A DNA stretch of 64,000 nt from the NCBI GenBank assembly GCA_016928955.1, contig JAFGJV010000004.1, forward strand, positions 323,736 to 387,735. Reading direction: 5' to 3'. The stretch is from Spirochaetales bacterium. Lineage in GTDB: Bacteria > Spirochaetota > Spirochaetia > Treponematales > UBA12059. Below are positions 1 to 64,000 of this stretch, one piece after another. The notes beneath the pieces are model-generated. The model had not been told where the DNA came from and searched no databases. It saw only the letters and a program-made list of their open reading frames with translations. The position numbers and the translations under genes are program-made. Within the stretch, counting starts at the first letter, position 1. Each line of letters starts with the position of its first letter.

Positions 1-86
1 TGTGCGGAGCCTGTTCCTACGTGTGCTGGTCCAGGATACCTCTTGTCAGGAATTTCCAGATATTCATGTCGCAAGGAAAACTATGA
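1..86 (+). CDS. rnfC: RnfC, C-terminal end only (partial)
   Basis: Frame 3 reads a short tail starting C-G-A-C-S-Y-V-C and then I-P-L-V, ending at the TGA at 84-86. This is the end of the second 4Fe-4S ferredoxin motif and the following conserved I-P-L-V of RnfC, the cytosolic NADH/ferredoxin-side subunit of the Rnf ion-pumping complex. The usual Pro after the last Cys is Trp here. The gene runs off the left edge. Its stop overlaps the rnfD ATG (ATGA at 83-86), so the two are translationally coupled. Identification rests on about 27 residues plus the rnfD-G-E-A genes that follow. Confidence 0.75.
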   Translation, partial: CGACSYVCWSRIPLVRNFQIFMSQGKL

Positions 87-1180
87 GCGCTACCGCAAGC
101 CAGGGCATATCCATCCATCCTCCCCACATCCACGACTGGCGCTCCACGTCCCGCGTTACCTGGCTGTGCGGCATCTCGCTGGTCCCCGTTGTGGCGTGGT
201 CCGCGGCCCTGTATGGCTGGCCGGCCATCACCGTGTGGCTGGCGTCCGTCGCCGCGGCCGTCCTGTCGCAGCTGGCGGTGGACGCCTTGCGCCACAGGCT
301 GAGCCTGGCGGACGGCAGCGCTGTCCTGACGGGCCTCCTGGTCGCCACGGCCATGCCGCCGGGTATCGCTCCCCACGTGCCGGCAGCGGCCTCCGCCTTT
401 GCCGTTATCATCGTAAAAGGAGTATTCGGCGGGCAGGGCTCAAACTGGATGAACCCCGCGCTCGGCGGCATAGCCTTTGCCTACGCCAACTGGCCTGGCG
501 CCATGCGCGAATTCATCATGCCGCGCATGCTGTCCGGGGTTGACGGACTCTCGGCGTCCACGCCCCTTGCTTTTGCCAAGGACCTGGCGTCGTCTGGATC
601 TGCCAGGATCATGGACACCATCCACCAGGCCGGCTATCCGGTATCCGCCCTGGACACATCCGTGACCAATGTACTCAACGGCTCCCTGTTCGAACATCTG
701 GGGGCTCGCCTGCCAGACGGATACGTGGACATACTCCTTGGGTTCAGGCCGGGAGCCCTGGGCGAAAGCGCCCTCTTCCTGGTGCTCCTGGGATCGGTTT
801 TCCTGCTATCGCTCAGGCTCATTAAAGCCGAGATACCTGTGGCCATGCTGGTCGTCTTCGCCCTCCTGTCCAAGCTGTTCGGCACCGGCCTTCCTGGTGA
901 AGCCGTGTACGGCGGAGACGCCCTGTTTGCCCTCGGAGGAGGCGGAGTCCTTATTGTGGCGTTTTATATGGCCACCGACCCTGTCACATCCCCGGCCAGC
1001 CGTTTCCTTGCCCTGTTCTACGGTGCGCTGATCGGGACCCTGAGCTACCTGTTCCGGCGCTGGGGCGGCCACCCGGAGGGCGTGGCCTATGCGGTACTGA
1101 TTGCCAACGTGGTCATGCCGACCCTGGAGCGGCGGGTTGATCCCCTGTTCCGCGGCCTGGCACGCCGGAGGCCGGCATGA
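83..1180 (+). CDS. rnfD: Rnf electron transport complex subunit D
   Basis: 365-residue polytopic membrane protein of the RnfD/NqrB family, which carries covalently bound FMN and forms part of the ion-translocating core. The ATG at 83 is chosen because it overlaps the rnfC stop and has an AAGGAAAA Shine-Dalgarno just upstream. The glycine-rich stretch with N-W-M-N-P-A-L around residue 125 and about ten hydrophobic segments fit the family. The flavinylation site reads D-G-L-S-A-S-T-P with Thr160 in the FMN position; the family normally has S-G-A-T, so Gly-Ala is replaced by Ala-Ser. The gene overlaps rnfG by four bases. Confidence 0.88.
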   Translation: MSATASQGISIHPPHIHDWRSTSRVTWLCGISLVPVVAWSAALYGWPAITVWLASVAAAVLSQLAVDALRHRLSLADGSAVLTGLLVATAMPPGIAPHVPAAASAFAVIIVKGVFGGQGSNWMNPALGGIAFAYANWPGAMREFIMPRMLSGVDGLSASTPLAFAKDLASSGSARIMDTIHQAGYPVSALDTSVTNVLNGSLFEHLGARLPDGYVDILLGFRPGALGESALFLVLLGSVFLLSLRLIKAEIPVAMLVVFALLSKLFGTGLPGEAVYGGDALFALGGGGVLIVAFYMATDPVTSPASRFLALFYGALIGTLSYLFRRWGGHPEGVAYAVLIANVVMPTLERRVDPLFRGLARRRPA

Positions 1181-1659
1181 ACACCCGCGCTACCGTATGG
1201 CCGCTGGCCATAGCCCTGGCGTGCCTTTTTATCCTGGGGCTTGGCGCCGGCTTTCTGTCAAACTACGCCGCGTCGAGCTCGGCTGAGAGCTTTCTCAGGA
1301 TGCTGGAGCCGGAGGCCGGAACGGACGCCGCATGGGAAACGCTCAGGGACGGCGCCTTGATAGGCAGGGCCGTATCGGGCAGGGGACAGGCCGTCTATCT
1401 GGCAAACGTGGGCTTTCCCGGAGGTAGCGTCCAGGCCGCCATCCAGACGAACCTGGACGGCAGGCCGCTGTCCAGCCGCGTTGTTTCCGTTCGAGGCGCT
1501 TCCAGTTACGCGCTCAGGCTGTCCGCCCTGATTCGTGAGCTTGGCTCCGGCTCTGATTCCGGGTATTCGCCCCTGGACTCGTCGCTGGAACCGACCCTGG
1601 CCGATCTTATGCGGAACCTGGCGGACGCCGAGCGTTCAAGAAAGGCGGCGCGGCAATGA
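1177..1659 (+). CDS. rnfG: Rnf complex subunit G, short and divergent
   Basis: 160 residues, shorter than typical RnfG (about 200). One N-terminal membrane anchor (residues 8-28) is followed by an extracytoplasmic FMN-binding-like domain. In this family ApbE links FMN to the Thr of an S-G-A-T motif near the C-terminus. Here the best match is D134-S-S-L-E-P-T140: Asp and Thr keep their spacing but S-G-A is gone. The call therefore leans on position between rnfD and rnfE, with ATGA overlaps on both sides. The protein may not be flavinylated, or may use a relaxed site. Confidence 0.7.
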   Translation: MNTRATVWPLAIALACLFILGLGAGFLSNYAASSSAESFLRMLEPEAGTDAAWETLRDGALIGRAVSGRGQAVYLANVGFPGGSVQAAIQTNLDGRPLSSRVVSVRGASSYALRLSALIRELGSGSDSGYSPLDSSLEPTLADLMRNLADAERSRKAARQ

Positions 1660-2225
1660 GAACTGACTCCCGGCTCACCCTGGCCCTCGCGGGACTCGCG
1701 CCCCTGTTCATGGCCTCGGACAGCTTGTACGCCGGCATGATGGCCGGCGGAGCCTTTTTGACCGCCCATGTCTTGGCTTCCGGGTTTTCCCTCCTGTCAC
1801 ACCCAGAACTCAAGCGGGGCCAGGTATTCATGATAGCCATGCTCGGCGCGGCCGCGGGCGTGGGCCTTTTCGCGTCCGTGGCCAGGGTACTGGACCCGCT
1901 TCTGTTCGAACTGCTCAGGCACCGCGTGTACGCCGCTCCCTTCCTGGCTCCCGTGGTCGCTGCCGCCCACGTGCCTTTTGGCCAGCCTGAACGGGAACGG
2001 GGCTGGGAAAACATCGTGTTGGGCCTGGCCCTGAGCGTCAGCCTTGCGGTGTTCGGCGCAGTCCGCGAATTCCTCGCCACGGCCACGGCACCGGGCTCGA
2101 ACCATGACGGTATGAGTGCTTTTATTCCGATGGCCATCCAGCCCGCCGGAGCGTTCATCCTCCTGGGCATGATAACGGCGGCCGTGCAGGCCTTGGGCCG
2201 TATCAAACGGAGGGTAGGGTCGTGA
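1656..2225 (+). CDS. rnfE: Rnf complex subunit E, divergent
   Basis: 189-residue polytopic membrane protein. The REF segment around residue 140 and the C-terminal P-A-G-A-F-I-L-L-G-M match RnfE. RnfE and RnfA each supply two Cys to a [2Fe-2S] cluster in the membrane. In this protein the first (G-L-C-P-L in E. coli RsxE) is G-L-A-P-L with Ala15, and the second (T-N-C) aligns with A-A-H, giving His105. It starts at an ATG overlapping the rnfG stop and ends overlapping rnfA. The subunit is recognisable but lacks both expected iron ligands by hand alignment. Confidence 0.78.
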   Translation: MRTDSRLTLALAGLAPLFMASDSLYAGMMAGGAFLTAHVLASGFSLLSHPELKRGQVFMIAMLGAAAGVGLFASVARVLDPLLFELLRHRVYAAPFLAPVVAAAHVPFGQPERERGWENIVLGLALSVSLAVFGAVREFLATATAPGSNHDGMSAFIPMAIQPAGAFILLGMITAAVQALGRIKRRVGS

Positions 2226-2806
2226 ACGCCATACAACTGAGTTTTTACCTGGTCTTCGGCGGCAATATTCTCATCACATGGGGCATCCTGCCCGGCGGAA
2301 AGCGCGTCCGTGGCGGCAACGCGCCTGGCTGGAAGGACGCGGTCTTTCTGCTTGTGGCCGCGGTCCTGTCCAGCCTGGTCTATGACCTTCTTGCCCGGGC
2401 CGTCCTGCATCCTCTGGGAGTCGAAGCGCTGGGCCCGGTGGTCTTTGCCTGCATCCTGTTCGGCATCCACGGGCTCAGACTGCTTGCTTTCAAGGTTCTA
2501 TCCGGCGCGCAGGAGTCCGACGAGGGCAGGGGCGCGGTTTCCTGGGCGTTCGTGCTGTACGCTACTGCGGCCACCGCCGGTTCAGCCTTTGACTCGGCAG
2601 GCCAATTGGCCATGTCCGGCGCGGCAGCGGCCTTTGGCTACCTGGCCGCGTCCCTTTTCCTTGAGGATATCGTTGAGCGATCAGAGCTCGAGCCAGTTCC
2701 GGAAGCCTTTCAGGGCATACCCGTGCGCTTGGTGAGCGCCGGCTTGGTGGCCTTGGCCTTCTCCGGGGCTGATTTCTCCTTTTTCTCGTCATTTATCGGG
2801 AAATAA
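2222..2806 (+). CDS. rnfA: Rnf complex subunit A, divergent
   Basis: 194-residue membrane protein whose last third (residues about 140-194, with A-S-L-F-L-E-D-I-V-E-R and L-V-S-A-G-L-V-A-L-A-F) aligns with the end of E. coli RsxA. The first helix should contain N-N-F-V-L and G-L-C-P; here it is G-G-N-I-L and G-I-L-P, so the first cluster Cys is Leu23. The second, Cys77 in F-A-C-I-L-F-G, is kept. Only about 54 residues separate these sites versus about 86 in E. coli, so roughly one helix seems missing. GTG start with a 4-base overlap with rnfE. No rnfB follows. Confidence 0.75.
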   Translation: MNAIQLSFYLVFGGNILITWGILPGGKRVRGGNAPGWKDAVFLLVAAVLSSLVYDLLARAVLHPLGVEALGPVVFACILFGIHGLRLLAFKVLSGAQESDEGRGAVSWAFVLYATAATAGSAFDSAGQLAMSGAAAAFGYLAASLFLEDIVERSELEPVPEAFQGIPVRLVSAGLVALAFSGADFSFFSSFIGK

Positions 2807-2839
2807 GGCAAACAGTCAGGAAGATTTACAGCTTTCTCC

Positions 2840-2868
2840 TTTCCCCGGAGACGGAATCAGGCTATAAT
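2840..2868 (+). promoter_or_regulatory. Possible sigma70 promoter for the GH57 gene
   Basis: A perfect TATAAT lies at 2863-2868 in the 150-base gap after rnfA. The -35 at 17 bases spacing is only TTTCCC. Transcription from here would leave a leader of about 80 bases before the ATG at 2957. Confidence 0.4.
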
Positions 2869-2956
2869 GACCCGACGCCGGTGTCCGGACAACCGCTGTG
2901 GCGCTCATCCGCGCCGGTGACGGCTTCCGCGCGCGGCCAATAAGGACCACGAGAGA

Positions 2957-4873
2957 ATGCTAAAAACATATCTGGTACTTGGCATGTATAACCATCTTCC
3001 CGAAGGTTTCCCGGAAGCCGAGGCCGAGGCCATCTATCAAAGCTGCTACCGTCCCTTTCTCTCCGTGCTCAACCGCTTCCCCGAGATCCAGGCAACCTTG
3101 TTTTTTTCCGGCAGTCTGCTCAAGCGCCTAGAGGCCAGACATCCGGAATACCTAATGCTCCTTGAGGAGATGACGGGCCGCAGGCAGATAGAGCTGCTTG
3201 GCGGGGGTTTCCACGCGCCCATACTACCCCTGGTTCCGAATTCGGACAGGCTCGGCCAGGTCGAACAGCTGACCACGTATCTCAGGAAATTCTTCGGTAA
3301 GCGCCCGCGGGGCGCGTGGCTTTCTGAATTTGCCTGGGAACCCTGGCTGGCGTCCACGCTCCAAGCGTGCGGCATGGACTATACCTTCCTCTCCGAGCCC
3401 CAATTTGCGGCTGCCGTGGGCCAGGAGACCCGGTTTGAGCCTGTGGTCACGGAAGACCAGGGACGCTGTATCACTGTTTTTCCCGCCACCGACCTTGCGA
3501 CCCTGCCCGGCAAGCCCCTGAGCCTTGAACAGGGCGGGGAGACGCTGGCCGCACGGGGTACCGGACTGGGCGTACTCATGATGCAGGGAGAAAGCATCAG
3601 GTCGCAATGGTCCAGGTCGGGTCTCGAGTCGCCCGATATCTACCTGGAACGCGTGTTTGCCTGGTTCCGCAAAAACACGCTGGAGATAGAGACGACCACG
3701 CCATCCCGCTACCTGAAGACCAGCCGGCCCTACCGGCGGGCGTACTTTCCAGGCTCGGCCTCCCGCGCTTTTTCAGCAGCCTGCCTTCCTTCAGGCAACC
3801 ACGAACAGGCAGTCCAGCCACCCAGCCTCCGCTCTGCCGTGCTCCGGAGCGCGGCCAGTTCAGCCCTGTATTCCCGGATGCACTGGGTACAGCTACTCAT
3901 CGGGCAGCTGCGTGGCGACCGGTCGCGCAAAAAAACGGCCACGGAAGACCTCTGGAGGGGCCAGTGCGGCGACGCGTACTGGCCGGCCCCGTCTGGGGGC
4001 ATCGTGCTCCCCAGCGTCCGGCAGGCGGCCTACCGCGCGCTCATGGACGCCGAGCAGACAACGCGTAGCAAGGCCAGCTTCAAACCCGGCATACTCAGGG
4101 CCGATACGGATTTTGACGGGGCCAAGGAACTGGTATACCAGGGCACGGAGCTCAACGCCTTTGTGCACAAACGCGGCGGCGCCTTGGTCGGCATGGAAAC
4201 CGTTAAATCCAAGCGCAATGTCCTGGATCTGTACTGCCCCGAACCGGACGGTGACCGGGCCCACCGCCACGCCTTCTTGGACCGTACCTACCTGTCAGCG
4301 CCAGGCACGTCCTGGGCAAGGGAGCCGTGGAAAGCAGACGCGGGCACGTTTTCCCGTCATGCCTTTGAGGAACTGCAGAGCCTTGCCAATTCGAGCAGCC
4401 TGACCCTGTACAGGGAGGATGTGGTTGGCACCAGCCAGGCGCGGAGGATGCTCGGGCTCAAGAAAACGTACAGTTTCCACAAAAAAACAGCCAGGGCGTC
4501 ATACGAGCTGTCCAACAAATCGGACGCGCGTTTTTCGTTCTGGCTGGGCGTGGAATTCAACGTAGCCGTGCTGCCGGACGAGCTTTCCGCCCTGACCCTG
4601 GACGGCACCAAGGTGGACGCCGCCCTCGCGCACGCGCAAAAGGGCGCAGCCCTGGGCGAAGCCCAGGGCTTTGCCTACCGCTGCGAGGACGAGGCCCGCT
4701 CCGTCGCCGTCCACGCCTCAAAAAAGGCCAACGCCCTTGCAGCGGGCGTCAGCGCCGAGCTGGCCGACGGTGTCCAGGTTGCCCAGGGGTCATGCCTGCT
4801 CCTGTGGTGGAAGATCGACCTTGAGCCGGATGGATTGTGGTCCATGGACATCAACGTGAGCTGCGGCGAATGA
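2957..4873 (+). CDS. GH57 glycosidase-like protein with an altered active site
   Basis: 638 residues with the layout of GH57 4-alpha-glucanotransferase/amylopullulanase-like enzymes (N-terminal barrel, then DUF1925/DUF1926-type beta domains). Conserved region II is visible as E-L-L-G-G-G around residue 80. Region III, W-L-S-E, has Glu124 where the catalytic nucleophile sits (Glu123 in Thermococcus litoralis). Region I, normally H-x-H-Q-P, is Y-N-H-L-P. The acid/base Asp of region IV (D-G-E) appears replaced by Gln210 in M-Q-G-E-S. It may be a non-hydrolytic relative or a carbohydrate-sensing protein. An AAGGA at 2942-2946 sits upstream of the ATG. It stands alone between rnf and murC. Confidence 0.75.
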   Translation: MLKTYLVLGMYNHLPEGFPEAEAEAIYQSCYRPFLSVLNRFPEIQATLFFSGSLLKRLEARHPEYLMLLEEMTGRRQIELLGGGFHAPILPLVPNSDRLGQVEQLTTYLRKFFGKRPRGAWLSEFAWEPWLASTLQACGMDYTFLSEPQFAAAVGQETRFEPVVTEDQGRCITVFPATDLATLPGKPLSLEQGGETLAARGTGLGVLMMQGESIRSQWSRSGLESPDIYLERVFAWFRKNTLEIETTTPSRYLKTSRPYRRAYFPGSASRAFSAACLPSGNHEQAVQPPSLRSAVLRSAASSALYSRMHWVQLLIGQLRGDRSRKKTATEDLWRGQCGDAYWPAPSGGIVLPSVRQAAYRALMDAEQTTRSKASFKPGILRADTDFDGAKELVYQGTELNAFVHKRGGALVGMETVKSKRNVLDLYCPEPDGDRAHRHAFLDRTYLSAPGTSWAREPWKADAGTFSRHAFEELQSLANSSSLTLYREDVVGTSQARRMLGLKKTYSFHKKTARASYELSNKSDARFSFWLGVEFNVAVLPDELSALTLDGTKVDAALAHAQKGAALGEAQGFAYRCEDEARSVAVHASKKANALAAGVSAELADGVQVAQGSCLLLWWKIDLEPDGLWSMDINVSCGE

Positions 4874-4911
4874 CCGTTCCCGGCGTGGTATCTGCTCCGA
4901 CCAGCGCTTCG

Positions 4912-4941
4912 TTGCGCCGTAGCCCGCAAATAGGCTAGACT
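4912..4941 (+). promoter_or_regulatory. Promoter of murC, implying a leaderless mRNA
   Basis: TTGCGC (4912-4917), 18 bases, then TAGACT (4936-4941), only six bases before the ATG at 4948. The start point would fall on or next to the initiation codon, and no Shine-Dalgarno is visible. Confidence 0.55.
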
Positions 4942-4947
4942 GCGTGC

Positions 4948-6402
4948 ATGGCTGACTTCATGTTTCCGGCCAAGCTGGCCGGACTCCGCGTTCATCTTGT
5001 GGGGGCCAAGGGCACGGGAATGTGCGCCCTTGCCGAGTTCTTGTCGGCGCGGGGAGCGCTGCTCAGCGGTTCAGACGTGCAGGATTCGTTCTACACCGAT
5101 ACCATGCTTGCCGCCCTTGGCGTGCGGGTAACGGAATTCTCCGCCACTGCCATCACGCCTGATCTTGACTTGGTCGTGCACTCGCTGGCCTACCAGCCCG
5201 ATTCCCACCCGGAACTGGTCAGGGCCCGGGAAATCGGCCTTCCCATAGCCACCTATCCGGAAGCACTTGGGGCGCTCTCCCGTCTCCAGGATTCGTCGGG
5301 TATCTGCGGCGTCCATGGCAAGACCACGACCACGGCCATGGCAGGCGCCCTTGCCGCGGCGTCGGGCCTGTCCGTGACAACCATCGCCGGCAGCGCCGTG
5401 TCCAGCTTTGGCGGCCATTCCATCCTGAGCTCTGGCGACAGGCACCTGATAGCCGAAACCTGCGAATACCGCAGAAGCTTCCTCAACTTTTCGCCCGCCA
5501 GGGTACTCCTTACCAGCGTGGAGCCCGACCATCAGGACTACTATCCCGATTACGAAGCCATCCGGACAGCCTTTATCGAGTACCTGTCACGCCTCCCTCA
5601 CGGCGCTCCCATCATATACTGCGCGGACGACGCGGGCGCTGTGGACACCGTGCGCATGGTTTCCCGTTCACGGCCAGATCTCAAGCCGGTACCGTACGGT
5701 TTTTCCGCTTCCGGCCCCTTCCGACTGTCGGCTTTCCAGGTCAGGGGCGAAAGTTCCTGGTTCAACCTGGACGCGGACCCGGGCGTTTTCAGCCTCCGCG
5801 TGCCGGGCAGGCACCTGGCCCTGGACGCGGCTGGCGCGCTCGCCCTGTGCGCGTCGATCATTGAGGATGAAGGCCGTGTTCCCGGTCCGGATTTCTACCA
5901 GTCCGCGCGGCTGGCCCTGTCCGAGTTCCGTGGATCAAAACGCCGCGCCGAGATTCTGGGCGAGGCGGGCGGCATTCTTTTCATGGACGACTACGCCCAC
6001 CACCCGAGCGCCATACGCCTCACGCTCAAAGGTCTCCGGGAATTCTACCCAAACAGGCGCCTGGTTGTGGATTTCATGTCGCACACGTATTCCCGCACCA
6101 AAGCCCTGTTTGACGACTTTGCGTCCGCTTTTTCGGACGCCCACCTGGTTATAGCCCACCGCATATACGCGTCCGCCCGCGAGGAACCCGATCCAACAGT
6201 GAGCGGGGAACTGCTGGCCGATGCCATGTCCAGAGCCGGCACCGATGCCGTGTACCTGGACAGCCACGAGGACGCGGCGGACCGTGTAACCGGGCTCCTC
6301 AAGCCGGGCGACCTTTTTTTGACCATGGGCGCAGGCGACAACTGGAAACTCGGCGCTGAGCTTTTCAAGCGCCTGTCAAACGCAAAGGACGCCCGACCAT
6401 GA
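4948..6402 (+). CDS. murC: UDP-N-acetylmuramate--L-alanine ligase (MurC-type Mur ligase)
   Basis: 484 residues. Adds L-Ala to UDP-MurNAc, the first amino acid of the peptidoglycan stem peptide, in the cytoplasm. The N-terminal Rossmann-like segment H-L-V-G-A-K-G-T-G-M, ATP-binding G-V-H-G-K-T-T-T-T near residue 125, and M-D-D-Y-A-H-H-P followed by S-H-T-Y-S-R-T near 350-380 are Mur ligase motifs in the MurC pattern. Mpl is the alternative, but the length and the M-D-D-Y-A-H-H-P and S-H-T-Y-S-R-T segments favour MurC. Start ATG 4948 follows the -10 box directly; ATG 4960 is an alternative. The stop overlaps the yicC start (ATGA). Confidence 0.85.
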   Translation: MADFMFPAKLAGLRVHLVGAKGTGMCALAEFLSARGALLSGSDVQDSFYTDTMLAALGVRVTEFSATAITPDLDLVVHSLAYQPDSHPELVRAREIGLPIATYPEALGALSRLQDSSGICGVHGKTTTTAMAGALAAASGLSVTTIAGSAVSSFGGHSILSSGDRHLIAETCEYRRSFLNFSPARVLLTSVEPDHQDYYPDYEAIRTAFIEYLSRLPHGAPIIYCADDAGAVDTVRMVSRSRPDLKPVPYGFSASGPFRLSAFQVRGESSWFNLDADPGVFSLRVPGRHLALDAAGALALCASIIEDEGRVPGPDFYQSARLALSEFRGSKRRAEILGEAGGILFMDDYAHHPSAIRLTLKGLREFYPNRRLVVDFMSHTYSRTKALFDDFASAFSDAHLVIAHRIYASAREEPDPTVSGELLADAMSRAGTDAVYLDSHEDAADRVTGLLKPGDLFLTMGAGDNWKLGAELFKRLSNAKDARP

Positions 6403-7262
6403 AAAGCATGACCGGCTTCGGATCTGCCCGCGTAGCCACACCCAAGCTCAAGGCGGAAATCACCCTCAGAAGCCTCAACAACCGCTATCTGGACCTGTCG
6501 GTTCAGCTCCCCTCATCCCTTTTGTCCCTGGAAAAACGGATACGCGACGCGGTGTCCGAACGGGTCAGGCGCGGGAAAGTCGAGCTCGGAATACGACTGA
6601 CCGGCAGTGAGGCGCCGTCCTTTGCCCGTGCCGACCAGGACGCGGCTAGAGCCGCCGCTCAAGCCCTCAGGGAGCTGGCTCAGGCGGCCGGACTGCGAGA
6701 AGAGCCCGGCCTGTCCCACCTTATGGCCGTTGAGGGCGTGCTTCTGTACGACCGGGGCCTTGATCCTGAAGAACTGTGGACCGGCCTGGAACCGGGCATC
6801 AGGGCCTGCCTAGACGACTTCGACGCGGACCGCGCGCGGGAAGGGCAGTCTGCCCGCGCCGACATGGACAGGCAGTTGGCGGTCGTCGAGGCGTCGCTCG
6901 GCCTGATAGCCGAACGGGCGGGCGAGCTGGAATCCTTCATCGTCAAAGACCTCCGTGCGCGCTTTGTCCAGGTGATGGGCGACCTTGCCGACGAGGCCCG
7001 CATCCTGTCGGAAACTGCCGCCTACCTGGCCAAGCACACCATCAACGAGGAACTGGTGCGCCTGCGCGCCCACCTGGACGCCTTCCGCGCGGCCATGGAC
7101 GACGATCAGTGCGGCAAGAAGCTGGATTTCATCTGCCAGGAGCTCAACCGAGAAGCCAACACCATAGGCTCGAAAAGCGCCCAGGTCGAGGTGTCCCAGT
7201 CAGTGATCCGGCTCAAGGACGCCATTGAGAACATACGCGAACAGGTGAGGAACGTCGAATGA
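6399..7262 (+). CDS. yicC: YicC/YloC family endoribonuclease
   Basis: 287 residues, full length for the family. The N-terminal M-K-S-M-T-G-F-G and S-L-N-N-R-Y-L-D signatures, and the C-terminal D-F-I-C-Q-E-L-N-R-E-A-N-T-I-G-S-K are diagnostic of YicC. E. coli YicC has been described as an RNase that acts on small RNAs. The ATG overlaps the murC stop by four bases, and its own stop overlaps the kinase gene at 7259, so the three form one transcription unit. Confidence 0.93.
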   Translation: MKSMTGFGSARVATPKLKAEITLRSLNNRYLDLSVQLPSSLLSLEKRIRDAVSERVRRGKVELGIRLTGSEAPSFARADQDAARAAAQALRELAQAAGLREEPGLSHLMAVEGVLLYDRGLDPEELWTGLEPGIRACLDDFDADRAREGQSARADMDRQLAVVEASLGLIAERAGELESFIVKDLRARFVQVMGDLADEARILSETAAYLAKHTINEELVRLRAHLDAFRAAMDDDQCGKKLDFICQELNREANTIGSKSAQVEVSQSVIRLKDAIENIREQVRNVE

Positions 7263-7813
7263 GCGTGACGAACGCGGATGGCCCCACGGGCCTTCCACAC
7301 ATCATAGCCATATCGGGCAAGAGCGGCTGCGGCAATTCCACCGTGTCCCGTCTCTTGGCCGAGCGGCTCGGGCGCACCCTGGTGAATTACACCTTCCGCA
7401 GCATGGCCGACGAACTGGAGATGCCTTTTGAGCGTCTTCTCGAGCTTGCCTCCGGCGACCCGTCCTACGACCGCACGCTGGACGAACGCCAGGTGGCCAT
7501 GGCCCACGAGCGGGACTGCGTGATAGGCTCCCGCCTGGCCATCTGGCTGGTGCGCGACGCCAGGCTCAAGGTATACCTGCACGCGTCCCCAGAGGTACGG
7601 GCCGAGCGCATACGCAAGCGCGAGGGCGGGGACCCGGCCACCGTGCTTGAATTTACCCGGCGCAGGGACCTTGTGGACCGGGAACGCTACCTTTCCCTGT
7701 ACGGCATAGACAACGACCGTTACGACTTTGCCGACCTGGTCATCAACACGGAGCGGATGGATCCCGAGCGCATCGTCAACGTCCTGGTCGCCGCTGTTGA
7801 AAGGATGGTCTAA
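7259..7813 (+). CDS. Archaeal-type cytidylate kinase-like protein with Asn in the P-loop
   Basis: 184 residues aligning along its length with the archaeal-type CMP kinase family: D-R-T-L-D-E-R-Q, G-S-R-L-A-I-W, R-K-R-E-G, R-Y-L-S-L-Y-G-I-D and Y-D-F-A-D-L-V-I-N-T follow the family order. The Walker A loop is G20-K-S-G-C-G-N26-S-T, with Asn replacing the Lys that normally contacts ATP phosphates. A canonical CMP kinase domain exists at 22289, so this copy need not make CDP. A role other than CMP phosphorylation, such as nucleotide binding or sensing, is possible. I have the impression that similar GCGN loops occur in other spirochaetes, but cannot verify it. Confidence 0.72.
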   Translation: MSVTNADGPTGLPHIIAISGKSGCGNSTVSRLLAERLGRTLVNYTFRSMADELEMPFERLLELASGDPSYDRTLDERQVAMAHERDCVIGSRLAIWLVRDARLKVYLHASPEVRAERIRKREGGDPATVLEFTRRRDLVDRERYLSLYGIDNDRYDFADLVINTERMDPERIVNVLVAAVERMV

Positions 7814-7816
7814 ACT

Positions 7817-8662
7817 ATGGCAGATACACGCAAACGCGTCGTCCTGGTCACGGGAGCGTCCAGCGGCATAGGCAACAGCACGGCCACCTACCTTGCCAAG
7901 AAGGGCTACAAGGTGTACGGGACAAGCCGGGCGCCGGACAGCCGGCCGCGGCGCGCTGACGAATTCTTCGAGCTCGTTAAAATGGACACCCAAAACAGCG
8001 ACTCGGTCAGGAAGGCCCTGGACGGCATACTCAGCGCGGAGGGCCGGCTTGACGCCCTGATATGCAACGCCGGCATGGGCATATCGGGTCCCGTCGAGGA
8101 AACACCGATTGACGACGTGATCCGCCAGATGGACGTCAACTTTGTCGGCACGGTACGAACCATCCAGGCCGTCCTTCCGTCCATGCGGGTAGCCGGAGGC
8201 GGCACCATCCTGGTGCTCAGCTCGATCATGGGCAAGGTGGCGCTCCCGTTCCAGTCCTTCTACACGGCCAGCAAATTTGCCCTGGAAGGCTTCATGGAAG
8301 GCCTCCGGATGGAAACCAGGCGCTTTGGCATACGGGCAGCGCTCATAGAACCGGGCGACTTCAGGACGGGCTTCACGGCCTCCCGGCGCAAGGCCGAATT
8401 GGCCGAAGGGAGTCCTTACGGTCCATGGGTGAATTCGGCCCTTGGCATAGCGGAGCACGACGAGCAGAACGGAGCGGATCCCATACTCATAGCCCGCCTG
8501 GCCCACAGGCTGATACAGGCCCGGTCGCTCAAGGCCCGCTACACGGTCGGCCCGTTTGCCCAGCGCGCGCTGATAGCGCTCAGGCCCTTCCTGCCGGACG
8601 CATTGGTTGAATTCGGGGTTATGGCCATGTACGGCCAGCTGGGCAAAAAACCTCAACCCTGA
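7817..8662 (+). CDS. Short-chain dehydrogenase/reductase
   Basis: 281 residues, classical SDR fold. NAD(P) binding motif T-G-A-S-S-G-I-G at about residue 13, the N-A-G motif near 90, and the catalytic Ser...Y-T-A-S-K pair near 136-155 are all present. The Arg in S-R after the second strand suggests NADP(H) preference. The substrate cannot be told from sequence. It starts four bases after the kinase stop and is likely the last gene of the murC unit, facing the minus-strand gene that ends at 8673. Confidence 0.9.
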   Translation: MADTRKRVVLVTGASSGIGNSTATYLAKKGYKVYGTSRAPDSRPRRADEFFELVKMDTQNSDSVRKALDGILSAEGRLDALICNAGMGISGPVEETPIDDVIRQMDVNFVGTVRTIQAVLPSMRVAGGGTILVLSSIMGKVALPFQSFYTASKFALEGFMEGLRMETRRFGIRAALIEPGDFRTGFTASRRKAELAEGSPYGPWVNSALGIAEHDEQNGADPILIARLAHRLIQARSLKARYTVGPFAQRALIALRPFLPDALVEFGVMAMYGQLGKKPQP

Positions 8663-8672
8663 ACGGCGGCTT

Positions 8673-10133
8673 TCAACCCCCGTTTGACGCCAGTTTTGCC
8701 AACACGTACTCGATCCATGCCTGGGTCTCCTGATAGTAGTCGTCCCTGGCCCGCACAAGATCGTAGAAGGCTTCCTGGTAGGAACCGGTCAGGGCAAGAG
8801 CCTGGCCCCGGTAGAATCGCGCCAAAGCCGTGTTCTCGGGAGAACGGGGCAGGGACAGATACAAGCCCAGCTGCCTGGCTCCCTCCGAATAGCGGCCGTT
8901 CATGAGATAGTCTGCCACTATGGCCCGCAGGGCGAATTCCTCGCCACCGCCGGGCTCAAGGTCGCGCTGGAAAACGATAAAACGCGGCGAACTGGGCGCC
9001 TGGGCTGGAGCCGACAGGCCGCTCAGTATCTGTATGGCATCCCTGGTCGCGCGGTCGATATCGGCCTCGTCGGGGGCTATGGGGTCGCCTATGACCTCCG
9101 AACTGTCTTCCAGGCTTTTCCGAACCACCACCAGGGGCAGGGGCAAGGATCGGGACTCAGGCCCGGCTTCAGGCAGGGCAACACGGTATTCGGCCGACTC
9201 CAGCGACACCGGCTCGGTGGTGGCGTTGTGGCCCGGCTTTATGCTCACGGTACCTGCCACCAGGTCCCGTTCCGGCACCGCGGCGTAATAGTAGTCGTTT
9301 CCCGGCACCGGGAGGTCATTGAACGATCCCACGCCGGGCTCTGACAGGGACGCCACGCTGGCGCTGAGGAGGGAAGCCACCGAACTGATCTTCTGGGTGG
9401 CTCGGTAGACGATCATCCGTCCGCCCTGGGCGTCCGGGGGGAATTCCACCAAGATGCCCTCTCCGTCCCTGCGCGCGCGGACGGAGGGCTCAGGCGCGGA
9501 GGACGCGGTAGCGGAGGGCTCGGGCGGGGTAGGCGTGGTCGGTTCGGGTGCCACCGGTTCCGTCTCAGTTGCCGGGCTTTCGGGAACGGCCTCGGTAAGC
9601 TGGGCGGGCGGAGCGTCCACGGAACCAGGTTCCGGGACCTCAGGCTGGCTTGGCGGCTCGGGGCTCGGCTGTACGGGTTCGGTCAGGGCCACCTCGCTGG
9701 CCGGCTCTTCCTGGGGGCTTTCCGCGTATTCAGGCGCGCCGGGAGCGGGCATGCCGACCAGGCTGACGTTGCGCAGGGGTATAAATACCTGGTGCACCCC
9801 GGTTTCCGAGCGACCGAGCACGAAATAATAGTAGGCACGGTCGTCTGGGGGCCGGTACTCCAGCTGGCCAACGCCGGCCTGGACCTGGCCTATGGGCACG
9901 GCTTCGGCAAAGCTGCCCGCCGACGGCTCCGACAGCTGGCGGTATACCACGTAGCCGAGCTCTATGTCGTCGCTGTCATCCCAGGATACGACGATAACGT
10001 CGTTCCGGACGCCTATGCGTATGTGCGACGGGTAGGGCTCATACGCGTCCGCCCCGCTTCCGTCCTGGGCATACGCCAATGACAGGACCGAAAGAACCAG
10101 GACAGCGCCTAGGATCCGGATTTTGACTCCCAT
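8673..10133 (-). CDS. Secreted FN3-like and TPR-like envelope protein
   Basis: 486 residues. A signal peptide (M-G-V-K-I-R-I-L-G-A-V, cleavage near A-Y-A-Q) is followed by a fibronectin type III-like domain (about 35-120), a Pro/Glu/Ser-rich linker (about 130-215), a second beta region, and a helical C-terminus (about 370-486) that resembles TPRs. Function not recognised; a periplasmic scaffold or peptidoglycan-associated role is plausible. The -10 box TAGTAT sits seven bases before the ATG. It is transcribed away from the Cas2-like gene, and its end faces the SDR gene with a 10-base gap. Confidence 0.7.
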   Translation of the reverse strand: MGVKIRILGAVLVLSVLSLAYAQDGSGADAYEPYPSHIRIGVRNDVIVVSWDDSDDIELGYVVYRQLSEPSAGSFAEAVPIGQVQAGVGQLEYRPPDDRAYYYFVLGRSETGVHQVFIPLRNVSLVGMPAPGAPEYAESPQEEPASEVALTEPVQPSPEPPSQPEVPEPGSVDAPPAQLTEAVPESPATETEPVAPEPTTPTPPEPSATASSAPEPSVRARRDGEGILVEFPPDAQGGRMIVYRATQKISSVASLLSASVASLSEPGVGSFNDLPVPGNDYYYAAVPERDLVAGTVSIKPGHNATTEPVSLESAEYRVALPEAGPESRSLPLPLVVVRKSLEDSSEVIGDPIAPDEADIDRATRDAIQILSGLSAPAQAPSSPRFIVFQRDLEPGGGEEFALRAIVADYLMNGRYSEGARQLGLYLSLPRSPENTALARFYRGQALALTGSYQEAFYDLVRARDDYYQETQAWIEYVLAKLASNGG

Positions 10134-10140
10134 GGTATCA

Positions 10141-10169
10141 ATACTATCGGCGAAACGGCCTGTTGGCCA
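10141..10169 (-). promoter_or_regulatory. Leftward promoter of the FN3/TPR-like gene
   Basis: On the minus strand TGGCCA (10164-10169), 17 bases, TAGTAT (10141-10146), then seven bases to the ATG at 10133. This geometry puts the transcription start at or next to the start codon. Confidence 0.5.
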
Positions 10170-10187
10170 TAGCCTGCTGGCGGTCCT

Positions 10188-10216
10188 TTGACAACCTCCG
10201 CTTCATCGGATACCAT
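10188..10216 (+). promoter_or_regulatory. Rightward promoter of the Cas2-like/prfB operon
   Basis: A consensus -35 TTGACA (10188-10193), exactly 17 bases, TACCAT (10211-10216), then seven bases to the ATG at 10224. No Shine-Dalgarno is present. The whole divergent region is only 90 bases, so both promoters are close enough to interfere. Confidence 0.65.
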
Positions 10217-10223
10217 ACCCCCC

Positions 10224-10508
10224 ATGTTCGTGTCCGTGGTGTGCGATCTGGGCGGGGAAGATTCGCGGTCTGCCGTGTACGCCCTTCTCCCGCAGTATGG
10301 CTTCGAAAAAGTCCAGCGCGCCTGCTTTGAAAGCTCGCGTATGGGTGAAAAACAGCTAGCCGCCCTCAAGCGCGACATAGACAAGGTCACGGATTATTAC
10401 GACACCGTGAGGATTTACCAGTATCCCGTTGAGGGCAAGCTGGCCATATCCACGCTCAAGGAAAACAGGTGGAGGCGCATCATGATCACCGCGCCCCAGC
10501 GCCAGTAG
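10224..10508 (+). CDS. Orphan Cas2-like small protein
   Basis: 94 residues from ATG 10224. The pattern resembles the Cas2/ferredoxin-like fold: a first strand F-V-S-V-V-C-D-L with the Asp in the Cas2 catalytic position, then a helix, Y-G-F-E-K-V-Q-R-A-C-F-E (compare the Cas2 Y-G-x-x-V-Q-x-S-V-F-E), and D-T-V-R-I-Y. No cas1, other cas gene or repeat array is visible in the window. The gene is 18 bases before prfB and drives that operon. Homology is inferred by eye; a VapD-like or other ferredoxin-like protein is the alternative. Confidence 0.55.
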   Translation: MFVSVVCDLGGEDSRSAVYALLPQYGFEKVQRACFESSRMGEKQLAALKRDIDKVTDYYDTVRIYQYPVEGKLAISTLKENRWRRIMITAPQRQ

Positions 10509-10526
10509 GCCGACAAGGAGACACGC

Positions 10527-11661
10527 ATGCTCGAGGAAATGAACACTCCCGTGGCGGAGCTGAAAAAGGAAATTCTTGAAATCTGGGGGCGTCTTTGACC
10601 CCGACGGCATAAAAACCAAGATAGCCGAAAAAGAGGAAGAAAGCGCCCAGCCAGGCTTCTGGTCGGACCAGAAACGGTCCGAGCGGGTGATGGCCGAGCT
10701 CAAGGTGCTCAGGGGCCGCCTGGACACCTGGACGGAGATCAGGCGCAGCATGGACGCCCTGGACGAAATCCTGGCCCTTGCCCAGGAAGAGGGCGACTCG
10801 TCCCTTGAGCCCGAGATACGTTCCAGCTTTTCCGACATCCAGAACCGCTTTGAGAAGGCGGTCACCTTGGAACTGATGACCGGAGAGGCAGACAAGACCT
10901 CCGCCTATCTCACCATCCACGCCGGCTCCGGCGGCACTGAAGCCTGCGACTGGGCATCCATGCTCTACCGCATGTACACGCGCTGGGCCGAGCGCAGGGG
11001 CTTCAAGACTGAGCTGGTGGACCTCATAGAGGCGGAAGGCGGCATCAAGAGCGTCACCGTGGAAATAGACGGCGCCTACGCGTACGGCTTTCTGCGCTGC
11101 GAGACCGGCGTGCACCGCCTGGTACGCATCAGCCCCTTTGACGCCAACGCGCGCAGGCACACCAGCTTTGCCAGCGTGATGGCCCTTCCGGTGATCGACG
11201 ACACCATAGAAGTGGTGATCAAGCCCGAAGACGTGCGCATAGACACCTACCGCTCCGGCGGTGCCGGCGGCCAGAAGGTCAACAAAACCGACAGCGCCGT
11301 GCGCATCACCCACCTGCCCACCGGCATCGTCGTCACCTGCCAGAACGAGCGGAGCCAGCACAAGAACAAGGACGTGGCCTTTTCCGTGCTCAAAAGCCGC
11401 CTGTACGAGGTATACCGGCAGGAAAAGGACAAGGAAAACGCCCGGTTTCAGGGGGACAAAAAGGAAATAGCCTGGGGCTCCCAGATCCGCTCCTACGTGT
11501 TCCAGCCGTACACCATGGTCAAGGACCACCGAACCAAGTTCAATGTGGGCAACATACAGGGTGTCATGGATGGCGACCTGGATCCCTTCATAGACTCGTA
11601 TCTCCGCTTTCTGTGGAAGGGCGGGACCGTGGTTCCCGATGCTGAGGACGACGAGGCCTGA
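10527..11661 (+). CDS. prfB: Peptide chain release factor 2, made by +1 frameshift
   Basis: RF2 reads UGA and UAA stop codons. The gene opens at ATG 10527 with an AAGGAG Shine-Dalgarno, runs 23 codons to an in-frame TGA at 10596-10598, and continues in the +1 frame from GAC at 10597, giving about 377 residues. The release tripeptide G-G-Q in S-G-G-A-G-G-Q-K-V-N-K and the stop-recognition S-P-F in I-S-P-F-D-A-N are both present. Synthesis is expected to be autoregulated: low RF2 lets the ribosome slip past the TGA. The gene lies between the Cas2-like gene and a PEGA protein gene. Confidence 0.95.
10585..10598 (+). promoter_or_regulatory. Programmed +1 frameshift site of prfB
   Basis: A GGGGG Shine-Dalgarno-like run (10585-10589), three bases, then CTT TGA C (10593-10599). 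Spacing and slippery codon match the E. coli RF2 site (AGGGGG-UAU-CUU-UGA-C). Confidence 0.93.
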
Positions 11662-11668
11662 GCCGGCC

Positions 11669-13084
11669 ATGGTCGTTCACCCGCGCCGTCTGATCCTGAT
11701 GGCCCTTGCCCTGGCCACGGCCACGTGGAGCCTGAGCGCCCAAGCGGCAAAGACCGTGGCCTGGGCCGAACTGGACAGTTCGGAGGCGCCGGCCGACTAC
11801 CGCTCGGCCGGCGCCTCGGTGCCCGTACTCCTTATGCGAGCTCTATCCTTCGCTGGGGAACGGCTGTTGTCGGACGCCGAGCTTGAGTCGGCAGGCGCCC
11901 TTGAGGGGCAGGCCAGGATAACGGCCGCCCGGGCGGCCGTGGCCAAGGCCCAGCGCGCGCGGGATATTGCGGCCCTCACGGAGACCGACCCAGCCAAACG
12001 GGCCTACGACCTTGCGGCCGCCGAGAAAACCCTCCGCCAGGCCCGCGCCGATCTGGAAGCTGCCCTGAATGCCGGTACGGACGCAGAGCCTCAAGGATCG
12101 GTGGTCACGCTGGCGCCCTGGGCCAAGCACGCCACGGGCGTTTTGGTGCAGGCCGGCGGCGAACCCGCCGCACACTGCAAGGAACATTCCCTCGATTACC
12201 TGTTCCACGGGAGCATACGCTCGTCGGGGCGTTTCCTTGCCGTGCATATCAAACTGTACTCGGCGGCCGCCGGGATAGATGTGTGGTCCGCCACAGAATA
12301 CGCGGCTCCGGATGACCTTGCCAGCGCCGTGGACGCCCTGACCCGGCCCGCCGCAACGGCCATCCTTGGCCGGCCCTACGCACGCCTTACCGTGCTGGCC
12401 GCTCCTGTCGAAAGCAGGATCACCCTGGACGACCACCATGCATACCAGAGCGGCGCCATCTATTACGAAGCGTCAGCGGTGAATATAGAGCTAAGCGCCC
12501 CCGGATACTCCAGCACGTCAACCCTGGCGTCGCTTGAACCGGGCGCTGACACCTTCCTTGCCGTCGAGCTTGAGCCCCTGGCGGCCGGGCCCGTGCTCGT
12601 AACCAGCGATCCTCCGGGCGCGTCGATTTACGTGGACGGAGTCCTGGCCGGCGTTACTCCCCTCGAACTACCCGGCTTTGACGGAGAGCGCGTGGTCAGG
12701 CTCACGCTCCCCGACAGCGAGGACGTACAGGCCAGGATTGGCCCCGAGGACTCTGGAGACACCCTGAGTTTCAGCTTTGAGCCCGCGTCCGACGGTTCCT
12801 TTGCCCAACGCTTTGACCAGGCCAAAGACGATTTTTACCGGTCCCTGGGATGGTTTATCCTCTCCCTGCCCGTAACCACTTTGTCGTACGGTACCTTCCG
12901 TTCGTGGTACGACGCGGAAAATGACGCTCTTTCGTCCGGACTGTCGGACCCCGCGACCATACAAACCCTTGAGACGAACTACTGGACGGCCCAGGGCGTG
13001 TTCTGGGCGTCAGCCGCGGTGAGCGCCGGCCTGGCCGTCAACGCGGTCATAAAACTGATACGGTATGTGGACGCCGCCGATTGA
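11669..13084 (+). CDS. PEGA-domain periplasmic/membrane protein
   Basis: 471 residues from ATG 11669, chosen because it gives a normal signal peptide (M-V-V-H-P-R-R-L-I-L, cleavage near A-Q-A-A). An Ala-rich coiled-coil-like section lies at about 60-120. A PEGA domain near residue 300 reads P-P-G-A-S-I-Y-V-D-G. Two hydrophobic segments are at the C-terminus. PEGA proteins are common in spirochaete envelopes but have no single function. It follows prfB by seven bases and precedes ftsY, so it belongs to the same operon. Confidence 0.75.
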   Translation: MVVHPRRLILMALALATATWSLSAQAAKTVAWAELDSSEAPADYRSAGASVPVLLMRALSFAGERLLSDAELESAGALEGQARITAARAAVAKAQRARDIAALTETDPAKRAYDLAAAEKTLRQARADLEAALNAGTDAEPQGSVVTLAPWAKHATGVLVQAGGEPAAHCKEHSLDYLFHGSIRSSGRFLAVHIKLYSAAAGIDVWSATEYAAPDDLASAVDALTRPAATAILGRPYARLTVLAAPVESRITLDDHHAYQSGAIYYEASAVNIELSAPGYSSTSTLASLEPGADTFLAVELEPLAAGPVLVTSDPPGASIYVDGVLAGVTPLELPGFDGERVVRLTLPDSEDVQARIGPEDSGDTLSFSFEPASDGSFAQRFDQAKDDFYRSLGWFILSLPVTTLSYGTFRSWYDAENDALSSGLSDPATIQTLETNYWTAQGVFWASAAVSAGLAVNAVIKLIRYVDAAD

Positions 13085-13130
13085 GACGGGGCGTGCCGCA
13101 TTGCGCGGCTATCTGGAAGGCGGAAGCTGA

Positions 13131-13997
13131 ATGAGGTTTTCTGACAGGATACGGGCCCTTTTGGGCATGTCGGTCATGCGCGACGACGATTGGGACAACC
13201 TTGTGGATCTCCTCGTAGAAGGGGACCTTGGCCCAGCCTTTGCCGACGCGGCGGTCACCGAGCTCCAGAAGCTGTGCGCGCAGGAAGGCGTCCGTGACGG
13301 CGCGGGCGCGCGCTCACTTTTGGCCCGCGTGCTAGCCCCCCACGCCCGCTCCGTCAGGGTGGAACCGATTCCCGGAGGCCTGAATGTGGTCCTGATGCTC
13401 GGCGTCAACGGCGTGGGCAAGACCACTACGGCAGCCAAGCTGGCCCGCCTCTGGACCGCGAACGGGCTGGCGTCCAAGGCTGTGCTAGCCGCTGGAGACA
13501 CGTTCCGCGCGGCCGCCATCGACCAGCTCAAGCTCCACGGACAGCGCCTGGGCATGCGCGTGGTTGCCCAGACCCAGGGCTCGGACGCGGGAGCCGTTCT
13601 CTACGACGCCGTGGAGGCGGCCGCGGCCGAGGGTGCAGACCTGGTGGTTGCCGACACCGCCGGCCGCATGCACACCAAGCAGAACCTGATACGTGAGCTT
13701 GAAAAACTGGACAAGATAGTGGCGGCCAGGACTGATAGGGAACGTTACCGCAAACTCCTGGTCGTGGACGCCACCACCGGGCAAAACGCGCTCAGGCAGG
13801 CAGAGGTCTTCTCCGCCGCCGTCAAGATTGACGGCCTGGTGCTGACCAAATACGACTCGAGCGCGCGCGGGGGCCTGGCACTGGCTATAGCGCGTGACCT
13901 GGGCATACCCACGGCGTTCATCTGCGACGGCGAAGCCTATGGAGACATCAAGCCCTTTGAGCCCGAACGCTACCTGTCGGAGTTCCTTGGCCTATGA
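13131..13997 (+). CDS. ftsY: Signal recognition particle receptor FtsY
   Basis: 288 residues: the NG GTPase core only, without the long acidic A domain of E. coli FtsY. It docks SRP-ribosome complexes at the membrane. G1 loop G91-V-N-G-V-G-K-T-T, G-D-T-F-R-A-A-A near 122, D-T-A-G-R-M-H near 178, T-K-Y-D and the C-terminal D-I-K-P-F-E-P all fit SRP GTPases. The D-I-K-P-F and R-M-H motifs and the small N domain point to FtsY and not Ffh, which would also carry an M domain. The stop overlaps the next gene (ATGA). Confidence 0.93.
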
Positions 13998-15052
13998 AAG
14001 CGCCTCGCACCCTGGTTTTGTCGGCCGTCCTGTTCGCGGCCGCGCACCTCTCGGCCCTTGGCCAGGAAACCTGGTACAGCTCAAACGGCGCGGGCATGGC
14101 CTTGGACGAGATGGAAGCCGCCCGAGCCCTTGCCCAGGCCTGGTCGCTCCGCATCAGCACGGCCGGACGCGTCACGGTGGCGACCCTGTTCCGCCAGGGC
14201 GACGAATATCAGAGCACCCGGAGCGAGTACGCGCCCAACGGCGGCCTGGCCCGCGTGGCCATAAGCCAAAACGGCCGCATCGTCGAGGAAACCGAATTCC
14301 TTGCCGGCCTCCCGTCTGTAGAGCGGCGTTTCCTGGCAGGCGGTTCCGTTGAGGAAACCAAATACACCTACCAAAACAACACGCTCGTGGCCTCTGAGCG
14401 GAGCGTGGACGGCCGTCAGGTTGCCACGGTGTCCTACCGCTACGGCCCGGACGGAAGGCTCCTGTCCGCGCGGGAAAACGCCGGAACGCGATCCGGGTAC
14501 GGCCGCTCGTCGTCGTGGAGCATGCGCGACGGCATCCTTGACCTGCGCACGTACGACGCGGACGGCCGCCTGGAATCCTACCGGCGGTACCGGGATTCCG
14601 TGCTGGAGCTCGAGGAACACCGAACCTGGAACGCTGGCTCTCTGGCTCGGGTGAGGCGCTCGGAGCCGGAAACAGGCATCCTGCTTGAGGAGAGCTACGA
14701 CGACGCTGGCAAGCTGGACACCCGAGTCACCACGCTCAAAGGCCAGATCATGACCACGGAACACTTCACGTGGACCAAGGATGGCCTTCTGGCCCGTTCG
14801 GAGAAGACCGCTGACGGCCACCGTACCGTGGCCACCCTCACGTACGACCAAGACGGCAGTCTGGCCGTCGAGCGGGTTGAACTGGACGGAGCGCCCGTAT
14901 CCGAGCGTCGCTACAGCTCGGCCACGGCCTGGGTGGACGACGCGTACGACAACGGCGTCCTTTTTGCGCGCAGCTGGTACGAAAACGGCCGCCTTGTCAA
15001 AGAAGAAATCATCAGGGACGGGCTCACCGTCCGGGAAAGGACCTTTCCGTGA
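13994..15052 (+). CDS. Periplasmic repeat protein upstream of a Lol-type exporter
   Basis: 352 residues with a signal peptide ([10 protein letters not shown], cleavage near A-L-G-Q). The body is built of short beta repeats containing Y-D-x-D-G-x-L or Y-G-P-D-G-R-L and reading like MORN or RHS-type repeats. It has no recognised family. Four-base overlaps join it to ftsY and to the ABC permease, so a periplasmic role with that exporter, or in outer-membrane lipoprotein handling, is an inference from position. Confidence 0.6.
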   Translation: MKAPRTLVLSAVLFAAAHLSALGQETWYSSNGAGMALDEMEAARALAQAWSLRISTAGRVTVATLFRQGDEYQSTRSEYAPNGGLARVAISQNGRIVEETEFLAGLPSVERRFLAGGSVEETKYTYQNNTLVASERSVDGRQVATVSYRYGPDGRLLSARENAGTRSGYGRSSSWSMRDGILDLRTYDADGRLESYRRYRDSVLELEEHRTWNAGSLARVRRSEPETGILLEESYDDAGKLDTRVTTLKGQIMTTEHFTWTKDGLLARSEKTADGHRTVATLTYDQDGSLAVERVELDGAPVSERRYSSATAWVDDAYDNGVLFARSWYENGRLVKEEIIRDGLTVRERTFP

Positions 15053-16275
15053 CCGGCCGATGGATACGCTATGTAGCCGGCCGCTGGTTCAGGCCCGGCC
15101 ATCACGAGGGCCCGTCGCTGGCCCCGGCGGCCGCTGGCATAGGCGTTGGCGTGGCCGCCTTGATAGTCATCCTGGGGGTGATGAACGGTTTCCAGATGGG
15201 TTTCATGGACGCCGTGCTCGAGCTGGACAGTTACCACGTGAGGATAGACGCGCCCGACGCCGAAAGCTATGCGGCGGCCTTGCCTGACACCGTATCGGCG
15301 CTCCCGTTCATAGACGTTCGCACGCTTGCCGTTGGCGTCCACGGTTCTACCGAAGCTCTGCGCGTAAAAATAGTACCGGATAACGCCACTGACCTGGATC
15401 CCGCCCTGGCCGGCCTGGAACTCCGCTCGGGGGAATTCGGCCGCGGCCTGTCCGTGGGCTCTGAGCTTGCCAGGAACATGAACCTGCTGGTGGGAGACAC
15501 GGTCAAGGTCCTGGCCGTGACAATAGACGACGAGCGCGGCATAGCGTCGGACTTTATCGAGCTCAGGGTGGGCGGGATTTTCCACACGGGCTTCTACGAC
15601 TTCGACTCCGGCCTTGCCTTCCTGCCTGCATCCCAGTCAGGCGGCCTGGCCACGGGCGAGCGGACCATCCTGGGCATCAAGCTCAGGGACCGGTACGCTG
15701 ACCGCCTGGCCCTGTCCAGGCTTAAGGCCGCCGGCCTTGCTCCCGGCGCCGCCCAGAGCTGGCGCGACTACAACCGGGCTTTTTTCGGAGCCCTGCGCAT
15801 GGAAAAAAACGTGATGATGGCCCTGGTAGGCCTGATCTTCCTGGTTGTCGGGGTGAACATCTTCCACGCCATGCGCAAAACGGTCTTTGCCCGCATGGAG
15901 GATATAGCCGTGCTCAAGGCGGTGGGAGCACGCGCCTCAGAGGTGCGTCGCGTCTTCCTCCTGGACGGCCTGGCGGCCGGAGCTGGCGGAGCCTTTCTAG
16001 GCCTGGCCGTGGGCCTGGCCCTTGCCGTCAACGTCAACGAAGTGTTCTCGGCCATAGAATCCGTGTTGGGCTTCCTGGCCAGCTTGTTCGGCGGCCGGGG
16101 GCTGCGCTTCTTTTCGCCGGACCTGTTCTACATAAGCGACGTGCCCGTGCGTCTCCCCTTTGCCGAAGCCGCCTTTGTCACGCTGGCGGGAGCCGCTTCC
16201 GCCCTGCTTGCCGCCTGGGCTGCCAGCGCCCGGGTATCGTCTTTCATGCCCTCGGAGGTATTGCGCGATGAGTGA
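15049..16275 (+). CDS. LolC/LolE-family ABC transporter permease (first copy)
   Basis: 408 residues, GTG start overlapping the previous stop (GTGA). One N-terminal helix, a large periplasmic MacB_PCD-like domain (about 45-240) and three C-terminal helices (about 265, 320, 385) with E-D-I-A-V-L-K-A-V-G-A give the LolC/E topology. With the ATPase and second permease it should form a lipoprotein-releasing exporter at the inner membrane. Overlap with the ATPase gene is eight bases. Which permease equals LolC and which LolE cannot be decided here. Confidence 0.85.
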   Translation: MTGRWIRYVAGRWFRPGHHEGPSLAPAAAGIGVGVAALIVILGVMNGFQMGFMDAVLELDSYHVRIDAPDAESYAAALPDTVSALPFIDVRTLAVGVHGSTEALRVKIVPDNATDLDPALAGLELRSGEFGRGLSVGSELARNMNLLVGDTVKVLAVTIDDERGIASDFIELRVGGIFHTGFYDFDSGLAFLPASQSGGLATGERTILGIKLRDRYADRLALSRLKAAGLAPGAAQSWRDYNRAFFGALRMEKNVMMALVGLIFLVVGVNIFHAMRKTVFARMEDIAVLKAVGARASEVRRVFLLDGLAAGAGGAFLGLAVGLALAVNVNEVFSAIESVLGFLASLFGGRGLRFFSPDLFYISDVPVRLPFAEAAFVTLAGAASALLAAWAASARVSSFMPSEVLRDE

Positions 16276-16948
16276 TGTCGTTCTCAGTCTGAGGGACGTG
16301 AGCCGGGTGTTTTCCACGGAGGCCGAGGATCTCCATATCCTGCGGAGCGTCGATCTGGACATACTGTCCGGCCGGAGCTCGTCGATCAGCGGCCCGAGCG
16401 GATGCGGCAAAAGCACCCTCCTGTCCATCATGGGCGGCCTTGACAGGCCAAGTTCCGGCACCGTCATGGCTGGCCAGCTTGACCTGGGCAAGGCCACGGA
16501 AACCCAGCTGGCGTCGTACCGTTCGACCGTAATCGGGTTTGTCTTCCAGTCCCACTATCTCCTCAAGGATTTTACCGCCCTGGAAAACGCCATGTTGCCC
16601 GCCTTCATGCTGTCCGGCGACCGTCCCGGGTCCGAGCGCGTCGCCCGCGAGCTCCTGGACGCCGTGGGCCTGTCTGCCCGCCTTGACCACACGCCGGCCC
16701 GCCTGTCCGGTGGAGAGCGTCAGCGCGTGGCCATAGCCCGAGCCCTGGTCAACTCGCCGTCCGTGGTGCTGGCCGACGAGCCCACAGGCAGTCTGGACGA
16801 GGACAGCGCCCGTACCGTGGAAGAGCTCCTGTTTTCCGTGGTCGCTGAGCGCGGGGCCAGCCTGGTCTTGGTCACCCACGACCCGCGCCTGGCCGGCCTG
16901 GCCGAGGTCCGGTACCAGCTGAGAAACGGAACGCTGGCTACCGTATGA
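16268..16948 (+). CDS. lolD: Lipoprotein-releasing ABC transporter ATPase LolD
   Basis: 226 residues from ATG 16268. Walker A G42-P-S-G-C-G-K-S-T, Q-loop in F-V-F-Q-S-H-Y-L-L, signature L-S-G-G-E-R-Q-R-V-A, Walker B V-V-L-A-D-E-P and H-loop V-T-H-D are complete. The F-Q-S-H-Y-L-L-K-D-F-T-A-L-E-N pattern is that of LolD/MacB-type exporters. Flanked on both sides by LolC/E-like permeases with overlapping ends. Confidence 0.92.
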   Translation: MSDVVLSLRDVSRVFSTEAEDLHILRSVDLDILSGRSSSISGPSGCGKSTLLSIMGGLDRPSSGTVMAGQLDLGKATETQLASYRSTVIGFVFQSHYLLKDFTALENAMLPAFMLSGDRPGSERVARELLDAVGLSARLDHTPARLSGGERQRVAIARALVNSPSVVLADEPTGSLDEDSARTVEELLFSVVAERGASLVLVTHDPRLAGLAEVRYQLRNGTLATV

Positions 16949-18249
16949 AAGGCGCCCCGGTTTTTTTCATAGCGTCGCGACTCATAGCCGGCCGCAACGA
17001 CGCGTCCGGAGGCAGGGACCAGGCCCGCAGGGCCCTGCGCGGGGCGGTACTTGCCATAGGCCTCAGCCTGGTGCCCCTCCTTACGGTCATGCAAGTGGCT
17101 GACGGCATGGTGCAGGGTATCAGCGCCCGATACGTCGAGCTGGGCACCTATCACGCCCAGGCCCACGCGTACTCGGACACGGAACCGCTTGCCGACGCCC
17201 GGGACCGTTTGGCCGCCACGCCAGGCGTTACGGGCGCCTGGATAGAATCCCAGTCAGTTGGCGTGGCCTTCACCTCAGGAGCCAGGGAAGGTGCTGCGAT
17301 ACGAGCCGTTGAGCAGGGCTTTCTGGACGACCCCGGCACGACAGCCTATTTTGAGCTTGAGGACGGTGATCTGGCCCTTGAACGGGCCAACGACGCCCTG
17401 GTGGGCTCCGCCCTGGCAGCCAAGCTGGGCATCAAATCCGGCGACAGTTTCAACCTGATAACCGTGCGACGCTCGGCAAGCGGCGAGCCCCTGCCCAAGG
17501 TGAGCATACTGAGGGTCAGGGGCGTGGTGTCCGCGGGATACCGGGAGCTGGATTCGCAGTGGCTGTTCATCCGCCAGGCCGACACCGCGCGGGTACTGCC
17601 CCGCGAAAGCACGCGCAGCTTCGTCGGCATAAAGTCGGCCGACCCCTTTGGCGAGCCTGAGCAAGCCCGCCTTCTGGCCGAGTCCGCTCTACAGCAGGGC
17701 TACACGGTGTATTCATGGAAGCGGCTGGAGCGCAACCTCTTCGAGTCCCTGGCCAGCACGCGCACCATGCTGCTCCTGATCATGGCCGTGACGGTTGCCG
17801 TTGCGGCAGTGAACGTGTCCAGCGCCCTGTCTACCCTGGTGATGGAGCGCAGGCAGGAAATAGCGGTGCTGAAAAGCCTGGGTGCCCGGCCATCCGACCT
17901 TGCCCGGACCTTCTCCCTGGGTGGCGCTTTCCTTGGCGCGGCGGGGGCGGTGCTCGGTTCGGCCTTTGGCCTCCTTGCCGCCACACGGATCAACGAGATA
18001 CTCAGAGTCCTTGAATGGCTATCCAATGCCGCAAGGCGCCTGGTAGCCCTTCTTACCGGTTCTCCGGCACCCGCGTACGCGCCCCTCCTAGACCCAGAAT
18101 ACTACCTGCAGGCCATACCCATTACCCTGCGCTTCGCAGACGTGGCCGGGGTGGTTATCCTGACGGTGGGGCTGTCCTTCGCGGCGTCCTTCCTGCCCGC
18201 CAGGAAAGCCGCCAGGCTGGATCCCATGGACGCGCTCAGAAGGCGCTGA
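16945..18249 (+). CDS. LolC/LolE-family ABC transporter permease (second copy)
   Basis: 434 residues, same topology as the first permease: N-terminal helix near residues 35-50, a periplasmic domain to about 270, then three helices with E-I-A-V-L-K-S-L-G-A after the first. The ATG overlaps the ATPase stop (ATGA). It ends the long operon that starts at 10224; three palindromes follow it. Having two different permeases around one ATPase matches the heterodimeric LolCDE arrangement and not a MacB homodimer. Confidence 0.85.
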   Translation: MKGAPVFFIASRLIAGRNDASGGRDQARRALRGAVLAIGLSLVPLLTVMQVADGMVQGISARYVELGTYHAQAHAYSDTEPLADARDRLAATPGVTGAWIESQSVGVAFTSGAREGAAIRAVEQGFLDDPGTTAYFELEDGDLALERANDALVGSALAAKLGIKSGDSFNLITVRRSASGEPLPKVSILRVRGVVSAGYRELDSQWLFIRQADTARVLPRESTRSFVGIKSADPFGEPEQARLLAESALQQGYTVYSWKRLERNLFESLASTRTMLLLIMAVTVAVAAVNVSSALSTLVMERRQEIAVLKSLGARPSDLARTFSLGGAFLGAAGAVLGSAFGLLAATRINEILRVLEWLSNAARRLVALLTGSPAPAYAPLLDPEYYLQAIPITLRFADVAGVVILTVGLSFAASFLPARKAARLDPMDALRRR

Positions 18250-18257
18250 GGCTTTTA

Positions 18258-18293
18258 GGAACCTCTAAAAACCCCTTGGTTATTAGAGGTTCC
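18258..18293. repeat. Palindrome 1 between lolC/E and recA
   Basis: 11-base perfect inverted repeat (arms 18258-18268 and 18283-18293, GGAACCTCTAA/TTAGAGGTTCC) with a 14-base loop. AT-richer than its surroundings. Confidence 0.8.
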
Positions 18294-18319
18294 CTGCGTT
18301 TTCGGCCGAAAACGCAGGG
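18292..18319. repeat. Palindrome 2 between lolC/E and recA
   Basis: 28-base fully self-complementary sequence, CCCTGCGTTTTC-GGCC-GAAAACGCAGGG, sharing two bases with palindrome 1. Confidence 0.85.
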
Positions 18320-18333
18320 TTTTCTAAGGTAAG

Positions 18334-18370
18334 CCTCTAAAAACTGCAGTTTTTAGAGGGGCCCTTTTTT
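18334..18370 (+). terminator. Palindrome 3, intrinsic terminator of the lol operon
   Basis: 26-base perfect palindrome (18334-18359; arms CCTCTAAAAA/TTTTTAGAGG around CTGCAG) followed by GGCCC and six T (18365-18370). Likely rho-independent terminator. Its left arm repeats the CCTCTAAAAA of palindrome 1, so alternative pairing between them is possible. Confidence 0.7.
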
Positions 18371-18383
18371 CAAACGGGTTCTG

Positions 18384-18412
18384 ATGACAAAGGCCGTCTC
18401 CCGGGGTATAGT
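18384..18412 (+). promoter_or_regulatory. Promoter of the recA operon
   Basis: ATGACA (18384-18389), 17 bases, TATAGT (18407-18412). This leaves a leader of about 87 bases before recA. I saw no LexA-type operator. Confidence 0.65.
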
Positions 18413-18505
18413 GCTCCTACCGCGGCCAAACGCAAGCGCCCAGCGCCCGCCGGACGTATAGATCCGCGGCGACGGAACCACACGAAACCCCGCCAGGAGG
18501 AAACC

Positions 18506-19693
18506 ATGGCCAAAACGGATACGCATCCCAGCACCGGTGAGGAAAAACTCAAAGCCCTGGAAGCTGCCCGGCTCCAGATAGAAAAGCAATACGGGGTGGG
18601 CTCCCTCATGAAGCTCGGCGCGAATGAGAATTCGCTCGCCATAGACTCCGTTCCTTCAGGATCCATTCTCCTTGACGAGGCGCTCGGTGTCGGCGGCTAT
18701 CCGCGCGGCCGCATCATAGAGATATACGGCCCGGAATCCTCGGGCAAGACCACCCTGGCCCTTCACGCCATAGCGGAGTGCCAGAAAAAGGGTGGCATAG
18801 CAGCCTTCATAGACGCTGAGCACGCCCTGGATCCGGTATACGCCAAGAACCTCGGCGTCAACACGGACGACCTGTGGGTATCCCAGCCTGACAACGGCGA
18901 GCAGGCTCTTGAGATAGCCGAGTCGCTCATACGCTCAGGCGCCGTGGACATCATCGTGGTGGACTCCGTGGCCGCGCTCACCCCACAGGCGGAAATCGAG
19001 GGCGACATGGGCGACGCCCATGTTGGCCTCCAGGCCCGTCTCATGAGCCAGGCGTTGCGCAAACTGACCGCTACCATTGGCAAATCCAAGTCCATACTGG
19101 TCTTCATCAACCAGATACGCATGAAAATCGGCGTTATGTTCGGCAACCCCGAGACCACCACGGGCGGAAACGCCCTGAAATTCTACTCGTCGGTCCGTCT
19201 GGAGGTCCGCCGCATAGAAACCATAGAACGGGGCGACGACGAGGCCGTGGGCAACAAGGTGCGCGTCAAGGTCGTCAAAAACAAGGTGGCTCCGCCCTTC
19301 CGCCGGGTCGAGCTCGAGATCATGTTCGGCAAAGGCATATCGGCGTCGGGCAGCCTGGTGGACGCGGCCGTCAAATGCGGCATCGTGGACAAAAAAGGCG
19401 CCTGGTACACCTACGGGGAGGAAAAGCTGGGGCAGGGCAGGGAGAACGTCAAGCTGAACCTGGAACAGAATCCCGACCTGGCGGCCGAACTCGAGGCCAA
19501 GTCCCGCGCCATCATGTTCCCCGGTAAGGACGTCAAGGCCAGTGACAAAAATGCCGACAAACCTGCCGCGGCCACCGCTACCAGCGCCGCCGAACCGGCA
19601 CCCAAGACCCTTACCAAGGCAGCAGAAACGGCCCAGCCGAAACAGGCCAAAGCCGCACAAGCGGCGGATCCCAACGAGGACGGGCTGTTCTGA
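18506..19693 (+). CDS. recA: Recombinase A
   Basis: 395 residues. ATP-dependent strand-exchange protein in homologous repair. Walker A G75-P-E-S-S-G-K-T-T, the Walker B region [12 protein letters not shown], and the L2 segment beginning [12 protein letters not shown] are canonical. The C-terminus carries an unusually Ala/Lys/Pro-rich tail of about 45 residues before the acidic P-N-E-D-G-L-F end. AGGAGG lies seven bases before the ATG. First gene of an eight-gene operon. Confidence 0.98.
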
Positions 19694-20208
19694 CCCCTGT
19701 CTACCTGAGCCTCGGCTCGAACACGGGCGACAGCATGACCCTACTCGCGTCCGCCGTACACGCGTTATCCGGCCTTCTGGACGTCCTGCGCGTGTCGCCC
19801 CTGTACCGATCCAGCCCGCGCTATGTGCTGGACCAGCCGGATTTTCTCAATCTGGTTGTTGGGGGCGGCACGGACCTGGCTCCGGACGAGCTCCTGGACG
19901 CTACCCAGGCCATAGAGGCCGCCCACGGCAGGGACAGGTCCAAGGAGCGGCATAAGGGCCCGCGTACCCTTGACATAGACCTTGTCCTGTACGGCGACCG
20001 GGTCATACGGTCGGGCAGGCTGACCGTGCCCCATCCGGGCCTGACAGAGCGAGCCTTTGTGCTCGTACCGCTGCTTGACCTGGCCCCGGATATGGTCCAT
20101 CCGGAGACCGGAAGGCCCTTACGCGACTATTCGCGGGCCGTGGAAGGGCAGGGGATTTACCTTCACGGCGACGGGCGGCTATACTCGGGACCATCCGGAC
20201 GGGCATGA
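19690..20208 (+). CDS. folK: Dihydropterin pyrophosphokinase, probably from a CTG start
   Basis: HPPK transfers pyrophosphate from ATP to 6-hydroxymethyl-dihydropterin in folate synthesis. The family's first strand, [11 protein letters not shown], is encoded at 19699-19731, upstream of the only ATG (19735). No in-frame ATG, GTG or TTG exists before it within the checked stretch; the nearest near-cognate codon is CTG at 19690, overlapping the recA TGA. That gives 172 residues. Later motifs, [22 protein letters not shown] and [12 protein letters not shown], are normal. The stop overlaps scpA. Confidence 0.85.
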
Positions 20209-20978
20209 TGCAAGAAACCATAGACACCTCACCGGAAGCTCCCGCCTCAGGCAGGAGTTTCCGGCTCAACGACTTTGAGGGACCACTGGACCTCCTTCTG
20301 TTCCTCATCAAGAAGAACGAGGTGAGCGTCTACGACATACCCATCAGTTCCATAACCGAGCAGTTCCTGGCCGTGCTGGACTCGGCTGACGGCCTTGAGC
20401 TGGACGACCTCACGGAATTCTACGCCCTGGCGGCCACGCTCCTGTACATCAAAAGCCGCATGCTCCTCCCGGTTGAAGTCAACCTAGACGACGAAATCGA
20501 GGACCCCAGGCGCGACCTCGTGGACAAGCTGATCGAGTACCAGAAGTTCAAGAAACTGTCCGAGCTCATGGAACAGCGCGAGGCCGAGGTTGAGTGGACC
20601 ATAGAACGGCGGAAGATGCAGCGCGCCCTCCCGTTCGCTGACGACAACCTGTGGCAGGAAATCGACGTCTGGGACCTCCTCAAGTCCTTCTCGTCGCTCA
20701 TAGGCGGCATATCCAGCGAGCGCGTGATGGACCTGTACGAGGAAGTGTCCATCAACGAGAAGACCACGCTTATCAACGAGCTGCTGGAGTCCAGGGAATC
20801 GTTCAGCTTCCACGACCTCATCACGCGGCCGGGCTCCGTGCTCGACATCGTGTGCGCCTTCCTTGCCATCCTGGAGGCGGTGAAATTCCGCCTCATATCC
20901 ATACGCCAGCATCGCCTGTTCGGCGACATTCAAATCCGTGCGCACGGCAAGCGGGGAGCCAGTGGAACTGAATCTTGA
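20205..20978 (+). CDS. scpA: Segregation and condensation protein A
   Basis: 257 residues. Kleisin subunit that bridges SMC heads in the bacterial condensin. N-terminal F-E-G-P-L-D-L-L-L-F-L-I is the family hallmark; A-A-T-L-L-Y-I-K-S-R-M-L-L-P follows, and a C-terminal winged-helix region contains V-C-A-F-L-A-I-L-E-A-V-K. Two adjacent ATGs (20205, 20208) are possible; the first overlaps the folK stop. The C-terminus overlaps the scpB start region. Confidence 0.95.
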   Translation: MMQETIDTSPEAPASGRSFRLNDFEGPLDLLLFLIKKNEVSVYDIPISSITEQFLAVLDSADGLELDDLTEFYALAATLLYIKSRMLLPVEVNLDDEIEDPRRDLVDKLIEYQKFKKLSELMEQREAEVEWTIERRKMQRALPFADDNLWQEIDVWDLLKSFSSLIGGISSERVMDLYEEVSINEKTTLINELLESRESFSFHDLITRPGSVLDIVCAFLAILEAVKFRLISIRQHRLFGDIQIRAHGKRGASGTES

Positions 20979-21513
20979 CAAGGAAGCGGCGCTTTTAGAG
21001 ACCATCCTCTTCCTCGAATCGGAGCCCATGGACGAGGCGGGCCTGTCACGCGCCAGCGGCCTGTCAAAGGACGTGGTGGAAGCCGCTATGGAACACCTCA
21101 AGGACGTCATGACCGGCGACTCCCACGGGCTTGAGCCCGTGAGGGTTGGCGGCGGCTGGATGCTTGCGCCTAAAAGCGAACTGTGGGAAGTACTGCGCGA
21201 GCGCTACGGCCGCAAGAACGAGCAGCGCATGTCCAAGGCCGCCCTCGAGACCCTATCCATCATAGCGTACTCCCAGCCGATCACGCGCGCCGAGATAGAG
21301 GCCATACGGGGCGTCGCCGCCGACAACATGATACGCTTCCTCCTCGAGAAGGAATTCATCAAGGAGGTCGGCAAGAAGGAAGCTCCCGGCCGGCCCATCC
21401 AGTACGGCACGACCAAAGAATTCCTGAAGTTCTTCCGGCTCAGCAGCATAGCCGAACTGCCCAAGCTCGACGAGTTGGACAGGGAGCGTTTCGAGCTGGA
21501 GGGCGACGCTTGA
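20962..21513 (+). CDS. scpB: Segregation and condensation protein B
   Basis: 183 residues from GTG 20962, chosen for a GGGGAG Shine-Dalgarno just upstream; GTG 20938 would add eight residues. Tandem winged helices: L-E-T-I-L-F-L-E-S-E-P, then L-S-I-I-A-Y-S-Q-P-I-T-R-A-E-I-E-A-I-R-G and G-R-P-I-Q-Y-G-T-T-K-E-F-L are typical of ScpB, the kite subunit of SMC-ScpAB. The scpA-scpB-rlu-cmk order is common in bacteria. Confidence 0.95.
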   Translation: MELNLDKEAALLETILFLESEPMDEAGLSRASGLSKDVVEAAMEHLKDVMTGDSHGLEPVRVGGGWMLAPKSELWEVLRERYGRKNEQRMSKAALETLSIIAYSQPITRAEIEAIRGVAADNMIRFLLEKEFIKEVGKKEAPGRPIQYGTTKEFLKFFRLSSIAELPKLDELDRERFELEGDA

Positions 21514-22292
21514 GCGACGGGGAAGCTACACCGGACGACGGACGGGCAGGTACCAGGCTCCAGGCAGTCCTTGCCCGGGCCGGCGTGGCCTCCAGGCGCT
21601 CCGCCGAGAAACTCATCCTGGCCGGCAGGGTCAGCGTGAACGGCCAGGTGGTAACCCAGCTCGGCACACGGGTGTCTCCGGACGACCAGCTGTTGCTTGA
21701 CGGCCAGCCTATCCAGCCGGAAGCCTGCGTGCTCCGGCTGGTGCTGAACAAGCCTCCCGGCTACCTGTGCGCCATGTCGGACCCCCACGGCCGCCCTCTG
21801 GCCTCATCGCTCTTCCTGCCCGACATACCTGAGCGGGTGTACCACGTGGGAAGGCTGGACATGTACTCCTGTGGCCTGGTCATGTACACCAACGACGGAG
21901 ACTTTGCGGCCAAGGCGGGCCATCCCTCGTACGGGCTCATCAAGGAATACGAGGTCGAGACGGACGGCCGCCTGCACCCGGATTTTGGGACAGCCTTCGA
22001 AAAAGGCCTTGCGGAGGGCGGAGAGATCCTGAAGGCGGAGAGGGTAGAGGTCCACGGCCTCAGGCGCTGCTCGGTCTGGCTGGCAGAGGGCCGCAACCGC
22101 GAGATTCGCAGGGCCTTGAGCCTTTACCGCCTCCACGCCAGGGTACTCAGGCGCGTGGCCATAGGCCCCGTGCGCATCGGAGATCTGCCCGAAGGCTCCT
22201 GGAGGCGCCTGTCGGAGGCCGAGGAAGCCGAGCTTGACAGAATTTTCTCCGCCGCGCGCGGGGCGGGCGGCAGGAGGGGAGGACGCACATGA
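21510..22292 (+). CDS. rluB: RsuA/RluB-family pseudouridine synthase
   Basis: 260 residues, beginning at TTG 21510 that overlaps the scpB stop (TTGA). An S4 RNA-binding domain (L-Q-A-V-L-A-R-A-G-V-A-S-R-R, residues 17-30) precedes the catalytic domain; catalytic Asp117 is in G-R-L-D-M-Y-S-C-G-L. R-N-R-E-I-R-R near 205 is also typical. Probably modifies 23S rRNA helix 89 like RluB, but RsuA and RluE act on other sites and position alone cannot settle it. Stop overlaps cmk-rpsA. Confidence 0.85.
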   Translation: MSDGEATPDDGRAGTRLQAVLARAGVASRRSAEKLILAGRVSVNGQVVTQLGTRVSPDDQLLLDGQPIQPEACVLRLVLNKPPGYLCAMSDPHGRPLASSLFLPDIPERVYHVGRLDMYSCGLVMYTNDGDFAAKAGHPSYGLIKEYEVETDGRLHPDFGTAFEKGLAEGGEILKAERVEVHGLRRCSVWLAEGRNREIRRALSLYRLHARVLRRVAIGPVRIGDLPEGSWRRLSEAEEAELDRIFSAARGAGGRRGGRT

Positions 22293-24658
22293 TCGTCGCC
22301 ATGGATGGTCCGGCCGGCACCGGCAAGAGCACCCTGGCCAGGCTCGTCGCGGAGCGGGCGGGCTTTACCTACGTGAACTCTGGCAGCCTGTACAGGGCGG
22401 TCACCCTGGCCGTACTGCGGGCGGGCCTGGATATCGGCGACCAAGAGGGCATAACGCGCCTGGCGGAAGGCTTGGACCTGGATTACCGTGACGGGCTCCT
22501 GCACCTGAACGGCGAAAACGTGGAGAGCCTCCTCCGGTCGGACCAGGTCGAGGCCGCGGTTGCCAGGCTGTCGGCCATCGTGCCTGTCCGGCATGTGGTC
22601 AACGGGCACCTCCGCCGCCTGGCCCAGGGTCGAGACGCCGTGGTGGAGGGCAGGGACATATGCACGGTGGTCTTCCCGGACGCCGAGCTCAAGTTCTTCA
22701 TAGACGCCAGCGTTGAAGCCAGGGCACAGAGGCGCTTTGCCCAGGGCACCAGCTCCCTCAGCCTGGACGAGATACGCGCCGCGATAGAGGATCGCGACCG
22801 GATAGACAGGAACAAGGCCGAAGGCAGCCTCAAAAAGGCTGATGACGCCATCTATTTGGATACGTCGTACTTGACCATAGATGAAGTTTATGAGAAAGTG
22901 TCCGGGAAAATCCAACAGCAAGGGAACCGTATGGGCAAGGAAGTGGAAATGGACGCCGCTGCACCCTCCGCAGACAGCATCCAGACACAGTTACAGGAAC
23001 AGTATCTTAAATCCATGGGCCAACTGGAGGAGGGTGACCTGGTCGAGGGTCATGTGGTCCAGGTCGCCAGCGACTGCGTCTTCGTGGACGTCGGCGCCAA
23101 GAGCGAGGGCAAGATCCCTCTTTCGGAGTTCTCCGAGCCTCCCAAGGTCGGGGATGTCGTGACCGTGGTCCTCATGAAGAAGGAAACCCGGTCCGGCGAG
23201 ACCTACGTGTCCAAATCCAAGGCGGACGAGAAAGTCCACTGGCGAAATATCCAGAACGCCCACAAGAACCACGAAACCGTGGAAGGCGTCATAGCCAAGG
23301 AAATCAAGGGCGGCTTCGAGGTGACCCTTGGCCACGGGCTCAGGGCCTTCTTGCCCGTCTCCAAGGCTGACGTGCAGCGCGTTGAGACAGGCGACTACCT
23401 CATCGGCAAGAAGTCCAAGTTCTACCTGGAACGGCTGTACTCCGACAAGCGCGTCAACATCGTGGTCAACCGCCGCGAGTGGCTTGAGGAAGAGGTCAAG
23501 GCCCGCCGCGAGCAGTTCTTCTCCACCGTCCAGATTGGCGACACCGTCAAGGGCGAGGTGAAGAGTTTCACCAGCTTTGGCGCGTTCATAGATCTTGGCG
23601 GGTTTGACGGCCTCCTGCACATCAACGACATGAGCTGGGGCCACGTGACCAAGCCCAAGGACTTTGTCAAAAAGGGCCAGGAAATCGAGCTCAAGGTCAT
23701 CAAGATCGACCCGGAAGAGGGCCGCATCAACCTGTCGCTCAAGCACTTCTCGCAGGATCCCTGGGAGACTTTCGAGGAACGCTACCACCTGGACGCCGTT
23801 GTCAACGGCAAGGTGACCAAGCTGACCGACTACGGCGCCTTCATCGAGCTCGAGGAAGGCATCGAGGGCCTTGCCCACATATCCGAGTTCTCTTGGGTCA
23901 AGCGCGTCAAGCGCCCGGACGAGATGCTCAAGATCGGCGACTCAGTCGAGTGCATGATCCTGGGCTACGACCTGGACCAGCAGAAGGTGTCCCTGGGCCT
24001 CCGCCAGGTCCACGAGAACCCCTGGACCACCATAGACAGCCGCTACCCCGTGAACACCAAACTGACCCGCAAGGTCGTCAAGATCACCGGCGCCGGCGCC
24101 TTCATCGAGCTGGAAGACGGCATAGACGGCTTTCTGCCCGCTGAGGAGCTGTCCTGGACCAAGAAGGTCAGGAACGCAGGTTCCGAGGTGCAGGTGGGCG
24201 AGGACATCGAGGTCATGGTCATCGAGAACCAGCCCGAGGACCGCTCTATCCGCCTGTCCGTCCGCCGCCTGTCCGACGATCCCTGGGTGGCCTTTGGCGC
24301 CACGTACCGCGTGGGCACGGTGCTCGACGGCACCGTATCGTCCATCACGGACTTCGGCGTGTTCGTCAAGGTGCCCGGCAACCTGGAAGGCCTTGTCAAC
24401 AAGGCCAACCTGAGCGACGGTCGCGAGGAGGACTTCGAGACCGCGGTCAAGAAGTACGAGGTGGGTTCGCCCATCAAGGTGGTTATCACGGAGCTGATGC
24501 CCGACCGGCAGAAGCTGTCGCTGTCCGTCCGCGACCTCGCCAGGCGCGAGCAGCAGGCGGAGATGTCCCGCTTCATGGACGAGGGCTCGGGCAATGAGGG
24601 CTTCACCCTCGGTGACCTGCTCAAAGAGAAGAAGGACAGCTCCCGGAAGAACCCCTAA
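22289..24658 (+). CDS. cmk-rpsA: Cytidylate kinase fused to ribosomal protein S1
   Basis: 789 residues. Residues 1-212 are a complete bacterial CMP kinase: P-loop G-P-A-G-T-G-K-S-T, Y-V-N-S-G-S-L-Y-R, V-V-E-G-R-D-I, R-D-R-I-D-R. Residues about 230-770 hold six S1 OB-fold repeats; the third and fourth contain G-A-F-I-D-L and G-A-F-I-E-L. The two are normally neighbouring genes; here they are one frame. An internal ATG at 22931 (Met215), preceded by AAGGGAA, could give free S1. Thus translation initiation at structured mRNAs and pyrimidine metabolism are joined. Confidence 0.93.
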   Translation: MIVAMDGPAGTGKSTLARLVAERAGFTYVNSGSLYRAVTLAVLRAGLDIGDQEGITRLAEGLDLDYRDGLLHLNGENVESLLRSDQVEAAVARLSAIVPVRHVVNGHLRRLAQGRDAVVEGRDICTVVFPDAELKFFIDASVEARAQRRFAQGTSSLSLDEIRAAIEDRDRIDRNKAEGSLKKADDAIYLDTSYLTIDEVYEKVSGKIQQQGNRMGKEVEMDAAAPSADSIQTQLQEQYLKSMGQLEEGDLVEGHVVQVASDCVFVDVGAKSEGKIPLSEFSEPPKVGDVVTVVLMKKETRSGETYVSKSKADEKVHWRNIQNAHKNHETVEGVIAKEIKGGFEVTLGHGLRAFLPVSKADVQRVETGDYLIGKKSKFYLERLYSDKRVNIVVNRREWLEEEVKARREQFFSTVQIGDTVKGEVKSFTSFGAFIDLGGFDGLLHINDMSWGHVTKPKDFVKKGQEIELKVIKIDPEEGRINLSLKHFSQDPWETFEERYHLDAVVNGKVTKLTDYGAFIELEEGIEGLAHISEFSWVKRVKRPDEMLKIGDSVECMILGYDLDQQKVSLGLRQVHENPWTTIDSRYPVNTKLTRKVVKITGAGAFIELEDGIDGFLPAEELSWTKKVRNAGSEVQVGEDIEVMVIENQPEDRSIRLSVRRLSDDPWVAFGATYRVGTVLDGTVSSITDFGVFVKVPGNLEGLVNKANLSDGREEDFETAVKKYEVGSPIKVVITELMPDRQKLSLSVRDLARREQQAEMSRFMDEGSGNEGFTLGDLLKEKKDSSRKNP

Positions 24659-24664
24659 ACGGCC

Positions 24665-26176
24665 ATGCTGGACCGTATCGATCCCGACAAGTTCGCAACG
24701 CTTATCGAGATCAATACGCTCATAAACTCCAACTACGGTGACGCCACGGCGCTCCTGACTCATATTATCGAGTCGGCGACGCGGCTCACCGAGGGGGAGG
24801 CATCCTCCCTCGTCCTCAAGAACGAGGACGACGGGAGGCTGTATTTCGAGATAGCCCTTGGCCCCAAGGGGCGCGAGGTCAAGCGTTTTTCCCTCAGCTC
24901 CGGAGAAGGTATAGCCGGCTGGGTGGCCGAGCGCGGCCAGTCCCTGATCGTCAACGACGTCGAGACCGACTCCAGGTTCTACGGCGACATATCCAAATCC
25001 ATAGGCTTTCCCACCTACAGCATCCTGGCCGTACCCATGCTCGTGCGCGACCGCTGCGTGGGCGTCATCGAGATCATCAACAAAAAGGGCATGAAGTATT
25101 TCACCCAGCTGGACCTCCAGTGGTTGGAAATGTTCGCCACCCAGGCAGCCATAGCCATTGAGAACGCCCGCTACCTGGAAAAAGCCAAACAGGAGATCGG
25201 TTTCCTTAGGGACCAGATCACCAACGACCAGGGCTACCACGTCATGGTGGCCAAAAGTCCCGACATCCTGGAAAAGCTCGAGCTCATAGAGCGCGTCGCC
25301 AAAACGGACTCGTCCGTGCTGATTCTGGGCGAAAGCGGCGTGGGCAAGGAGCTGTTCGCCGAGCAGGTGCACCTGAAAAGCCACCGAACCGGCAAACCTT
25401 TCATACGGGTGAACTGCGCGGCCCTGCCGGAAGGCCTTCTGGAAAGCGAGCTTTTTGGCCACGTCAAGGGAGCCTTTACCGACGCCATTCAGAACCGGCG
25501 AGGGCGCTTCGAGCTGGCTGACGGAGGCACCATTTTCCTGGACGAGATAGGGGAGGTACCCCTGCGCCTGCAGGCCAAGCTCCTGCGGGTCATCCAGCAG
25601 AAAACCTTCGAGCCCGTCGGATCCTCAGACACCATGACCGTTGACGTGCGCATCGTCGCCGCCACCAACCGCGACATAGACGCCCTGGTCAAGCGCGGGG
25701 AGTTCCGCTCGGACCTATACTACCGCCTGAACGTGCTACCCATATACATACCGCCCCTGAGGCAGCGTAAGGAAGACATACCGGCCCTGGCTGATTTCTT
25801 CCTCAAGAAATTCTGCCGCGAGACCAAGAAACAGCTGTCCGGCTTTACGGACGCGGCCATGGAGCACATGCTTTCGTACTCGTGGCCGGGCAACGTACGC
25901 GAGCTTGAGAACGCCGTGGAGCGGGCAGTGGTCATAGCCAAGGAACACACCATAGGCCACAAGGACCTGTTGATCGGCTCATCGGGATCCGGCCAGGACG
26001 AGTACCGCGGGAAAAACCTCAAGGAAGCCCTGACCATATTCAAAAAGCATTTCATAGCCAATGCCCTGGAAGAAAACCTGTGGAAACAGACCGAGACCGC
26101 AAAGGTGCTGGACATCCAGCGCACCTACCTGTCGCGGCTCATCAAGGAACTGGAAATAGTACCCCCCAAGGAGTGA
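24665..26176 (+). CDS. GAF-domain sigma54-dependent transcription activator
   Basis: 503 residues. GAF sensor domain (about 10-175), AAA+ sigma54 interaction domain (about 195-420; Walker A G222-E-S-G-V-G-K-E, Walker B T-I-F-L-D-E-I-G) and Fis-type helix-turn-helix at the C-terminus. The sigma54-contacting loop reads G-A-F-T-D-A (from G269) instead of G-A-F-T-G-A. The ligand of the GAF domain is unknown. It sits six bases after cmk-rpsA in the recA operon. No sigma54 promoter (GG-N10-GC type) was recognised nearby. Confidence 0.92.
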   Translation: MLDRIDPDKFATLIEINTLINSNYGDATALLTHIIESATRLTEGEASSLVLKNEDDGRLYFEIALGPKGREVKRFSLSSGEGIAGWVAERGQSLIVNDVETDSRFYGDISKSIGFPTYSILAVPMLVRDRCVGVIEIINKKGMKYFTQLDLQWLEMFATQAAIAIENARYLEKAKQEIGFLRDQITNDQGYHVMVAKSPDILEKLELIERVAKTDSSVLILGESGVGKELFAEQVHLKSHRTGKPFIRVNCAALPEGLLESELFGHVKGAFTDAIQNRRGRFELADGGTIFLDEIGEVPLRLQAKLLRVIQQKTFEPVGSSDTMTVDVRIVAATNRDIDALVKRGEFRSDLYYRLNVLPIYIPPLRQRKEDIPALADFFLKKFCRETKKQLSGFTDAAMEHMLSYSWPGNVRELENAVERAVVIAKEHTIGHKDLLIGSSGSGQDEYRGKNLKEALTIFKKHFIANALEENLWKQTETAKVLDIQRTYLSRLIKELEIVPPKE

Positions 26177-26181
26177 GCATC

Positions 26182-26898
26182 ATGAGTGCAGTAGAGAAGA
26201 AGACCAAGGCGTCCGAGCAGGGGTCAGACGCTGGCGCGCTGTTCGTGGAACGTTTGACGGATTTCCTGCGCAGGAGCAGGGTGGCCCTTTTGGTCGTCGC
26301 CGCCATTTTTGTGGTGGCCCTCGTGTCCGCCGGCGTGGTGAGCGCCGTACGCCAGGACCGTCTTGCCAAATCGTCGGCCGCCATGGACAGCCTGGACGCG
26401 GCCTACGACGACTGGCTTGCCCTGGCCGAGGACGCCCGGCCGTCCGCCAGCGCCAGCCTGCTTGCAGACGCAGCCGCCGTTGCCGAGGGTTATGACGGCA
26501 TGTACGCCGAACTCCGCGCCCACCTGGTGCAGGCCCGCGTCCACTATATCCTCAAGGATTACGCGTCCGCGGAAAAGGCCTTCCTGGCCGTCACCGACGC
26601 AGATCCCGATTCCCACCTGGCCCTGGTAAGCCTGGCCAACGCGTCGGCCATGGCCGAGGAACGCGGCGACAAGGAAGCCGCCCTGGCCCACCTCAGCCGC
26701 GCGGAGAAAGACTATCCGGCCGCCGCAGGCCTTGCCAGAATTCGCTTCAACATAGGCCGTATCTATGAGGAGACCAAGCAGTACGACAAGGCCATGTCAG
26801 CCTACGGCGCCTTGGCCGCCCTGCCTGAGGAAAGCGATTGGACAAAGCTTGCCCGCGACCGTATAATCTACCTCAGGTCCCTGGGCCTGGCTCAGTAA
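26182..26898 (+). CDS. YfgM-like membrane-anchored TPR protein
   Basis: 238 residues from ATG 26182 with AAGGAG eight bases upstream. Cytoplasmic N-terminus, one membrane helix (about 35-57), then TPR-like helices (about 110-235, e.g. A-R-I-R-F-N-I-G-R-I-Y-E-E-T-K-Q-Y-D-K-A). The topology resembles YfgM, a SecYEG-associated chaperone partner, but TPR proteins converge easily. Last gene before the terminator at 26930. Confidence 0.65.
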   Translation: MSAVEKKTKASEQGSDAGALFVERLTDFLRRSRVALLVVAAIFVVALVSAGVVSAVRQDRLAKSSAAMDSLDAAYDDWLALAEDARPSASASLLADAAAVAEGYDGMYAELRAHLVQARVHYILKDYASAEKAFLAVTDADPDSHLALVSLANASAMAEERGDKEAALAHLSRAEKDYPAAAGLARIRFNIGRIYEETKQYDKAMSAYGALAALPEESDWTKLARDRIIYLRSLGLAQ

Positions 26899-26929
26899 CC
26901 AGGGCGAGCCCGGCTCGCTGTATACCCAG

Positions 26930-26956
26930 CCCGGCCTGAACAAGGCCGGGTTTTTT
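26930..26956 (+). terminator. Intrinsic terminator between the TPR gene and the cyclase gene
   Basis: CCCGGCCT and AAGGCCGGG arms (26930-26950) around GAAC, followed by six T. It ends 18 bases before the cyclase ATG. A weak TATACC lies just upstream at 26921, so the hairpin could also act as an attenuator for the cyclase. Confidence 0.85.
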
Positions 26957-26974
26957 GCTATTCGGAGGATCTCG

Positions 26975-29377
26975 ATGCCCAAGAAACGAGCGCGCATTTT
27001 CGAAGTTAAGTGGTTTTCACTCGTCATAGCCGCCCTGGTGTTTGTGCTCTTTTTTGGCCTTGCGCAATCCACCCGCATCGTGGACCAGCTCGAGGGCTCC
27101 GTCTTGGACGTCCACTTCCGCATCAAACAGAACAAAGAGGGCAGGTCGGTCCAGGAGGGGGCCACTTTTGTCGAGCGTAACCTGAAGCTGTCGGAGAGCA
27201 TACTCCTCATCGGCATCGACCAGAAAACCCTGGCTGAGTACGGCAAGTGGCCTTTTGTGCGGACGCGCCACGCAAACCTGATCAACGCGTTCAGCCGCCT
27301 CAACGACCAATCGAACCGCGAATCCGCCCTGTTCCTCGACGTGTTCTTCATCGAGCCGGACACAACGGCTACCAACGACGCCGTCCTGGTTGACTCCATA
27401 GAGTCGTCTGGCAAGGTGTACCTGGAAACCGTCCTTGATCCCATGGGCGAGACCCTAGAGGGCGACGAGTACGCCGTGCGCCAGAAATCCTTGTACGACA
27501 CGCACGGCACCATCACCAACGTAACGGGCGACTGGAAAAAAATCATCGACCGGTATTCCATACAACCGCCGCTCGAACCCTACGCCCGTGCATCCGGCGG
27601 ATACGGCCACGCCAACTTTGTGTCAGACGTGGACAAGATATACAGGCGCCAGCCACTGGTGCTCAGGCAGAGCATGCTGGTACGTAAGCTGCGCCTGGAC
27701 GAGCTGACGCCTGGCTTTTCCGTCAACGAGGACAACTTTGAGCGCCTGGCGTGGCTGGACGCGCGCGGATTCATCCACGACATAGACTCGCCCATAACGG
27801 CGGCAGAGCTTAAAAAATTGGCGGCGCGCATGGCCGCCGAAGCGCCCATGCAGATAGAGGACGTGAACATGGACGGCGTGCCGGACGACAGCTACTACGT
27901 CATCCGCCATTACCGCGACTATTTTGTGCCGTCCATAACGCTGTCCCTGGCCCTTGAATACTTCCACAAGGACTTTGACGACCTCGAGGTGGTTGCAGGA
28001 TCGCATATCCTCATCCCGAACCCGATGATGCGCGTGGGCGACGATCTGGTGCCGTACACCATCCAGACAGGCATGGACATTTTCGACGCCGACAACAGCC
28101 TGGTGGAAGAGGGCAAGCGCAGGGTAGTGCCGGAAATACGCATACCCATAGACGAGCAGGGACAGATGCTCATCAATTTCATGGGACCGCGCTCGGCTGA
28201 AACCCCCGACCTTGGTCCTCAGACCTTCCCGGTCAGGTCGTATTCCGCGTACGCCAACCGGGATCCTGGACCTGACCCGTCAACCTGGAAGCGCACGCTT
28301 GCAGTCAAGGACAAGATCCTGATGGTCGGAGCTTTCGCGAGCGGCATGGCCGAGGACGAGAAGCCGACACCGCTTGGCATGATGTACGGCATCGAGATGC
28401 ACGCCAACGCCCTCAATACCATCCTGATGGACAACTTCATCATCAAGGCACCGTATTGGCTCGACCTTTTAGTCATAGCCCTGGCGGCCTTGCTGGTAGC
28501 GGCTCTGAGCGCCAGAATTCCAGCCATTGGCGGTTTCTTTGCCACGCTGGCCATGATTGGCATCTACTTCTTTGCCGTGGACCTAGCCTTTGACCGTAGC
28601 TCGTATCTCCTCGGCTATGCTGCGCCCGCCTTCGCCGCCATCGTCACCTTCATCCTGGTGGTGGTATACAGAGTGTTCACGGAAGAGCGCGACAAGAAGC
28701 AGATCCGCGAGACCTTTGGCAAGTACCTTAGCCCCAAGGTGGTGGACCAGCTGGCCAACGACCCGCCCGAGCTCGGCGGTGTGGACAAGGAACTGACCGT
28801 GTTCTTCTCCGACATCCGCGGCTTTACCACGTTGTCCGAGAACATGACGCCCCAGGAGCTCGTCAACCACCTCAACGAATACCTCACAGCCATGACGGAT
28901 ATCGCCCTGGACTACGGAGCCACCCTGGACAAATACATGGGCGACGCCATCATGTGTTTCTGGGGAGCGCCCATACCCCAGGCCGCCCATGCCGAGCTTG
29001 CGTGCAAGTGCGCCCTCAGGCAGATGCAGGCCTTGGACAGGCTCAACGCCAGCTGGCCCGAGGCAAAGCGCATCAACATAGGCATAGGCCTCAACTCCGG
29101 CATCATGACCGTGGGCAACATGGGCTCCAAGCTCCGGATGAACTACACGTTGATGGGCGACCATGTGAACCTGGGATCCCGCCTTGAGGCAACCAACAAG
29201 GAGTACGGCACAAACATCATCATCAGCGAGAATACCTACGCCTTGGTCAAGGATAAATTCATCGTGCGGGAGCTGGACAATATCCGCGTAAAGGGCAAGA
29301 ACAAGCCCGTGGTGATATACGAACTGGTCGACTGCACGGAGAGCATCGATCCGCCTGTCCAAATCCTGAAAGGGTAA
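26975..29377 (+). CDS. CHASE2-domain class III adenylate/guanylate cyclase
   Basis: 800 residues. One N-terminal helix (about 12-30), a large extracytoplasmic CHASE2 sensor (about 40-480), three helices (about 490-570), then a cyclase catalytic domain (about 605-785). The two metal-binding Asp are D613 in F-F-S-D-I-R-G-F-T and D657 in D-K-Y-M-G-D. R-L-E-A-T-N-K near the end belongs to the catalytic site. It should convert ATP (or GTP) to the cyclic nucleotide in response to a periplasmic signal. GGAGG precedes the ATG. Followed four bases later by a lipoprotein gene. Confidence 0.92.
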   Translation: MPKKRARIFEVKWFSLVIAALVFVLFFGLAQSTRIVDQLEGSVLDVHFRIKQNKEGRSVQEGATFVERNLKLSESILLIGIDQKTLAEYGKWPFVRTRHANLINAFSRLNDQSNRESALFLDVFFIEPDTTATNDAVLVDSIESSGKVYLETVLDPMGETLEGDEYAVRQKSLYDTHGTITNVTGDWKKIIDRYSIQPPLEPYARASGGYGHANFVSDVDKIYRRQPLVLRQSMLVRKLRLDELTPGFSVNEDNFERLAWLDARGFIHDIDSPITAAELKKLAARMAAEAPMQIEDVNMDGVPDDSYYVIRHYRDYFVPSITLSLALEYFHKDFDDLEVVAGSHILIPNPMMRVGDDLVPYTIQTGMDIFDADNSLVEEGKRRVVPEIRIPIDEQGQMLINFMGPRSAETPDLGPQTFPVRSYSAYANRDPGPDPSTWKRTLAVKDKILMVGAFASGMAEDEKPTPLGMMYGIEMHANALNTILMDNFIIKAPYWLDLLVIALAALLVAALSARIPAIGGFFATLAMIGIYFFAVDLAFDRSSYLLGYAAPAFAAIVTFILVVVYRVFTEERDKKQIRETFGKYLSPKVVDQLANDPPELGGVDKELTVFFSDIRGFTTLSENMTPQELVNHLNEYLTAMTDIALDYGATLDKYMGDAIMCFWGAPIPQAAHAELACKCALRQMQALDRLNASWPEAKRINIGIGLNSGIMTVGNMGSKLRMNYTLMGDHVNLGSRLEATNKEYGTNIIISENTYALVKDKFIVRELDNIRVKGKNKPVVIYELVDCTESIDPPVQILKG

Positions 29378-29381
29378 TCGC

Positions 29382-30047
29382 GTGGTTCGAGCACAAGGTG
29401 GGGGCAGGGCCACCTCGGCAAGGGTGGCCGCCCTGGTTGCTGCCGCTCTGGCGGCGGCGTGCGGCATAGACATTGTCTCGTACTTGTCCCAGCAGCCCGT
29501 CAGCGACGGGCCTAACCTGGTCAAGGCCCCGGCTGCGCCGGACTCCATGTACCTAGGCGTGGAGCTGTTCTACCGTATCTACGCCACCTATGACGACGCG
29601 CAGTCGGACCTGACCGCCTACAGCGCGAAGCAGTCGTCTGAAACCATACCCGGCGAGTCGGTGGAGTCATTCCTCCTGAGCCAGTCCAACTACGCATACC
29701 GGACCCTGGTGGTCGACGGCCTTGATCCGGGCCCAACGCTGAGGGCTTCCTTGCTGGCTTTCGATCTGGCGACACTGGCATTCTCGTCAACCACAGAATC
29801 GACCATCACCATAGGTGCAAACCCGCCATACGACTTGTCGCGAAACCTCCCGACTCCTGTATCGTTCAGCGTTCCACCTACAGAAGGCGATCAGGATTAT
29901 GAGCACAATGACGACGATCCCGATACCGGAATATTTTATATTCACACCTTTGCGGCCTGCTACGGCCTGGACACCGCCAATAGCACCTTCCGGAACCTGT
30001 ACAGCAAGGCCGTAAGCCTGGGCATTACCACGCTGAGCTACGACTAA
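29382..30047 (+). CDS. Hypothetical lipoprotein downstream of the cyclase
   Basis: 221 residues from GTG 29382. A hydrophobic signal region ending L-A-A-A-C-G is a lipobox, so the mature protein begins at Cys. No family recognised; the C-terminal half is acidic (Y-E-H-N-D-D-D-P-D-T). Codon use becomes visibly less GC-rich after about 29800. Four bases separate it from the cyclase stop, so it may be a partner of the CHASE2 sensor, but this is only positional. It faces the minus-strand radical SAM gene. Confidence 0.65.
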   Translation: MVRAQGGGRATSARVAALVAAALAAACGIDIVSYLSQQPVSDGPNLVKAPAAPDSMYLGVELFYRIYATYDDAQSDLTAYSAKQSSETIPGESVESFLLSQSNYAYRTLVVDGLDPGPTLRASLLAFDLATLAFSSTTESTITIGANPPYDLSRNLPTPVSFSVPPTEGDQDYEHNDDDPDTGIFYIHTFAACYGLDTANSTFRNLYSKAVSLGITTLSYD

Positions 30048-30192
30048 GCGGTGGGCCATGACGCCCTTAGGGACACTGGAGGGGCAGGCCAGCCTTTCGT
30101 ATACCCTACTTCCTATAATGTATATTCTGTCTACTTGCATGCCTTAAGACGCCTCGTTTTTGGTAAGAGCATGAGCACGCTACGTTCTAGTC

Positions 30193-32712
30193 CTAAGCAT
30201 TGTATGCCGCGGGGTACGGAACGGGCTGCCCTCCGTCGCCGCGGGCGTATTGAGCAAGCCTACACAGCCTAAGCGCAGTGTGCTTGAAATCTTTGCCGGT
30301 CGCTCCCGCGAACAAGGACTGAATACCCAGCTGACGGGTTCCCGCGAACGGCAGCAGTACGTGCACCACTCCAGGCGACGCGATCATAACCTTTGCCCCA
30401 GCCAGCCTGTGGTCGGCACCCATGAGTCCTGAAAGATTGCGGGCAAGCATGTCCTCATCCAGGCCGGCCTGGGATACATCCAGAGAGAACAGGGAGCCCC
30501 AATGGCTTTTGGACAGAGACGGGAACTTGGTGCCGCTCGGCCAGTACAGAACATAGGCCGCGTCAACATTAAGGCCATGGGGCAAGAAGCGGTTCAGGCG
30601 GCCTGGCAACGCTTCGGCGTCAGGAACACCGTCCCTGCCCCCGTCCAGAAGAACAAGACCATACTCCTCTACGGACGAACACCCAAGGGGCAAGGGTTCG
30701 GATATCTCCATGCGCGGGCTCGGGTTGAAACCCTGGGAAAACTCAACGCAGTAGCCCGCCCGCTCGAACGAGCTTGCCAGGACATCCCAAACTGTGTGAT
30801 GAGGATAGTATGCAGCGCGGCCCGTTTTATGGAACCTGAACATGACCCTGACGCGCTTAGACTCGGCCGCTGGCACCTGAGCCGAATCCTGAAAACGAGC
30901 CGCCGACTCTTCTTCCAGCCTCCGGAGTCCTTCATTGACCTCGGAATGTATACTATTGTCCGGAATTTCCATGTTGTCCGTGCAGGAACCGCAAGGATTT
31001 GTGCAGTTATGTATACATATCGAGGTTAATTCTGGCTTTTTGGACCTTTGCGCCTCTTTTTTCAGGTAGGCCTTTGATACGCGGAGCATAACCGCATCCC
31101 AGGGCAGCAGTGCTTCCATATCCCGCGGGCCGGTACGCGCAGCCGTATCGAACTTCGTGTCGCCCAGAGCCGCTTCCCACGCGTCTTTTTTGAACTTGTC
31201 GTCCCAGGCGTCAAAACAGGCACCATGCCGATACGCGGAAAGGATAAGCTCCCCTACCCCTTCGTCGCCCCGTGCTATGATGCCTTCCAGCCAGGAAAGA
31301 TAGGGAGCGTGATAGCTGACCTTGACCCGGGCGTCTTTCCTGAATGCGTCCTTGATAGCGTATATGCGGCGGGCGGCCTCCAACGGGTCAAGCTGGCGGC
31401 TCCACTGAAACGGCGTATGCGGCTTCGGGACAAAGGTGGCCAGGGTTACGTTAAGCTTTATGGTCGTGGCATCCGCCAGGGCCGTAAGATAGTCTATGAT
31501 AGCCGTTTCCTCGGCCTGGCCCACGTCCGGCAGGGGCAAACCGATCATGAAATAAAATTTCGCCAGCCGGTATCCCCGGCCTTCCGCTTCCTTGAGTATG
31601 GCGACGATCTTGTCCCGCGGAACGACCTTGTTGACTGAACGCTGCCACTCGTCCAATGGCGTCTCCACAGCAAAGGTCAAACCCGACTTCCGGGTGCCGG
31701 ATATTCCCTCTATGAGCTCCAGCGGAAACGATTCGACCTTCAGGGAAGGCAACTGAAACGATATGCCGCGCGATGACCAGCGCGCGTTCAGGACAGACAG
31801 GAGCCTAAAGATTCCTGGATAGTCGCCCGACGACAGCGAGGACAGCGTGATCTCCCGGTGACCGCCCTTCACGATCTGGGCTTCCACGTCACGGGCAATG
31901 AGCTCCGGCCCGCGGAGCCGCTGCGGCCGGTAGAAATACCCTGCGTGGCAGAAGCGGCAGCCGTTCGGACAGCCGCGCATCACCTCGACCACGCCGTGGT
32001 CCTGCACCGGTTTGAGCACGGGCACGGGAAAGCTGAGGCCGTATTCCGTGGTGGCAAAATCCTCGTAGATGGCACGAACGGCCTTTTTATCGGGCGTCCA
32101 TACGGCCGGCTCAGCGCTCAGCATGGCTATCAGTTCATGCCGTGCGGCCCCGGCCTTCCTGGCCGCTGCCATTTCCTCAGCCAGATCAAAAAACCTGCCC
32201 TCGGCCTCTCCTATCCACACGGCGTCCAGGAATCTGGAAAAGGGCGACGGATTGGTGATGGCCGGTCCGCCCGCTATCACCACAGGATCGCTTTCCGCGC
32301 GGTCCTTCGCTACCAGGGGAATTCCCGACGCTTCCAGGACCGCCAGAATATTTGTTGCGGCAAGCTCGTACCCTACCGTGAAGGCCAGGATATCCGCGTC
32401 GCGAACAGGCGTTCCGCTTTCCAGCCCGTAGAGCGGAAGGCCTCGTTCCTTGAGCAACGCCGCAAAGTCTGGAGCGGGCGCAAAGACGCGCTCGCACGCG
32501 ACGCCCGCCCTGCCGTTCAGGCCGCCGTACAGAATGCGCATGGCGTTGTTCGACATGCCTATCTCGTAGAGGTCGGGAAAACAGAGCATGACGCGCAGGT
32601 TAGCCTGCTCCTTGACCGTCATGCCGCTTTCCCCGCCTAGGTACCGGGCTGGCTTCTCTATCGTCTGCAGGGCGGCCCCTATGTCTCTGACCGGATCCAC
32701 GGCCGCTCTCAC
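30193..32712 (-). CDS. Radical SAM protein fused to a DUF2344 domain
   Basis: 839 residues from GTG 32712, which overlaps the rodA stop. The N-terminal two thirds match the B12-binding-like and radical SAM family first seen fused to DUF2344 (TIGR03960 pattern): the 4Fe-4S motif R-G-C-P-N-G-C-R-F-C is present. A Cys-rich joint, I-H-N-C-T-N-P-C-G-S-C, leads to the C-terminal TIGR03936/DUF2344 domain (R-V-M-F-R-F-H-K-T-G, F-S-Q-G-F-N-P-S-P-R-M). The substrate is not known with confidence; an RNA-modification role is often suggested. Last gene of the mre-rod operon. Confidence 0.88.
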   Translation of the reverse strand: MRAAVDPVRDIGAALQTIEKPARYLGGESGMTVKEQANLRVMLCFPDLYEIGMSNNAMRILYGGLNGRAGVACERVFAPAPDFAALLKERGLPLYGLESGTPVRDADILAFTVGYELAATNILAVLEASGIPLVAKDRAESDPVVIAGGPAITNPSPFSRFLDAVWIGEAEGRFFDLAEEMAAARKAGAARHELIAMLSAEPAVWTPDKKAVRAIYEDFATTEYGLSFPVPVLKPVQDHGVVEVMRGCPNGCRFCHAGYFYRPQRLRGPELIARDVEAQIVKGGHREITLSSLSSGDYPGIFRLLSVLNARWSSRGISFQLPSLKVESFPLELIEGISGTRKSGLTFAVETPLDEWQRSVNKVVPRDKIVAILKEAEGRGYRLAKFYFMIGLPLPDVGQAEETAIIDYLTALADATTIKLNVTLATFVPKPHTPFQWSRQLDPLEAARRIYAIKDAFRKDARVKVSYHAPYLSWLEGIIARGDEGVGELILSAYRHGACFDAWDDKFKKDAWEAALGDTKFDTAARTGPRDMEALLPWDAVMLRVSKAYLKKEAQRSKKPELTSICIHNCTNPCGSCTDNMEIPDNSIHSEVNEGLRRLEEESAARFQDSAQVPAAESKRVRVMFRFHKTGRAAYYPHHTVWDVLASSFERAGYCVEFSQGFNPSPRMEISEPLPLGCSSVEEYGLVLLDGGRDGVPDAEALPGRLNRFLPHGLNVDAAYVLYWPSGTKFPSLSKSHWGSLFSLDVSQAGLDEDMLARNLSGLMGADHRLAGAKVMIASPGVVHVLLPFAGTRQLGIQSLFAGATGKDFKHTALRLCRLAQYARGDGGQPVPYPAAYNA

Positions 32713-34025
32713 GACTCGTACCTCCGGGCGCTGATGCCCAGAGACAGGCCCAGGCCAATGCATGCCGCCCACAGCGACGATCCCCCGTAGGACAGGAACA
32801 ACAGGGGAATGCCGGTAATAGGCATGATGCCCATGGCCATGCCGGCGTTCACCATGAAGTGGAAAAGCACCATGCTGAACATGCCGGCCAGGACCCCGCG
32901 CTGGAACGGTGAGTTGACCGTTCTTGACGCAAGTATGAGCCGCACGCTGACAAGCATGAACAGGGAGAACACGACGATGCCGCCGATAAAGCCGAGCTCT
33001 TCAGATATGATGCTGAAAATAAAGTCGGTGCTCTGCTGAGGCAGATAGCGGTAATGGCTCTGCGTCCCCTGAAGGAAGCCCTTGCCTGAAAAACCGCCCG
33101 AACCGATGGCGGTAATCGACTGCAAGATGTTCCAGCCCGAGCCCAGGGGATCGACCGACGGATCCAGGAACACGACCAGCCTCATCACCTGGTACTCTTT
33201 GAGTACCTTGCGCCCTAGCATTGACGCCCCAAGGCCGATGATGACCACCAGGGCGACATAGGCCATCCAGTAGTAGTAGCGTTTCTTGAATAGGCGGTAC
33301 CCCAGCACCGACAGACCAAAGCCCAACACGGCCGCGACCAGCACGTAATACACGTACGGAGCCTCGTAGAACATCCTGAGGGCAACGGACGTGTCAGCGG
33401 CTATGAGCGTCTGCCACAGGGGCATGACCGTGAGCACGCCCACGATGGACGCCGTGAGTATCAGGAACCACAGGTAGCGCGGCGACACGTCCGCCATGAA
33501 GGCCATGCCCAGGTAAACCGGCAGGAACACCAGGGCTGTCCCGAAATCTGGCTGGCTCAGGATCAGCAGCATGGGAATGGCGACAATGCCGAGCGAGATG
33601 GCAAAGCGCCGGAACGAGTGTCGCTCGTGCGCGCTTTCCTCCAGGTAGCGCGAGAGGAACAGGATGGTTGCTATCTTCATGAACTCGGACGGCTGTATGC
33701 CAAGATCGCCAAAGCCCAACCAAGAGCGAGCTCCGTTGACCACGCGTCCGAAAATCCTGGTGTACACAAGCACCACCAGAATGCCTACGTACAGTATCGA
33801 CACGTATTCCGGCAGTCGCTTGGGGTCTATGAGGGCGGCGGCCAGCATGAGTCCCAGGCCGGACAGCGCCCACACGATCTGCTTGGCGTACTCGGTAGAC
33901 ACCAGCTGACCGTCGCTGGTCATGCCGGACGAATAGATGAACATGACGCCTATGGCCATCAGCACGGCCACCGATGCGACCACGATCCAGTCCAGGGACC
34001 GGGCAAATACCTTGATCGAACTCAT
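32709..34025 (-). CDS. rodA: Rod-shape determining SEDS glycosyltransferase RodA
   Basis: 438 residues from ATG 34025, which shares one base with the mrdA TAA. About ten to eleven membrane helices. The SEDS signatures R-V-V-N-G-A-R-S-W-L-G-F-G near residue 115, Q-P-S-E-F-M-K, Q-P-D-F-G-T-A and G-I-P-L-L-F-L-S-Y-G-G-S-S near the C-terminus are all there. It polymerises lipid II into glycan strands for sidewall growth, paired with PBP2, encoded just upstream. Confidence 0.95.
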   Translation of the reverse strand: MSSIKVFARSLDWIVVASVAVLMAIGVMFIYSSGMTSDGQLVSTEYAKQIVWALSGLGLMLAAALIDPKRLPEYVSILYVGILVVLVYTRIFGRVVNGARSWLGFGDLGIQPSEFMKIATILFLSRYLEESAHERHSFRRFAISLGIVAIPMLLILSQPDFGTALVFLPVYLGMAFMADVSPRYLWFLILTASIVGVLTVMPLWQTLIAADTSVALRMFYEAPYVYYVLVAAVLGFGLSVLGYRLFKKRYYYWMAYVALVVIIGLGASMLGRKVLKEYQVMRLVVFLDPSVDPLGSGWNILQSITAIGSGGFSGKGFLQGTQSHYRYLPQQSTDFIFSIISEELGFIGGIVVFSLFMLVSVRLILASRTVNSPFQRGVLAGMFSMVLFHFMVNAGMAMGIMPITGIPLLFLSYGGSSLWAACIGLGLSLGISARRYES

Positions 34026-35899
34026 TATTCCATCCTGCCGACCACGCCGGTAGACTTGTTGAGGAGGCCGAGCTCGCCCGCCGCTTCCTCGAATGTCTGC
34101 CCCGCGAAGTAACCCTGGAACACGATGTTGGTAGCGTACGGAGCCCACCACTCCCACGGATTGGACGCCTCTATCATGGAAACGACCACGATGACGTCGT
34201 CTGGGTCCTCGGCGTCGGCGGGCCCAAAGCCCACGAACCACGAGTGCCAGCGATCCTCCAGACCCACTTCGGCGGTGCCCGTCTTGCCCGCGATGCTCAC
34301 CACTTTGTTGCTCAGCGGATAACGGGCTGTGCCTTCAGTGATCACGCCGCGCAGGTATTCCTTGACCAGCTTCCAGGTTTCGGGCGACACGCGCGACGAG
34401 TGCAGAACCTCGGGCACGGTTCTTGACAGGATGGTGCCAGTTGCCGGATCGCGCACGTCCTTGAGCAGGTGCGGGCGGTATATGACTCCCTCGTTGACCA
34501 CCATGGCCATCATGTCGGCTACCTGCAGCGGCGACACAAGAAGGAAGCCCTGGCCGATGGCCAGGTTCATCGTGTCGCCGTCAAACCACCTCTCGTGGAA
34601 GCGGCGCTCCTTCCACTGTGGCGTGGGCACAAAGCCTTCCGTTTCGCCGGGCAGGTCTATGCCCGTGGCGCTCCCAAAGCCGAACTGCCGGGAATAGTCG
34701 ACAATATTCTCAACGCCAAAGGAATCCATGGCCACTTCCCAGAAATACACGTCGCAGGACTGGGCCAGGGCCCCGGCAAGGTCCAGGCGTCCGTGGCCGG
34801 GCTTGCGTATCCAGCAACGGGACACTCGCCCGCCTACCTCTATCTCGCCCGTGCATAGGATACGGGCGTCCAGGGCCATGGCCTTTTCCTCTATGATGCC
34901 GGTGGTCATGATGGTCTTGAAGGTGGATGCCGGCGGATAGCTCGACTGTATGGCCCGATTGATGAGCGGGTTGCCCGGGTCCTCCAAAAGCCGCGCGTAC
35001 TCGTTGTTGCCGCCCCGCGCTATGATGGCGTTCGAGTTGAAATTGGGGTACGACACCATGGCCAGTATCTCGCCTGTTGCCGGCTTGAGCACCACGATGG
35101 AGCCATTCCGCTCGCCAAGCGCCTTCTCTGCCAACAGCTGGGCGTTACGGTCTATGGTGAGCGATATGTTGCGCCCCATCACCGGCGGCTCGACGTCGCG
35201 GCTCGTGGGCTCTACCCGCCTACCCTTGACGTCCACCACCCTGAACTGCCTGCCGTCCTTGCCCCTGAGTATCTCGTCGTATTGCCGCTCCAGACCGGAT
35301 TTTCCAATGATGTCGCCGGTCTGGTAGCCCCTGTTGTAGAAAATCTTGAGGTCGTCCTTGGATATCTCGCCCACGTAACCTATGAGGTGGGAAAAACTTC
35401 CCGTCTCCAGGTAGTTCCTCTTAGGGCGGGAATACCACGACACGCCGGGAAATTCGTCGATGCGTTCCGCCAGCCGGTTGATGACGTCCTGTTCCACAGA
35501 CGACAGTATCTCGATGGACTGGAACAGCCGGTAATGGGACGGGGGGATTTTCCGGTGTATCTCGTCTAGAGGCAGGTCGATCAGCGCGGCCAGCTTGGCG
35601 AATACCGTGTCGCGCAGGTCCGCGGGTATCTCGGCCGGCACCACGGTAAGGGCAAAGCTGTCCGCGTTCAGCACAAAGGGTATGCTGTAGTTGCGGTCGT
35701 AGATCTCTCCCCGCTGCGCGGGCAGTTTCTCAACCTGCCTGGATATGCTGACGGCGCGCACGCTGTACTCGCTACCCTTGATCAGCTGGAGGTACAGGAG
35801 GTAGGACGCGTACCACAGGAACACGGCGGCCGCCATGGACACGAACACCGCTATGCGGAGGGGCGGGACTCCCTGCGGCCGAGGACCGAAATCGCTCAT
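34025..35899 (-). CDS. mrdA: Penicillin-binding protein 2, class B transpeptidase
   Basis: 624 residues from ATG 35899, which overlaps the mreD stop. One N-terminal helix, a dimerisation domain (about 50-220) and a transpeptidase domain (about 250-600). Active-site S-T-F-K sits in Y-P-P-A-S-T-F-K, S-C-D in A-Q-S-C-D-V-Y-F-W is the S-x-N-like box, and K-T-G is in A-G-K-T-G-T-A-E-V. It crosslinks sidewall peptidoglycan with RodA under MreBCD control; beta-lactam target. Confidence 0.95.
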   Translation of the reverse strand: MSDFGPRPQGVPPLRIAVFVSMAAAVFLWYASYLLYLQLIKGSEYSVRAVSISRQVEKLPAQRGEIYDRNYSIPFVLNADSFALTVVPAEIPADLRDTVFAKLAALIDLPLDEIHRKIPPSHYRLFQSIEILSSVEQDVINRLAERIDEFPGVSWYSRPKRNYLETGSFSHLIGYVGEISKDDLKIFYNRGYQTGDIIGKSGLERQYDEILRGKDGRQFRVVDVKGRRVEPTSRDVEPPVMGRNISLTIDRNAQLLAEKALGERNGSIVVLKPATGEILAMVSYPNFNSNAIIARGGNNEYARLLEDPGNPLINRAIQSSYPPASTFKTIMTTGIIEEKAMALDARILCTGEIEVGGRVSRCWIRKPGHGRLDLAGALAQSCDVYFWEVAMDSFGVENIVDYSRQFGFGSATGIDLPGETEGFVPTPQWKERRFHERWFDGDTMNLAIGQGFLLVSPLQVADMMAMVVNEGVIYRPHLLKDVRDPATGTILSRTVPEVLHSSRVSPETWKLVKEYLRGVITEGTARYPLSNKVVSIAGKTGTAEVGLEDRWHSWFVGFGPADAEDPDDVIVVVSMIEASNPWEWWAPYATNIVFQGYFAGQTFEEAAGELGLLNKSTGVVGRME

Positions 35900-36402
35900 G
35901 ACTGGGCGTTCCTGCCGGCCAGGAACGATTTCAGCGGCGACAGGATAAGAAACACGACCGGCGCGGCCACGGCGTTGTAGCCGGCCTCTATCCACAGCTT
36001 GGCGTCGCCAAAATCGTAGGACTGTATCTTGCCGGAGAACATCCACGCCAGTATCGCCAGGTATACGGCCTTGATGACGGTGGCCCCGAAGCCGAAAGCA
36101 AGCGGCATGACCACGCGGTCTATGTAGAATTTTCCCGACAGGGCGTTGAAGGTCCAGGCCATGGCCGTCTTAACGAGGGCGTTCAGGCCCAGGGGGCCCG
36201 CGCTCATGCCGTCCTGCAGGAAACCGGCCGCAAAACCTGAAGCCTGCCCCAAAAGGTCGCGCGTGGAAAACGACACGAAGACGATGATGAGCAAGGCCAG
36301 GTCGGGCACGACCGAGCGTATGGCTATGGCGTCCAGCCAGGTGGACTGCAGCACCAGGGCGCCCACCAGGAGCCCGAGCGTGAGCAGGAAACGCCGTATC
36401 AT
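35896..36402 (-). CDS. mreD: Rod-shape determining protein MreD
   Basis: 168 residues, four to five predicted helices, Arg/Lys-rich N-terminus M-I-R-R-F-L-L-T-L-G. Sequence is weakly conserved across bacteria; the call depends on length, topology and its place between mreC and mrdA with ATGA overlaps on both sides. It links MreC to the elongation machinery in the membrane. Confidence 0.88.
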   Translation of the reverse strand: MIRRFLLTLGLLVGALVLQSTWLDAIAIRSVVPDLALLIIVFVSFSTRDLLGQASGFAAGFLQDGMSAGPLGLNALVKTAMAWTFNALSGKFYIDRVVMPLAFGFGATVIKAVYLAILAWMFSGKIQSYDFGDAKLWIEAGYNAVAAPVVFLILSPLKSFLAGRNAQS

Positions 36403-37259
36403 TCCGCTCCTCCCTCTGCTCCCTGGCCAAGCACCACGAACACGTATTCTATGCGCCCGAAATCCAGGACGGGTTCAAGCTCGATTTCCAGCGAGGTCAG
36501 GTAATCGAAGATCCGTAGCTTGGTCACCCGGCCCACGGCTATGCCCTGGGGATACAGGGACTGCAGCCCGCTCGTGACCACCAGGTCGCCGTACTGAATC
36601 TCGTCCTTGGCCCGCTTCTTGACGTATTTCATCACCAGGGGCAGGTCGTCGCTGCCCGAGCCCACAGCCAGTCCTTCGTACCGGGAACGCTCGAGCCGGG
36701 CCGCAACATAGGTCGTGGCGTCGTACACGGGAACCACCACGGAGGTCAACCGGGACGCCTCCAGCACCTTGCCGACCAAGCCCTCTATGCCGTTTTGGTA
36801 GGCTACCACCGCCTGGTTCTTCCTGACGCCGTGCGCCGTGCCTTTGTCTATCACAAAGGTGGCGTACAGGTTTTCAGGGTCGCGGGCCACGATACGCGCC
36901 GCCTGGGCTTGATAACCGGACGCCTGGGAGAAGGCAAGCTGCTCCTTGAGGCGCTCGTTCTCGCCCTTGAGCACCGAGTAATCGCGTTGCTGGTTGGTGA
37001 GCGCCTCCACCTGGGCCAGAAGCTCCCGGTGGCTTTCCTGCAGGCGCCTTAGTTCGGCTATGCTGGTGGCCGTGCGGGAAAAAAATCCCGACACCGAGTC
37101 AAAACCCCGCTGGACAAAGGACACGACGGCCAGCCCCACCCGCTCAGGCACGCCCTCGAGGCTCCGGGTGGACACCGTCAGGGTCACCAGCGACACCGCT
37201 AAGAGGAGCCCGGACACCAGGGCCTTGATGCGGACCGCCCGCCTCGATTGCTGGGCCAT
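36399..37259 (-). CDS. mreC: Rod-shape determining protein MreC
   Basis: 286 residues: N-terminal membrane helix (about 12-32), a coiled coil (about 65-110, L-R-R-L-Q-E-S-H-R-E-L-L-A-Q-V) and two beta-barrel domains containing I-V-A-R-D-P-E-N-L-Y and Y-G-D-L-V-V-T-S-G-L, characteristic of MreC. It sits in the periplasm and contacts PBP2. One base separates its ATG from the mreB stop. Confidence 0.94.
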   Translation of the reverse strand: MAQQSRRAVRIKALVSGLLLAVSLVTLTVSTRSLEGVPERVGLAVVSFVQRGFDSVSGFFSRTATSIAELRRLQESHRELLAQVEALTNQQRDYSVLKGENERLKEQLAFSQASGYQAQAARIVARDPENLYATFVIDKGTAHGVRKNQAVVAYQNGIEGLVGKVLEASRLTSVVVPVYDATTYVAARLERSRYEGLAVGSGSDDLPLVMKYVKKRAKDEIQYGDLVVTSGLQSLYPQGIAVGRVTKLRIFDYLTSLEIELEPVLDFGRIEYVFVVLGQGAEGGAE

Positions 37260-37260
37260 G

Positions 37261-38304
37261 CTACAGGTTCAGGGCGCCCGCCGAGCCGAACGCGATGTCG
37301 ATGCCCCGTATGGCCTCGAAGTACTTGCCTGCGCCAATGGCGACGCACTCCAGGGGACGTTCTGCCAGGATGACTGGCACGCCCGTCTCCTTGGCGATCA
37401 GGCGTGGCAGGCCCTTCAGGAGGGACCCGCCGCCCGCCATAACGATGCCGCGCTCGACGATGTCAGCAGCAAGCTCAGGCGGAGTCTGACCGAGGGTCTT
37501 CTTGATCTCCTCGACGATCTGGTTTACGGGTTCCTGGAGAGCCTCGCGGACTTCCACCGAATCGATTTCCAGCCTCCGCGGGAGTCCGGTGATGGCGTCT
37601 GTGCCCTTGATTTCGACCTTTTCTATCACCTTGTCCGGCGACGCGTTGCCGATCTCGACCTTGAGCCGCTCCGCCGTCTGCTCGCCGATGATCAGGTTGT
37701 GGGCTGCGCGGATGTGCTTGATGATTGCCTCGTCGAACTCGTCGCCGCCTATGCGTATGGCGTTGGTAACGACCAGGTCCTTGAGCGATATGACGGAAAT
37801 TTCCGTGGTGCCTCCGCCGATGTCGCATATCATGTGCCCGGCGGGTTCGTGTATCGGTATGTCGGAGCCGATGGCCGCCGCCAGGGATTCGGGCAGGACC
37901 TCGACCTCTCGGGCGCCGGCCTTGTACGCGGCCTCGACCACGGCGCGACGCTCGACCTCGGTGATGCATGTCGGTATCCCGATGACCATCCGTGGCTTCA
38001 CGAACCAGCGCCGGGGTATCACCTTTTGGATGAAGTACTTGATCATCTTCTCGGTGGTGTCGGGATCCGCTATGACGCCGTCGCGCAGTGGCCTAATGGC
38101 CACTATGTTGCCGGGCGTTTTCCACAGCATGCGCTTGGCCTCCGAACCGACCGCCAGCACGCGCTTGGTGCCCCGCTCCACGGCCACCACGGAAGGCTCG
38201 TTGATCACTATCCCCTTGCCCCGCACATAGATGAGCGTATTGCACGTGCCCAGGTCGATGCCGATATCCAACGCCAACGAGTCCAACAATCTTCTTCCGG
38301 CCAT
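37261..38304 (-). CDS. mreB: Actin-like cell-shape protein MreB
   Basis: 347 residues, full length. [10 protein letters not shown] (phosphate 1), D-I-G-G-G-T-T-E-I (phosphate 2) and [10 protein letters not shown] (adenosine loop) are the actin-fold ATPase motifs. It forms membrane filaments that steer sidewall synthesis. AAGGAG lies seven bases before the ATG. First gene of the mreBCD-mrdA-rodA-radical SAM operon, with a leader of roughly 290 bases. Confidence 0.98.
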
Positions 38305-38514
38305 GGAAGCGCTCCTTGCTCTGGTTGAGGGGCGGCCAAGTACAGACGTCTCGGCGCGCCATCGCAGTTTTCAGTGGCCGCCATCTGGCCCCAGGGGCCG
38401 CGTGGCGGTCGAAAAGCCGTCCGACGTAAAACGCTCCGCGTTCCGTCGACCGCGTACATAACCGGGTTCCAACGCGCCTATCAGCCGGGCGCGTAAAAGC
38501 CCGCGACGAGTGAG

Positions 38515-38547
38515 CCAATTTCAAAAGCCTGTTACTTCTGAAATTGG
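38515..38547. repeat. Inverted repeat in the mreB leader
   Basis: CCAATTTCA (38515-38523) and TGAAATTGG (38539-38547), 9-base perfect arms, 15-base loop. Confidence 0.75.
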
Positions 38548-38561
38548 TGTTGCGATTGCTC

Positions 38562-38588
38562 GCGGTTGTTTGCATATTTCGCAACCGC
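38562..38588. repeat. Inverted repeat in the mreB leader
   Basis: GCGGTTG (38562-38568) and CAACCGC (38582-38588), 7-base arms. Confidence 0.6.
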
Positions 38589-38595
38589 TACGCAA

Positions 38596-38624
38596 ATCAT
38601 ATTTTAATATGTAGCCTTTCAAAA
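38596..38624 (-). promoter_or_regulatory. Likely mreB operon promoter
   Basis: On the minus strand TTTTGA (38619-38624), 17 bases, TATGAT (38596-38601); TTGAAA (38617-38622) at 15 bases is an alternative -35. Confidence 0.45.
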
Positions 38625-38643
38625 CTCGTCCGATTTTTGAAAG
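38616..38643. repeat. Inverted repeat after the TPR gene
   Basis: CTTTCAAAA (38616-38624) and TTTTGAAAG (38635-38643), 9-base perfect arms. It lies 18 bases after the stop of the TPR gene and could act as its terminator, but no T-run follows on the minus strand. Confidence 0.65.
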
Positions 38644-38660
38644 AGCCTCTCGTATCCAGC

Positions 38661-39632
38661 CTACGTCCGTTCGGCCAGTTTTTTACGCGCCTCCTGGTGC
38701 ATAGGGTCGATCGACACGGCCTTCCTCCACGCGGCGCGGGCCTTGAGCTGGTCGCCCAGGGCCTGGTAGACAAGCCCTTCGTAATACCAGGCGTCTGCCG
38801 ATTCTGGATTGCCGTCCTTGATCGATTGGTAGAGGGCCAATGCGTCGTCAAACCGTGCGCGTCCCCTGTATATATCGGCCAGCAGGAAGGCACAGCGTTC
38901 CCGTAAATACGCGTCCTGCGTTTTATCCATGGCTTCCCGCGCAAGCTTCTCAGCTTCGTCGCTCCGGCCTATTTCCACGTAGATGGCGGCCGCGGCCGCC
39001 TTGAGTTCGTAGGAATCGGGCGAAGCGACCATGGCCTTCTCGAAATAAGCCGCGCTTGCCTGCATGTCGCCAAGGCTTTTCGATGCAAGGCCTAGGTACT
39101 CCCATGTATCCACCTGCGTAAAGCCCAAGTCGGCAGCAGCGCTGAGTTGGCTTATGGCCTCCGGCGCGTAATCCAGTCCCTGGTGGTAGTATGCCTTGCC
39201 GAGTATGTACCTGCACTTGGCCTCAAGGTCTGAATCTCCGTCCAAGACCGCCTTGCGCAGGGAAAAGACCGAACGGCTGAGTTCCTCGGCCTTGCGTTCG
39301 GCGTCGAGTTCCGACATGGCCAGGTAGAAGGACGAAAGGCCGTGCATGGACAGGAAGAAAGGATCAAGGGGCGTTTCCGCAAGGGCCTTTTGCGCGAGCT
39401 CGGCCACGGATGCGTACTCTCCCGCGTCCCAGAGCGCCAGCGTCTCCGCCCTATCCGGCCGTCCCTGTCCAAGGGCCCTGCGCTCCGCCAGGGACAGCAT
39501 CAGTGCGCGTATTCCGAACACAGCCCCGGCCAGCGACGCGACAGCGACGGCCACCAGTATAACACCGCGGCGCCGCCGTCGTTTGAGGTATGGATCATCA
39601 TGCGTGACAAAACGCGGCGCGTAAGGCTTCAT
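38661..39632 (-). CDS. Membrane-anchored TPR protein
   Basis: 323 residues. Basic cytoplasmic N-terminus K-R-R-R-R-R, one helix (about 23-45), then tandem TPRs to the end; the last repeat D-A-W-Y-Y-E-G-L-V-Y-Q-A-L-G-D is clear. No catalytic domain. Its position upstream of the mre operon suggests an envelope-assembly scaffold but does not prove it. It has its own promoter and is separated from mreB by the AT-rich leader. Confidence 0.75.
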   Translation of the reverse strand: MKPYAPRFVTHDDPYLKRRRRRGVILVAVAVASLAGAVFGIRALMLSLAERRALGQGRPDRAETLALWDAGEYASVAELAQKALAETPLDPFFLSMHGLSSFYLAMSELDAERKAEELSRSVFSLRKAVLDGDSDLEAKCRYILGKAYYHQGLDYAPEAISQLSAAADLGFTQVDTWEYLGLASKSLGDMQASAAYFEKAMVASPDSYELKAAAAAIYVEIGRSDEAEKLAREAMDKTQDAYLRERCAFLLADIYRGRARFDDALALYQSIKDGNPESADAWYYEGLVYQALGDQLKARAAWRKAVSIDPMHQEARKKLAERT

Positions 39633-39644
39633 TGCTACCTGGAA

Positions 39645-39674
39645 TTTGTATCACGGGACGACGCATGCAGTCAA
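39645..39674 (-). promoter_or_regulatory. Promoter of the TPR gene
   Basis: On the minus strand TTGACT (39669-39674), 18 bases, TACAAA (39645-39650), with the ATG 12 bases beyond. Confidence 0.5.
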
Positions 39675-39738
39675 TGAAGCGGGGACACGGCCAGACAGCG
39701 ACCGGATGTCCGATGGCTATTCGTGCCCATGAAAAAAA

Positions 39739-40135
39739 GGGGCGGACCTGTAAGCCGGGTTCTGTGGCCGGCCTTGCGGCCGACCGGGCGCCATCCATCT
39801 TGACCGGAAGTTGCCTTCCGGCTCGCGCGGCCAACCCGTGGATCGCGGGCGCCAGAGGCGCCCGCCCGCGGACCGCGGACCACTGCTTGGCCTTGCTCGC
39901 GACGAGGTTTGCCGTGCCGTCCTCGTTGCCGCGGACGCGGTGGGCTCTTACCCCACCTTTTCACCCTTACCCCGGGTTTCCCCGAGGCGGTACGCTTTCT
40001 GTTGCGCTGTCTGTCGCGCTGCCGTCTCCAGCACCGCGCCCGGCCGTTAGCCGGCGTCGCGTCCTATCGAGCCCGGACTTTCCTCCCGGATCCCGCCAAA
40101 GACAGCGGGAACCGGGCGGCGCCCCGGTCCGCCCC
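39739..40135 (-). ncRNA. rnpB: RNase P RNA (type A)
   Basis: About 397 nt catalytic RNA that trims tRNA 5' ends. The 5' end GGGGCGGACC (40135-40126) pairs with the 3' GGTCCGCCCC (39748-39739) as helix P1. Universal segments are visible on the minus strand: GAGGAAAGTCCGGGCTC (40069-40085), GGTAAGAGCCCACCGCG near 39940, and ACAGAACCCGGCTTAC before the 3' end. A T7 run follows directly at 39738-39732 and serves as terminator. Exact ends are inferred from P1. Confidence 0.92.
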
Positions 40136-40139
40136 ACAC

Positions 40140-40145
40140 ATTCTA
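40140..40145 (-). promoter_or_regulatory. -10 box of rnpB
   Basis: TAGAAT on the minus strand, four bases before the inferred 5' end of the RNA. The -35 region falls in the last codons of the zinc ribbon gene (stop at 40163-40165) and has no good match. Confidence 0.45.
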
Positions 40146-40162
40146 GGCTAGCTCTTAAAAGC

Positions 40163-41020
40163 TCAGTCCTCGGAACCGTCCATGTCGTCCTTGCCGGAAT
40201 CGATGTCGTCCGAGCCGTCGTAGCCCTCGTCCTCGCCCTCGTCGCCAAAGTCGTCAAGGTCTGCAAGGCTGCCCGACTCTATGTCCACCAGGTACTCGTC
40301 TTGGGCCTCGCCCTCCTGGTAGTACAAAACACGGGAGCAGTAGGGACAGAAGGTTATCTTGTTGCTCTGGCGCACTTCGTTGACGAATTCCGCCGGTAGG
40401 ATCATGGAACAGCCCGAGCAGATGGTGCCGCGCACCGGCACGATACCTATGCCCTGCTTGGAGCGTATGATGCGCTCGAACTTGAACACCACCTCGGAGT
40501 CGATGCCGTTGGTGATCTTGGTCTCTTCCGCGCGCAGTTTCTTTACGCGCGCGTTCATGTCGCTTTCCTCGTTCTTGATCCTGGCGCGCTTCTCGGCGAT
40601 TTCCTGTTCCTGTGCCTCGATCAGGGTCACCGCGGCCTTCAGCTCTTCCTCGGCTTCCTTGAAATTTTCCTCTTCGCGCTTGAGTTCCTTGCGGAACTGG
40701 TCCTCGCGCTGGCCAGCCTCGGTGATTTCCTTATTCAGGGCCTCGAATTCGCGCGGGCTGGATATGCTGTCCATCTGCTGTTCGGATTTTTCTCGCTGGG
40801 CCATGGTATCAGTGAGGTTCTGGCGGAGCTCCGACACTTTTGTGGATACTTCCTCAAAGCGCGCTGCCTTGTCGGCGTGGGCCTTGCGTGCCCTCGTGAG
40901 GACTTCCTCCTGCGCGGCTATGGACTTGGGGAGTTGGTGGATTTCTTCCTCCAACGCAACGCGCTCCAGGAGGAGCTCCTGGAATTTCTTGAGCCGCTCA
41001 AACAGGTCTTCCATCAGCAT
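40163..41020 (-). CDS. Coiled-coil C4 zinc-ribbon protein
   Basis: 285 residues. A long alpha-helical coiled coil (about 1-180) precedes a C4 zinc ribbon: C-S-G-C near residue 203 and C-P-Y-C near 228. The family (zf-RING_7/CdsZ-like) often sits beside rpoD or nif3-type genes and is thought to bind nucleic acid. A very acidic Asp/Glu/Gly tail of about 35 residues ends the protein. ATG 41020 or 41014 may be the start. It is the last gene of the dnaG-rpoD run. Confidence 0.85.
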   Translation of the reverse strand: MLMEDLFERLKKFQELLLERVALEEEIHQLPKSIAAQEEVLTRARKAHADKAARFEEVSTKVSELRQNLTDTMAQREKSEQQMDSISSPREFEALNKEITEAGQREDQFRKELKREEENFKEAEEELKAAVTLIEAQEQEIAEKRARIKNEESDMNARVKKLRAEETKITNGIDSEVVFKFERIIRSKQGIGIVPVRGTICSGCSMILPAEFVNEVRQSNKITFCPYCSRVLYYQEGEAQDEYLVDIESGSLADLDDFGDEGEDEGYDGSDDIDSGKDDMDGSED

Positions 41021-41124
41021 AGGTTGTCACCTCATTCGGGATGTGCCGCTTTAGCCGGCGGATTATAGCACAGAACGTAAGGGCGCATCAACGCCAAGCC
41101 CGGCCCCGCTGGCCAGCGGGACGG

Positions 41125-42864
41125 TCAATGGTCAACGTAATCCCTGAGTTTTTGGCTACGCTTGAAGTGGCGCAGTTTCTTCAGGGCCTTGGCCTCGATC
41201 TGGCGTATGCGTTCCCTGGTCACGTTGAAATAGAGCCCGACTTCCTCAAGGGTCAGGGAGTAGCCGTCGTCGAGCCCGAATCGCATCCTGAGCACTTCCT
41301 GCTCCCGGGGCGGCAGGGTGGACAGCACGGAGCGTATCTGCTCCTGGAGGAGCTTGTAGTCGGTCTGGACGCTCGGGTTTTCTATTTCCTTGTCTTCGAT
41401 GAAGTCGCCAAGGAGGCTGTCCTCGTCCTCGCCTATGGGCGTTTCCAGGGATATAGGCTCCCTGGCAACGTTCTTGACGCTCTTGACGCGGGTGACAGGC
41501 CAACCGAGCTGCTGGGCGACCTCCTCGTCGGTGGGCTCGCGCCCGAGCTTCTGCATCAGCTGGCGGGATTCCCGCACCACCTTGTTGATCTGCTCGATCA
41601 TGTGGACGGGCACGCGGATGGTGCGCGCCTGGTCACTTATCGACCTGGTTATGGCCTGCCTGATCCACCAGGTGGCGTAGGTGGAGAATTTGTAGCCCTT
41701 GCGGTACTCGAATTTCTCCACCGCCTTGATGAGTCCTATGTTCCCTTCCTGCACAAGGTCAAAGAAGTGGAGGCCCCTGTTCGTGTATTTCTTTGCTATG
41801 GACACAACCAGCCGGAGATTGGCCTTTATGAGGCGGTCCTTGGCGTTCTTCATCATGATGCGGCCGCGGTTTATCTCCCGGGCCATGCGAATGATGGAGT
41901 CGCAGTCGCTCTCAAAGGCGTGTTCCATCTCCTCCAGTTTCTTTTCGGTCACCTGGATCTGGCGGATGCGTTCCTTGATCTCGTCGGCGTTGATGCCAAG
42001 GTCCGACTCGATCTTCTCCCGTCGGTCCTTGATGGTCAGGTTCCTGCCAAGGACCCTGAGTTCCTTCAGGTTGGACACACGGAGGGTATGCTCCAGCTTC
42101 TCCTGCTCCCGGCGGTACTTTTTAATCCGCTTGGCAGCGTTGATGAATTTTTCGGAGAACGAGTTGATTTCCTCGGTGTGGAGGTCGGCCTGGCCGAGCC
42201 GCTCCACCAGCGGGCCCCTGAGCGTCTTGAGGCTTTCGTCGCTAAGCACCTCGCCGCCGCGGCTGGCCACACGTTTTTTGGCCTCCATGTACGACTTGAG
42301 CTCAGCCTGGGTATCCCTGAGCACGTCACGGTAGAACTGGTTAAGCCGACGACGCTCTGCTATGCGCTCGGAATTTTCCTTCCTCTGCTGGGAGCCGGAT
42401 TCGCGCTTGGCCTTGACGGATATCTGGTGAAACTCGGGGATCAGCATGCCGCTTTCCTTGATGATCCCCTTGATGATGTTCTCGCCCTCTTCCATCTGCT
42501 TGGACAGCTCGACCTCCTGCTCGGCGGTGAGGAGGTTTTCCTTGCCTATCTCGCGGAGGTACAGGCGTATCGGGTCGTCAACGGCGCTATCCTTGTCGTT
42601 GTAGACAAGGCGCTTTTTCTCCTGCGTCTCGCCGCGACCGGCCTCCTTGGGCTCCGCGGCTTCCTCCACCTGGAGGTCCTCCTCCTCTATCTGGATGTTG
42701 TTGTTCTCCAGAAGGGCAAGGACACCGTCTATTTTGTCCGACGACACGATATGCTCGGGCAGGAAATCCGACAGCTCATCAAAGCTGATGGTTTTCTTGG
42801 CCTTGGCGTACTCGAGAAGTTTTGCGATCGCGGGGTCGAGTTCGTTATCTCCCATTCCGCTCAT
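41125..42864 (-). CDS. rpoD: Primary sigma factor RpoD (sigma70)
   Basis: 579 residues. Region 1.1-like N-terminus, region 1.2 ([11 protein letters not shown]), a non-conserved region, 2.1-2.4 ([19 protein letters not shown]), 3 and 4.2 ([17 protein letters not shown]) are all present. It directs RNA polymerase to TTGACA/TATAAT promoters such as those in this window. ATG 42864 overlaps the end of dnaG; ATG 42855 is an alternative. Confidence 0.97.
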
Positions 42865-44635
42865 CCTTTATGGCAGTCAGTTCTCCGTCTAGATGCATTT
42901 TTTCATAAAGCAGTTCGTTCAAGGACACTTCGTCTCCGTCCCTGCCCTCATCATAGTCCCTGATGCGGGCTACCAGTTTCTGCACCCGTTTTTTTATGGC
43001 CTGTTCCTTCAGCCTGAGCACGCCGTCCGCCACAAAACGTTGCGGATCAGCGTCGTAGGCGCCTGTGGCCGCCCTGTCCAGCACAAAAGCCGACAAGGAG
43101 CCGTCCTGTATGGCGGCCGCGGCGGCCGCGGGTCCCGGATCGTCGCGACGGAAGCATTCCTCCAAGGCTATGTAGCCGCTTCTGAGCGCCTCGTCCTCGA
43201 AAAACGAGGGATCCAAGACGGCCCTGAATTGCGCGTACAAGGCCGGATGGCACGCAAGGGCGGCCAGGAGTTCGGCGTCCGGGCCAGGCGTAAAGGCCTT
43301 CTCCGTTGTATCCGTCCTGGTAGGCGGCCGAGGCCGTCCCCTATCCAAGAATCGAGCGAAATCAGCCCGCACTGAAGCAGGATCGACGCTGAAACGGGAC
43401 GCCGCCGTTTCTAGGAAGGCATCCCGCCTGAGTTCGGACGTATATTCGGCGATGAATGGAAACAAATACGAAAAAGCGGCCGCCACTCCTTCCGTGCCGC
43501 CACGGGAAAATGCCACGGCAGCGTTGCCGAGCAGGAATTCTTCGGCAGTTATAGTTGATTCCGCCTCTTTTTTCAATCGCTCGTGGCCGTATTTTTGGGC
43601 AAACTCGGCAGGATCCTTCCCGTCCGGGATTTTAAGCACCAAGGCAGTGAGCCCGGCTTTTTCCGCCAGGCCTATGGCCCGTTCAGCCGCCTTGACACCG
43701 GCCTGATCCGTGTCAAACGATAACACAACCGTATCGGCGTAGCGCTTGACAACCGCTGCCTGGGTTTCCGTGAACGACGTGCCCAAAGGCGCTACCGCGT
43801 AGTCTACGCCGGCCGCGTGAAATGCTATGGCGTCCATGTAGCCCTCGCAGAGCACGGCCCGGCCATGGTCGCGTATGGATTTGGCCGCTTTTGACAGCCC
43901 GAACAGGTTCTCGTGTTTGCGGAACACGCTGGTTTCCGGAGAATTTATGTATTTTGGACCGTCACCGGCAAGCAATCGTCCCCCAAAAGCCACGCAACGT
44001 CCCCTGGCGTCATGGATGGGGAACATCAACCTGTCTGAAAATATGCACACCTCTGGGTATTTGGCGGAAAAAAGCCCGCTGGATGCCAGAAATTCGGGTG
44101 AATACGACTTGCCAAGGAGAAACCGGCGCAACCAGGTGCGATCTCCGGGCGCATAGCCCAGCCGGAAAGACGCGATGACCTCGTCGGAAAGGCCCCTGGC
44201 GCGGGCATAGTCCAAGGCAGGCTTCCCGCGGGCGTCCTCCGTGAGCAGATGGTGAAAGGAGCCGGCCAGCCGCTCGTACAGCTCGTAGATGGCGTCCCGC
44301 CGCTTTTTTTCGTCGTCCGCCGCCGCGTCGTCCACACCTTCGTACCGGAGGGGTATGCCGGCGCGGTCCGCCAGGCGTTCCAGAGCCTCTACATAGCCGC
44401 ATTTTTCAATTTCCTTGACAAAGGTGACGACATCGCCGCCTTTTTTGCAGCCAAAACAGTAGAAAAAGCCCCGTTCGGGGTTCACGTTGAACGACGGCGT
44501 CTTCTCGTTGTGGAAGGGACACAGGCCGAGCCACCGCGCACCCCGTTTTTCCAGGCGGACATACTCCTTGACCACGCCCACAATGTCGCTGCGGGACACA
44601 ATGTCCCTGACCAGGGCTTCCGGGATCCGCTTCAT
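42845..44635 (-). CDS. dnaG: DNA primase
   Basis: 596 residues. CHC2 zinc finger (C39, H42, C60, C63), RNA polymerase core, and TOPRIM fold ([11 protein letters not shown] and S-F-D-T-D-Q-A-G), followed by a divergent C-terminal helicase-interaction domain. It makes RNA primers at the fork with DnaB, encoded at 62497. The ATG overlaps the mltG stop (ATGA) and its stop overlaps rpoD, the usual dnaG-rpoD macromolecular synthesis pair. Confidence 0.97.
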
Positions 44636-45696
44636 GGATTGCGCGGCTTCACATACAGGGACGCGGACCTTATATGCTCGTCCAGGGTTTCGGAGAAACT
44701 GTGGGTGCCGGCCGCCTCGTCAACCAATCTGAAATACAGGTAGTCCGTCTGGGCCGGCCTGAACGCCGCAGCCAGGGCGGTCAGTCCCGGGCTGCAGATG
44801 GGCGTCGGCGGAAGGCCCGCGTACTTGTAGGTGTTGTAGGGATCGACGATCTGCAGATCCCTGTCGTACAGACGCTCCGGATGGGGACGCCCCATGCGCT
44901 CGGTGATGATGTACACCACGGTAGCGCATGACTGCAGTCCCATGCCTATGCGCACCCTGTTCCAGAACACGCTGGCCATCAGGGGAGCCTCGTCCGGTAC
45001 GCGGTACTCCCGCTCGACGATGCTGGCCACGGTCACGTAGCGCTGGAGTTCTTCCGGGCTAAGCTTTTGGGCCTCGGGAAGGGTTTTCTCCAGCCGGGAG
45101 CGGAACGTGTCCACCATCATACGTATGAGCACGTCCGCTCCGGCGTCCGGCGGCAGGAAGTACGTGTCGGGGAAAAGGTAGCCCTCAAAGCTGCTTGAGG
45201 CTATGCCGAGCTCGGCCAGGAGCTCAGGGTCCCTGGTTTTGGCCAAGAAATCCTCCGGCTGGGCTATGCCAGCCTCAGCCGCGCGCTCGGCCACAACACG
45301 GAGGACGGCGCCCTCTGGCACCACGAGCTTGCGCATAACCTGCTTGCCCGACGCTATCAGCTCCATGATGGCCGAAGAACCCATGCCCGGCCGTATGTCG
45401 TACACGCCAGCCTTGAGATCCTGGTCCAGGTTCTTGGCTTTGAGAAGCAGGAGGAATACTTCCTCGGACCGGATCAGGCTTTCGTCGTGGAGCCGGCGCG
45501 CTATGGCGCGGGCGCTGTCCCCGTCACGTACGGTGAACAGCGCACCCTCCGGGGGCAGGGCAGGCGCTGGCGAGTCCAGCCAGGTCAGTCCCAGAAGGGC
45601 CGCCAGGGCCAGGCTGCCGGCCACAAAGAATAGAAAAACCAGGACAGCGCCGGTGGTTTTTCTGGCCTTCGTTCCCATATCGTTACGCTGCGTCAT
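44632..45696 (-). CDS. mltG: Endolytic murein transglycosylase MltG
   Basis: 354 residues from ATG 45696, which shares its A with the preceding TGA. One N-terminal helix (about 13-37), a LysM-like part, then the YceG catalytic domain with Glu in S-I-V-E-R-E-Y-R and the closing P-G-L-T-A-L-A-A-A-F-R-P-A. It cleaves nascent glycan strands near the membrane and sets their length. Confidence 0.93.
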   Translation of the reverse strand: MTQRNDMGTKARKTTGAVLVFLFFVAGSLALAALLGLTWLDSPAPALPPEGALFTVRDGDSARAIARRLHDESLIRSEEVFLLLLKAKNLDQDLKAGVYDIRPGMGSSAIMELIASGKQVMRKLVVPEGAVLRVVAERAAEAGIAQPEDFLAKTRDPELLAELGIASSSFEGYLFPDTYFLPPDAGADVLIRMMVDTFRSRLEKTLPEAQKLSPEELQRYVTVASIVEREYRVPDEAPLMASVFWNRVRIGMGLQSCATVVYIITERMGRPHPERLYDRDLQIVDPYNTYKYAGLPPTPICSPGLTALAAAFRPAQTDYLYFRLVDEAAGTHSFSETLDEHIRSASLYVKPRNP

Positions 45697-45920
45697 CAGG
45701 CAAGCCATCCCTTCACGTAGGCGCCATAGCGTTCCGCCACCAGCTCCATCTCCTCTATGCTGAAATGCCCGTACATTACCTGCCTCAGGGCGTCCAGGGC
45801 CCGCCTCTGGACGGGATCCAGGCCGTCTTCCCGTTCGAGCAGGGACGAGTACAGGGACGCGAGCTCCAGCCCGCTCATTTCCAAACGCATAGTCTGGCGG
45901 CTAAAATCGTCAAATGTCAC
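45696..45920 (-). CDS. Small protein of unknown function
   Basis: 74 residues from GTG 45920, overlapping the upstream MBL stop by 11 bases and ending in TGATG shared with mltG. Helical and acidic, with no membrane segment or Cys. The tight overlaps on both sides argue that it is a real translated gene. Function unknown. Confidence 0.6.
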   Translation of the reverse strand: MTFDDFSRQTMRLEMSGLELASLYSSLLEREDGLDPVQRRALDALRQVMYGHFSIEEMELVAERYGAYVKGWLA

Positions 45921-46848
45921 ATTCCAGGCCCTCCCGGGCCAGTATTACCTCTATACCGCGCTTTTCCATATGACCCAGGTACCAGGCCGCCGATTTTAGG
46001 ATGGTTTCTATCTTGCGGTCGCTATAGGCCGGCTCGTGGTGGAACAGGAACAGGCGCTTGATGCCCCAGCTCGCGGCAAAGTCGGCGGCAAGGCTGAACG
46101 ACGAATGCCCCCAGTACTGCTTTTCTATGGCCTCCCCGAGGGTATACTGGGCGTCTATGATCAGCGCGTCGGCTCCCCCAAAAAACTGCTCGTTTTCCTC
46201 CGTGCGCTCGAAATCCGCCGCCTCAAGTTCCGTATCGGTCGAGTATATGGCTTTGCGGCCGCCTTCCGTCACCAGGTAGCTGTAACAGCCGCCGGGATGG
46301 CTCATGGACCTATGCCGCACGGTCACCCCGCCTATACGGATTCCCTCACCCCTGATCTGCACGAATTCCTTCTGCGCGCCCATCACGTCCATCTCCACGG
46401 GAAAATACGGAGGACGCATCTGGGCGTCCAAGAGGTCCCTGAGATCAGGCTTGGGACTGTAGAACGATATATGGGATCTCGGGTCAAAGGCTGGCGCGAA
46501 GAAGGGCAAGCCCTGGATATGATCCCAGTGAAAATGCGAAAAGAAAAGATGTACGGCTGCCGGTTTTTTTGTGGCGGCTATTTCCAGCCCCAGGTTGCGT
46601 ATGCCCGTACCCGCGTCGAAAACGATACGGCAATGCTCCCCGGTCGCCACTTCCACGCAGGCCGTGTTGCCTCCCACGGTGGAAAACAGGTAGTCCGGGA
46701 GCAGGGCCATGAATCTCTCCCTGGATTCCTGGGACTCCAGGTCGGAAGGACTGATGCGCTGGACTATGGAGGAAATCTTGCTTTTAAGTCCGGCCGGCGT
46801 GATCGGCGTGGGCAAGGACCCCCGTACGCCCCAGAACCGTATCCTCAT
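45910..46848 (-). CDS. Metallo-beta-lactamase-fold hydrolase
   Basis: 312 residues. The first strand M-R-I-R-F-W-G-V-R-G-S-L-P and the metal motif H105-F-H-W-D-H110 followed by G-L-P-F-F match PhnP/RNase Z-like MBL proteins often described as phosphoribosyl 1,2-cyclic phosphodiesterases. Later ligands are in M-S-H-P and a distal H-H-E-P. Substrate unknown. A GGGAG motif sits upstream of the ATG. The gene begins 65 bases inside the ykgJ-like gene, in a different frame. Confidence 0.85.
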   Translation of the reverse strand: MRIRFWGVRGSLPTPITPAGLKSKISSIVQRISPSDLESQESRERFMALLPDYLFSTVGGNTACVEVATGEHCRIVFDAGTGIRNLGLEIAATKKPAAVHLFFSHFHWDHIQGLPFFAPAFDPRSHISFYSPKPDLRDLLDAQMRPPYFPVEMDVMGAQKEFVQIRGEGIRIGGVTVRHRSMSHPGGCYSYLVTEGGRKAIYSTDTELEAADFERTEENEQFFGGADALIIDAQYTLGEAIEKQYWGHSSFSLAADFAASWGIKRLFLFHHEPAYSDRKIETILKSAAWYLGHMEKRGIEVILAREGLECDI

Positions 46849-47308
46849 CGACCGTCTCCCACCTGAAGGTATAGTCCAGCAAAATCGGCTTGTTGGACAT
46901 CCGCGCCTCCAGCCGCCTGGCGATTTCCGCCCCGTCTATGACAGTTCCCCGGCCTATGCCCGGGCATTCGTGCGCTTCCGACAGCCAGTCCCGTTCACTG
47001 TCCAGTATGCCTGGCCAGAAAGGATAGGTAGAGCATTGCACCGGCCGGGCTTGGTACACCGTGCAGCCTCCGTCCCAAAAGACGCAGTCGTAACCCGGTT
47101 TCTCAGTAAGGCTTATTGACCAGCCGTTGCCCATGTCCACCGACCTGGTAAATTTATCCAGAAAGACGCGAAAGGCAAGTCCGGTATGGCGCATGAGCCG
47201 GACAAGATCGGATGCCGACAAGAGGACCAGGCCCGGTTCTTGTCGGCAGCAGGCCGAACAGCGCGTGCATGAGAACCTGAGTCCGTCAGCCCAGAAAGGC
47301 TTGGACAT
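46784..47308 (-). CDS. YkgJ-family zinc/iron-chelating cysteine cluster protein
   Basis: 174 residues from ATG 47308, preceded by GGAAGGAG. The Cys pattern C-T-R-C-S-A-C-C near residue 14, C-V-F-W-D-G-G-C-T-V-Y near 76 and C-S-T-Y-P-F-W near 93 is the YkgJ (CxxCxxCC) cluster. Its biochemical role is not established. It leads the mltG-dnaG-rpoD transcription unit and overlaps the MBL gene by 65 bases. Confidence 0.88.
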   Translation of the reverse strand: MSKPFWADGLRFSCTRCSACCRQEPGLVLLSASDLVRLMRHTGLAFRVFLDKFTRSVDMGNGWSISLTEKPGYDCVFWDGGCTVYQARPVQCSTYPFWPGILDSERDWLSEAHECPGIGRGTVIDGAEIARRLEARMSNKPILLDYTFRWETVDEDTVLGRTGVLAHADHAGRT

Positions 47309-47347
47309 GTGGCGCTCCTTCCGGCGCGTATGCTCCGCGCCATACGG

Positions 47348-47372
47348 AAAAAGGCCGCCCAAGCGGGCGGCC
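47348..47372 (-). terminator. Terminator of the tRNA-Thr/tRNA-Tyr unit
   Basis: GGCCGCCC-GCTT-GGGCGGCC on the minus strand followed by five T, directly after tRNA-Tyr. Confidence 0.88.
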
Positions 47373-47380
47373 TCTCGGAT

Positions 47381-47462
47381 TGGAGAGAGAAGGATTTGAA
47401 CCTTCGAAGGCTAAGCCAACAGATTTACAGTCTGCCCCCTTTGACCACTCGGGAATCTCTCC
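47381..47462 (-). tRNA. tRNA-Tyr (GTA)
   Basis: 82 nt class II tRNA with long variable arm. Acceptor GGAGAGA/TCTCTCC, anticodon stem CAGA/TCTG around CTGTAAA, T arm with GGTTCAAATCC, discriminator A. The CCA end is not encoded. Confidence 0.95.
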
Positions 47463-47497
47463 ATGTGGACCGGCGTCATCCCAGGACCAGCCTCGAA

Positions 47498-47570
47498 AGC
47501 CATCTCCCGGAATCGAACCGAGGACCTCGAGATTACAAGTCACGCGCTCTACCAACTGAGCTAAGATGGC
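47498..47570 (-). tRNA. tRNA-Thr (TGT)
   Basis: 73 nt. Acceptor GCCATCT/AGATGGC, D arm AGCTCAGTTGGTAGAGC, anticodon loop CTTGTAA, T loop GGTTCGATTCC. The anticodon stem CGTGA/TCTCG has a central U-U mismatch. Discriminator U; CCA not encoded. Confidence 0.93.
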
Positions 47571-47587
47571 GTCGTGGAACGAACGGC

Positions 47588-47616
47588 ACTATACCTGGAA
47601 GCACGGCGCGCGTCAA
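47588..47616 (-). promoter_or_regulatory. Promoter of the tRNA-Thr/tRNA-Tyr unit
   Basis: On the minus strand TTGACG (47611-47616), 17 bases, TATAGT (47588-47593); expected start about 11 bases before tRNA-Thr. Confidence 0.75.
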
Positions 47617-47656
47617 GGGGAAGCGACGCGTGGCGCGCAGGGTATCCACGTTTTTT

Positions 47657-49726
47657 TTACCGCAGCGGGGCAAAATACCCGCCCTCGTCCTTGCCCGATC
47701 TCCCGCGCAGGTACACTTCCACGTTCACTCGGAGGTAGTCCAGCCCGAAACCGTCAGGGGCCCCTGACATGAAGGATAGGCGGTACCAACCAGTGTTCCT
47801 GGACCGGAGGTCGGCTGCCAAACCAGCAAGTCCCTCGGGACGGTCGGCACGCGCCACCTGGCCGCCCGTGGCGTCCGCGAGATAGCCCAGCAGAGGAGCG
47901 GCGGGATCAGAGCCAAGCACCACTGCGTAGAACGCTATACCGTTGTTCCGCAGTACAGCGGCTAGCTCGGCGGCCGCGGGCCCGTCTAGGAATTGTTCGT
48001 TGACCGAACCGGTAGTAAGGTAGAAAACCGCCTTGCGCCCGGTGGCGTCAAAGAGGCTGCCTGCCGCCAGCCGCACGCCCGAATCAAAGCGCCAGCTCTG
48101 GCTTGGCTTCATGGCGAGCAGGGCCGCGCTCATGTCCCGGAGGCCGCCGCCCACAGGCGGTTGGGCCTGGTTGCCCGCCAGCAACAAGACCGACGACGCG
48201 TCGCCGCCGAGCGCCCCGTGAAGCTCGGTCAGCCTGTCCCTTGCCTCAGTCCTGGCCTGGGCCATGGCCGGCGAGCCCTCAACCAGGAACACGGCGTCTA
48301 TGCGTTGATCCGCGTCCAGGCTGCCCAGGAACGAAAGGTCATCTACCGTGTTGATGCGCTGCAGTTTGTAATCCACGGCCTGGCCGGCTTCAAGCCTACG
48401 CTCTATGGTCTCGACTAGCTCCGACACGTAGAAATTCCCCAGCCCCAAACCGCCCACAGCCCTGCCCCTGCGGTCGAGCACCCTGACGTCAAGACTGACA
48501 CTCGGGAAGGACGACGCGTCCACACGCAATAGCTCCAGCGACAGCCCGGTATAGCGCTCGGCGGGATCGGACAGGTACACAAGCTCAGACGCGTCAAAGT
48601 CCGCAATGACCAGCTCGCCGTTGGCATCAAAGGCGGCGGATACAAGGCGGGCGTCGGCACGGTCTGCTCGGAACAGCTCCCTGAGGCCTTCCGTCTCCGG
48701 GTCGACCAAAACGACGCGTACGCTGTCGGCCACCAAGAGGGAACCTTCATGGGCGCGCATGCCCTCCGGCCTGACCAAGCGCCCCTCGGCCACGCTCCCG
48801 AGGTAGTTGCCGTAGGAATCGAACGCGTAAATGCCCCTGCGTGCGGCGTCCGCCACATACACGGTGTCACCGATCACGGCCACGCCCGTGGGTATGCTGA
48901 GGCCGGCAAAAACCGCCGACTTGCCGCCAAACGCCAGCACCGGCTTGCCTTCCGGGCTGTATTTGACGACCCGAGACATGCCCACGTCGCTCACGTACAG
49001 AAAACCGTCGTGGTCCAGGACCAGGTACTGGGGCCCGGCCAGCTTTCTCTGTGGCTGCTCGTGATACGACCGAACCGACCCGTTGACGCCGAGCCTGACC
49101 AAGCGATCCGCCTGGAACTCGCTCAAGACCATATCACCGTCCGGGAGCAGGGCAAGGGCGTATGGCCGGTCAAAACCGCTTGAGCCGCCCGTGTAGGTGG
49201 CGACGATTTGTCCGTTAGCGCTGACCTTCAACACCTCGTTCGTGCCGTGGGCCACCAGCAAAAGGGATCCGTCCGGCAGGGGCTCTACCCAGCTTGGCCG
49301 GAGGAAACGACGCTCCGAACCCGCCACTCCCGCCAACTCAGCGTAGCGAACGTAGCTGTCTCCAGCCTGGCCGGCGTTTGGATCTATCAGGCCTTCCGCC
49401 AGCTCAAGCCTGGCTTGAAGAAACGGCGATGGACCGCCGGACTCCATCGCGTCACGCCACAGCTCAAAAGCCGTGGTTGCCGCCCCCAGGCGCCAGTACG
49501 CTTTGCCCAGCCAGAACGAGCTCAGGGGATCGTCAGGAGACGAACCCAGCGCCTGCTCGAAAAGCAGGAGCGACTCCGCGTAACGGCCCGAGTTGTACGC
49601 CTCCACTCCGGTGCGGAATGCTTCCTGGGCCGCCGGCTCGGAAAACTGGTAGGGAAACTGGGCAAACAGTGGCGCGGCGCTGGCCAGGACCAGCGCCAGG
49701 CATACGGAACGGCGCGGGACGTTCAT
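47657..49726 (-). CDS. Secreted TPR/NHL-propeller/VWA-like protein
   Basis: 689 residues from ATG 49726. Signal peptide ending near L-F-A-Q; TPR-like helices (about 25-115, A-Y-N-S-G-R-Y-A-E-S-L-L-L-F-E-Q-A-L); six or so NHL beta-propeller repeats (about 140-380, e.g. G-P-Q-Y-L-V-L-D-H-D-G-F-L-Y-V-S-D); and a C-terminal Rossmann-like VWA domain (about 480-660) with V-F-L-V-E-G-S-P-A-M-A in place of D-x-S-x-S, so a standard MIDAS metal site is doubtful. Probably a periplasmic or surface scaffold. Last gene of the galK-like/surE/TPR unit. Confidence 0.72.
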   Translation of the reverse strand: MNVPRRSVCLALVLASAAPLFAQFPYQFSEPAAQEAFRTGVEAYNSGRYAESLLLFEQALGSSPDDPLSSFWLGKAYWRLGAATTAFELWRDAMESGGPSPFLQARLELAEGLIDPNAGQAGDSYVRYAELAGVAGSERRFLRPSWVEPLPDGSLLLVAHGTNEVLKVSANGQIVATYTGGSSGFDRPYALALLPDGDMVLSEFQADRLVRLGVNGSVRSYHEQPQRKLAGPQYLVLDHDGFLYVSDVGMSRVVKYSPEGKPVLAFGGKSAVFAGLSIPTGVAVIGDTVYVADAARRGIYAFDSYGNYLGSVAEGRLVRPEGMRAHEGSLLVADSVRVVLVDPETEGLRELFRADRADARLVSAAFDANGELVIADFDASELVYLSDPAERYTGLSLELLRVDASSFPSVSLDVRVLDRRGRAVGGLGLGNFYVSELVETIERRLEAGQAVDYKLQRINTVDDLSFLGSLDADQRIDAVFLVEGSPAMAQARTEARDRLTELHGALGGDASSVLLLAGNQAQPPVGGGLRDMSAALLAMKPSQSWRFDSGVRLAAGSLFDATGRKAVFYLTTGSVNEQFLDGPAAAELAAVLRNNGIAFYAVVLGSDPAAPLLGYLADATGGQVARADRPEGLAGLAADLRSRNTGWYRLSFMSGAPDGFGLDYLRVNVEVYLRGRSGKDEGGYFAPLR

Positions 49727-50409
49727 GCTTCCGCCTTTCGGAGGCGTTCCATGTGTCTTTTCACCTCGTCGTTGGCCGGCAGTTTGCCCGCCGCGTATTC
49801 CAGAAAGCGTTTTGCCTCGTCGACCATGCCCAAAAGAAGGTAGGTCCAGCCCAGCGAGTCTGCGTACGCCGGATTGCCCGGCGACCCTTCCACCGCCTTG
49901 CGGCAGCAGGCCAGGGCCTTTTTCAGGTCGCCATCCTTGCATGCCAGGATGTATCCGTAGCCGTTGAGGGCGTTCAGGTTGTCAGGCGCTTTGTCCAAGG
50001 CCTTTGCGTACCATGACAGCGCCTCGTCCAGCCGCCCCTGGGACCAGCTAGCATAGCCGAGAGAAGCCAGAACCTGGACGCTCTCGTCGCCGCCCTCAAG
50101 GAGCTTTTTGAGTTCGTACTCAGCCAGCTTGGATCTCCCGGTCACACTGTACACGTATGAGAGGGCCAGGCGGCACTGCTTGACCCTGGCGTCGTCCGCC
50201 CCCGAGGTGACCACTTGCTCCAGATACAGGAGGGCCTCGTCATGGCGACCGAGGCGGGCATGGCAGAGCCCAAGTATGTAGGCCAGATCCAGGTAATTGG
50301 CCTCGTCCACCTCGGCTTCCGCAAGGGTGAGCAGGGCCGACTCGTAGTCGCCAGAACGGTAGTCGGCCAGGGCCCTGCTCAGGGCGTCCTGGCTTGAAAG
50401 AGCGCTCAT
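49723..50409 (-). CDS. TPR protein
   Basis: 228 residues made of about five TPRs (e.g. A-L-N-G-Y-G-Y-I-L-A-C-K-D-G-D-L-K-K-A-L-A, Y-A-D-S-L-G-W-T-Y-L-L-L-G). No signal peptide, so probably cytoplasmic. ATGA overlaps join it to surE upstream and the NHL/VWA protein gene downstream. Confidence 0.8.
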   Translation of the reverse strand: MSALSSQDALSRALADYRSGDYESALLTLAEAEVDEANYLDLAYILGLCHARLGRHDEALLYLEQVVTSGADDARVKQCRLALSYVYSVTGRSKLAEYELKKLLEGGDESVQVLASLGYASWSQGRLDEALSWYAKALDKAPDNLNALNGYGYILACKDGDLKKALACCRKAVEGSPGNPAYADSLGWTYLLLGMVDEAKRFLEYAAGKLPANDEVKRHMERLRKAEA

Positions 50410-51131
50410 GCCCCGCCCCTGTTCGCGGCCTGGGGATAGACGAGCACGCGCGTCAGGGACGCGCGGCCTGACGACACGACATCCTCGTCGGTATTGGCCG
50501 CCTTGACCGTCTCTACCCTGCCGTCCGTGAAGAAGCAGTACGAGTGCCCGTCTGGACCGTCGAAAATTTTCATGGTGTCGTGGTACAGGCGCGTGGAAGG
50601 CACACAGGAAACCAGCTCAAAGCGGTGCGCGTCGTCAGCGTTGGGCGCGTTGATGTTGAGGAACACGTCGGGATTCCAGAGCGCCATGAGCTCATCCAGG
50701 CGTTCGGCCAACGTGTACGCCACGGCGGCGTAGCGGAACGGGGCGCTGAATTCGGCCAACGACACGGCTATGCCCGGTATGCCGTTCATGGACGCCTGCC
50801 TGGCAGCCGCCGCGGTGCCCGAGTAAATCAGGTCGGTGCCTAGATTGGGGCCCCGGTTGATGCCAGACACGACCAGGTCAGGCTTGACCGGCAGGACGCC
50901 GTGCCCCGCCAGGATGACGCAGTCCGCCGGGGTGCCCGAGCACGAGTATTCTCGCTCGGACAGTTTTCTGATCTTGAGCGGGTGCCTGAGCGTCATGGCG
51001 TGGCTCTGGCCAGATCGCTCACCGTCCGGGGCGAACACCCAGGCCGTGTGGCCCTGGGCTTCCAGAGCCTCCGATAGGACCTTGAGCCCGTCGCTCATGT
51101 AGCCATCGTCGTTGGTAACCAAGATGTTCAT
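50406..51131 (-). CDS. surE: 5'/3'-nucleotidase SurE
   Basis: 241 residues. Metal-dependent phosphatase acting on nucleoside monophosphates and possibly polyphosphate. N-terminal I-L-V-T-N-D8-D9-G and G-I-N-R-G-P-N-L-G-T-D-L-I-Y-S-G-T-A carry the metal and phosphate ligands. GGGAG precedes the ATG. 31 bases after the galK-like gene. Confidence 0.96.
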   Translation of the reverse strand: MNILVTNDDGYMSDGLKVLSEALEAQGHTAWVFAPDGERSGQSHAMTLRHPLKIRKLSEREYSCSGTPADCVILAGHGVLPVKPDLVVSGINRGPNLGTDLIYSGTAAAARQASMNGIPGIAVSLAEFSAPFRYAAVAYTLAERLDELMALWNPDVFLNINAPNADDAHRFELVSCVPSTRLYHDTMKIFDGPDGHSYCFFTDGRVETVKAANTDEDVVSSGRASLTRVLVYPQAANRGGA

Positions 51132-51162
51132 CTGTTCTCCCGCCCCGGAAACGCTCGTGCGC

Positions 51163-52305
51163 TCAACGCTCGGCCGGCTCGTCCGGCACTTTCCAGGGTC
51201 CGATTTTGTTCAGCGAGGGCTTGAAGCCGAATATTCGCTCGTATTCCTCAAGGCGTTCGCGATAGGCGTCCTCGGCGTCCTGCGGCATGAGGGTAATCGT
51301 GCATCCGCCAAAACCTCTGCCGACCATGCGGCTAGCCAGCACGCCGTCTATTTCCATGGCCCGCTTGACCAGCCAGTCTATCTCCGGGCACGACAACTCG
51401 TAATGGTTTCTGAGGCCCATTTGGGACTTGTACAGGCACCGGCCGAACGCCGGAAGGTCCTTGCGCTTGAGCGCGTCCCGTGCGTCCCTGATGCGCCCCA
51501 TCTCCTCCATGAAGAACGTGCAATGCCGGCGGATATGTTCCGGCATGACGCCCAGGTGCTCGTCCAGGTCCGCTACCGTATATGCCCTGAGCCCCCGCGC
51601 TCCGCCGCCGAGCATGGACAGGCCCTTGGCGCAGTCGGCTACCCTGGCCTTGAGTTCCCTGTCCACAGGCGGGCGGGGCACTCGGGAATCGGTAAGATAC
51701 AGCCCGTATTTTCCCAAGGGAAGGGACAGCGTCTCGGACTTGCCGTCGCGCGCGTCCACCACAACCATGGCGCCGGGCTTGGCCCGTATACAGGCCGCGG
51801 CATCCGAAGGCAAGGCGCTTTTTTCAAGATAGGTCGAAGCCAGCTCGTAGGCCGCCTGTTCCGTCTGCGCGGCGTCCAGCTTCCTCCCGGCCAGAATCGC
51901 CGCCAGCCGCAACGAGCATACCAGCAAGGCCGTTGACGATCCCAGGCCAAGCGCCTGGGGTATGTCGCCGGATATGGTAAAATTCCAGCCATGGGCCAGG
52001 GGCACGCCGTCGGTCATGGCCAGTATGGCCCCTTTAAGGTAGTTGGCCCAGCGGTCCTCTCGGCGGAATTTCAGGTTGGCCGCGCTACTACGCTTACGCT
52101 CGTTGAGATCGGCCGCATAAAAACGAAGGGACGCGTCCTTGCGCGGACTGGCCGCGACCGACACATACCGGTTGAACGGCAGTGCCAGGTACTGGCCACC
52201 GGCTTCGGCTGTGTGGTCGCCGAGCAGCCGGATGACGCCCGGCGCGTGGGCAACGACTTCAGGCGAGGCTTCGTACTCACTCCGGTGCAATTGACGTATG
52301 TCCAT
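51163..52305 (-). CDS. GHMP kinase, galactokinase-like but with altered active site
   Basis: 380 residues from ATG 52305 (GGAAGG seven bases upstream; GTG 52311 would add two residues). The GHMP ATP loop P-Q-A-L-G-L-G-S-S-T-A and the third motif G-R-G-F-G-G-C-T-I are clear, and Asp168 aligns with the catalytic Asp of galactokinase. However, the family's P-G-R-V-N-L-I-G-E-H-T-D reads P-G-V24-I-R-L-L-G-D-H-T-A33: the catalytic Arg and a galactose-binding Asp are missing. Another sugar or cyclitol may be the substrate. Confidence 0.75.
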   Translation of the reverse strand: MDIRQLHRSEYEASPEVVAHAPGVIRLLGDHTAEAGGQYLALPFNRYVSVAASPRKDASLRFYAADLNERKRSSAANLKFRREDRWANYLKGAILAMTDGVPLAHGWNFTISGDIPQALGLGSSTALLVCSLRLAAILAGRKLDAAQTEQAAYELASTYLEKSALPSDAAACIRAKPGAMVVVDARDGKSETLSLPLGKYGLYLTDSRVPRPPVDRELKARVADCAKGLSMLGGGARGLRAYTVADLDEHLGVMPEHIRRHCTFFMEEMGRIRDARDALKRKDLPAFGRCLYKSQMGLRNHYELSCPEIDWLVKRAMEIDGVLASRMVGRGFGGCTITLMPQDAEDAYRERLEEYERIFGFKPSLNKIGPWKVPDEPAER

Positions 52306-52563
52306 GGGCACGCCTTCCGCCGCTATAGCGCGCAGACGAACCGGCGCACGGCGCCCTGTTCCATCCGCATGCTCTTAATAACGTTTTTTGCTTGGCTCAC
52401 GCGCGTCCGTGTCCGGCACCCATGAGCTTCAGCCGTCAGCCACGAGCGTTCACAGGATCAAGAAACAGCGCTAGATGCGAAACCTTCCCACAACCGCATG
52501 GTTACCGGTACCGGCTCACTACAGCGCGGCAATCAGCCTGAACCCGTGCCATGGCCTGTGGGT

Positions 52564-52592
52564 ATCATACTTCAAAACGCCCTTGCCTTCAA
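52564..52592 (-). promoter_or_regulatory. Promoter of the galK-like/surE unit
   Basis: On the minus strand TTGAAG (52587-52592), 17 bases, TATGAT (52564-52569). Confidence 0.55.
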
Positions 52593-52640
52593 TAAAAATC
52601 GCCTGAACGGCCAGCCCGTGTCTGACCAGGACGCTCTACT

Positions 52641-52667
52641 TTGACAGCCTGGCGCGCCGGGTATACT
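52641..52667 (+). promoter_or_regulatory. Promoter of the lipoprotein gene, leaderless geometry
   Basis: TTGACA (52641-52646), 15 bases, TATACT (52662-52667), or TACTAT at 52664 with 17 bases. Eight bases separate TATACT from the ATG at 52676. Confidence 0.65.
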
Positions 52668-52675
52668 ATCTGAGT

Positions 52676-53221
52676 ATGACAGCTCGCTTAAGGCCCGCCT
52701 TGCTCCTTGTTGCCCTGGCATTTCTCCTCTCGTCCTGCCCGGGGCTCCCTCCGCCCGGCACTGACGGGCAGCCTATTTCGGACACAGGAACGGATACCCA
52801 GGCGCCCGGCGCGCAGGATGCCTTCGATCCGTCCACCATATCGCCAGAGATGAAGGAAAGCGCCTTTGTGGACATCCGAGGCCTCATAGATCAACTGAAT
52901 ACCATCATACGGAACAGGGATATAGACTCGTGGAGGGCCTACCTGACCGAAGAATACGTGGCGTACTACTCTGATGCCGCTACCCTGGCCGAGATTTCCC
53001 AGGAGCCCGCCCTCAAGCGCTACGACATCGTCCTCAGGACCCTTGCTGACTACTTTCAGTATGTGGTGTATCCATCCCGCCAGAACATGAAGGTGGACGA
53101 CATAGAATTCGTTGGGCCCGACCATGTACGGGCCATAACGGTGAATTTGAAAGGCGAGCGCCTGGTACTTTACAATCTGGAGAAAATCGGCGATACATGG
53201 AAGATAGGTATATGGAGGTGA
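52676..53221 (+). CDS. Hypothetical lipoprotein
   Basis: 181 residues. Signal region ends L-L-S-S-C-P, a lipobox with Cys21. A Pro/Thr-rich spacer is followed by an alpha-beta domain (about 60-181) whose helices and strands (W-R-A-Y-L-T-E-E-Y, ending T-W-K-I-G-I-W-R) look like an NTF2-type cone fold. No catalytic residues recognised. The ATG follows the -10 box almost directly and no Shine-Dalgarno is seen. The next gene begins two bases after its stop. Confidence 0.7.
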   Translation: MTARLRPALLLVALAFLLSSCPGLPPPGTDGQPISDTGTDTQAPGAQDAFDPSTISPEMKESAFVDIRGLIDQLNTIIRNRDIDSWRAYLTEEYVAYYSDAATLAEISQEPALKRYDIVLRTLADYFQYVVYPSRQNMKVDDIEFVGPDHVRAITVNLKGERLVLYNLEKIGDTWKIGIWR

Positions 53222-53223
53222 CC

Positions 53224-53928
53224 ATGAAGCGCTGCCTGGTTTTGTGCGCGGTACTGATAGCCCTGTGTGGCCTGCCCGTCTGGGCCCAAACCACCACCAG
53301 CGCTGGGCGCACGGTTGAGGAATCCTACCTGCAGGAATCCCTTGAGACCATGATCATCAGGGAACAGGCCTACGCCGACAGCAAGGACATGAAGCTGGTA
53401 GCCCTCCAGTACATACGCCAGGCCGTGGAAGAAGGCCGCATGAACCCTGAGATCAGCAGGGCCCTGGAGTACCTGGCGTCCGAAACCACCCTGATCCAGA
53501 TACGCTCGGGCGGCGTTGGGCGCATTATCAACGACTACCCGGACGTGCGCAGGGAAGCCTGCCTCCTGCTCGGCGAGTTCAAGACGGTGGAAGCCAAGGA
53601 CACCCTGCTCAAAGTGGCTCTTTCCGACGACGAGCCGATGGTCATAGCGGCCGCCATCCGCTCCCTGGGCAAGATAGGCATGAATGAGAACGACGACGTA
53701 ACGCAGGCTATCGCCTTCATCGTCAACCGCTTTGACATACTCATGCCGGACAACAGTCTGGCCTTTGAGAGCCTGGTGGCCCTGGAATTCCTGGCCGACG
53801 CGTCCGGCGGGCTCAAGGATCCCGCGGCCATCCGCGCCATCCTACGCATCGCCGACGGCAACTACATCACGCCGGTCAAGCAGAAGGCAAAACAGCTGCT
53901 GGACAAGCTGCGATCCATGTCCAACTAG
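53224..53928 (+). CDS. Periplasmic HEAT-like repeat protein
   Basis: 234 residues from ATG 53224, with GGAGG upstream. Signal peptide M-K-R-C-L-V-L-C-A-V, cleavage near V-W-A-Q. The body is helical with HEAT-like repeats (R-R-E-A-C-L-L-L-G-E-F-K; V-I-A-A-A-I-R-S-L-G-K-I-G). Likely a binding scaffold, coexpressed with the preceding lipoprotein. A strong palindromic terminator follows 15 bases later. Confidence 0.75.
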   Translation: MKRCLVLCAVLIALCGLPVWAQTTTSAGRTVEESYLQESLETMIIREQAYADSKDMKLVALQYIRQAVEEGRMNPEISRALEYLASETTLIQIRSGGVGRIINDYPDVRREACLLLGEFKTVEAKDTLLKVALSDDEPMVIAAAIRSLGKIGMNENDDVTQAIAFIVNRFDILMPDNSLAFESLVALEFLADASGGLKDPAAIRAILRIADGNYITPVKQKAKQLLDKLRSMSN

Positions 53929-53943
53929 AGTCACCGGATACGG

Positions 53944-53975
53944 CAAAGCCCCGGCAGCATGCTGCCGGGGCTTTG
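53944..53975. terminator. Bidirectional terminator
   Basis: 32-base perfect palindrome with arms CAAAGCCCCGGCAGCA/TGCTGCCGGGGCTTTG. It lies between the converging HEAT-like gene and tRNA-Arg and could stop transcription from both sides. Confidence 0.8.
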
Positions 53976-53991
53976 TTGTATGCGCCTGCTA

Positions 53992-54065
53992 TGAGCGATG
54001 CGCGATTCGAACGCGCCACCTACAGCTCCGGAGGCTGTCGCTCTATCCAAATGAGCTAATCGCTC
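53992..54065 (-). tRNA. tRNA-Arg (CCG)
   Basis: 74 nt. Acceptor GAGCGAT/ATCGCTC, anticodon stem ACAGC/GCTGT around CTCCGGA, T arm GCGCG-TTCGAAT-CGCGC, discriminator A, no encoded CCA. It reads CGG. Confidence 0.95.
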
Positions 54066-54077
54066 GGGCCGGCCATC

Positions 54078-54107
54078 ATAGTACCCAGTCGGACCAGCCG
54101 CTGTCAA
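54078..54107 (-). promoter_or_regulatory. Promoter of tRNA-Arg
   Basis: On the minus strand TTGACA (54102-54107), 18 bases, TACTAT (54078-54083). Confidence 0.7.
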
Positions 54108-54157
54108 GGCTGGCCGGGCTCGGGCAAGCGCCCTTCCACCCCGCCCCTGACCTGCGT

Positions 54158-54163
54158 TAGAGT
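54158..54163 (+). promoter_or_regulatory. -10 box of maf, leaderless geometry
   Basis: TAGAGT six bases before the ATG at 54170. No convincing -35 (TTCCAC at 18 bases) and no Shine-Dalgarno. Confidence 0.4.
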
Positions 54164-54169
54164 ACAGCC

Positions 54170-54778
54170 ATGTTCTCCGACACCATCCTCCTTGCCAGTT
54201 CGTCGCCACGCAGGCAGCAGTTGCTTGCCGCCCTGGGCGTGCCCTTCGTAGCCGTATCCGCGGACATTGACGAAAGCGCCTGCGACCACATGCCGGTGTA
54301 TGAACGGGTCCAGGAGCTGGCCAAACGCAAGTCCTTGGCCGGAGCCGACGCCTGGCGCTCGGCCCATGGCGTGGCCGACTGTCCTCGCTGGGTTCTGGGA
54401 GCGGATACCCTGGTCGCCCTGGACGGGACTGTCTTCGGCAAGCCTGCAGACCGCGAACACGCCCGGGCCATGCTGGAAACCCTGAGCGGACGCACGCACG
54501 AGGTGCTCACGGGCCTGGCCGTCTTGGACACGGCCAGCGGCGTTACGCGGATGATAGCGTCCAGAACAGACGTAAGCGTGGCCGCTATGGGTCAGGACGA
54601 GCTTACGTCCTACCTGGATACGGGCGAATGGATGGGGGCCGCCGGCGCCTACAGAGCCCAGGAACGCGCTGGTCTTTTCATCGAGCGGGTAAGCGGATCT
54701 TTCTCGGGGGTCGTGGGCTTGCCACTCCGGGAGTTTTATGTCATCCTTGGTCGGTCCGGGTACCCTCTCAGAAGGTGA
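54170..54778 (+). CDS. maf: Maf-family nucleoside triphosphate pyrophosphatase
   Basis: 202 residues. Hydrolyses non-canonical or surplus NTPs (dTTP/UTP-type in many Maf proteins) to monophosphates. L-A-S-S-S-P-R-R at residue 8, G-A-D-T-L-V near 77, G-K-P-A-D near 90, S-G-R-T-H-E-V-L-T-G near 106 and G-S-F-S-G-V-V-G-L-P near 180 are the family signatures. Start ATG 54170 lies next to the -10 box. Precedes rpsB by 120 bases. Confidence 0.95.
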   Translation: MFSDTILLASSSPRRQQLLAALGVPFVAVSADIDESACDHMPVYERVQELAKRKSLAGADAWRSAHGVADCPRWVLGADTLVALDGTVFGKPADREHARAMLETLSGRTHEVLTGLAVLDTASGVTRMIASRTDVSVAAMGQDELTSYLDTGEWMGAAGAYRAQERAGLFIERVSGSFSGVVGLPLREFYVILGRSGYPLRR

Positions 54779-54898
54779 CCGGGCACGAGCCCGGTGGCAC
54801 AAGCCGCCTGGCCAACCATTTTCCGTCCCGGCCTCGCGCCGGGAACGAGAACAAGCGAAGGGGGCTCCGCCATGCGCGGGGCCGCGTTGGAGGAAATC
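54779..54898 (+). promoter_or_regulatory. rpsB leader
   Basis: Contains two short GC hairpins, CCGGGC-ACGA-GCCCGG (54779-54794) and an imperfect CCCGG/CCGGG pair near 54829-54845, then GGAGG (54889-54893). Ribosomal protein S2 often regulates its own leader; whether this one is such a site is not shown. Confidence 0.35.
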
Positions 54899-55774
54899 GT
54901 GGCTGTAGTCACCATGAAAAGCCTCCTGGAGTCCGGAGTACACTTCGGCCACCAGGTGAAGCGCTGGGATCCTCGGATGAAGAAGTTCATCTTCGCCGAG
55001 CGTAACGGGATCCACATCATCGACCTGCAGAAGACCATCCAGTCTATCAAGGAAGCCTACGAGGCCGTCCGCAAGACGGTTGCCGCGGGCAGGCCGGTCC
55101 TGTTCGTCGGTACCAAGAAGCAGGCCCAGCAGGCCATACAGAAAGAAGCCGAGCGCTGCGAGCAGTTCTACGTGAACAATCGCTGGCTTGGCGGCATGCT
55201 CACCAACTTTGCCACGGTGCGCAAGTCCATTGAGCGCCTCATCAAGCTCGAAAAAGAGGATTTCTCCAGCCTTACCAAAAAGGAACAGGCCCAGCTCCAG
55301 AAGGAAAAAACAAAGCTGGACAAGAACCTTGCCGGCATCAAGGGCATGAACAAGCTCCCCGGCATCATCTTTGTAATCGACACCCGCAAGGAAGCCATCG
55401 CCGTGGCGGAAGCCCAGCGCCTGGGAATCCCCATCGTCGCCGTGGTCGACACCAACTGCAATCCCGAGGGCATCACCTACCCCATCCCCGGCAACGATGA
55501 CGCCATCCGCTCCATCAGCCTCTTTACCCAGATCATAGCCAACGCCGTGGTCGAGGCCGAGAGCGAGACCGGCCTTAAGATCATCGAGACCCTGCAGGAC
55601 GACGACGCGGCCCCCGCGGCTGACGCCGCTGCCGCCGCACCCACCGAGGACGAGGAAGTGGAAGTGGATCCGTCCACCTACGTGGCCAGCGCCGAGGCTG
55701 AGGCCGCGCCCGTTTCCGAGGAAAGCACCCCGGAAGAGCCCATCGTCGAAGAAGACAAGTTCTACACCAAATAA
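54899..55774 (+). CDS. rpsB: 30S ribosomal protein S2
   Basis: 291 residues from GTG 54899, chosen because it has GGAGG in place and yields the family N-terminus [18 protein letters not shown]; an in-frame ATG at 54872 would add nine residues. S2 motifs [18 protein letters not shown] and D-T-R-K-E are complete. An Ala/Glu-rich acidic tail of about 60 residues extends past the usual end. Confidence 0.97.
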
Positions 55775-55784
55775 GGAGTCCCGC

Positions 55785-56633
55785 ATGGACATCAAGGCAA
55801 GCGACATCAAGAGTCTGCGCGACAAGACCGGCGCGGGTATGATGGACTGCAAGAAGGCCCTGGTAGAAGCCCAGGGCGATGTCAAGCAGGCCGAAAAGCT
55901 GATCAAGGAATGGGGCCTGGCCGGCGTCGAGAAGCGCGCCGGACGCGCCACCAACGAAGGCCGCATTTTCCTGGCGGAATCGCCTGAGGCCATAGCCCTG
56001 GTAGAGATTGACTGCGAGACCGACTTTGTGGCCCGCAACGAGGATTTCATAGCCTCTGGCAACAAGATGGCCGCCCTCTGCCTGGCCAAAGGCTACGACA
56101 AGCCCAACAACGAGCTTGAGGAGCAGGTGCGCGAGCTGGCCAGCGTCATCAAGGAAAACATCACGCTCAAGCGCGTGACCCTGGTTAAGGCCGCAGCCAA
56201 CCAGTACCTGCACAGCTATGTCCACGGCGAAGGCAAGATCGGCGTCATCGTGACAGCCCAGAGCGACAAGGCGGATGCCTTCGCGTCCTCCGACGTGACC
56301 GGTTTCATCCACGACGTGGCCCTGCACATAGCCGCCTTCCACCCCATGTTCCTGGACCAGTCCCGCGTCGACGCGGCCTGGGTCAAGGAGCAGGAGGAAA
56401 TCTTCCAGAAGCAGGTCGAGGGCGACGAGAAGATGAAGGGCAAGCCAGAGAACGTCATCCAGGGCGTGCTCAAGGGCAAGCTCCAGAAGTTGATGAGCGA
56501 AATCTGCCTCTTGGACCAGGGTTTTGTGAAGGACGAGAAACAGAAGGTTTCCGCCGTCATGGCCGCCGTGGGCAAGTCCGCCGGCGCGACCCTGTCCATC
56601 AGCGATTACGTATACGCCCGCGTGGGCGAATAA
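55785..56633 (+). CDS. tsf: Elongation factor Ts
   Basis: 282 residues. Exchanges GDP for GTP on EF-Tu. L-R-D-K-T-G-A-G-M-M-D-C-K-K-A-L near residue 12 and C-E-T-D-F-V-A-R-N near 78 are the EF-Ts signatures. AAGGAG lies upstream of the ATG; 10 bases after rpsB. Confidence 0.97.
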   Translation: MDIKASDIKSLRDKTGAGMMDCKKALVEAQGDVKQAEKLIKEWGLAGVEKRAGRATNEGRIFLAESPEAIALVEIDCETDFVARNEDFIASGNKMAALCLAKGYDKPNNELEEQVRELASVIKENITLKRVTLVKAAANQYLHSYVHGEGKIGVIVTAQSDKADAFASSDVTGFIHDVALHIAAFHPMFLDQSRVDAAWVKEQEEIFQKQVEGDEKMKGKPENVIQGVLKGKLQKLMSEICLLDQGFVKDEKQKVSAVMAAVGKSAGATLSISDYVYARVGE

Positions 56634-56648
56634 GCTCTTCGGCCGTCG

Positions 56649-56672
56649 GGCAAGCCCCATGATGGGCTTGCC
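56649..56672 (+). repeat. Stem-loop between tsf and frr
   Basis: GGCAAGCCC-CATGAT-GGGCTTGCC, 9-base perfect stem, 13 bases after the tsf stop. No T-run; may be a processing or attenuation hairpin. Confidence 0.6.
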
Positions 56673-56778
56673 AGGCGGCTTGTTTGGTAGCACAGTGTAG
56701 TTTAAGGCGCGCAGGCGGCTGTCCGGCGCCATTCCATGCCACAGGGGGCCATGCGGCCCGCCATCCAGGGAGGAAACG

Positions 56779-57330
56779 ATGAGCGACATAAAAAGCGCAT
56801 GCGAAGATCGGATGAAAAAGACCCTGTCCGCCTTGAAGGACGAGTTCGCTGGCATTCGCACCGGTCGCGCGTCGCCATCCATCCTGGACAAACTGCGTGT
56901 CGACTACTACGGGGAGAAGACGCCCATAGCCCAGGTTGCCACGGTGTCCGTACCCGAGGCGAGGCTTATCGTCGTCCAGCCCTGGGATAAGGCCACCATA
57001 GGCGAAATCGAGAAGGCCATACTCAAGTCTGACCTTGGTCTCAATCCGTCCAACGACGGCAAGGTGATCCGCATATCCATCCCGCCCCTCACGGAGGAGC
57101 GCCGCAAGGACCTGGTCAAGCACGCCAAGGCGTCCGCCGAGCAGTCCCGCGTCGCCCTGCGCAATATCCGCCGCGACGGGCTTGAGGACCTGAAGAAGCT
57201 CAAGGACTCCGGCACGCCCGAGGACACCATCAAGAAATCCGAGGACGAACTCCAGAAACTCACCGATTCCTACGTTGCTCATATCAACAAGACCCTTGAG
57301 GACAAGGAAAAGGAGATCATGGAGGTCTGA
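56779..57330 (+). CDS. frr: Ribosome recycling factor
   Basis: 183 residues. Splits post-termination ribosomes with EF-G. R-T-G-R-A-S-P near residue 26, Y-Y-G near 43, V-Q-P-W-D near 63, and L-T-E-E-R-R-K-D-L near 104 are canonical. AGGGAGGA sits before the ATG. pyrH, usually between tsf and frr, is absent; 145 bases with a stem-loop take its place. Confidence 0.97.
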   Translation: MSDIKSACEDRMKKTLSALKDEFAGIRTGRASPSILDKLRVDYYGEKTPIAQVATVSVPEARLIVVQPWDKATIGEIEKAILKSDLGLNPSNDGKVIRISIPPLTEERRKDLVKHAKASAEQSRVALRNIRRDGLEDLKKLKDSGTPEDTIKKSEDELQKLTDSYVAHINKTLEDKEKEIMEV

Positions 57331-57333
57331 GCC

Positions 57334-58053
57334 ATGGCTCCGTCCGCTAACGCGTCGCCCGCCGTCCAGAACAGCTCCATTCCCGCCCACGTGGGCATCA
57401 TCATGGACGGTAACGGCCGCTGGGCAAAGTCCCGGGGCCTGCCCCGCACCGATGGCCACAAGGAAGGCCTCAAGGTGGCCAAGCGCATCGTCAAGGCCGC
57501 CGAGGATCAGGGCGTGCGCTTCCTCTCCCTGTATACATGGAGCACGGAAAACTGGAAGCGCGCCGCAGAGGAAGTGGGCTTTCTCATGGGCCTTCTGCGT
57601 ACGCATTTGGCCGCGGAACTGGATTTTTACCGCGAGAACGGCGTCAGGATAGTCCATTCGGGCGATCTTGGCGGCCTGCCTCCCGATATCGCTTCCGAGA
57701 TTCGGAGCGTGGCATCCGACACGGCCGGCTACAGCGGCATTACGGTCAACCTGGCCATCAATTACGGCGGCCGTGACGAGGTTGTCAGGGCCGTGGCGGC
57801 CATGCAGAAAGACGGCGTGGCTGCAAGCGCGGCGGAATTGCGCGCGCGCCTGGACCAGCCGGCCATACCCGATCCGGACCTCATCATCAGGACCGGCGGC
57901 GAGCGTCGTCTGTCCAACTTCCTTCTTTGGCAAGCCGCGTACGCGGAATTGTATTTCAGCGACACCCTCTGGCCGGACTGGACGGCCGCCCATCTGGCGG
58001 AGGCCCTGGCCGACTACGCGGTCCGTGAGCGCAGATTTGGTGGTACCCCGTGA
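57334..58053 (+). CDS. uppS: Undecaprenyl diphosphate synthase
   Basis: 239 residues. Cis-prenyltransferase building the C55 carrier for peptidoglycan. I-M-D25-G-N-G-R-W-A, S-T-E-N-W-K-R near 70 and R-T-G-G-E-R-R-L-S-N-F-L-L-W-Q near 188 are complete. It starts three bases after frr and overlaps cdsA by four. Confidence 0.97.
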   Translation: MAPSANASPAVQNSSIPAHVGIIMDGNGRWAKSRGLPRTDGHKEGLKVAKRIVKAAEDQGVRFLSLYTWSTENWKRAAEEVGFLMGLLRTHLAAELDFYRENGVRIVHSGDLGGLPPDIASEIRSVASDTAGYSGITVNLAINYGGRDEVVRAVAAMQKDGVAASAAELRARLDQPAIPDPDLIIRTGGERRLSNFLLWQAAYAELYFSDTLWPDWTAAHLAEALADYAVRERRFGGTP

Positions 58054-58916
58054 AAAACATCCTGTCCCGCGTGCTGTTGTTCTGTCTTGCCATCCCGGCC
58101 CTCTACGGTACCGCCCTGTTCCTGCCCTATGCCCGCCATGTCATCCTGGCCGTCCTCATTGTGGTCTTTGCCTGCGGGGCCGGCCTTGAGCTCCTCGCGC
58201 TCGCGGAACCCGGCGCATCGAGGGGCCGGAAGCTGACCGCTGCCCTGCTTGCTGGCCTGCCCACGGTAGCCGCCTACATGGGTGGCTATGTCCTTGCCGG
58301 ACCTGCAGTGTCGGCTTGGCTGGTTTCCGTGGGACTGGCTGTGCTTGGCCTCTTTCTGGTCACGGGACTCGGCATGGCCTTTCCCCGCTCGCCTGAAGCC
58401 ATGGCGCTCAGCCTGAAAAAAGCCTCAGCGAACGCCCTCCTGCTCGCCTACCCGGGCATGCTGGCGTCGTCCCTGATACCGGTCATAGGCACGCCGGGAA
58501 TCGGCGGCCGCCTCATCGTGTGGTTCAGCCTCATCGTGTTCGCCAATGACAGCCTTGCCTGGCTCATAGGCATATCCCTGGGACGCAGGCGGGGCATATT
58601 CAAGGCATCCCCCAACAAAAGCCTTGAGGGCCTCGTAGCGGGCATGGCCGGGAGCATAGGCGGGGCCATGGCCGGCCCCCTGTTGCTTCCCTCCCTCGTA
58701 CCCCAAAGCTGGCTTCTTCTCGGGGCTGTAGGCTGTGGCCTGGGAGTGCTGGTGGTGGCCGGCGATCTGTTTGAATCGGCGCTGAAACGCGCCGCCGCAG
58801 TCAAGGACTCCGGGGCGGCCATTCCGGGACGGGGAGGCTTCCTGGATTCCTTTGACAGCATCCTGTTCGCGGCTCCGGCCTTCATGGTGTTCGTCTCCGT
58901 CCTTGGCCTTGCGTGA
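58050..58916 (+). CDS. cdsA: Phosphatidate cytidylyltransferase
   Basis: 288 residues, GTG start overlapping the uppS stop. About seven to eight membrane helices. The CTP transferase signature near the C-terminus reads S-A-L-K-R-A-A-A-V-K-D-S-G followed by P-G-R-G-G-F-L-D-S-F-D-S; the family often has P-G-H-G-G-x-x-D-R, so His and Arg are changed to Arg and Ser. Makes CDP-diacylglycerol for phospholipid synthesis. Confidence 0.92.
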   Translation: MKNILSRVLLFCLAIPALYGTALFLPYARHVILAVLIVVFACGAGLELLALAEPGASRGRKLTAALLAGLPTVAAYMGGYVLAGPAVSAWLVSVGLAVLGLFLVTGLGMAFPRSPEAMALSLKKASANALLLAYPGMLASSLIPVIGTPGIGGRLIVWFSLIVFANDSLAWLIGISLGRRRGIFKASPNKSLEGLVAGMAGSIGGAMAGPLLLPSLVPQSWLLLGAVGCGLGVLVVAGDLFESALKRAAAVKDSGAAIPGRGGFLDSFDSILFAAPAFMVFVSVLGLA

Positions 58917-58923
58917 TTCCTCC

Positions 58924-60063
58924 ATGGACAGTCGCGTCAAGGTTGCGGTCATAGGGGCCACAGGATCCATAGGGACCCAGACCCTGGACATTATCCGCAG
59001 GCACCCGGAGCGCTTCACAGCCGTGGCCCTGTCAGCCCACACCGGGCAGGACGCCCTCATCAAGGCTGCCAGCGTCCTTGATGGCTCGCCCCTCCTGTGC
59101 CTGTCCGGGCGGCCATCCTCCAACGACAGGGTTCGCTACAGCGGTCAAGGAGCCCTTGAGCGTCTTCTTGAGGATTCGGAAGCCGACATAGTGGTGAACG
59201 CCGCCGCCGGGGCCGCGGGCCTGGGCGTCAGCCTGGCCGCCGTCCGCATGGGCAAGCGGCTGGCCCTGGCCAACAAGGAAACCGTGGTCATGGCGGGCCG
59301 CCTGGTGCTGTCGGAGGCGTCGCGGGTTGGGTGCCCGGTCATCCCCGTCGATTCAGAGCATTCTGCCCTGTTCAACCTGATTCAGCGTTTCGGCCGATCT
59401 TCAGTCCGTTCCGTGGTCATAACGGCGTCCGGGGGCGCCTTCCGTGACCTGCCCGCGGAACGCATCGCTGGCGTAACGCTCAAGGACGCCCTGGCCCACC
59501 CCACCTGGTCGATGGGGCCAAAAATCACGGTGGACAGCGCGACCATGGGGAACAAAGGCCTTGAAGTAATAGAAGCATCCCGGCTTTTTGACCTTCAACC
59601 GGGGGACATAGACGTGGTCATCCACCCGGAAAGCCGGGTCCATTCGCTCATACGCACCAGGGAAGGATCCCTGTACGCCCAGCTGTCCAGGCCGGACATG
59701 CGCATACCCATACTGAACGCCCTGTCCTGGCCCGATCTGGCCGACGAGGACTGCGCCGACCTGGACCTGGCGTCCGCTTCTATCACGTTCAGGGCCGTTG
59801 AGCCCGGACGCTATCCCCTGCTTGGCCTGGCCTACAGCGCCCTGCGGGCGGGCGAGGGGCACACGGACGCGTACAACGCGGCCAACGAGGAAGCCGTGGC
59901 TGCGTTCATGGACGGACGCCTGCCCTTTACCGAGATCTCGTCCGTTGTGGACGCGGTCCTGTCCCTGGACTGGCCAGTGGTCCTGGACAGCATACCAGCC
60001 GTGCTGGACACAGACACCCGCGCCCGAGAAGCTGCGCGCGGGGCGATAATGGAGCGCTCATGA
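58924..60063 (+). CDS. dxr: 1-deoxy-D-xylulose 5-phosphate reductoisomerase
   Basis: 379 residues from ATG 58924. NADPH-binding G-A-T-G-S-I-G-T-Q-T-L-D at residue 9, A-N-K-E-T-V-V near 120, V-D-S-E-H-S-A-L-F near 145 (metal ligands) and N-A-A-N-E-E near the C-terminus are complete. It makes MEP, the committed step of the non-mevalonate isoprenoid pathway, upstream of UppS. Stop overlaps rseP. Confidence 0.97.
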   Translation: MDSRVKVAVIGATGSIGTQTLDIIRRHPERFTAVALSAHTGQDALIKAASVLDGSPLLCLSGRPSSNDRVRYSGQGALERLLEDSEADIVVNAAAGAAGLGVSLAAVRMGKRLALANKETVVMAGRLVLSEASRVGCPVIPVDSEHSALFNLIQRFGRSSVRSVVITASGGAFRDLPAERIAGVTLKDALAHPTWSMGPKITVDSATMGNKGLEVIEASRLFDLQPGDIDVVIHPESRVHSLIRTREGSLYAQLSRPDMRIPILNALSWPDLADEDCADLDLASASITFRAVEPGRYPLLGLAYSALRAGEGHTDAYNAANEEAVAAFMDGRLPFTEISSVVDAVLSLDWPVVLDSIPAVLDTDTRAREAARGAIMERS

Positions 60064-61406
60064 CCATCATAACCATACTGCTGGGCCTGGCCGGCCTTGG
60101 CGTCGTCGTCTTTTTCCACGAACTCGGGCATTTCCTGGCCGCCCGGGCCGTGGGCGTTGAGGTTGAGGAATTTTCCCTGGGCTGGGGCCCCCAGCTCTTC
60201 GGGTTCACGCGGGGAAAAACGCATTACCGGGTATCCGTCCTGCCCATAGGCGGCTACTGCAAAATGAAGGGCGAGGATTCGTATAGGCAGGCCATAGACC
60301 AACACCTGGACGAATTTCCGCGCGAGCCGGGCTCGTATTTCGGCGCGCATCCCCTGAAGCGCATCCTCATAGCCTTGGCCGGTCCCGCCTTCAACGTGAT
60401 TCTGGCCTTTGCCATATACGTGGCTATAGCCGGCATCGGGTATACCATGCAAAGCTGGCCGAACCGCGTCGTCCTTGCCAGCGACTATAACGGCGCTCCC
60501 TCGCCAGCGGACGCGGCAGGCATCCAGACGGGAGACCGCATACTGTCGGTGGGCGGCACGGATATCAGGGGCTACTCCGACATCCAGGAGCGCTTTGCCC
60601 TGTCCGCGGGCGACACGCTAGAGCTGGTGCTTGAGCGCAACGGGGCCGTCATAACAACGCAGGTAACGCCCGTGCTGGACAAGGAGACAGGGGCCGGCCG
60701 CGTCGGGCTGTACCCTTGGATAGAACCCGTGGTCCGCTCCACCGAAGGATCCGCGGCCTTGAGCGCCCTCGAGCCGGGGGACAGGGTCAGCGCCATAGAC
60801 GGCCGGCCGGTGGCCCATGTCATGGACCTTGAGCTGTACCTGGACTCCGCCCAGCCTCAGAAACCGGTCATCACCTACGTCCGGAACGGCCAAAGCCTTG
60901 AAACCTCAATCATGCTGTCGTACTCCAAAGGCGCGCCTGGCCTGGGCGTGCAGTGGCTGTACGAGAGCACACGCGTCACCTCTGACGGCATTCTGGACGC
61001 CCTCGGCGACGGCCTGAGGGAAACGGGAGCTACCATAGCGGCCACCTACCGTGGCCTGGCGTCATTGTTCCAGGGAGTCGACGTGCTCAAGGCAGTATCT
61101 GGACCGGCGCGCATAACGTGGACGGTAGGCCAGGTGGCCACCGAGAGCCTGTCCAGCGAGGCTGGCGGCATGTACGTGACGGCCAGTTTTCTGGCCCTCC
61201 TGTCGATAGGGCTATTTGCCATGAACCTGCTGCCCATACCCCTTCTGGACGGGGGCTGGATCGTGCTCTTCGTGCTTGAATTCATCAGGGGCAAGGCCGC
61301 AAAGGTGAAAACCGTGCTCAGGTACCAGACCATAGGCTTTGTCGCGGTGGCGGGACTCTTCCTCCTGACCACCGTGGCCGACATCCTGTTTTTTTCCGGG
61401 CGGTAA
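60060..61406 (+). CDS. rseP: RseP site-2 protease
   Basis: 448 residues. Intramembrane zinc metalloprotease: H20-E-L-G-H in the first helix, N-L-L-P-I-P-L-L-D-G-G in the third, with two PDZ-like domains between (about 125-290). It cleaves anti-sigma factors and signal peptide remnants. Final gene of the rpsB-to-rseP operon, overlapping dxr by four bases. Confidence 0.95.
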   Translation: MTIITILLGLAGLGVVVFFHELGHFLAARAVGVEVEEFSLGWGPQLFGFTRGKTHYRVSVLPIGGYCKMKGEDSYRQAIDQHLDEFPREPGSYFGAHPLKRILIALAGPAFNVILAFAIYVAIAGIGYTMQSWPNRVVLASDYNGAPSPADAAGIQTGDRILSVGGTDIRGYSDIQERFALSAGDTLELVLERNGAVITTQVTPVLDKETGAGRVGLYPWIEPVVRSTEGSAALSALEPGDRVSAIDGRPVAHVMDLELYLDSAQPQKPVITYVRNGQSLETSIMLSYSKGAPGLGVQWLYESTRVTSDGILDALGDGLRETGATIAATYRGLASLFQGVDVLKAVSGPARITWTVGQVATESLSSEAGGMYVTASFLALLSIGLFAMNLLPIPLLDGGWIVLFVLEFIRGKAAKVKTVLRYQTIGFVAVAGLFLLTTVADILFFSGR

Positions 61407-61517
61407 GCCTGCTCCGGCCGGCACGATCGCGTTACCGGCCGCTTGCTAGCACGCCCCAGGCTGATCCCGTACGCGGCTAGCATACGGGACCGCGTCAACG
61501 TACGTAAGGAGGCATCC

Positions 61518-62135
61518 ATGACAACCGTTACCTGCCGCTGCGACAACCAGATCGAGGTAGACGTTCCCGAACGCGTCAACCTGGACACGGACGCTTCGTC
61601 GCTCATGTCCATGCTGGACGCGTCGTTCCTTAGCCAGACCTGCCCGCGCTGCGGGGCACCCGTCCGGCCGGAATTCTCCGTGAGGGTGTCATGGCCGACC
61701 AAGGGCATGGATGTGCAGGTGCTGCCCGAACTGGATCGGATATCCGTTTACCGGGATAAGGCCGACGCGCCCAAGGGCGTTGAGATACTGGTCGGCTATC
61801 CCGAACTGTTTGAGCGCGTGCGCGAACTCAGGGACGGCCTGGATCCCAGGGCCGTGGAAATAGTAAAGTACTATCTGCTGGAAAAGGCGGAGGAAAGCGA
61901 GCCGGACGCGGACGTGACCGTGCTCTACCACGCCAAGGAGGGCGAGCGCCTGGTGTTCCATGTTCTTGGCTTCAAGTCCGGCGACACCGGCGTGGTCAAG
62001 CTGCCCGTAGACACCTACAGTCGCGCTTTTGATGGCCTCAAGGACAGCATGTCCCGTGAGCCCTTCCAGTCTGTGTTCCAGGGCGCGTACCGGTCCATAA
62101 ACAAACTGGCGTTCCTGGACGACGAGGAAGCCTGA
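61518..62135 (+). CDS. CpXC domain protein
   Basis: 205 residues from ATG 61518 with AAGGAGG upstream. The N-terminal C-R-C and then C-P-R-C-G-A match the CpXC zinc-binding family. Function unknown. A short inverted repeat (CCCGTA/TACGGG, 61466-61488) lies in its leader. Confidence 0.75.
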   Translation: MTTVTCRCDNQIEVDVPERVNLDTDASSLMSMLDASFLSQTCPRCGAPVRPEFSVRVSWPTKGMDVQVLPELDRISVYRDKADAPKGVEILVGYPELFERVRELRDGLDPRAVEIVKYYLLEKAEESEPDADVTVLYHAKEGERLVFHVLGFKSGDTGVVKLPVDTYSRAFDGLKDSMSREPFQSVFQGAYRSINKLAFLDDEEA

Positions 62136-62140
62136 CGCTA

Positions 62141-62168
62141 GTCCGGTTCCGCCTACGCGGAGCCGGAC
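62141..62168. terminator. Bidirectional terminator between converging genes
   Basis: GTCCGGTTCCGC and GCGGAGCCGGAC arms around a 4-base loop, between the stops at 62135 and 62172. T-runs are weak on both strands. Confidence 0.6.
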
Positions 62169-62171
62169 CCT

Positions 62172-62468
62172 TTAGGCATGCGAGGGGTTGGCCTTGACCC
62201 GGCGTATGGCGTCGTCCACGGCCTTCCTGACAGCCTCGGCATAGTCGCCCTCGGCCTTGGCCTGGGCGTAGAACGTGCCCATCAGGGACGCGTGGTACAG
62301 GGGCCTCAGGGAGTTGAGAGCCAGGGCGGCCATGTCTATGACGCAGTCCTGGCATTCGCATATGCCCTCTGCCGCGGCATTGTCCAGGCGCTTGCCCAGC
62401 TCGTCCAGGACCATGCGTTCGGAATCATTGACCAGAATGGACAAGTCGTAGCGTTTTTCCAAATCCAT
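62172..62468 (-). CDS. ComFB family protein
   Basis: 98 residues from ATG 62468, preceded by GGAGG. Cys pattern C-E-C-Q-D-C-V-I-D-M-A-A-L-A-L-N-S-L-R-P-L-Y is the ComFB (late competence protein) signature; ComFB-type proteins in other bacteria can bind cyclic di-nucleotides. It follows dnaB by 28 bases. Confidence 0.8.
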   Translation of the reverse strand: MDLEKRYDLSILVNDSERMVLDELGKRLDNAAAEGICECQDCVIDMAALALNSLRPLYHASLMGTFYAQAKAEGDYAEAVRKAVDDAIRRVKANPSHA

Positions 62469-62496
62469 GTGTGCTCCTCCGCCTGACAGAGGAAGT

Positions 62497-63843
62497 CTAG
62501 CTCCCGTCCCGATCCTTTTCAAGCGACTCAAAGCGCGTGTAGTTCGGGAAGAAGAGCAGGTTGACAAGGCCCACGGGGCCGTTCCTCTGCTTGGCTATCA
62601 ACAGCTCGGTGGCTATGTGGCCCGAGCGTTCGTCCTGGCGCTTGTCTATCTCACGTTCTCGGTGCAGGAACATGATCACGTCCGCGTCCTGCTCTATGGA
62701 GCCGGATTCCCTAAGGTCCGCCATGGACGGCTGCTTGCCTTCAGCCTCGCGCTTGAGCTGGCTCAGGGCCACCACGGGTATCCTGAGTTCACGTGCCAGG
62801 GCCTTGAGGGATCGGGATATGCTGGATATCTGTTCCCAGCGCGGCAGGTCGGCGTTCTCGTGGGTGATCAGGGTCAGGTAGTCGATGAAGATGATCTTGA
62901 CGTCCTTCTCGCTCTTCATGCGCCTGGCCAAAGAGCGCAGGTCAAGGAGCTTGATGTTCGGCACGTCGACGAAATAGAAAGGCGCCTCGTATATGCGGCT
63001 TGCTGCGTCCATGAGGCTCTGGATGTCGCTTGGCTTTATAAGGCCCGAGCGCACCTTTTCCGAGTTTATCCTGGCCTCGCTCGCCAGGAGGCGGTTCATC
63101 AGAGACACGTCAGGCATTTCCAGGGAGAAAAAGCCCACTCCCACTTTTTCCCTGAGCGCCATGTGGGACGCCACGTTGAGGGCAAAGGCGGTCTTGCCCA
63201 CGCTCGGGCGGGCGCCTATGATGATCAGCTCGGAATTTTGGAAGCCGCTTGTCATGCTGTCCAGCTGGGAGAAACCCGTGGGTATGCCCGTGTACTGGGA
63301 CGTGCTTTTGGACAGCTTCTCTATCAGGCGCATGGTCTCGGGAACCACTTCTTTGACGCTCTTGTAGGTCACCGACTGGCGGTCCTGGCTGACGTCAAAA
63401 ATGCTCTCCTGCAATTCGTCCAGGAGGAGCGACGTCTCTATAGAGTCGTCCTGGGCCTTCTGCCTGATGTCCGCCGACAGCCTGATCACCGCGCGCCGCA
63501 CCGACGAGTCGCGCACGATCTTGGCGTAGTACTCGACGTTGGCGCTGGACGGCACGGCGTCCGTGAGCTTGGCTATGTAGGCTGGCCCGCCGGCCTGGTC
63601 AAGGGTGCCAAGCGCGCGCATTTCGTCTGCCAGGGTGATGAGGTCGGCCTTCTGCCCCTTCTCGAACAGGGACACGATGGCGCTGAACACATGCTTGTTC
63701 GCGTTTACGTAATAGTCGTCCGGACGCAGGTACCGCAACACGTGCGGCACCGCGTCCGGATCCAGAAGCAGGGCTCCCAGGGAAGCCTGCTCGGCCTCCG
63801 CGTTATGCGGCGGGACTTTGTCCTTGAGGCCGGCAGGTATCAT
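62497..63843 (-). CDS. dnaB: Replicative DNA helicase DnaB
   Basis: 448 residues. N-terminal primase-interaction domain (P-P-H-N-A-E-A-E-Q-A-S-L-G-A-L) and a RecA-like motor: Walker A G-A-R-P-S-V-G-K-T-A, F-F-S-L-E-M near the second motif, I-F-I-D-Y-L-T-L Walker B, and V-V-A-L-S-Q-L-K-R sensor. It unwinds the fork and works with DnaG (42845). Gap of 14 bases after the upstream gene. Confidence 0.97.
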   Translation of the reverse strand: MIPAGLKDKVPPHNAEAEQASLGALLLDPDAVPHVLRYLRPDDYYVNANKHVFSAIVSLFEKGQKADLITLADEMRALGTLDQAGGPAYIAKLTDAVPSSANVEYYAKIVRDSSVRRAVIRLSADIRQKAQDDSIETSLLLDELQESIFDVSQDRQSVTYKSVKEVVPETMRLIEKLSKSTSQYTGIPTGFSQLDSMTSGFQNSELIIIGARPSVGKTAFALNVASHMALREKVGVGFFSLEMPDVSLMNRLLASEARINSEKVRSGLIKPSDIQSLMDAASRIYEAPFYFVDVPNIKLLDLRSLARRMKSEKDVKIIFIDYLTLITHENADLPRWEQISSISRSLKALARELRIPVVALSQLKREAEGKQPSMADLRESGSIEQDADVIMFLHREREIDKRQDERSGHIATELLIAKQRNGPVGLVNLLFFPNYTRFESLEKDRDGS

Positions 63844-63857
63844 GGTCGCCGTATTCC

Positions 63858-64000
63858 TTATTCCTGGGCTTCAGCCTCTGCGGCGGGCTCGGGCTGAGCC
63901 ACGGTTTCCACGACCGGGGCGGGCTCGGCCTCCTCATGGCGCTTGCGGCGGGGAGCTTCGGTCTTGACCGGGGACTGGGCCTTCTCCACGTGTCCTTTGA
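63858..64000 (-). CDS. C-terminal tail of a ribosomal-type protein, probably L9 (partial)
   Basis: The minus strand is open from the right edge to TAA at 63860-63858, giving about 47 residues that start K-G-H-V-E-K and end in an Ala/Glu/Pro-rich tail (A-A-E-A-E-A-Q-E). The tail resembles the acidic ends of RpsB here. rplI directly before dnaB is a usual order, so L9 is likely, but the visible part does not prove it. Confidence 0.5.
   Translation of the reverse strand, partial: KGHVEKAQSPVKTEAPRRKRHEEAEPAPVVETVAQPEPAAEAEAQE

Follow-up and report, generated by a model that had tools for sequence, protein, structure and literature searches.

A paralogous rnf locus, the third of the Rnf/Nqr kind in the genome of a Spirochaetales bacterium, encodes RnfE and RnfA subunits that have lost all four ligands of the intramembrane [2Fe-2S] cluster. 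The operon is the direct descendant of the Rnf complex, since some families of the same lineage still have a canonical operon behind the same partner gene, UP470. We propose, as a tentative reading that comes close to an even chance, that the locus is a vertically inherited Spirochaetia Rnf paralogue which has lost its outbound path and NADH end and is kept for another job, which it would perform through a half-path made of RnfC and RnfD.

The window carries a third Rnf/Nqr locus

The window, the whole stretch of 64,000 nucleotides that was analysed, opens with the end of rnfC and continues with the rest of the operon. Positions preceded by L005 refer to the longer extract that includes the DNA upstream of the window.

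L005:9146-10558, UP470, an uncharacterised membrane protein of polytopic type whose gene immediately precedes rnfC; the more specific marker of the lineage
1..86, + strand, 3′ end of rnfC; most of the complete gene (L005:10389-11822) precedes the window
83..1180, + strand, rnfD; PF03116, 265 bits; FMN-attachment Thr motif present (DGLSASTPLA)
1177..1659, + strand, rnfG; 160 aa; a single N-terminal helix and a short domain, without the [ST]GA[ST] flavinylation motif
1656..2225, + strand, rnfE; 189 aa; 0 Cys; Rnf/Nqr fold retained in the model
2222..2806, + strand, rnfA; 194 aa; 1 Cys (Cys77)
2957..4873, + strand, GH57 4-alpha-glucanotransferase-like gene; next gene downstream and a conserved neighbour

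The frames of rnfD, rnfG, rnfE and rnfA are intact and, from rnfC onwards, each gene overlaps the next by 4 bases, which bears out the description of the genes as intact and tightly coupled in an earlier note on this DNA. Against the Rnf-Nqr family RnfE scored 17.4 bits and RnfA 15.8 bits, both below the curated cut-off of 23.8. A family search of the 365-aa RnfD returned PF03116 as the sole family above cut-off and no fusion to an NqrF NAD-binding domain; no NqrF-like ORF was seen adjoining the window rnf locus. Further upstream (L005:1438-4913), a by-eye reading of the translations indicated genes like those of a biotin-dependent Na+-translocating decarboxylase (carboxyltransferase, biotin carrier and membrane beta subunit).

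The genome (2.87 Mb, 99% complete) contains two other loci of this kind. The second complete rnf locus that the earlier note had suggested looking for is present on contig C9 as a canonical rnfCDGEAB, which has all four ligand Cys and carries the rnf-linked RnfB of the genome. Contig C25 carries nqrBCDEF, again with all four ligand Cys. No nqrA adjoins this nqr operon (L007, G000:C25:16000-30000); the only NQRA_N match in the genome is weak, below cut-off and located on C9 at the canonical RnfC, and six related genomes gave no NQRA_N match above cut-off. Nqr in these spirochaetes may possibly be built without NqrA.

All four ligand sites of the membrane cluster are lost

In Rnf, electrons pass from ferredoxin to RnfB, the membrane [2Fe-2S] cluster, the FMN of RnfG, the FMN and riboflavin of RnfD and the two [4Fe-4S] clusters and FMN of RnfC, and from there to NAD (PMC12174285). 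With no Cys in the window RnfE and a single one in the window RnfA, a Cys4 [2Fe-2S] cluster is impossible in this pair, irrespective of any alignment. In an alignment to the genome's own canonical copies the ligand sites are occupied by Ala15 and Ala98 in RnfE and by Gly25 and Phe110 in RnfA. Profile-profile alignment to canonical RnfE (95.7%, E=8.7e-9) gave the same first site, Ala15, and Leu97 as the second, and neither this alignment nor that of RnfA to canonical RnfA (98.9%, E=3e-17) placed a Cys at any ligand site.

The earlier note was therefore right that most ligands are missing and right about Ala15 of RnfE, but its count of three lost out of four was too low, and the other residues that it named, His105 of RnfE and Leu23 of RnfA, are a few positions off. 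Cys77 of RnfA, which it took for the remaining ligand, is part of helix 3, some 33 residues ahead of the second site, and is not conserved in relatives; we rejected it as a retained ligand. Nor does RnfA lack about one helix, as had been suggested: the profile alignment has no helix-sized gap, and the protein has 194 aa compared with 191 aa for the canonical RnfA of the same genome.

The predicted structures are consistent with a retained Rnf/Nqr fold. The model of RnfE (pLDDT 85.8) has inner helices broken near the old cluster sites, matches 9eri_E with a TM of 0.67, and has exclusively Rnf/Nqr subunits (RnfE, NqrD, RnfA and NqrE) as its top PDB matches. For RnfA the model has six helices and is of low confidence, notably at the N-terminus; its best structural match is RnfA (9eri_A).

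Several positions near the old sites have become newly fixed in the Cys-less group to which the window belongs (Tyr9, Trp20 and Tyr113 in RnfA; Pro16 and Pro99 in RnfE). No Cys, His or Met is conserved in RnfA or RnfE of this group, and alternative conserved metal ligands were accordingly rejected. The suggestion that electrons cross the membrane differently by way of RnfA and RnfE is thus unsupported; a different crossing through RnfC and RnfD is possible. That RnfA and RnfE hold another cofactor, with other metal ligands or heme, and still carry electrons outwards would fit the kept fold, the new conserved Trp and Tyr near the old site, and the 8 and 10 Cys found at other positions in RnfE and RnfA of a Treponema pallidum-like genome. 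We nevertheless consider it highly improbable, given that the Cys-less group conserves none of the residues Cys, His and Met, that there is a family (f12) in which RnfE and RnfA have no Cys anywhere, and that the flanking RnfB and RnfG FMN motif are absent.

Further cofactor sites are lost and the RnfC clusters are kept

The window RnfC retains both [4Fe-4S] motifs (8/8 Cys) and has lost the FMN/NADH loop, with the motifs GMGGAGFP and NAAECEPY both gone. The same split is seen throughout the non-canonical copies of the lineage, where the eight cluster Cys are 100% kept versus 0-15% for the FMN-loop positions; all eight are present in every complete RnfC copy of the lineage. RnfD of the window's group keeps 77% of the canonical invariant positions as well as the FMN Thr. 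The RnfD FMN motif is unrecognisable in the Treponema-like family f3, in f5, f6 and f8, and in most other deep lineages. The window RnfG lacks the covalent-FMN motif; its homology to RnfG is weak (hhalign probability about 60%) and its assignment is mainly positional. There is no RnfB at the window locus. ApbE is encoded in the genome. These losses in RnfC and RnfG and that of RnfB, together with the presence of canonical Rnf and Nqr elsewhere in the genome, support the alternative that the earlier note had offered, namely that the module was repurposed. The note had seen neither the losses outside RnfE and RnfA nor the fact that a whole lineage has this state in common.

An old Spirochaetia lineage with a gradient of loss

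Matches to the window RnfA were found in 37 of 39 relatives, the weakest being canonical copies. Of 296 Spirochaetota genomes, 86 gave a match to a profile of UP470; apart from two marginal matches, these belong to the class Spirochaetia. UP470 has no Pfam or NCBIfam match, and its PDB matches are all insignificant. It is fast-evolving and tied to the rnf locus across Spirochaetia, adjoining a complete canonical Rnf already in families f10, f11 and f15. At two loci (L121 and L145) UP470 occurs with no recognisable rnfC, rnfD, rnfE or rnfA alongside, and it may outlive the Rnf genes. We read the locus in over 70 genomes, in most of which the order UP470-C-D-G-E-A is conserved, and RluD, DUF212 and GH57 genes are neighbours in the loci looked at; the GH57 gene is part of the synteny block and also occurs in the T. 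pallidum-like genome. We conclude that the locus is ancient within the class and has been passed on vertically. Families form single or nearly single clades in a tree of RnfC and RnfD, which fits such descent.

The families differ in how much of Rnf they retain. Families f10, f11 and f15 have, linked to UP470, an operon for a complete canonical Rnf, with four Cys, the RnfC FMN/NADH loop, the RnfG motif and RnfB (at one of these loci, L123, both RnfE Cys are present and RnfA was not picked up), and in f10 and f11 this operon is the sole Rnf of the genome. Family f2 (L049) has a nearly complete Rnf. Family f4 and genus g10 keep 4/4 Cys and RnfB and have lost the RnfC loop and the RnfG motif, genus g9 has 3/4 Cys, and genus g7 has 0/4 Cys with RnfB present. 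The window's group (g1, g2, g4, g5, g6 and also g3) has 0/4 Cys and no RnfB. The Treponema-like f3, together with f5, f6 and f12, has 0/4 Cys or one leftover; no RnfE was recognised in f8, and some lineages are without RnfE or RnfA. On the RnfC and RnfD tree the Cys state changed at least three times, with at least three losses, a root-dependent lower bound given that the deepest branching (f6, f8, f12, f14 and f17) is uncertain and its branches long.

RnfB accompanies all 14 of the 14 lineage loci with three or four ligand Cys. Among the remaining 52 loci it is absent in 38, and the other 14 comprise 13 with a shortened RnfB and one (L047) with a full RnfB despite 0/4 Cys, so that the co-loss is imperfect. 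The association between Cys loss and RnfB loss is a descriptive pattern, a tree-aware test being non-significant with too few independent pairs. The Treponema-type shortened RnfB, encoded downstream of rnfA (L080, L081, L138-L144 and L152-L155), keeps the ferredoxin-like part and lacks the N-terminal [4Fe-4S] motif.

Selection on the Cys-less subunits

We estimated dN/dS in a close Cys-less pair (L032/L034) and obtained 0.12 for RnfE, 0.14 for RnfA, 0.09 for RnfC and 0.12 for RnfD, compared with 0.01, 0.02, 0.06 and 0.06 in a canonical UP470-linked pair (L124/L126). Cys-less RnfE and RnfA are thus under purifying selection, about tenfold weaker than in the cluster-carrying canonical copies. 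That selection acts on them in species lacking the Cys speaks against both sequencing error and a pseudogene, and we rejected the two, with gene order and frames kept across genomes and dN/dS well below 1. The same ligand loss is common to at least a dozen related loci of the window's family. The identity of the window proteins to canonical copies is low, about 15-25%, which would speak for an error of alignment, assembly or annotation, with normal ligands in fact present. The chance of this is vanishingly small: the Cys counts are independent of alignment and exclude it for the window, the same state recurs in many independent genomes, and synteny is conserved.

The weaker constraint on RnfE and RnfA, the repeated loss of redox sites and the loss of RnfE or RnfA in some lineages would also be expected of a functionless relic on its way to being lost. 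We regard such decay as distinctly improbable, because dozens of species, among them one with a strongly reduced genome of 1.14 Mb, have preserved the open frames and the operon order, dN/dS is far from 1 on the low side, and the cluster Cys of RnfC are invariant.

The operon of a Treponema pallidum-like genome

The reduced genome (G032) is a single contig of 1,139,633 bases with one RnfD at 174 kb and ApbE at 864 kb, and in it we detected no RnfA/E by Pfam, no RnfB FeS domain and no canonical Rnf. It is almost certainly T. pallidum. Its locus (L077) is syntenic with the window, with rnfC, rnfD, a G-like gene, rnfE, rnfA and the GH57 gene, and without UP470. RnfC has 8/8 cluster Cys, and G, R, D and G occupy the four ligand sites; with their off-site Cys, its RnfE and RnfA might conceivably hold an unusual cluster. 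The stripped operon is apparently the sole Rnf of the syphilis bacterium. In the literature searched we found no report of missing ligands in the T. pallidum Rnf; the paper that is said to have first proposed this Rnf, a 2015 mBio study of T. pallidum flavinylation, was outside that search.

TP0151 of T. pallidum has been named rnfD (PMC11371664), and L077 is very probably orthologous to the 'noncanonical RNF' of the TP0151 region. One group has proposed that operon as a flavodoxin:NAD chemiosmotic pump and termed it noncanonical (PMC7512555, PMC11717252). The published operon (PMC7512555, PMC11717252, PMC11371664) shares with the window locus its gene order and its RluD, DUF212 and GH57 neighbours and differs in lacking UP470. 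In contrast to its description as a putative pump, the sequence is without RnfB, the four aligned ligand Cys, the motif of RnfG and the FMN/NADH loop of RnfC.

These genomes also bear on whether RnfC and RnfD of the stripped operon could serve as alternative subunits on a canonical Rnf, using its RnfB, RnfA, RnfE and RnfG, with their own RnfE, RnfA and RnfG as assembly partners or leftovers. Many of the same genomes do encode a canonical Rnf, but the T. pallidum-like G032 and G026 have the stripped operon and no canonical Rnf, and a hybrid whose RnfC has lost its NADH site would be unable to reduce NAD; we consider this arrangement quite improbable.

A possible half-path through RnfC and RnfD

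Loss of the [2Fe-2S] ligands, of RnfB, of the FMN motif in RnfG and of the FMN/NADH loop in RnfC would leave the known circuit from ferredoxin through RnfB to NAD unable to run, and hence would leave no Na+ pumping in the known way. For the window copy, the simplest function that would use the remaining parts is a half-path from RnfC to RnfD. In the window lineage a cytosolic low-potential carrier (ferredoxin or flavodoxin) would reduce the [4Fe-4S] clusters of RnfC, these would pass electrons to putative riboflavin and FMN in RnfD, and the electrons would leave RnfD, one way, for a periplasmic or membrane acceptor, with RnfA, RnfE, RnfG and UP470 as scaffold or conduit. A half-path of this kind cannot hold for the lineage as a whole, because of the families, f3, f5, f6, f8 and most other deep lineages, whose RnfD FMN motif is unrecognisable.

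That same feature of f3 and several other families makes a function free of transmembrane electrons a serious rival, rather unlikely as we judge it. In this case the complex would no longer carry electrons across the membrane; RnfD, RnfA and RnfE would act together with UP470 as a transporter, a channel or a scaffold, and the clusters of RnfC would be a redox sensor or structural. The RnfC clusters are the only universal ones in the wider lineage, ammonium/urea transporters are structural relatives of RnfD/NqrB (PMC12174285), and the fixed Tyr, Trp and Pro positions of RnfA and RnfE suggest a rebuilt core. However, the window's group keeps the RnfD FMN motif and most canonical invariant positions, the eight strictly kept Cys point to electron transfer, and nothing hints at a substrate for transport or a partner in signalling. 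We retain the RnfC-RnfD half-path as the preferred reading for the window copy.

Comparison with known systems

With the Rnf complex the window locus shares the order C-D-G-E-A, the folds of RnfD, RnfE and RnfA, the RnfC_N/SLBB domains and both RnfC [4Fe-4S] motifs; it differs in the losses described above and in having UP470 as an additional conserved partner. Judged by the features tested, its sequence places it outside the Rnf pump family in function, though it is descended from it. With Na+-NQR it shares an origin from a duplicated rnf operon minus rnfB and a C/A subunit that loses its FMN/NAD site (model in PMC4014512). NQR, however, keeps the membrane [2Fe-2S] cluster and both covalent FMNs, loses the RnfC Fe-S Cys and gains NqrF, whereas the window locus shows the reverse, with RnfC Fe-S kept, the membrane cluster lost and no NqrF. 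The NQR/RNF-like half systems (PMC8238504) have a one-way RnfD/NqrB half-path, which for the window locus is only the proposed mechanism. They consist of a fusion of RnfD/NqrB with the NqrF NAD domain and a flavinylated partner, mainly in Actinobacteria and CPR, in contrast to the separate RnfC, RnfD, RnfG, RnfE and RnfA of the window locus, which have no NAD domain.

Implications

The Rnf pump on which the published account of ATP gain in T. pallidum relies is very probably encoded by this operon, whose sequence lends no support to the known circuit of pumping. It is possible, at rather less than an even chance, that in Spirochaetia, including the syphilis agent, the Rnf pump has turned more than once into a new membrane machine that retains the protein frame of the pump, does not pump by the Rnf circuit and has the two RnfC [4Fe-4S] clusters as its only universal cofactors. 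The route of duplication and RnfB loss proposed for the origin of NQR (PMC4014512) has here a second case with a different ending. The intramembrane [2Fe-2S] cluster is regarded as an essential, strictly conserved core of Rnf and NQR, yet a large natural lineage dispenses with it and keeps the subunits. This lineage offers a way to separate the protein frame from the electron path, and its intermediates, from complete through 4/4 and 3/4 to 0/4 Cys, suggest an order in which the pump was dismantled.
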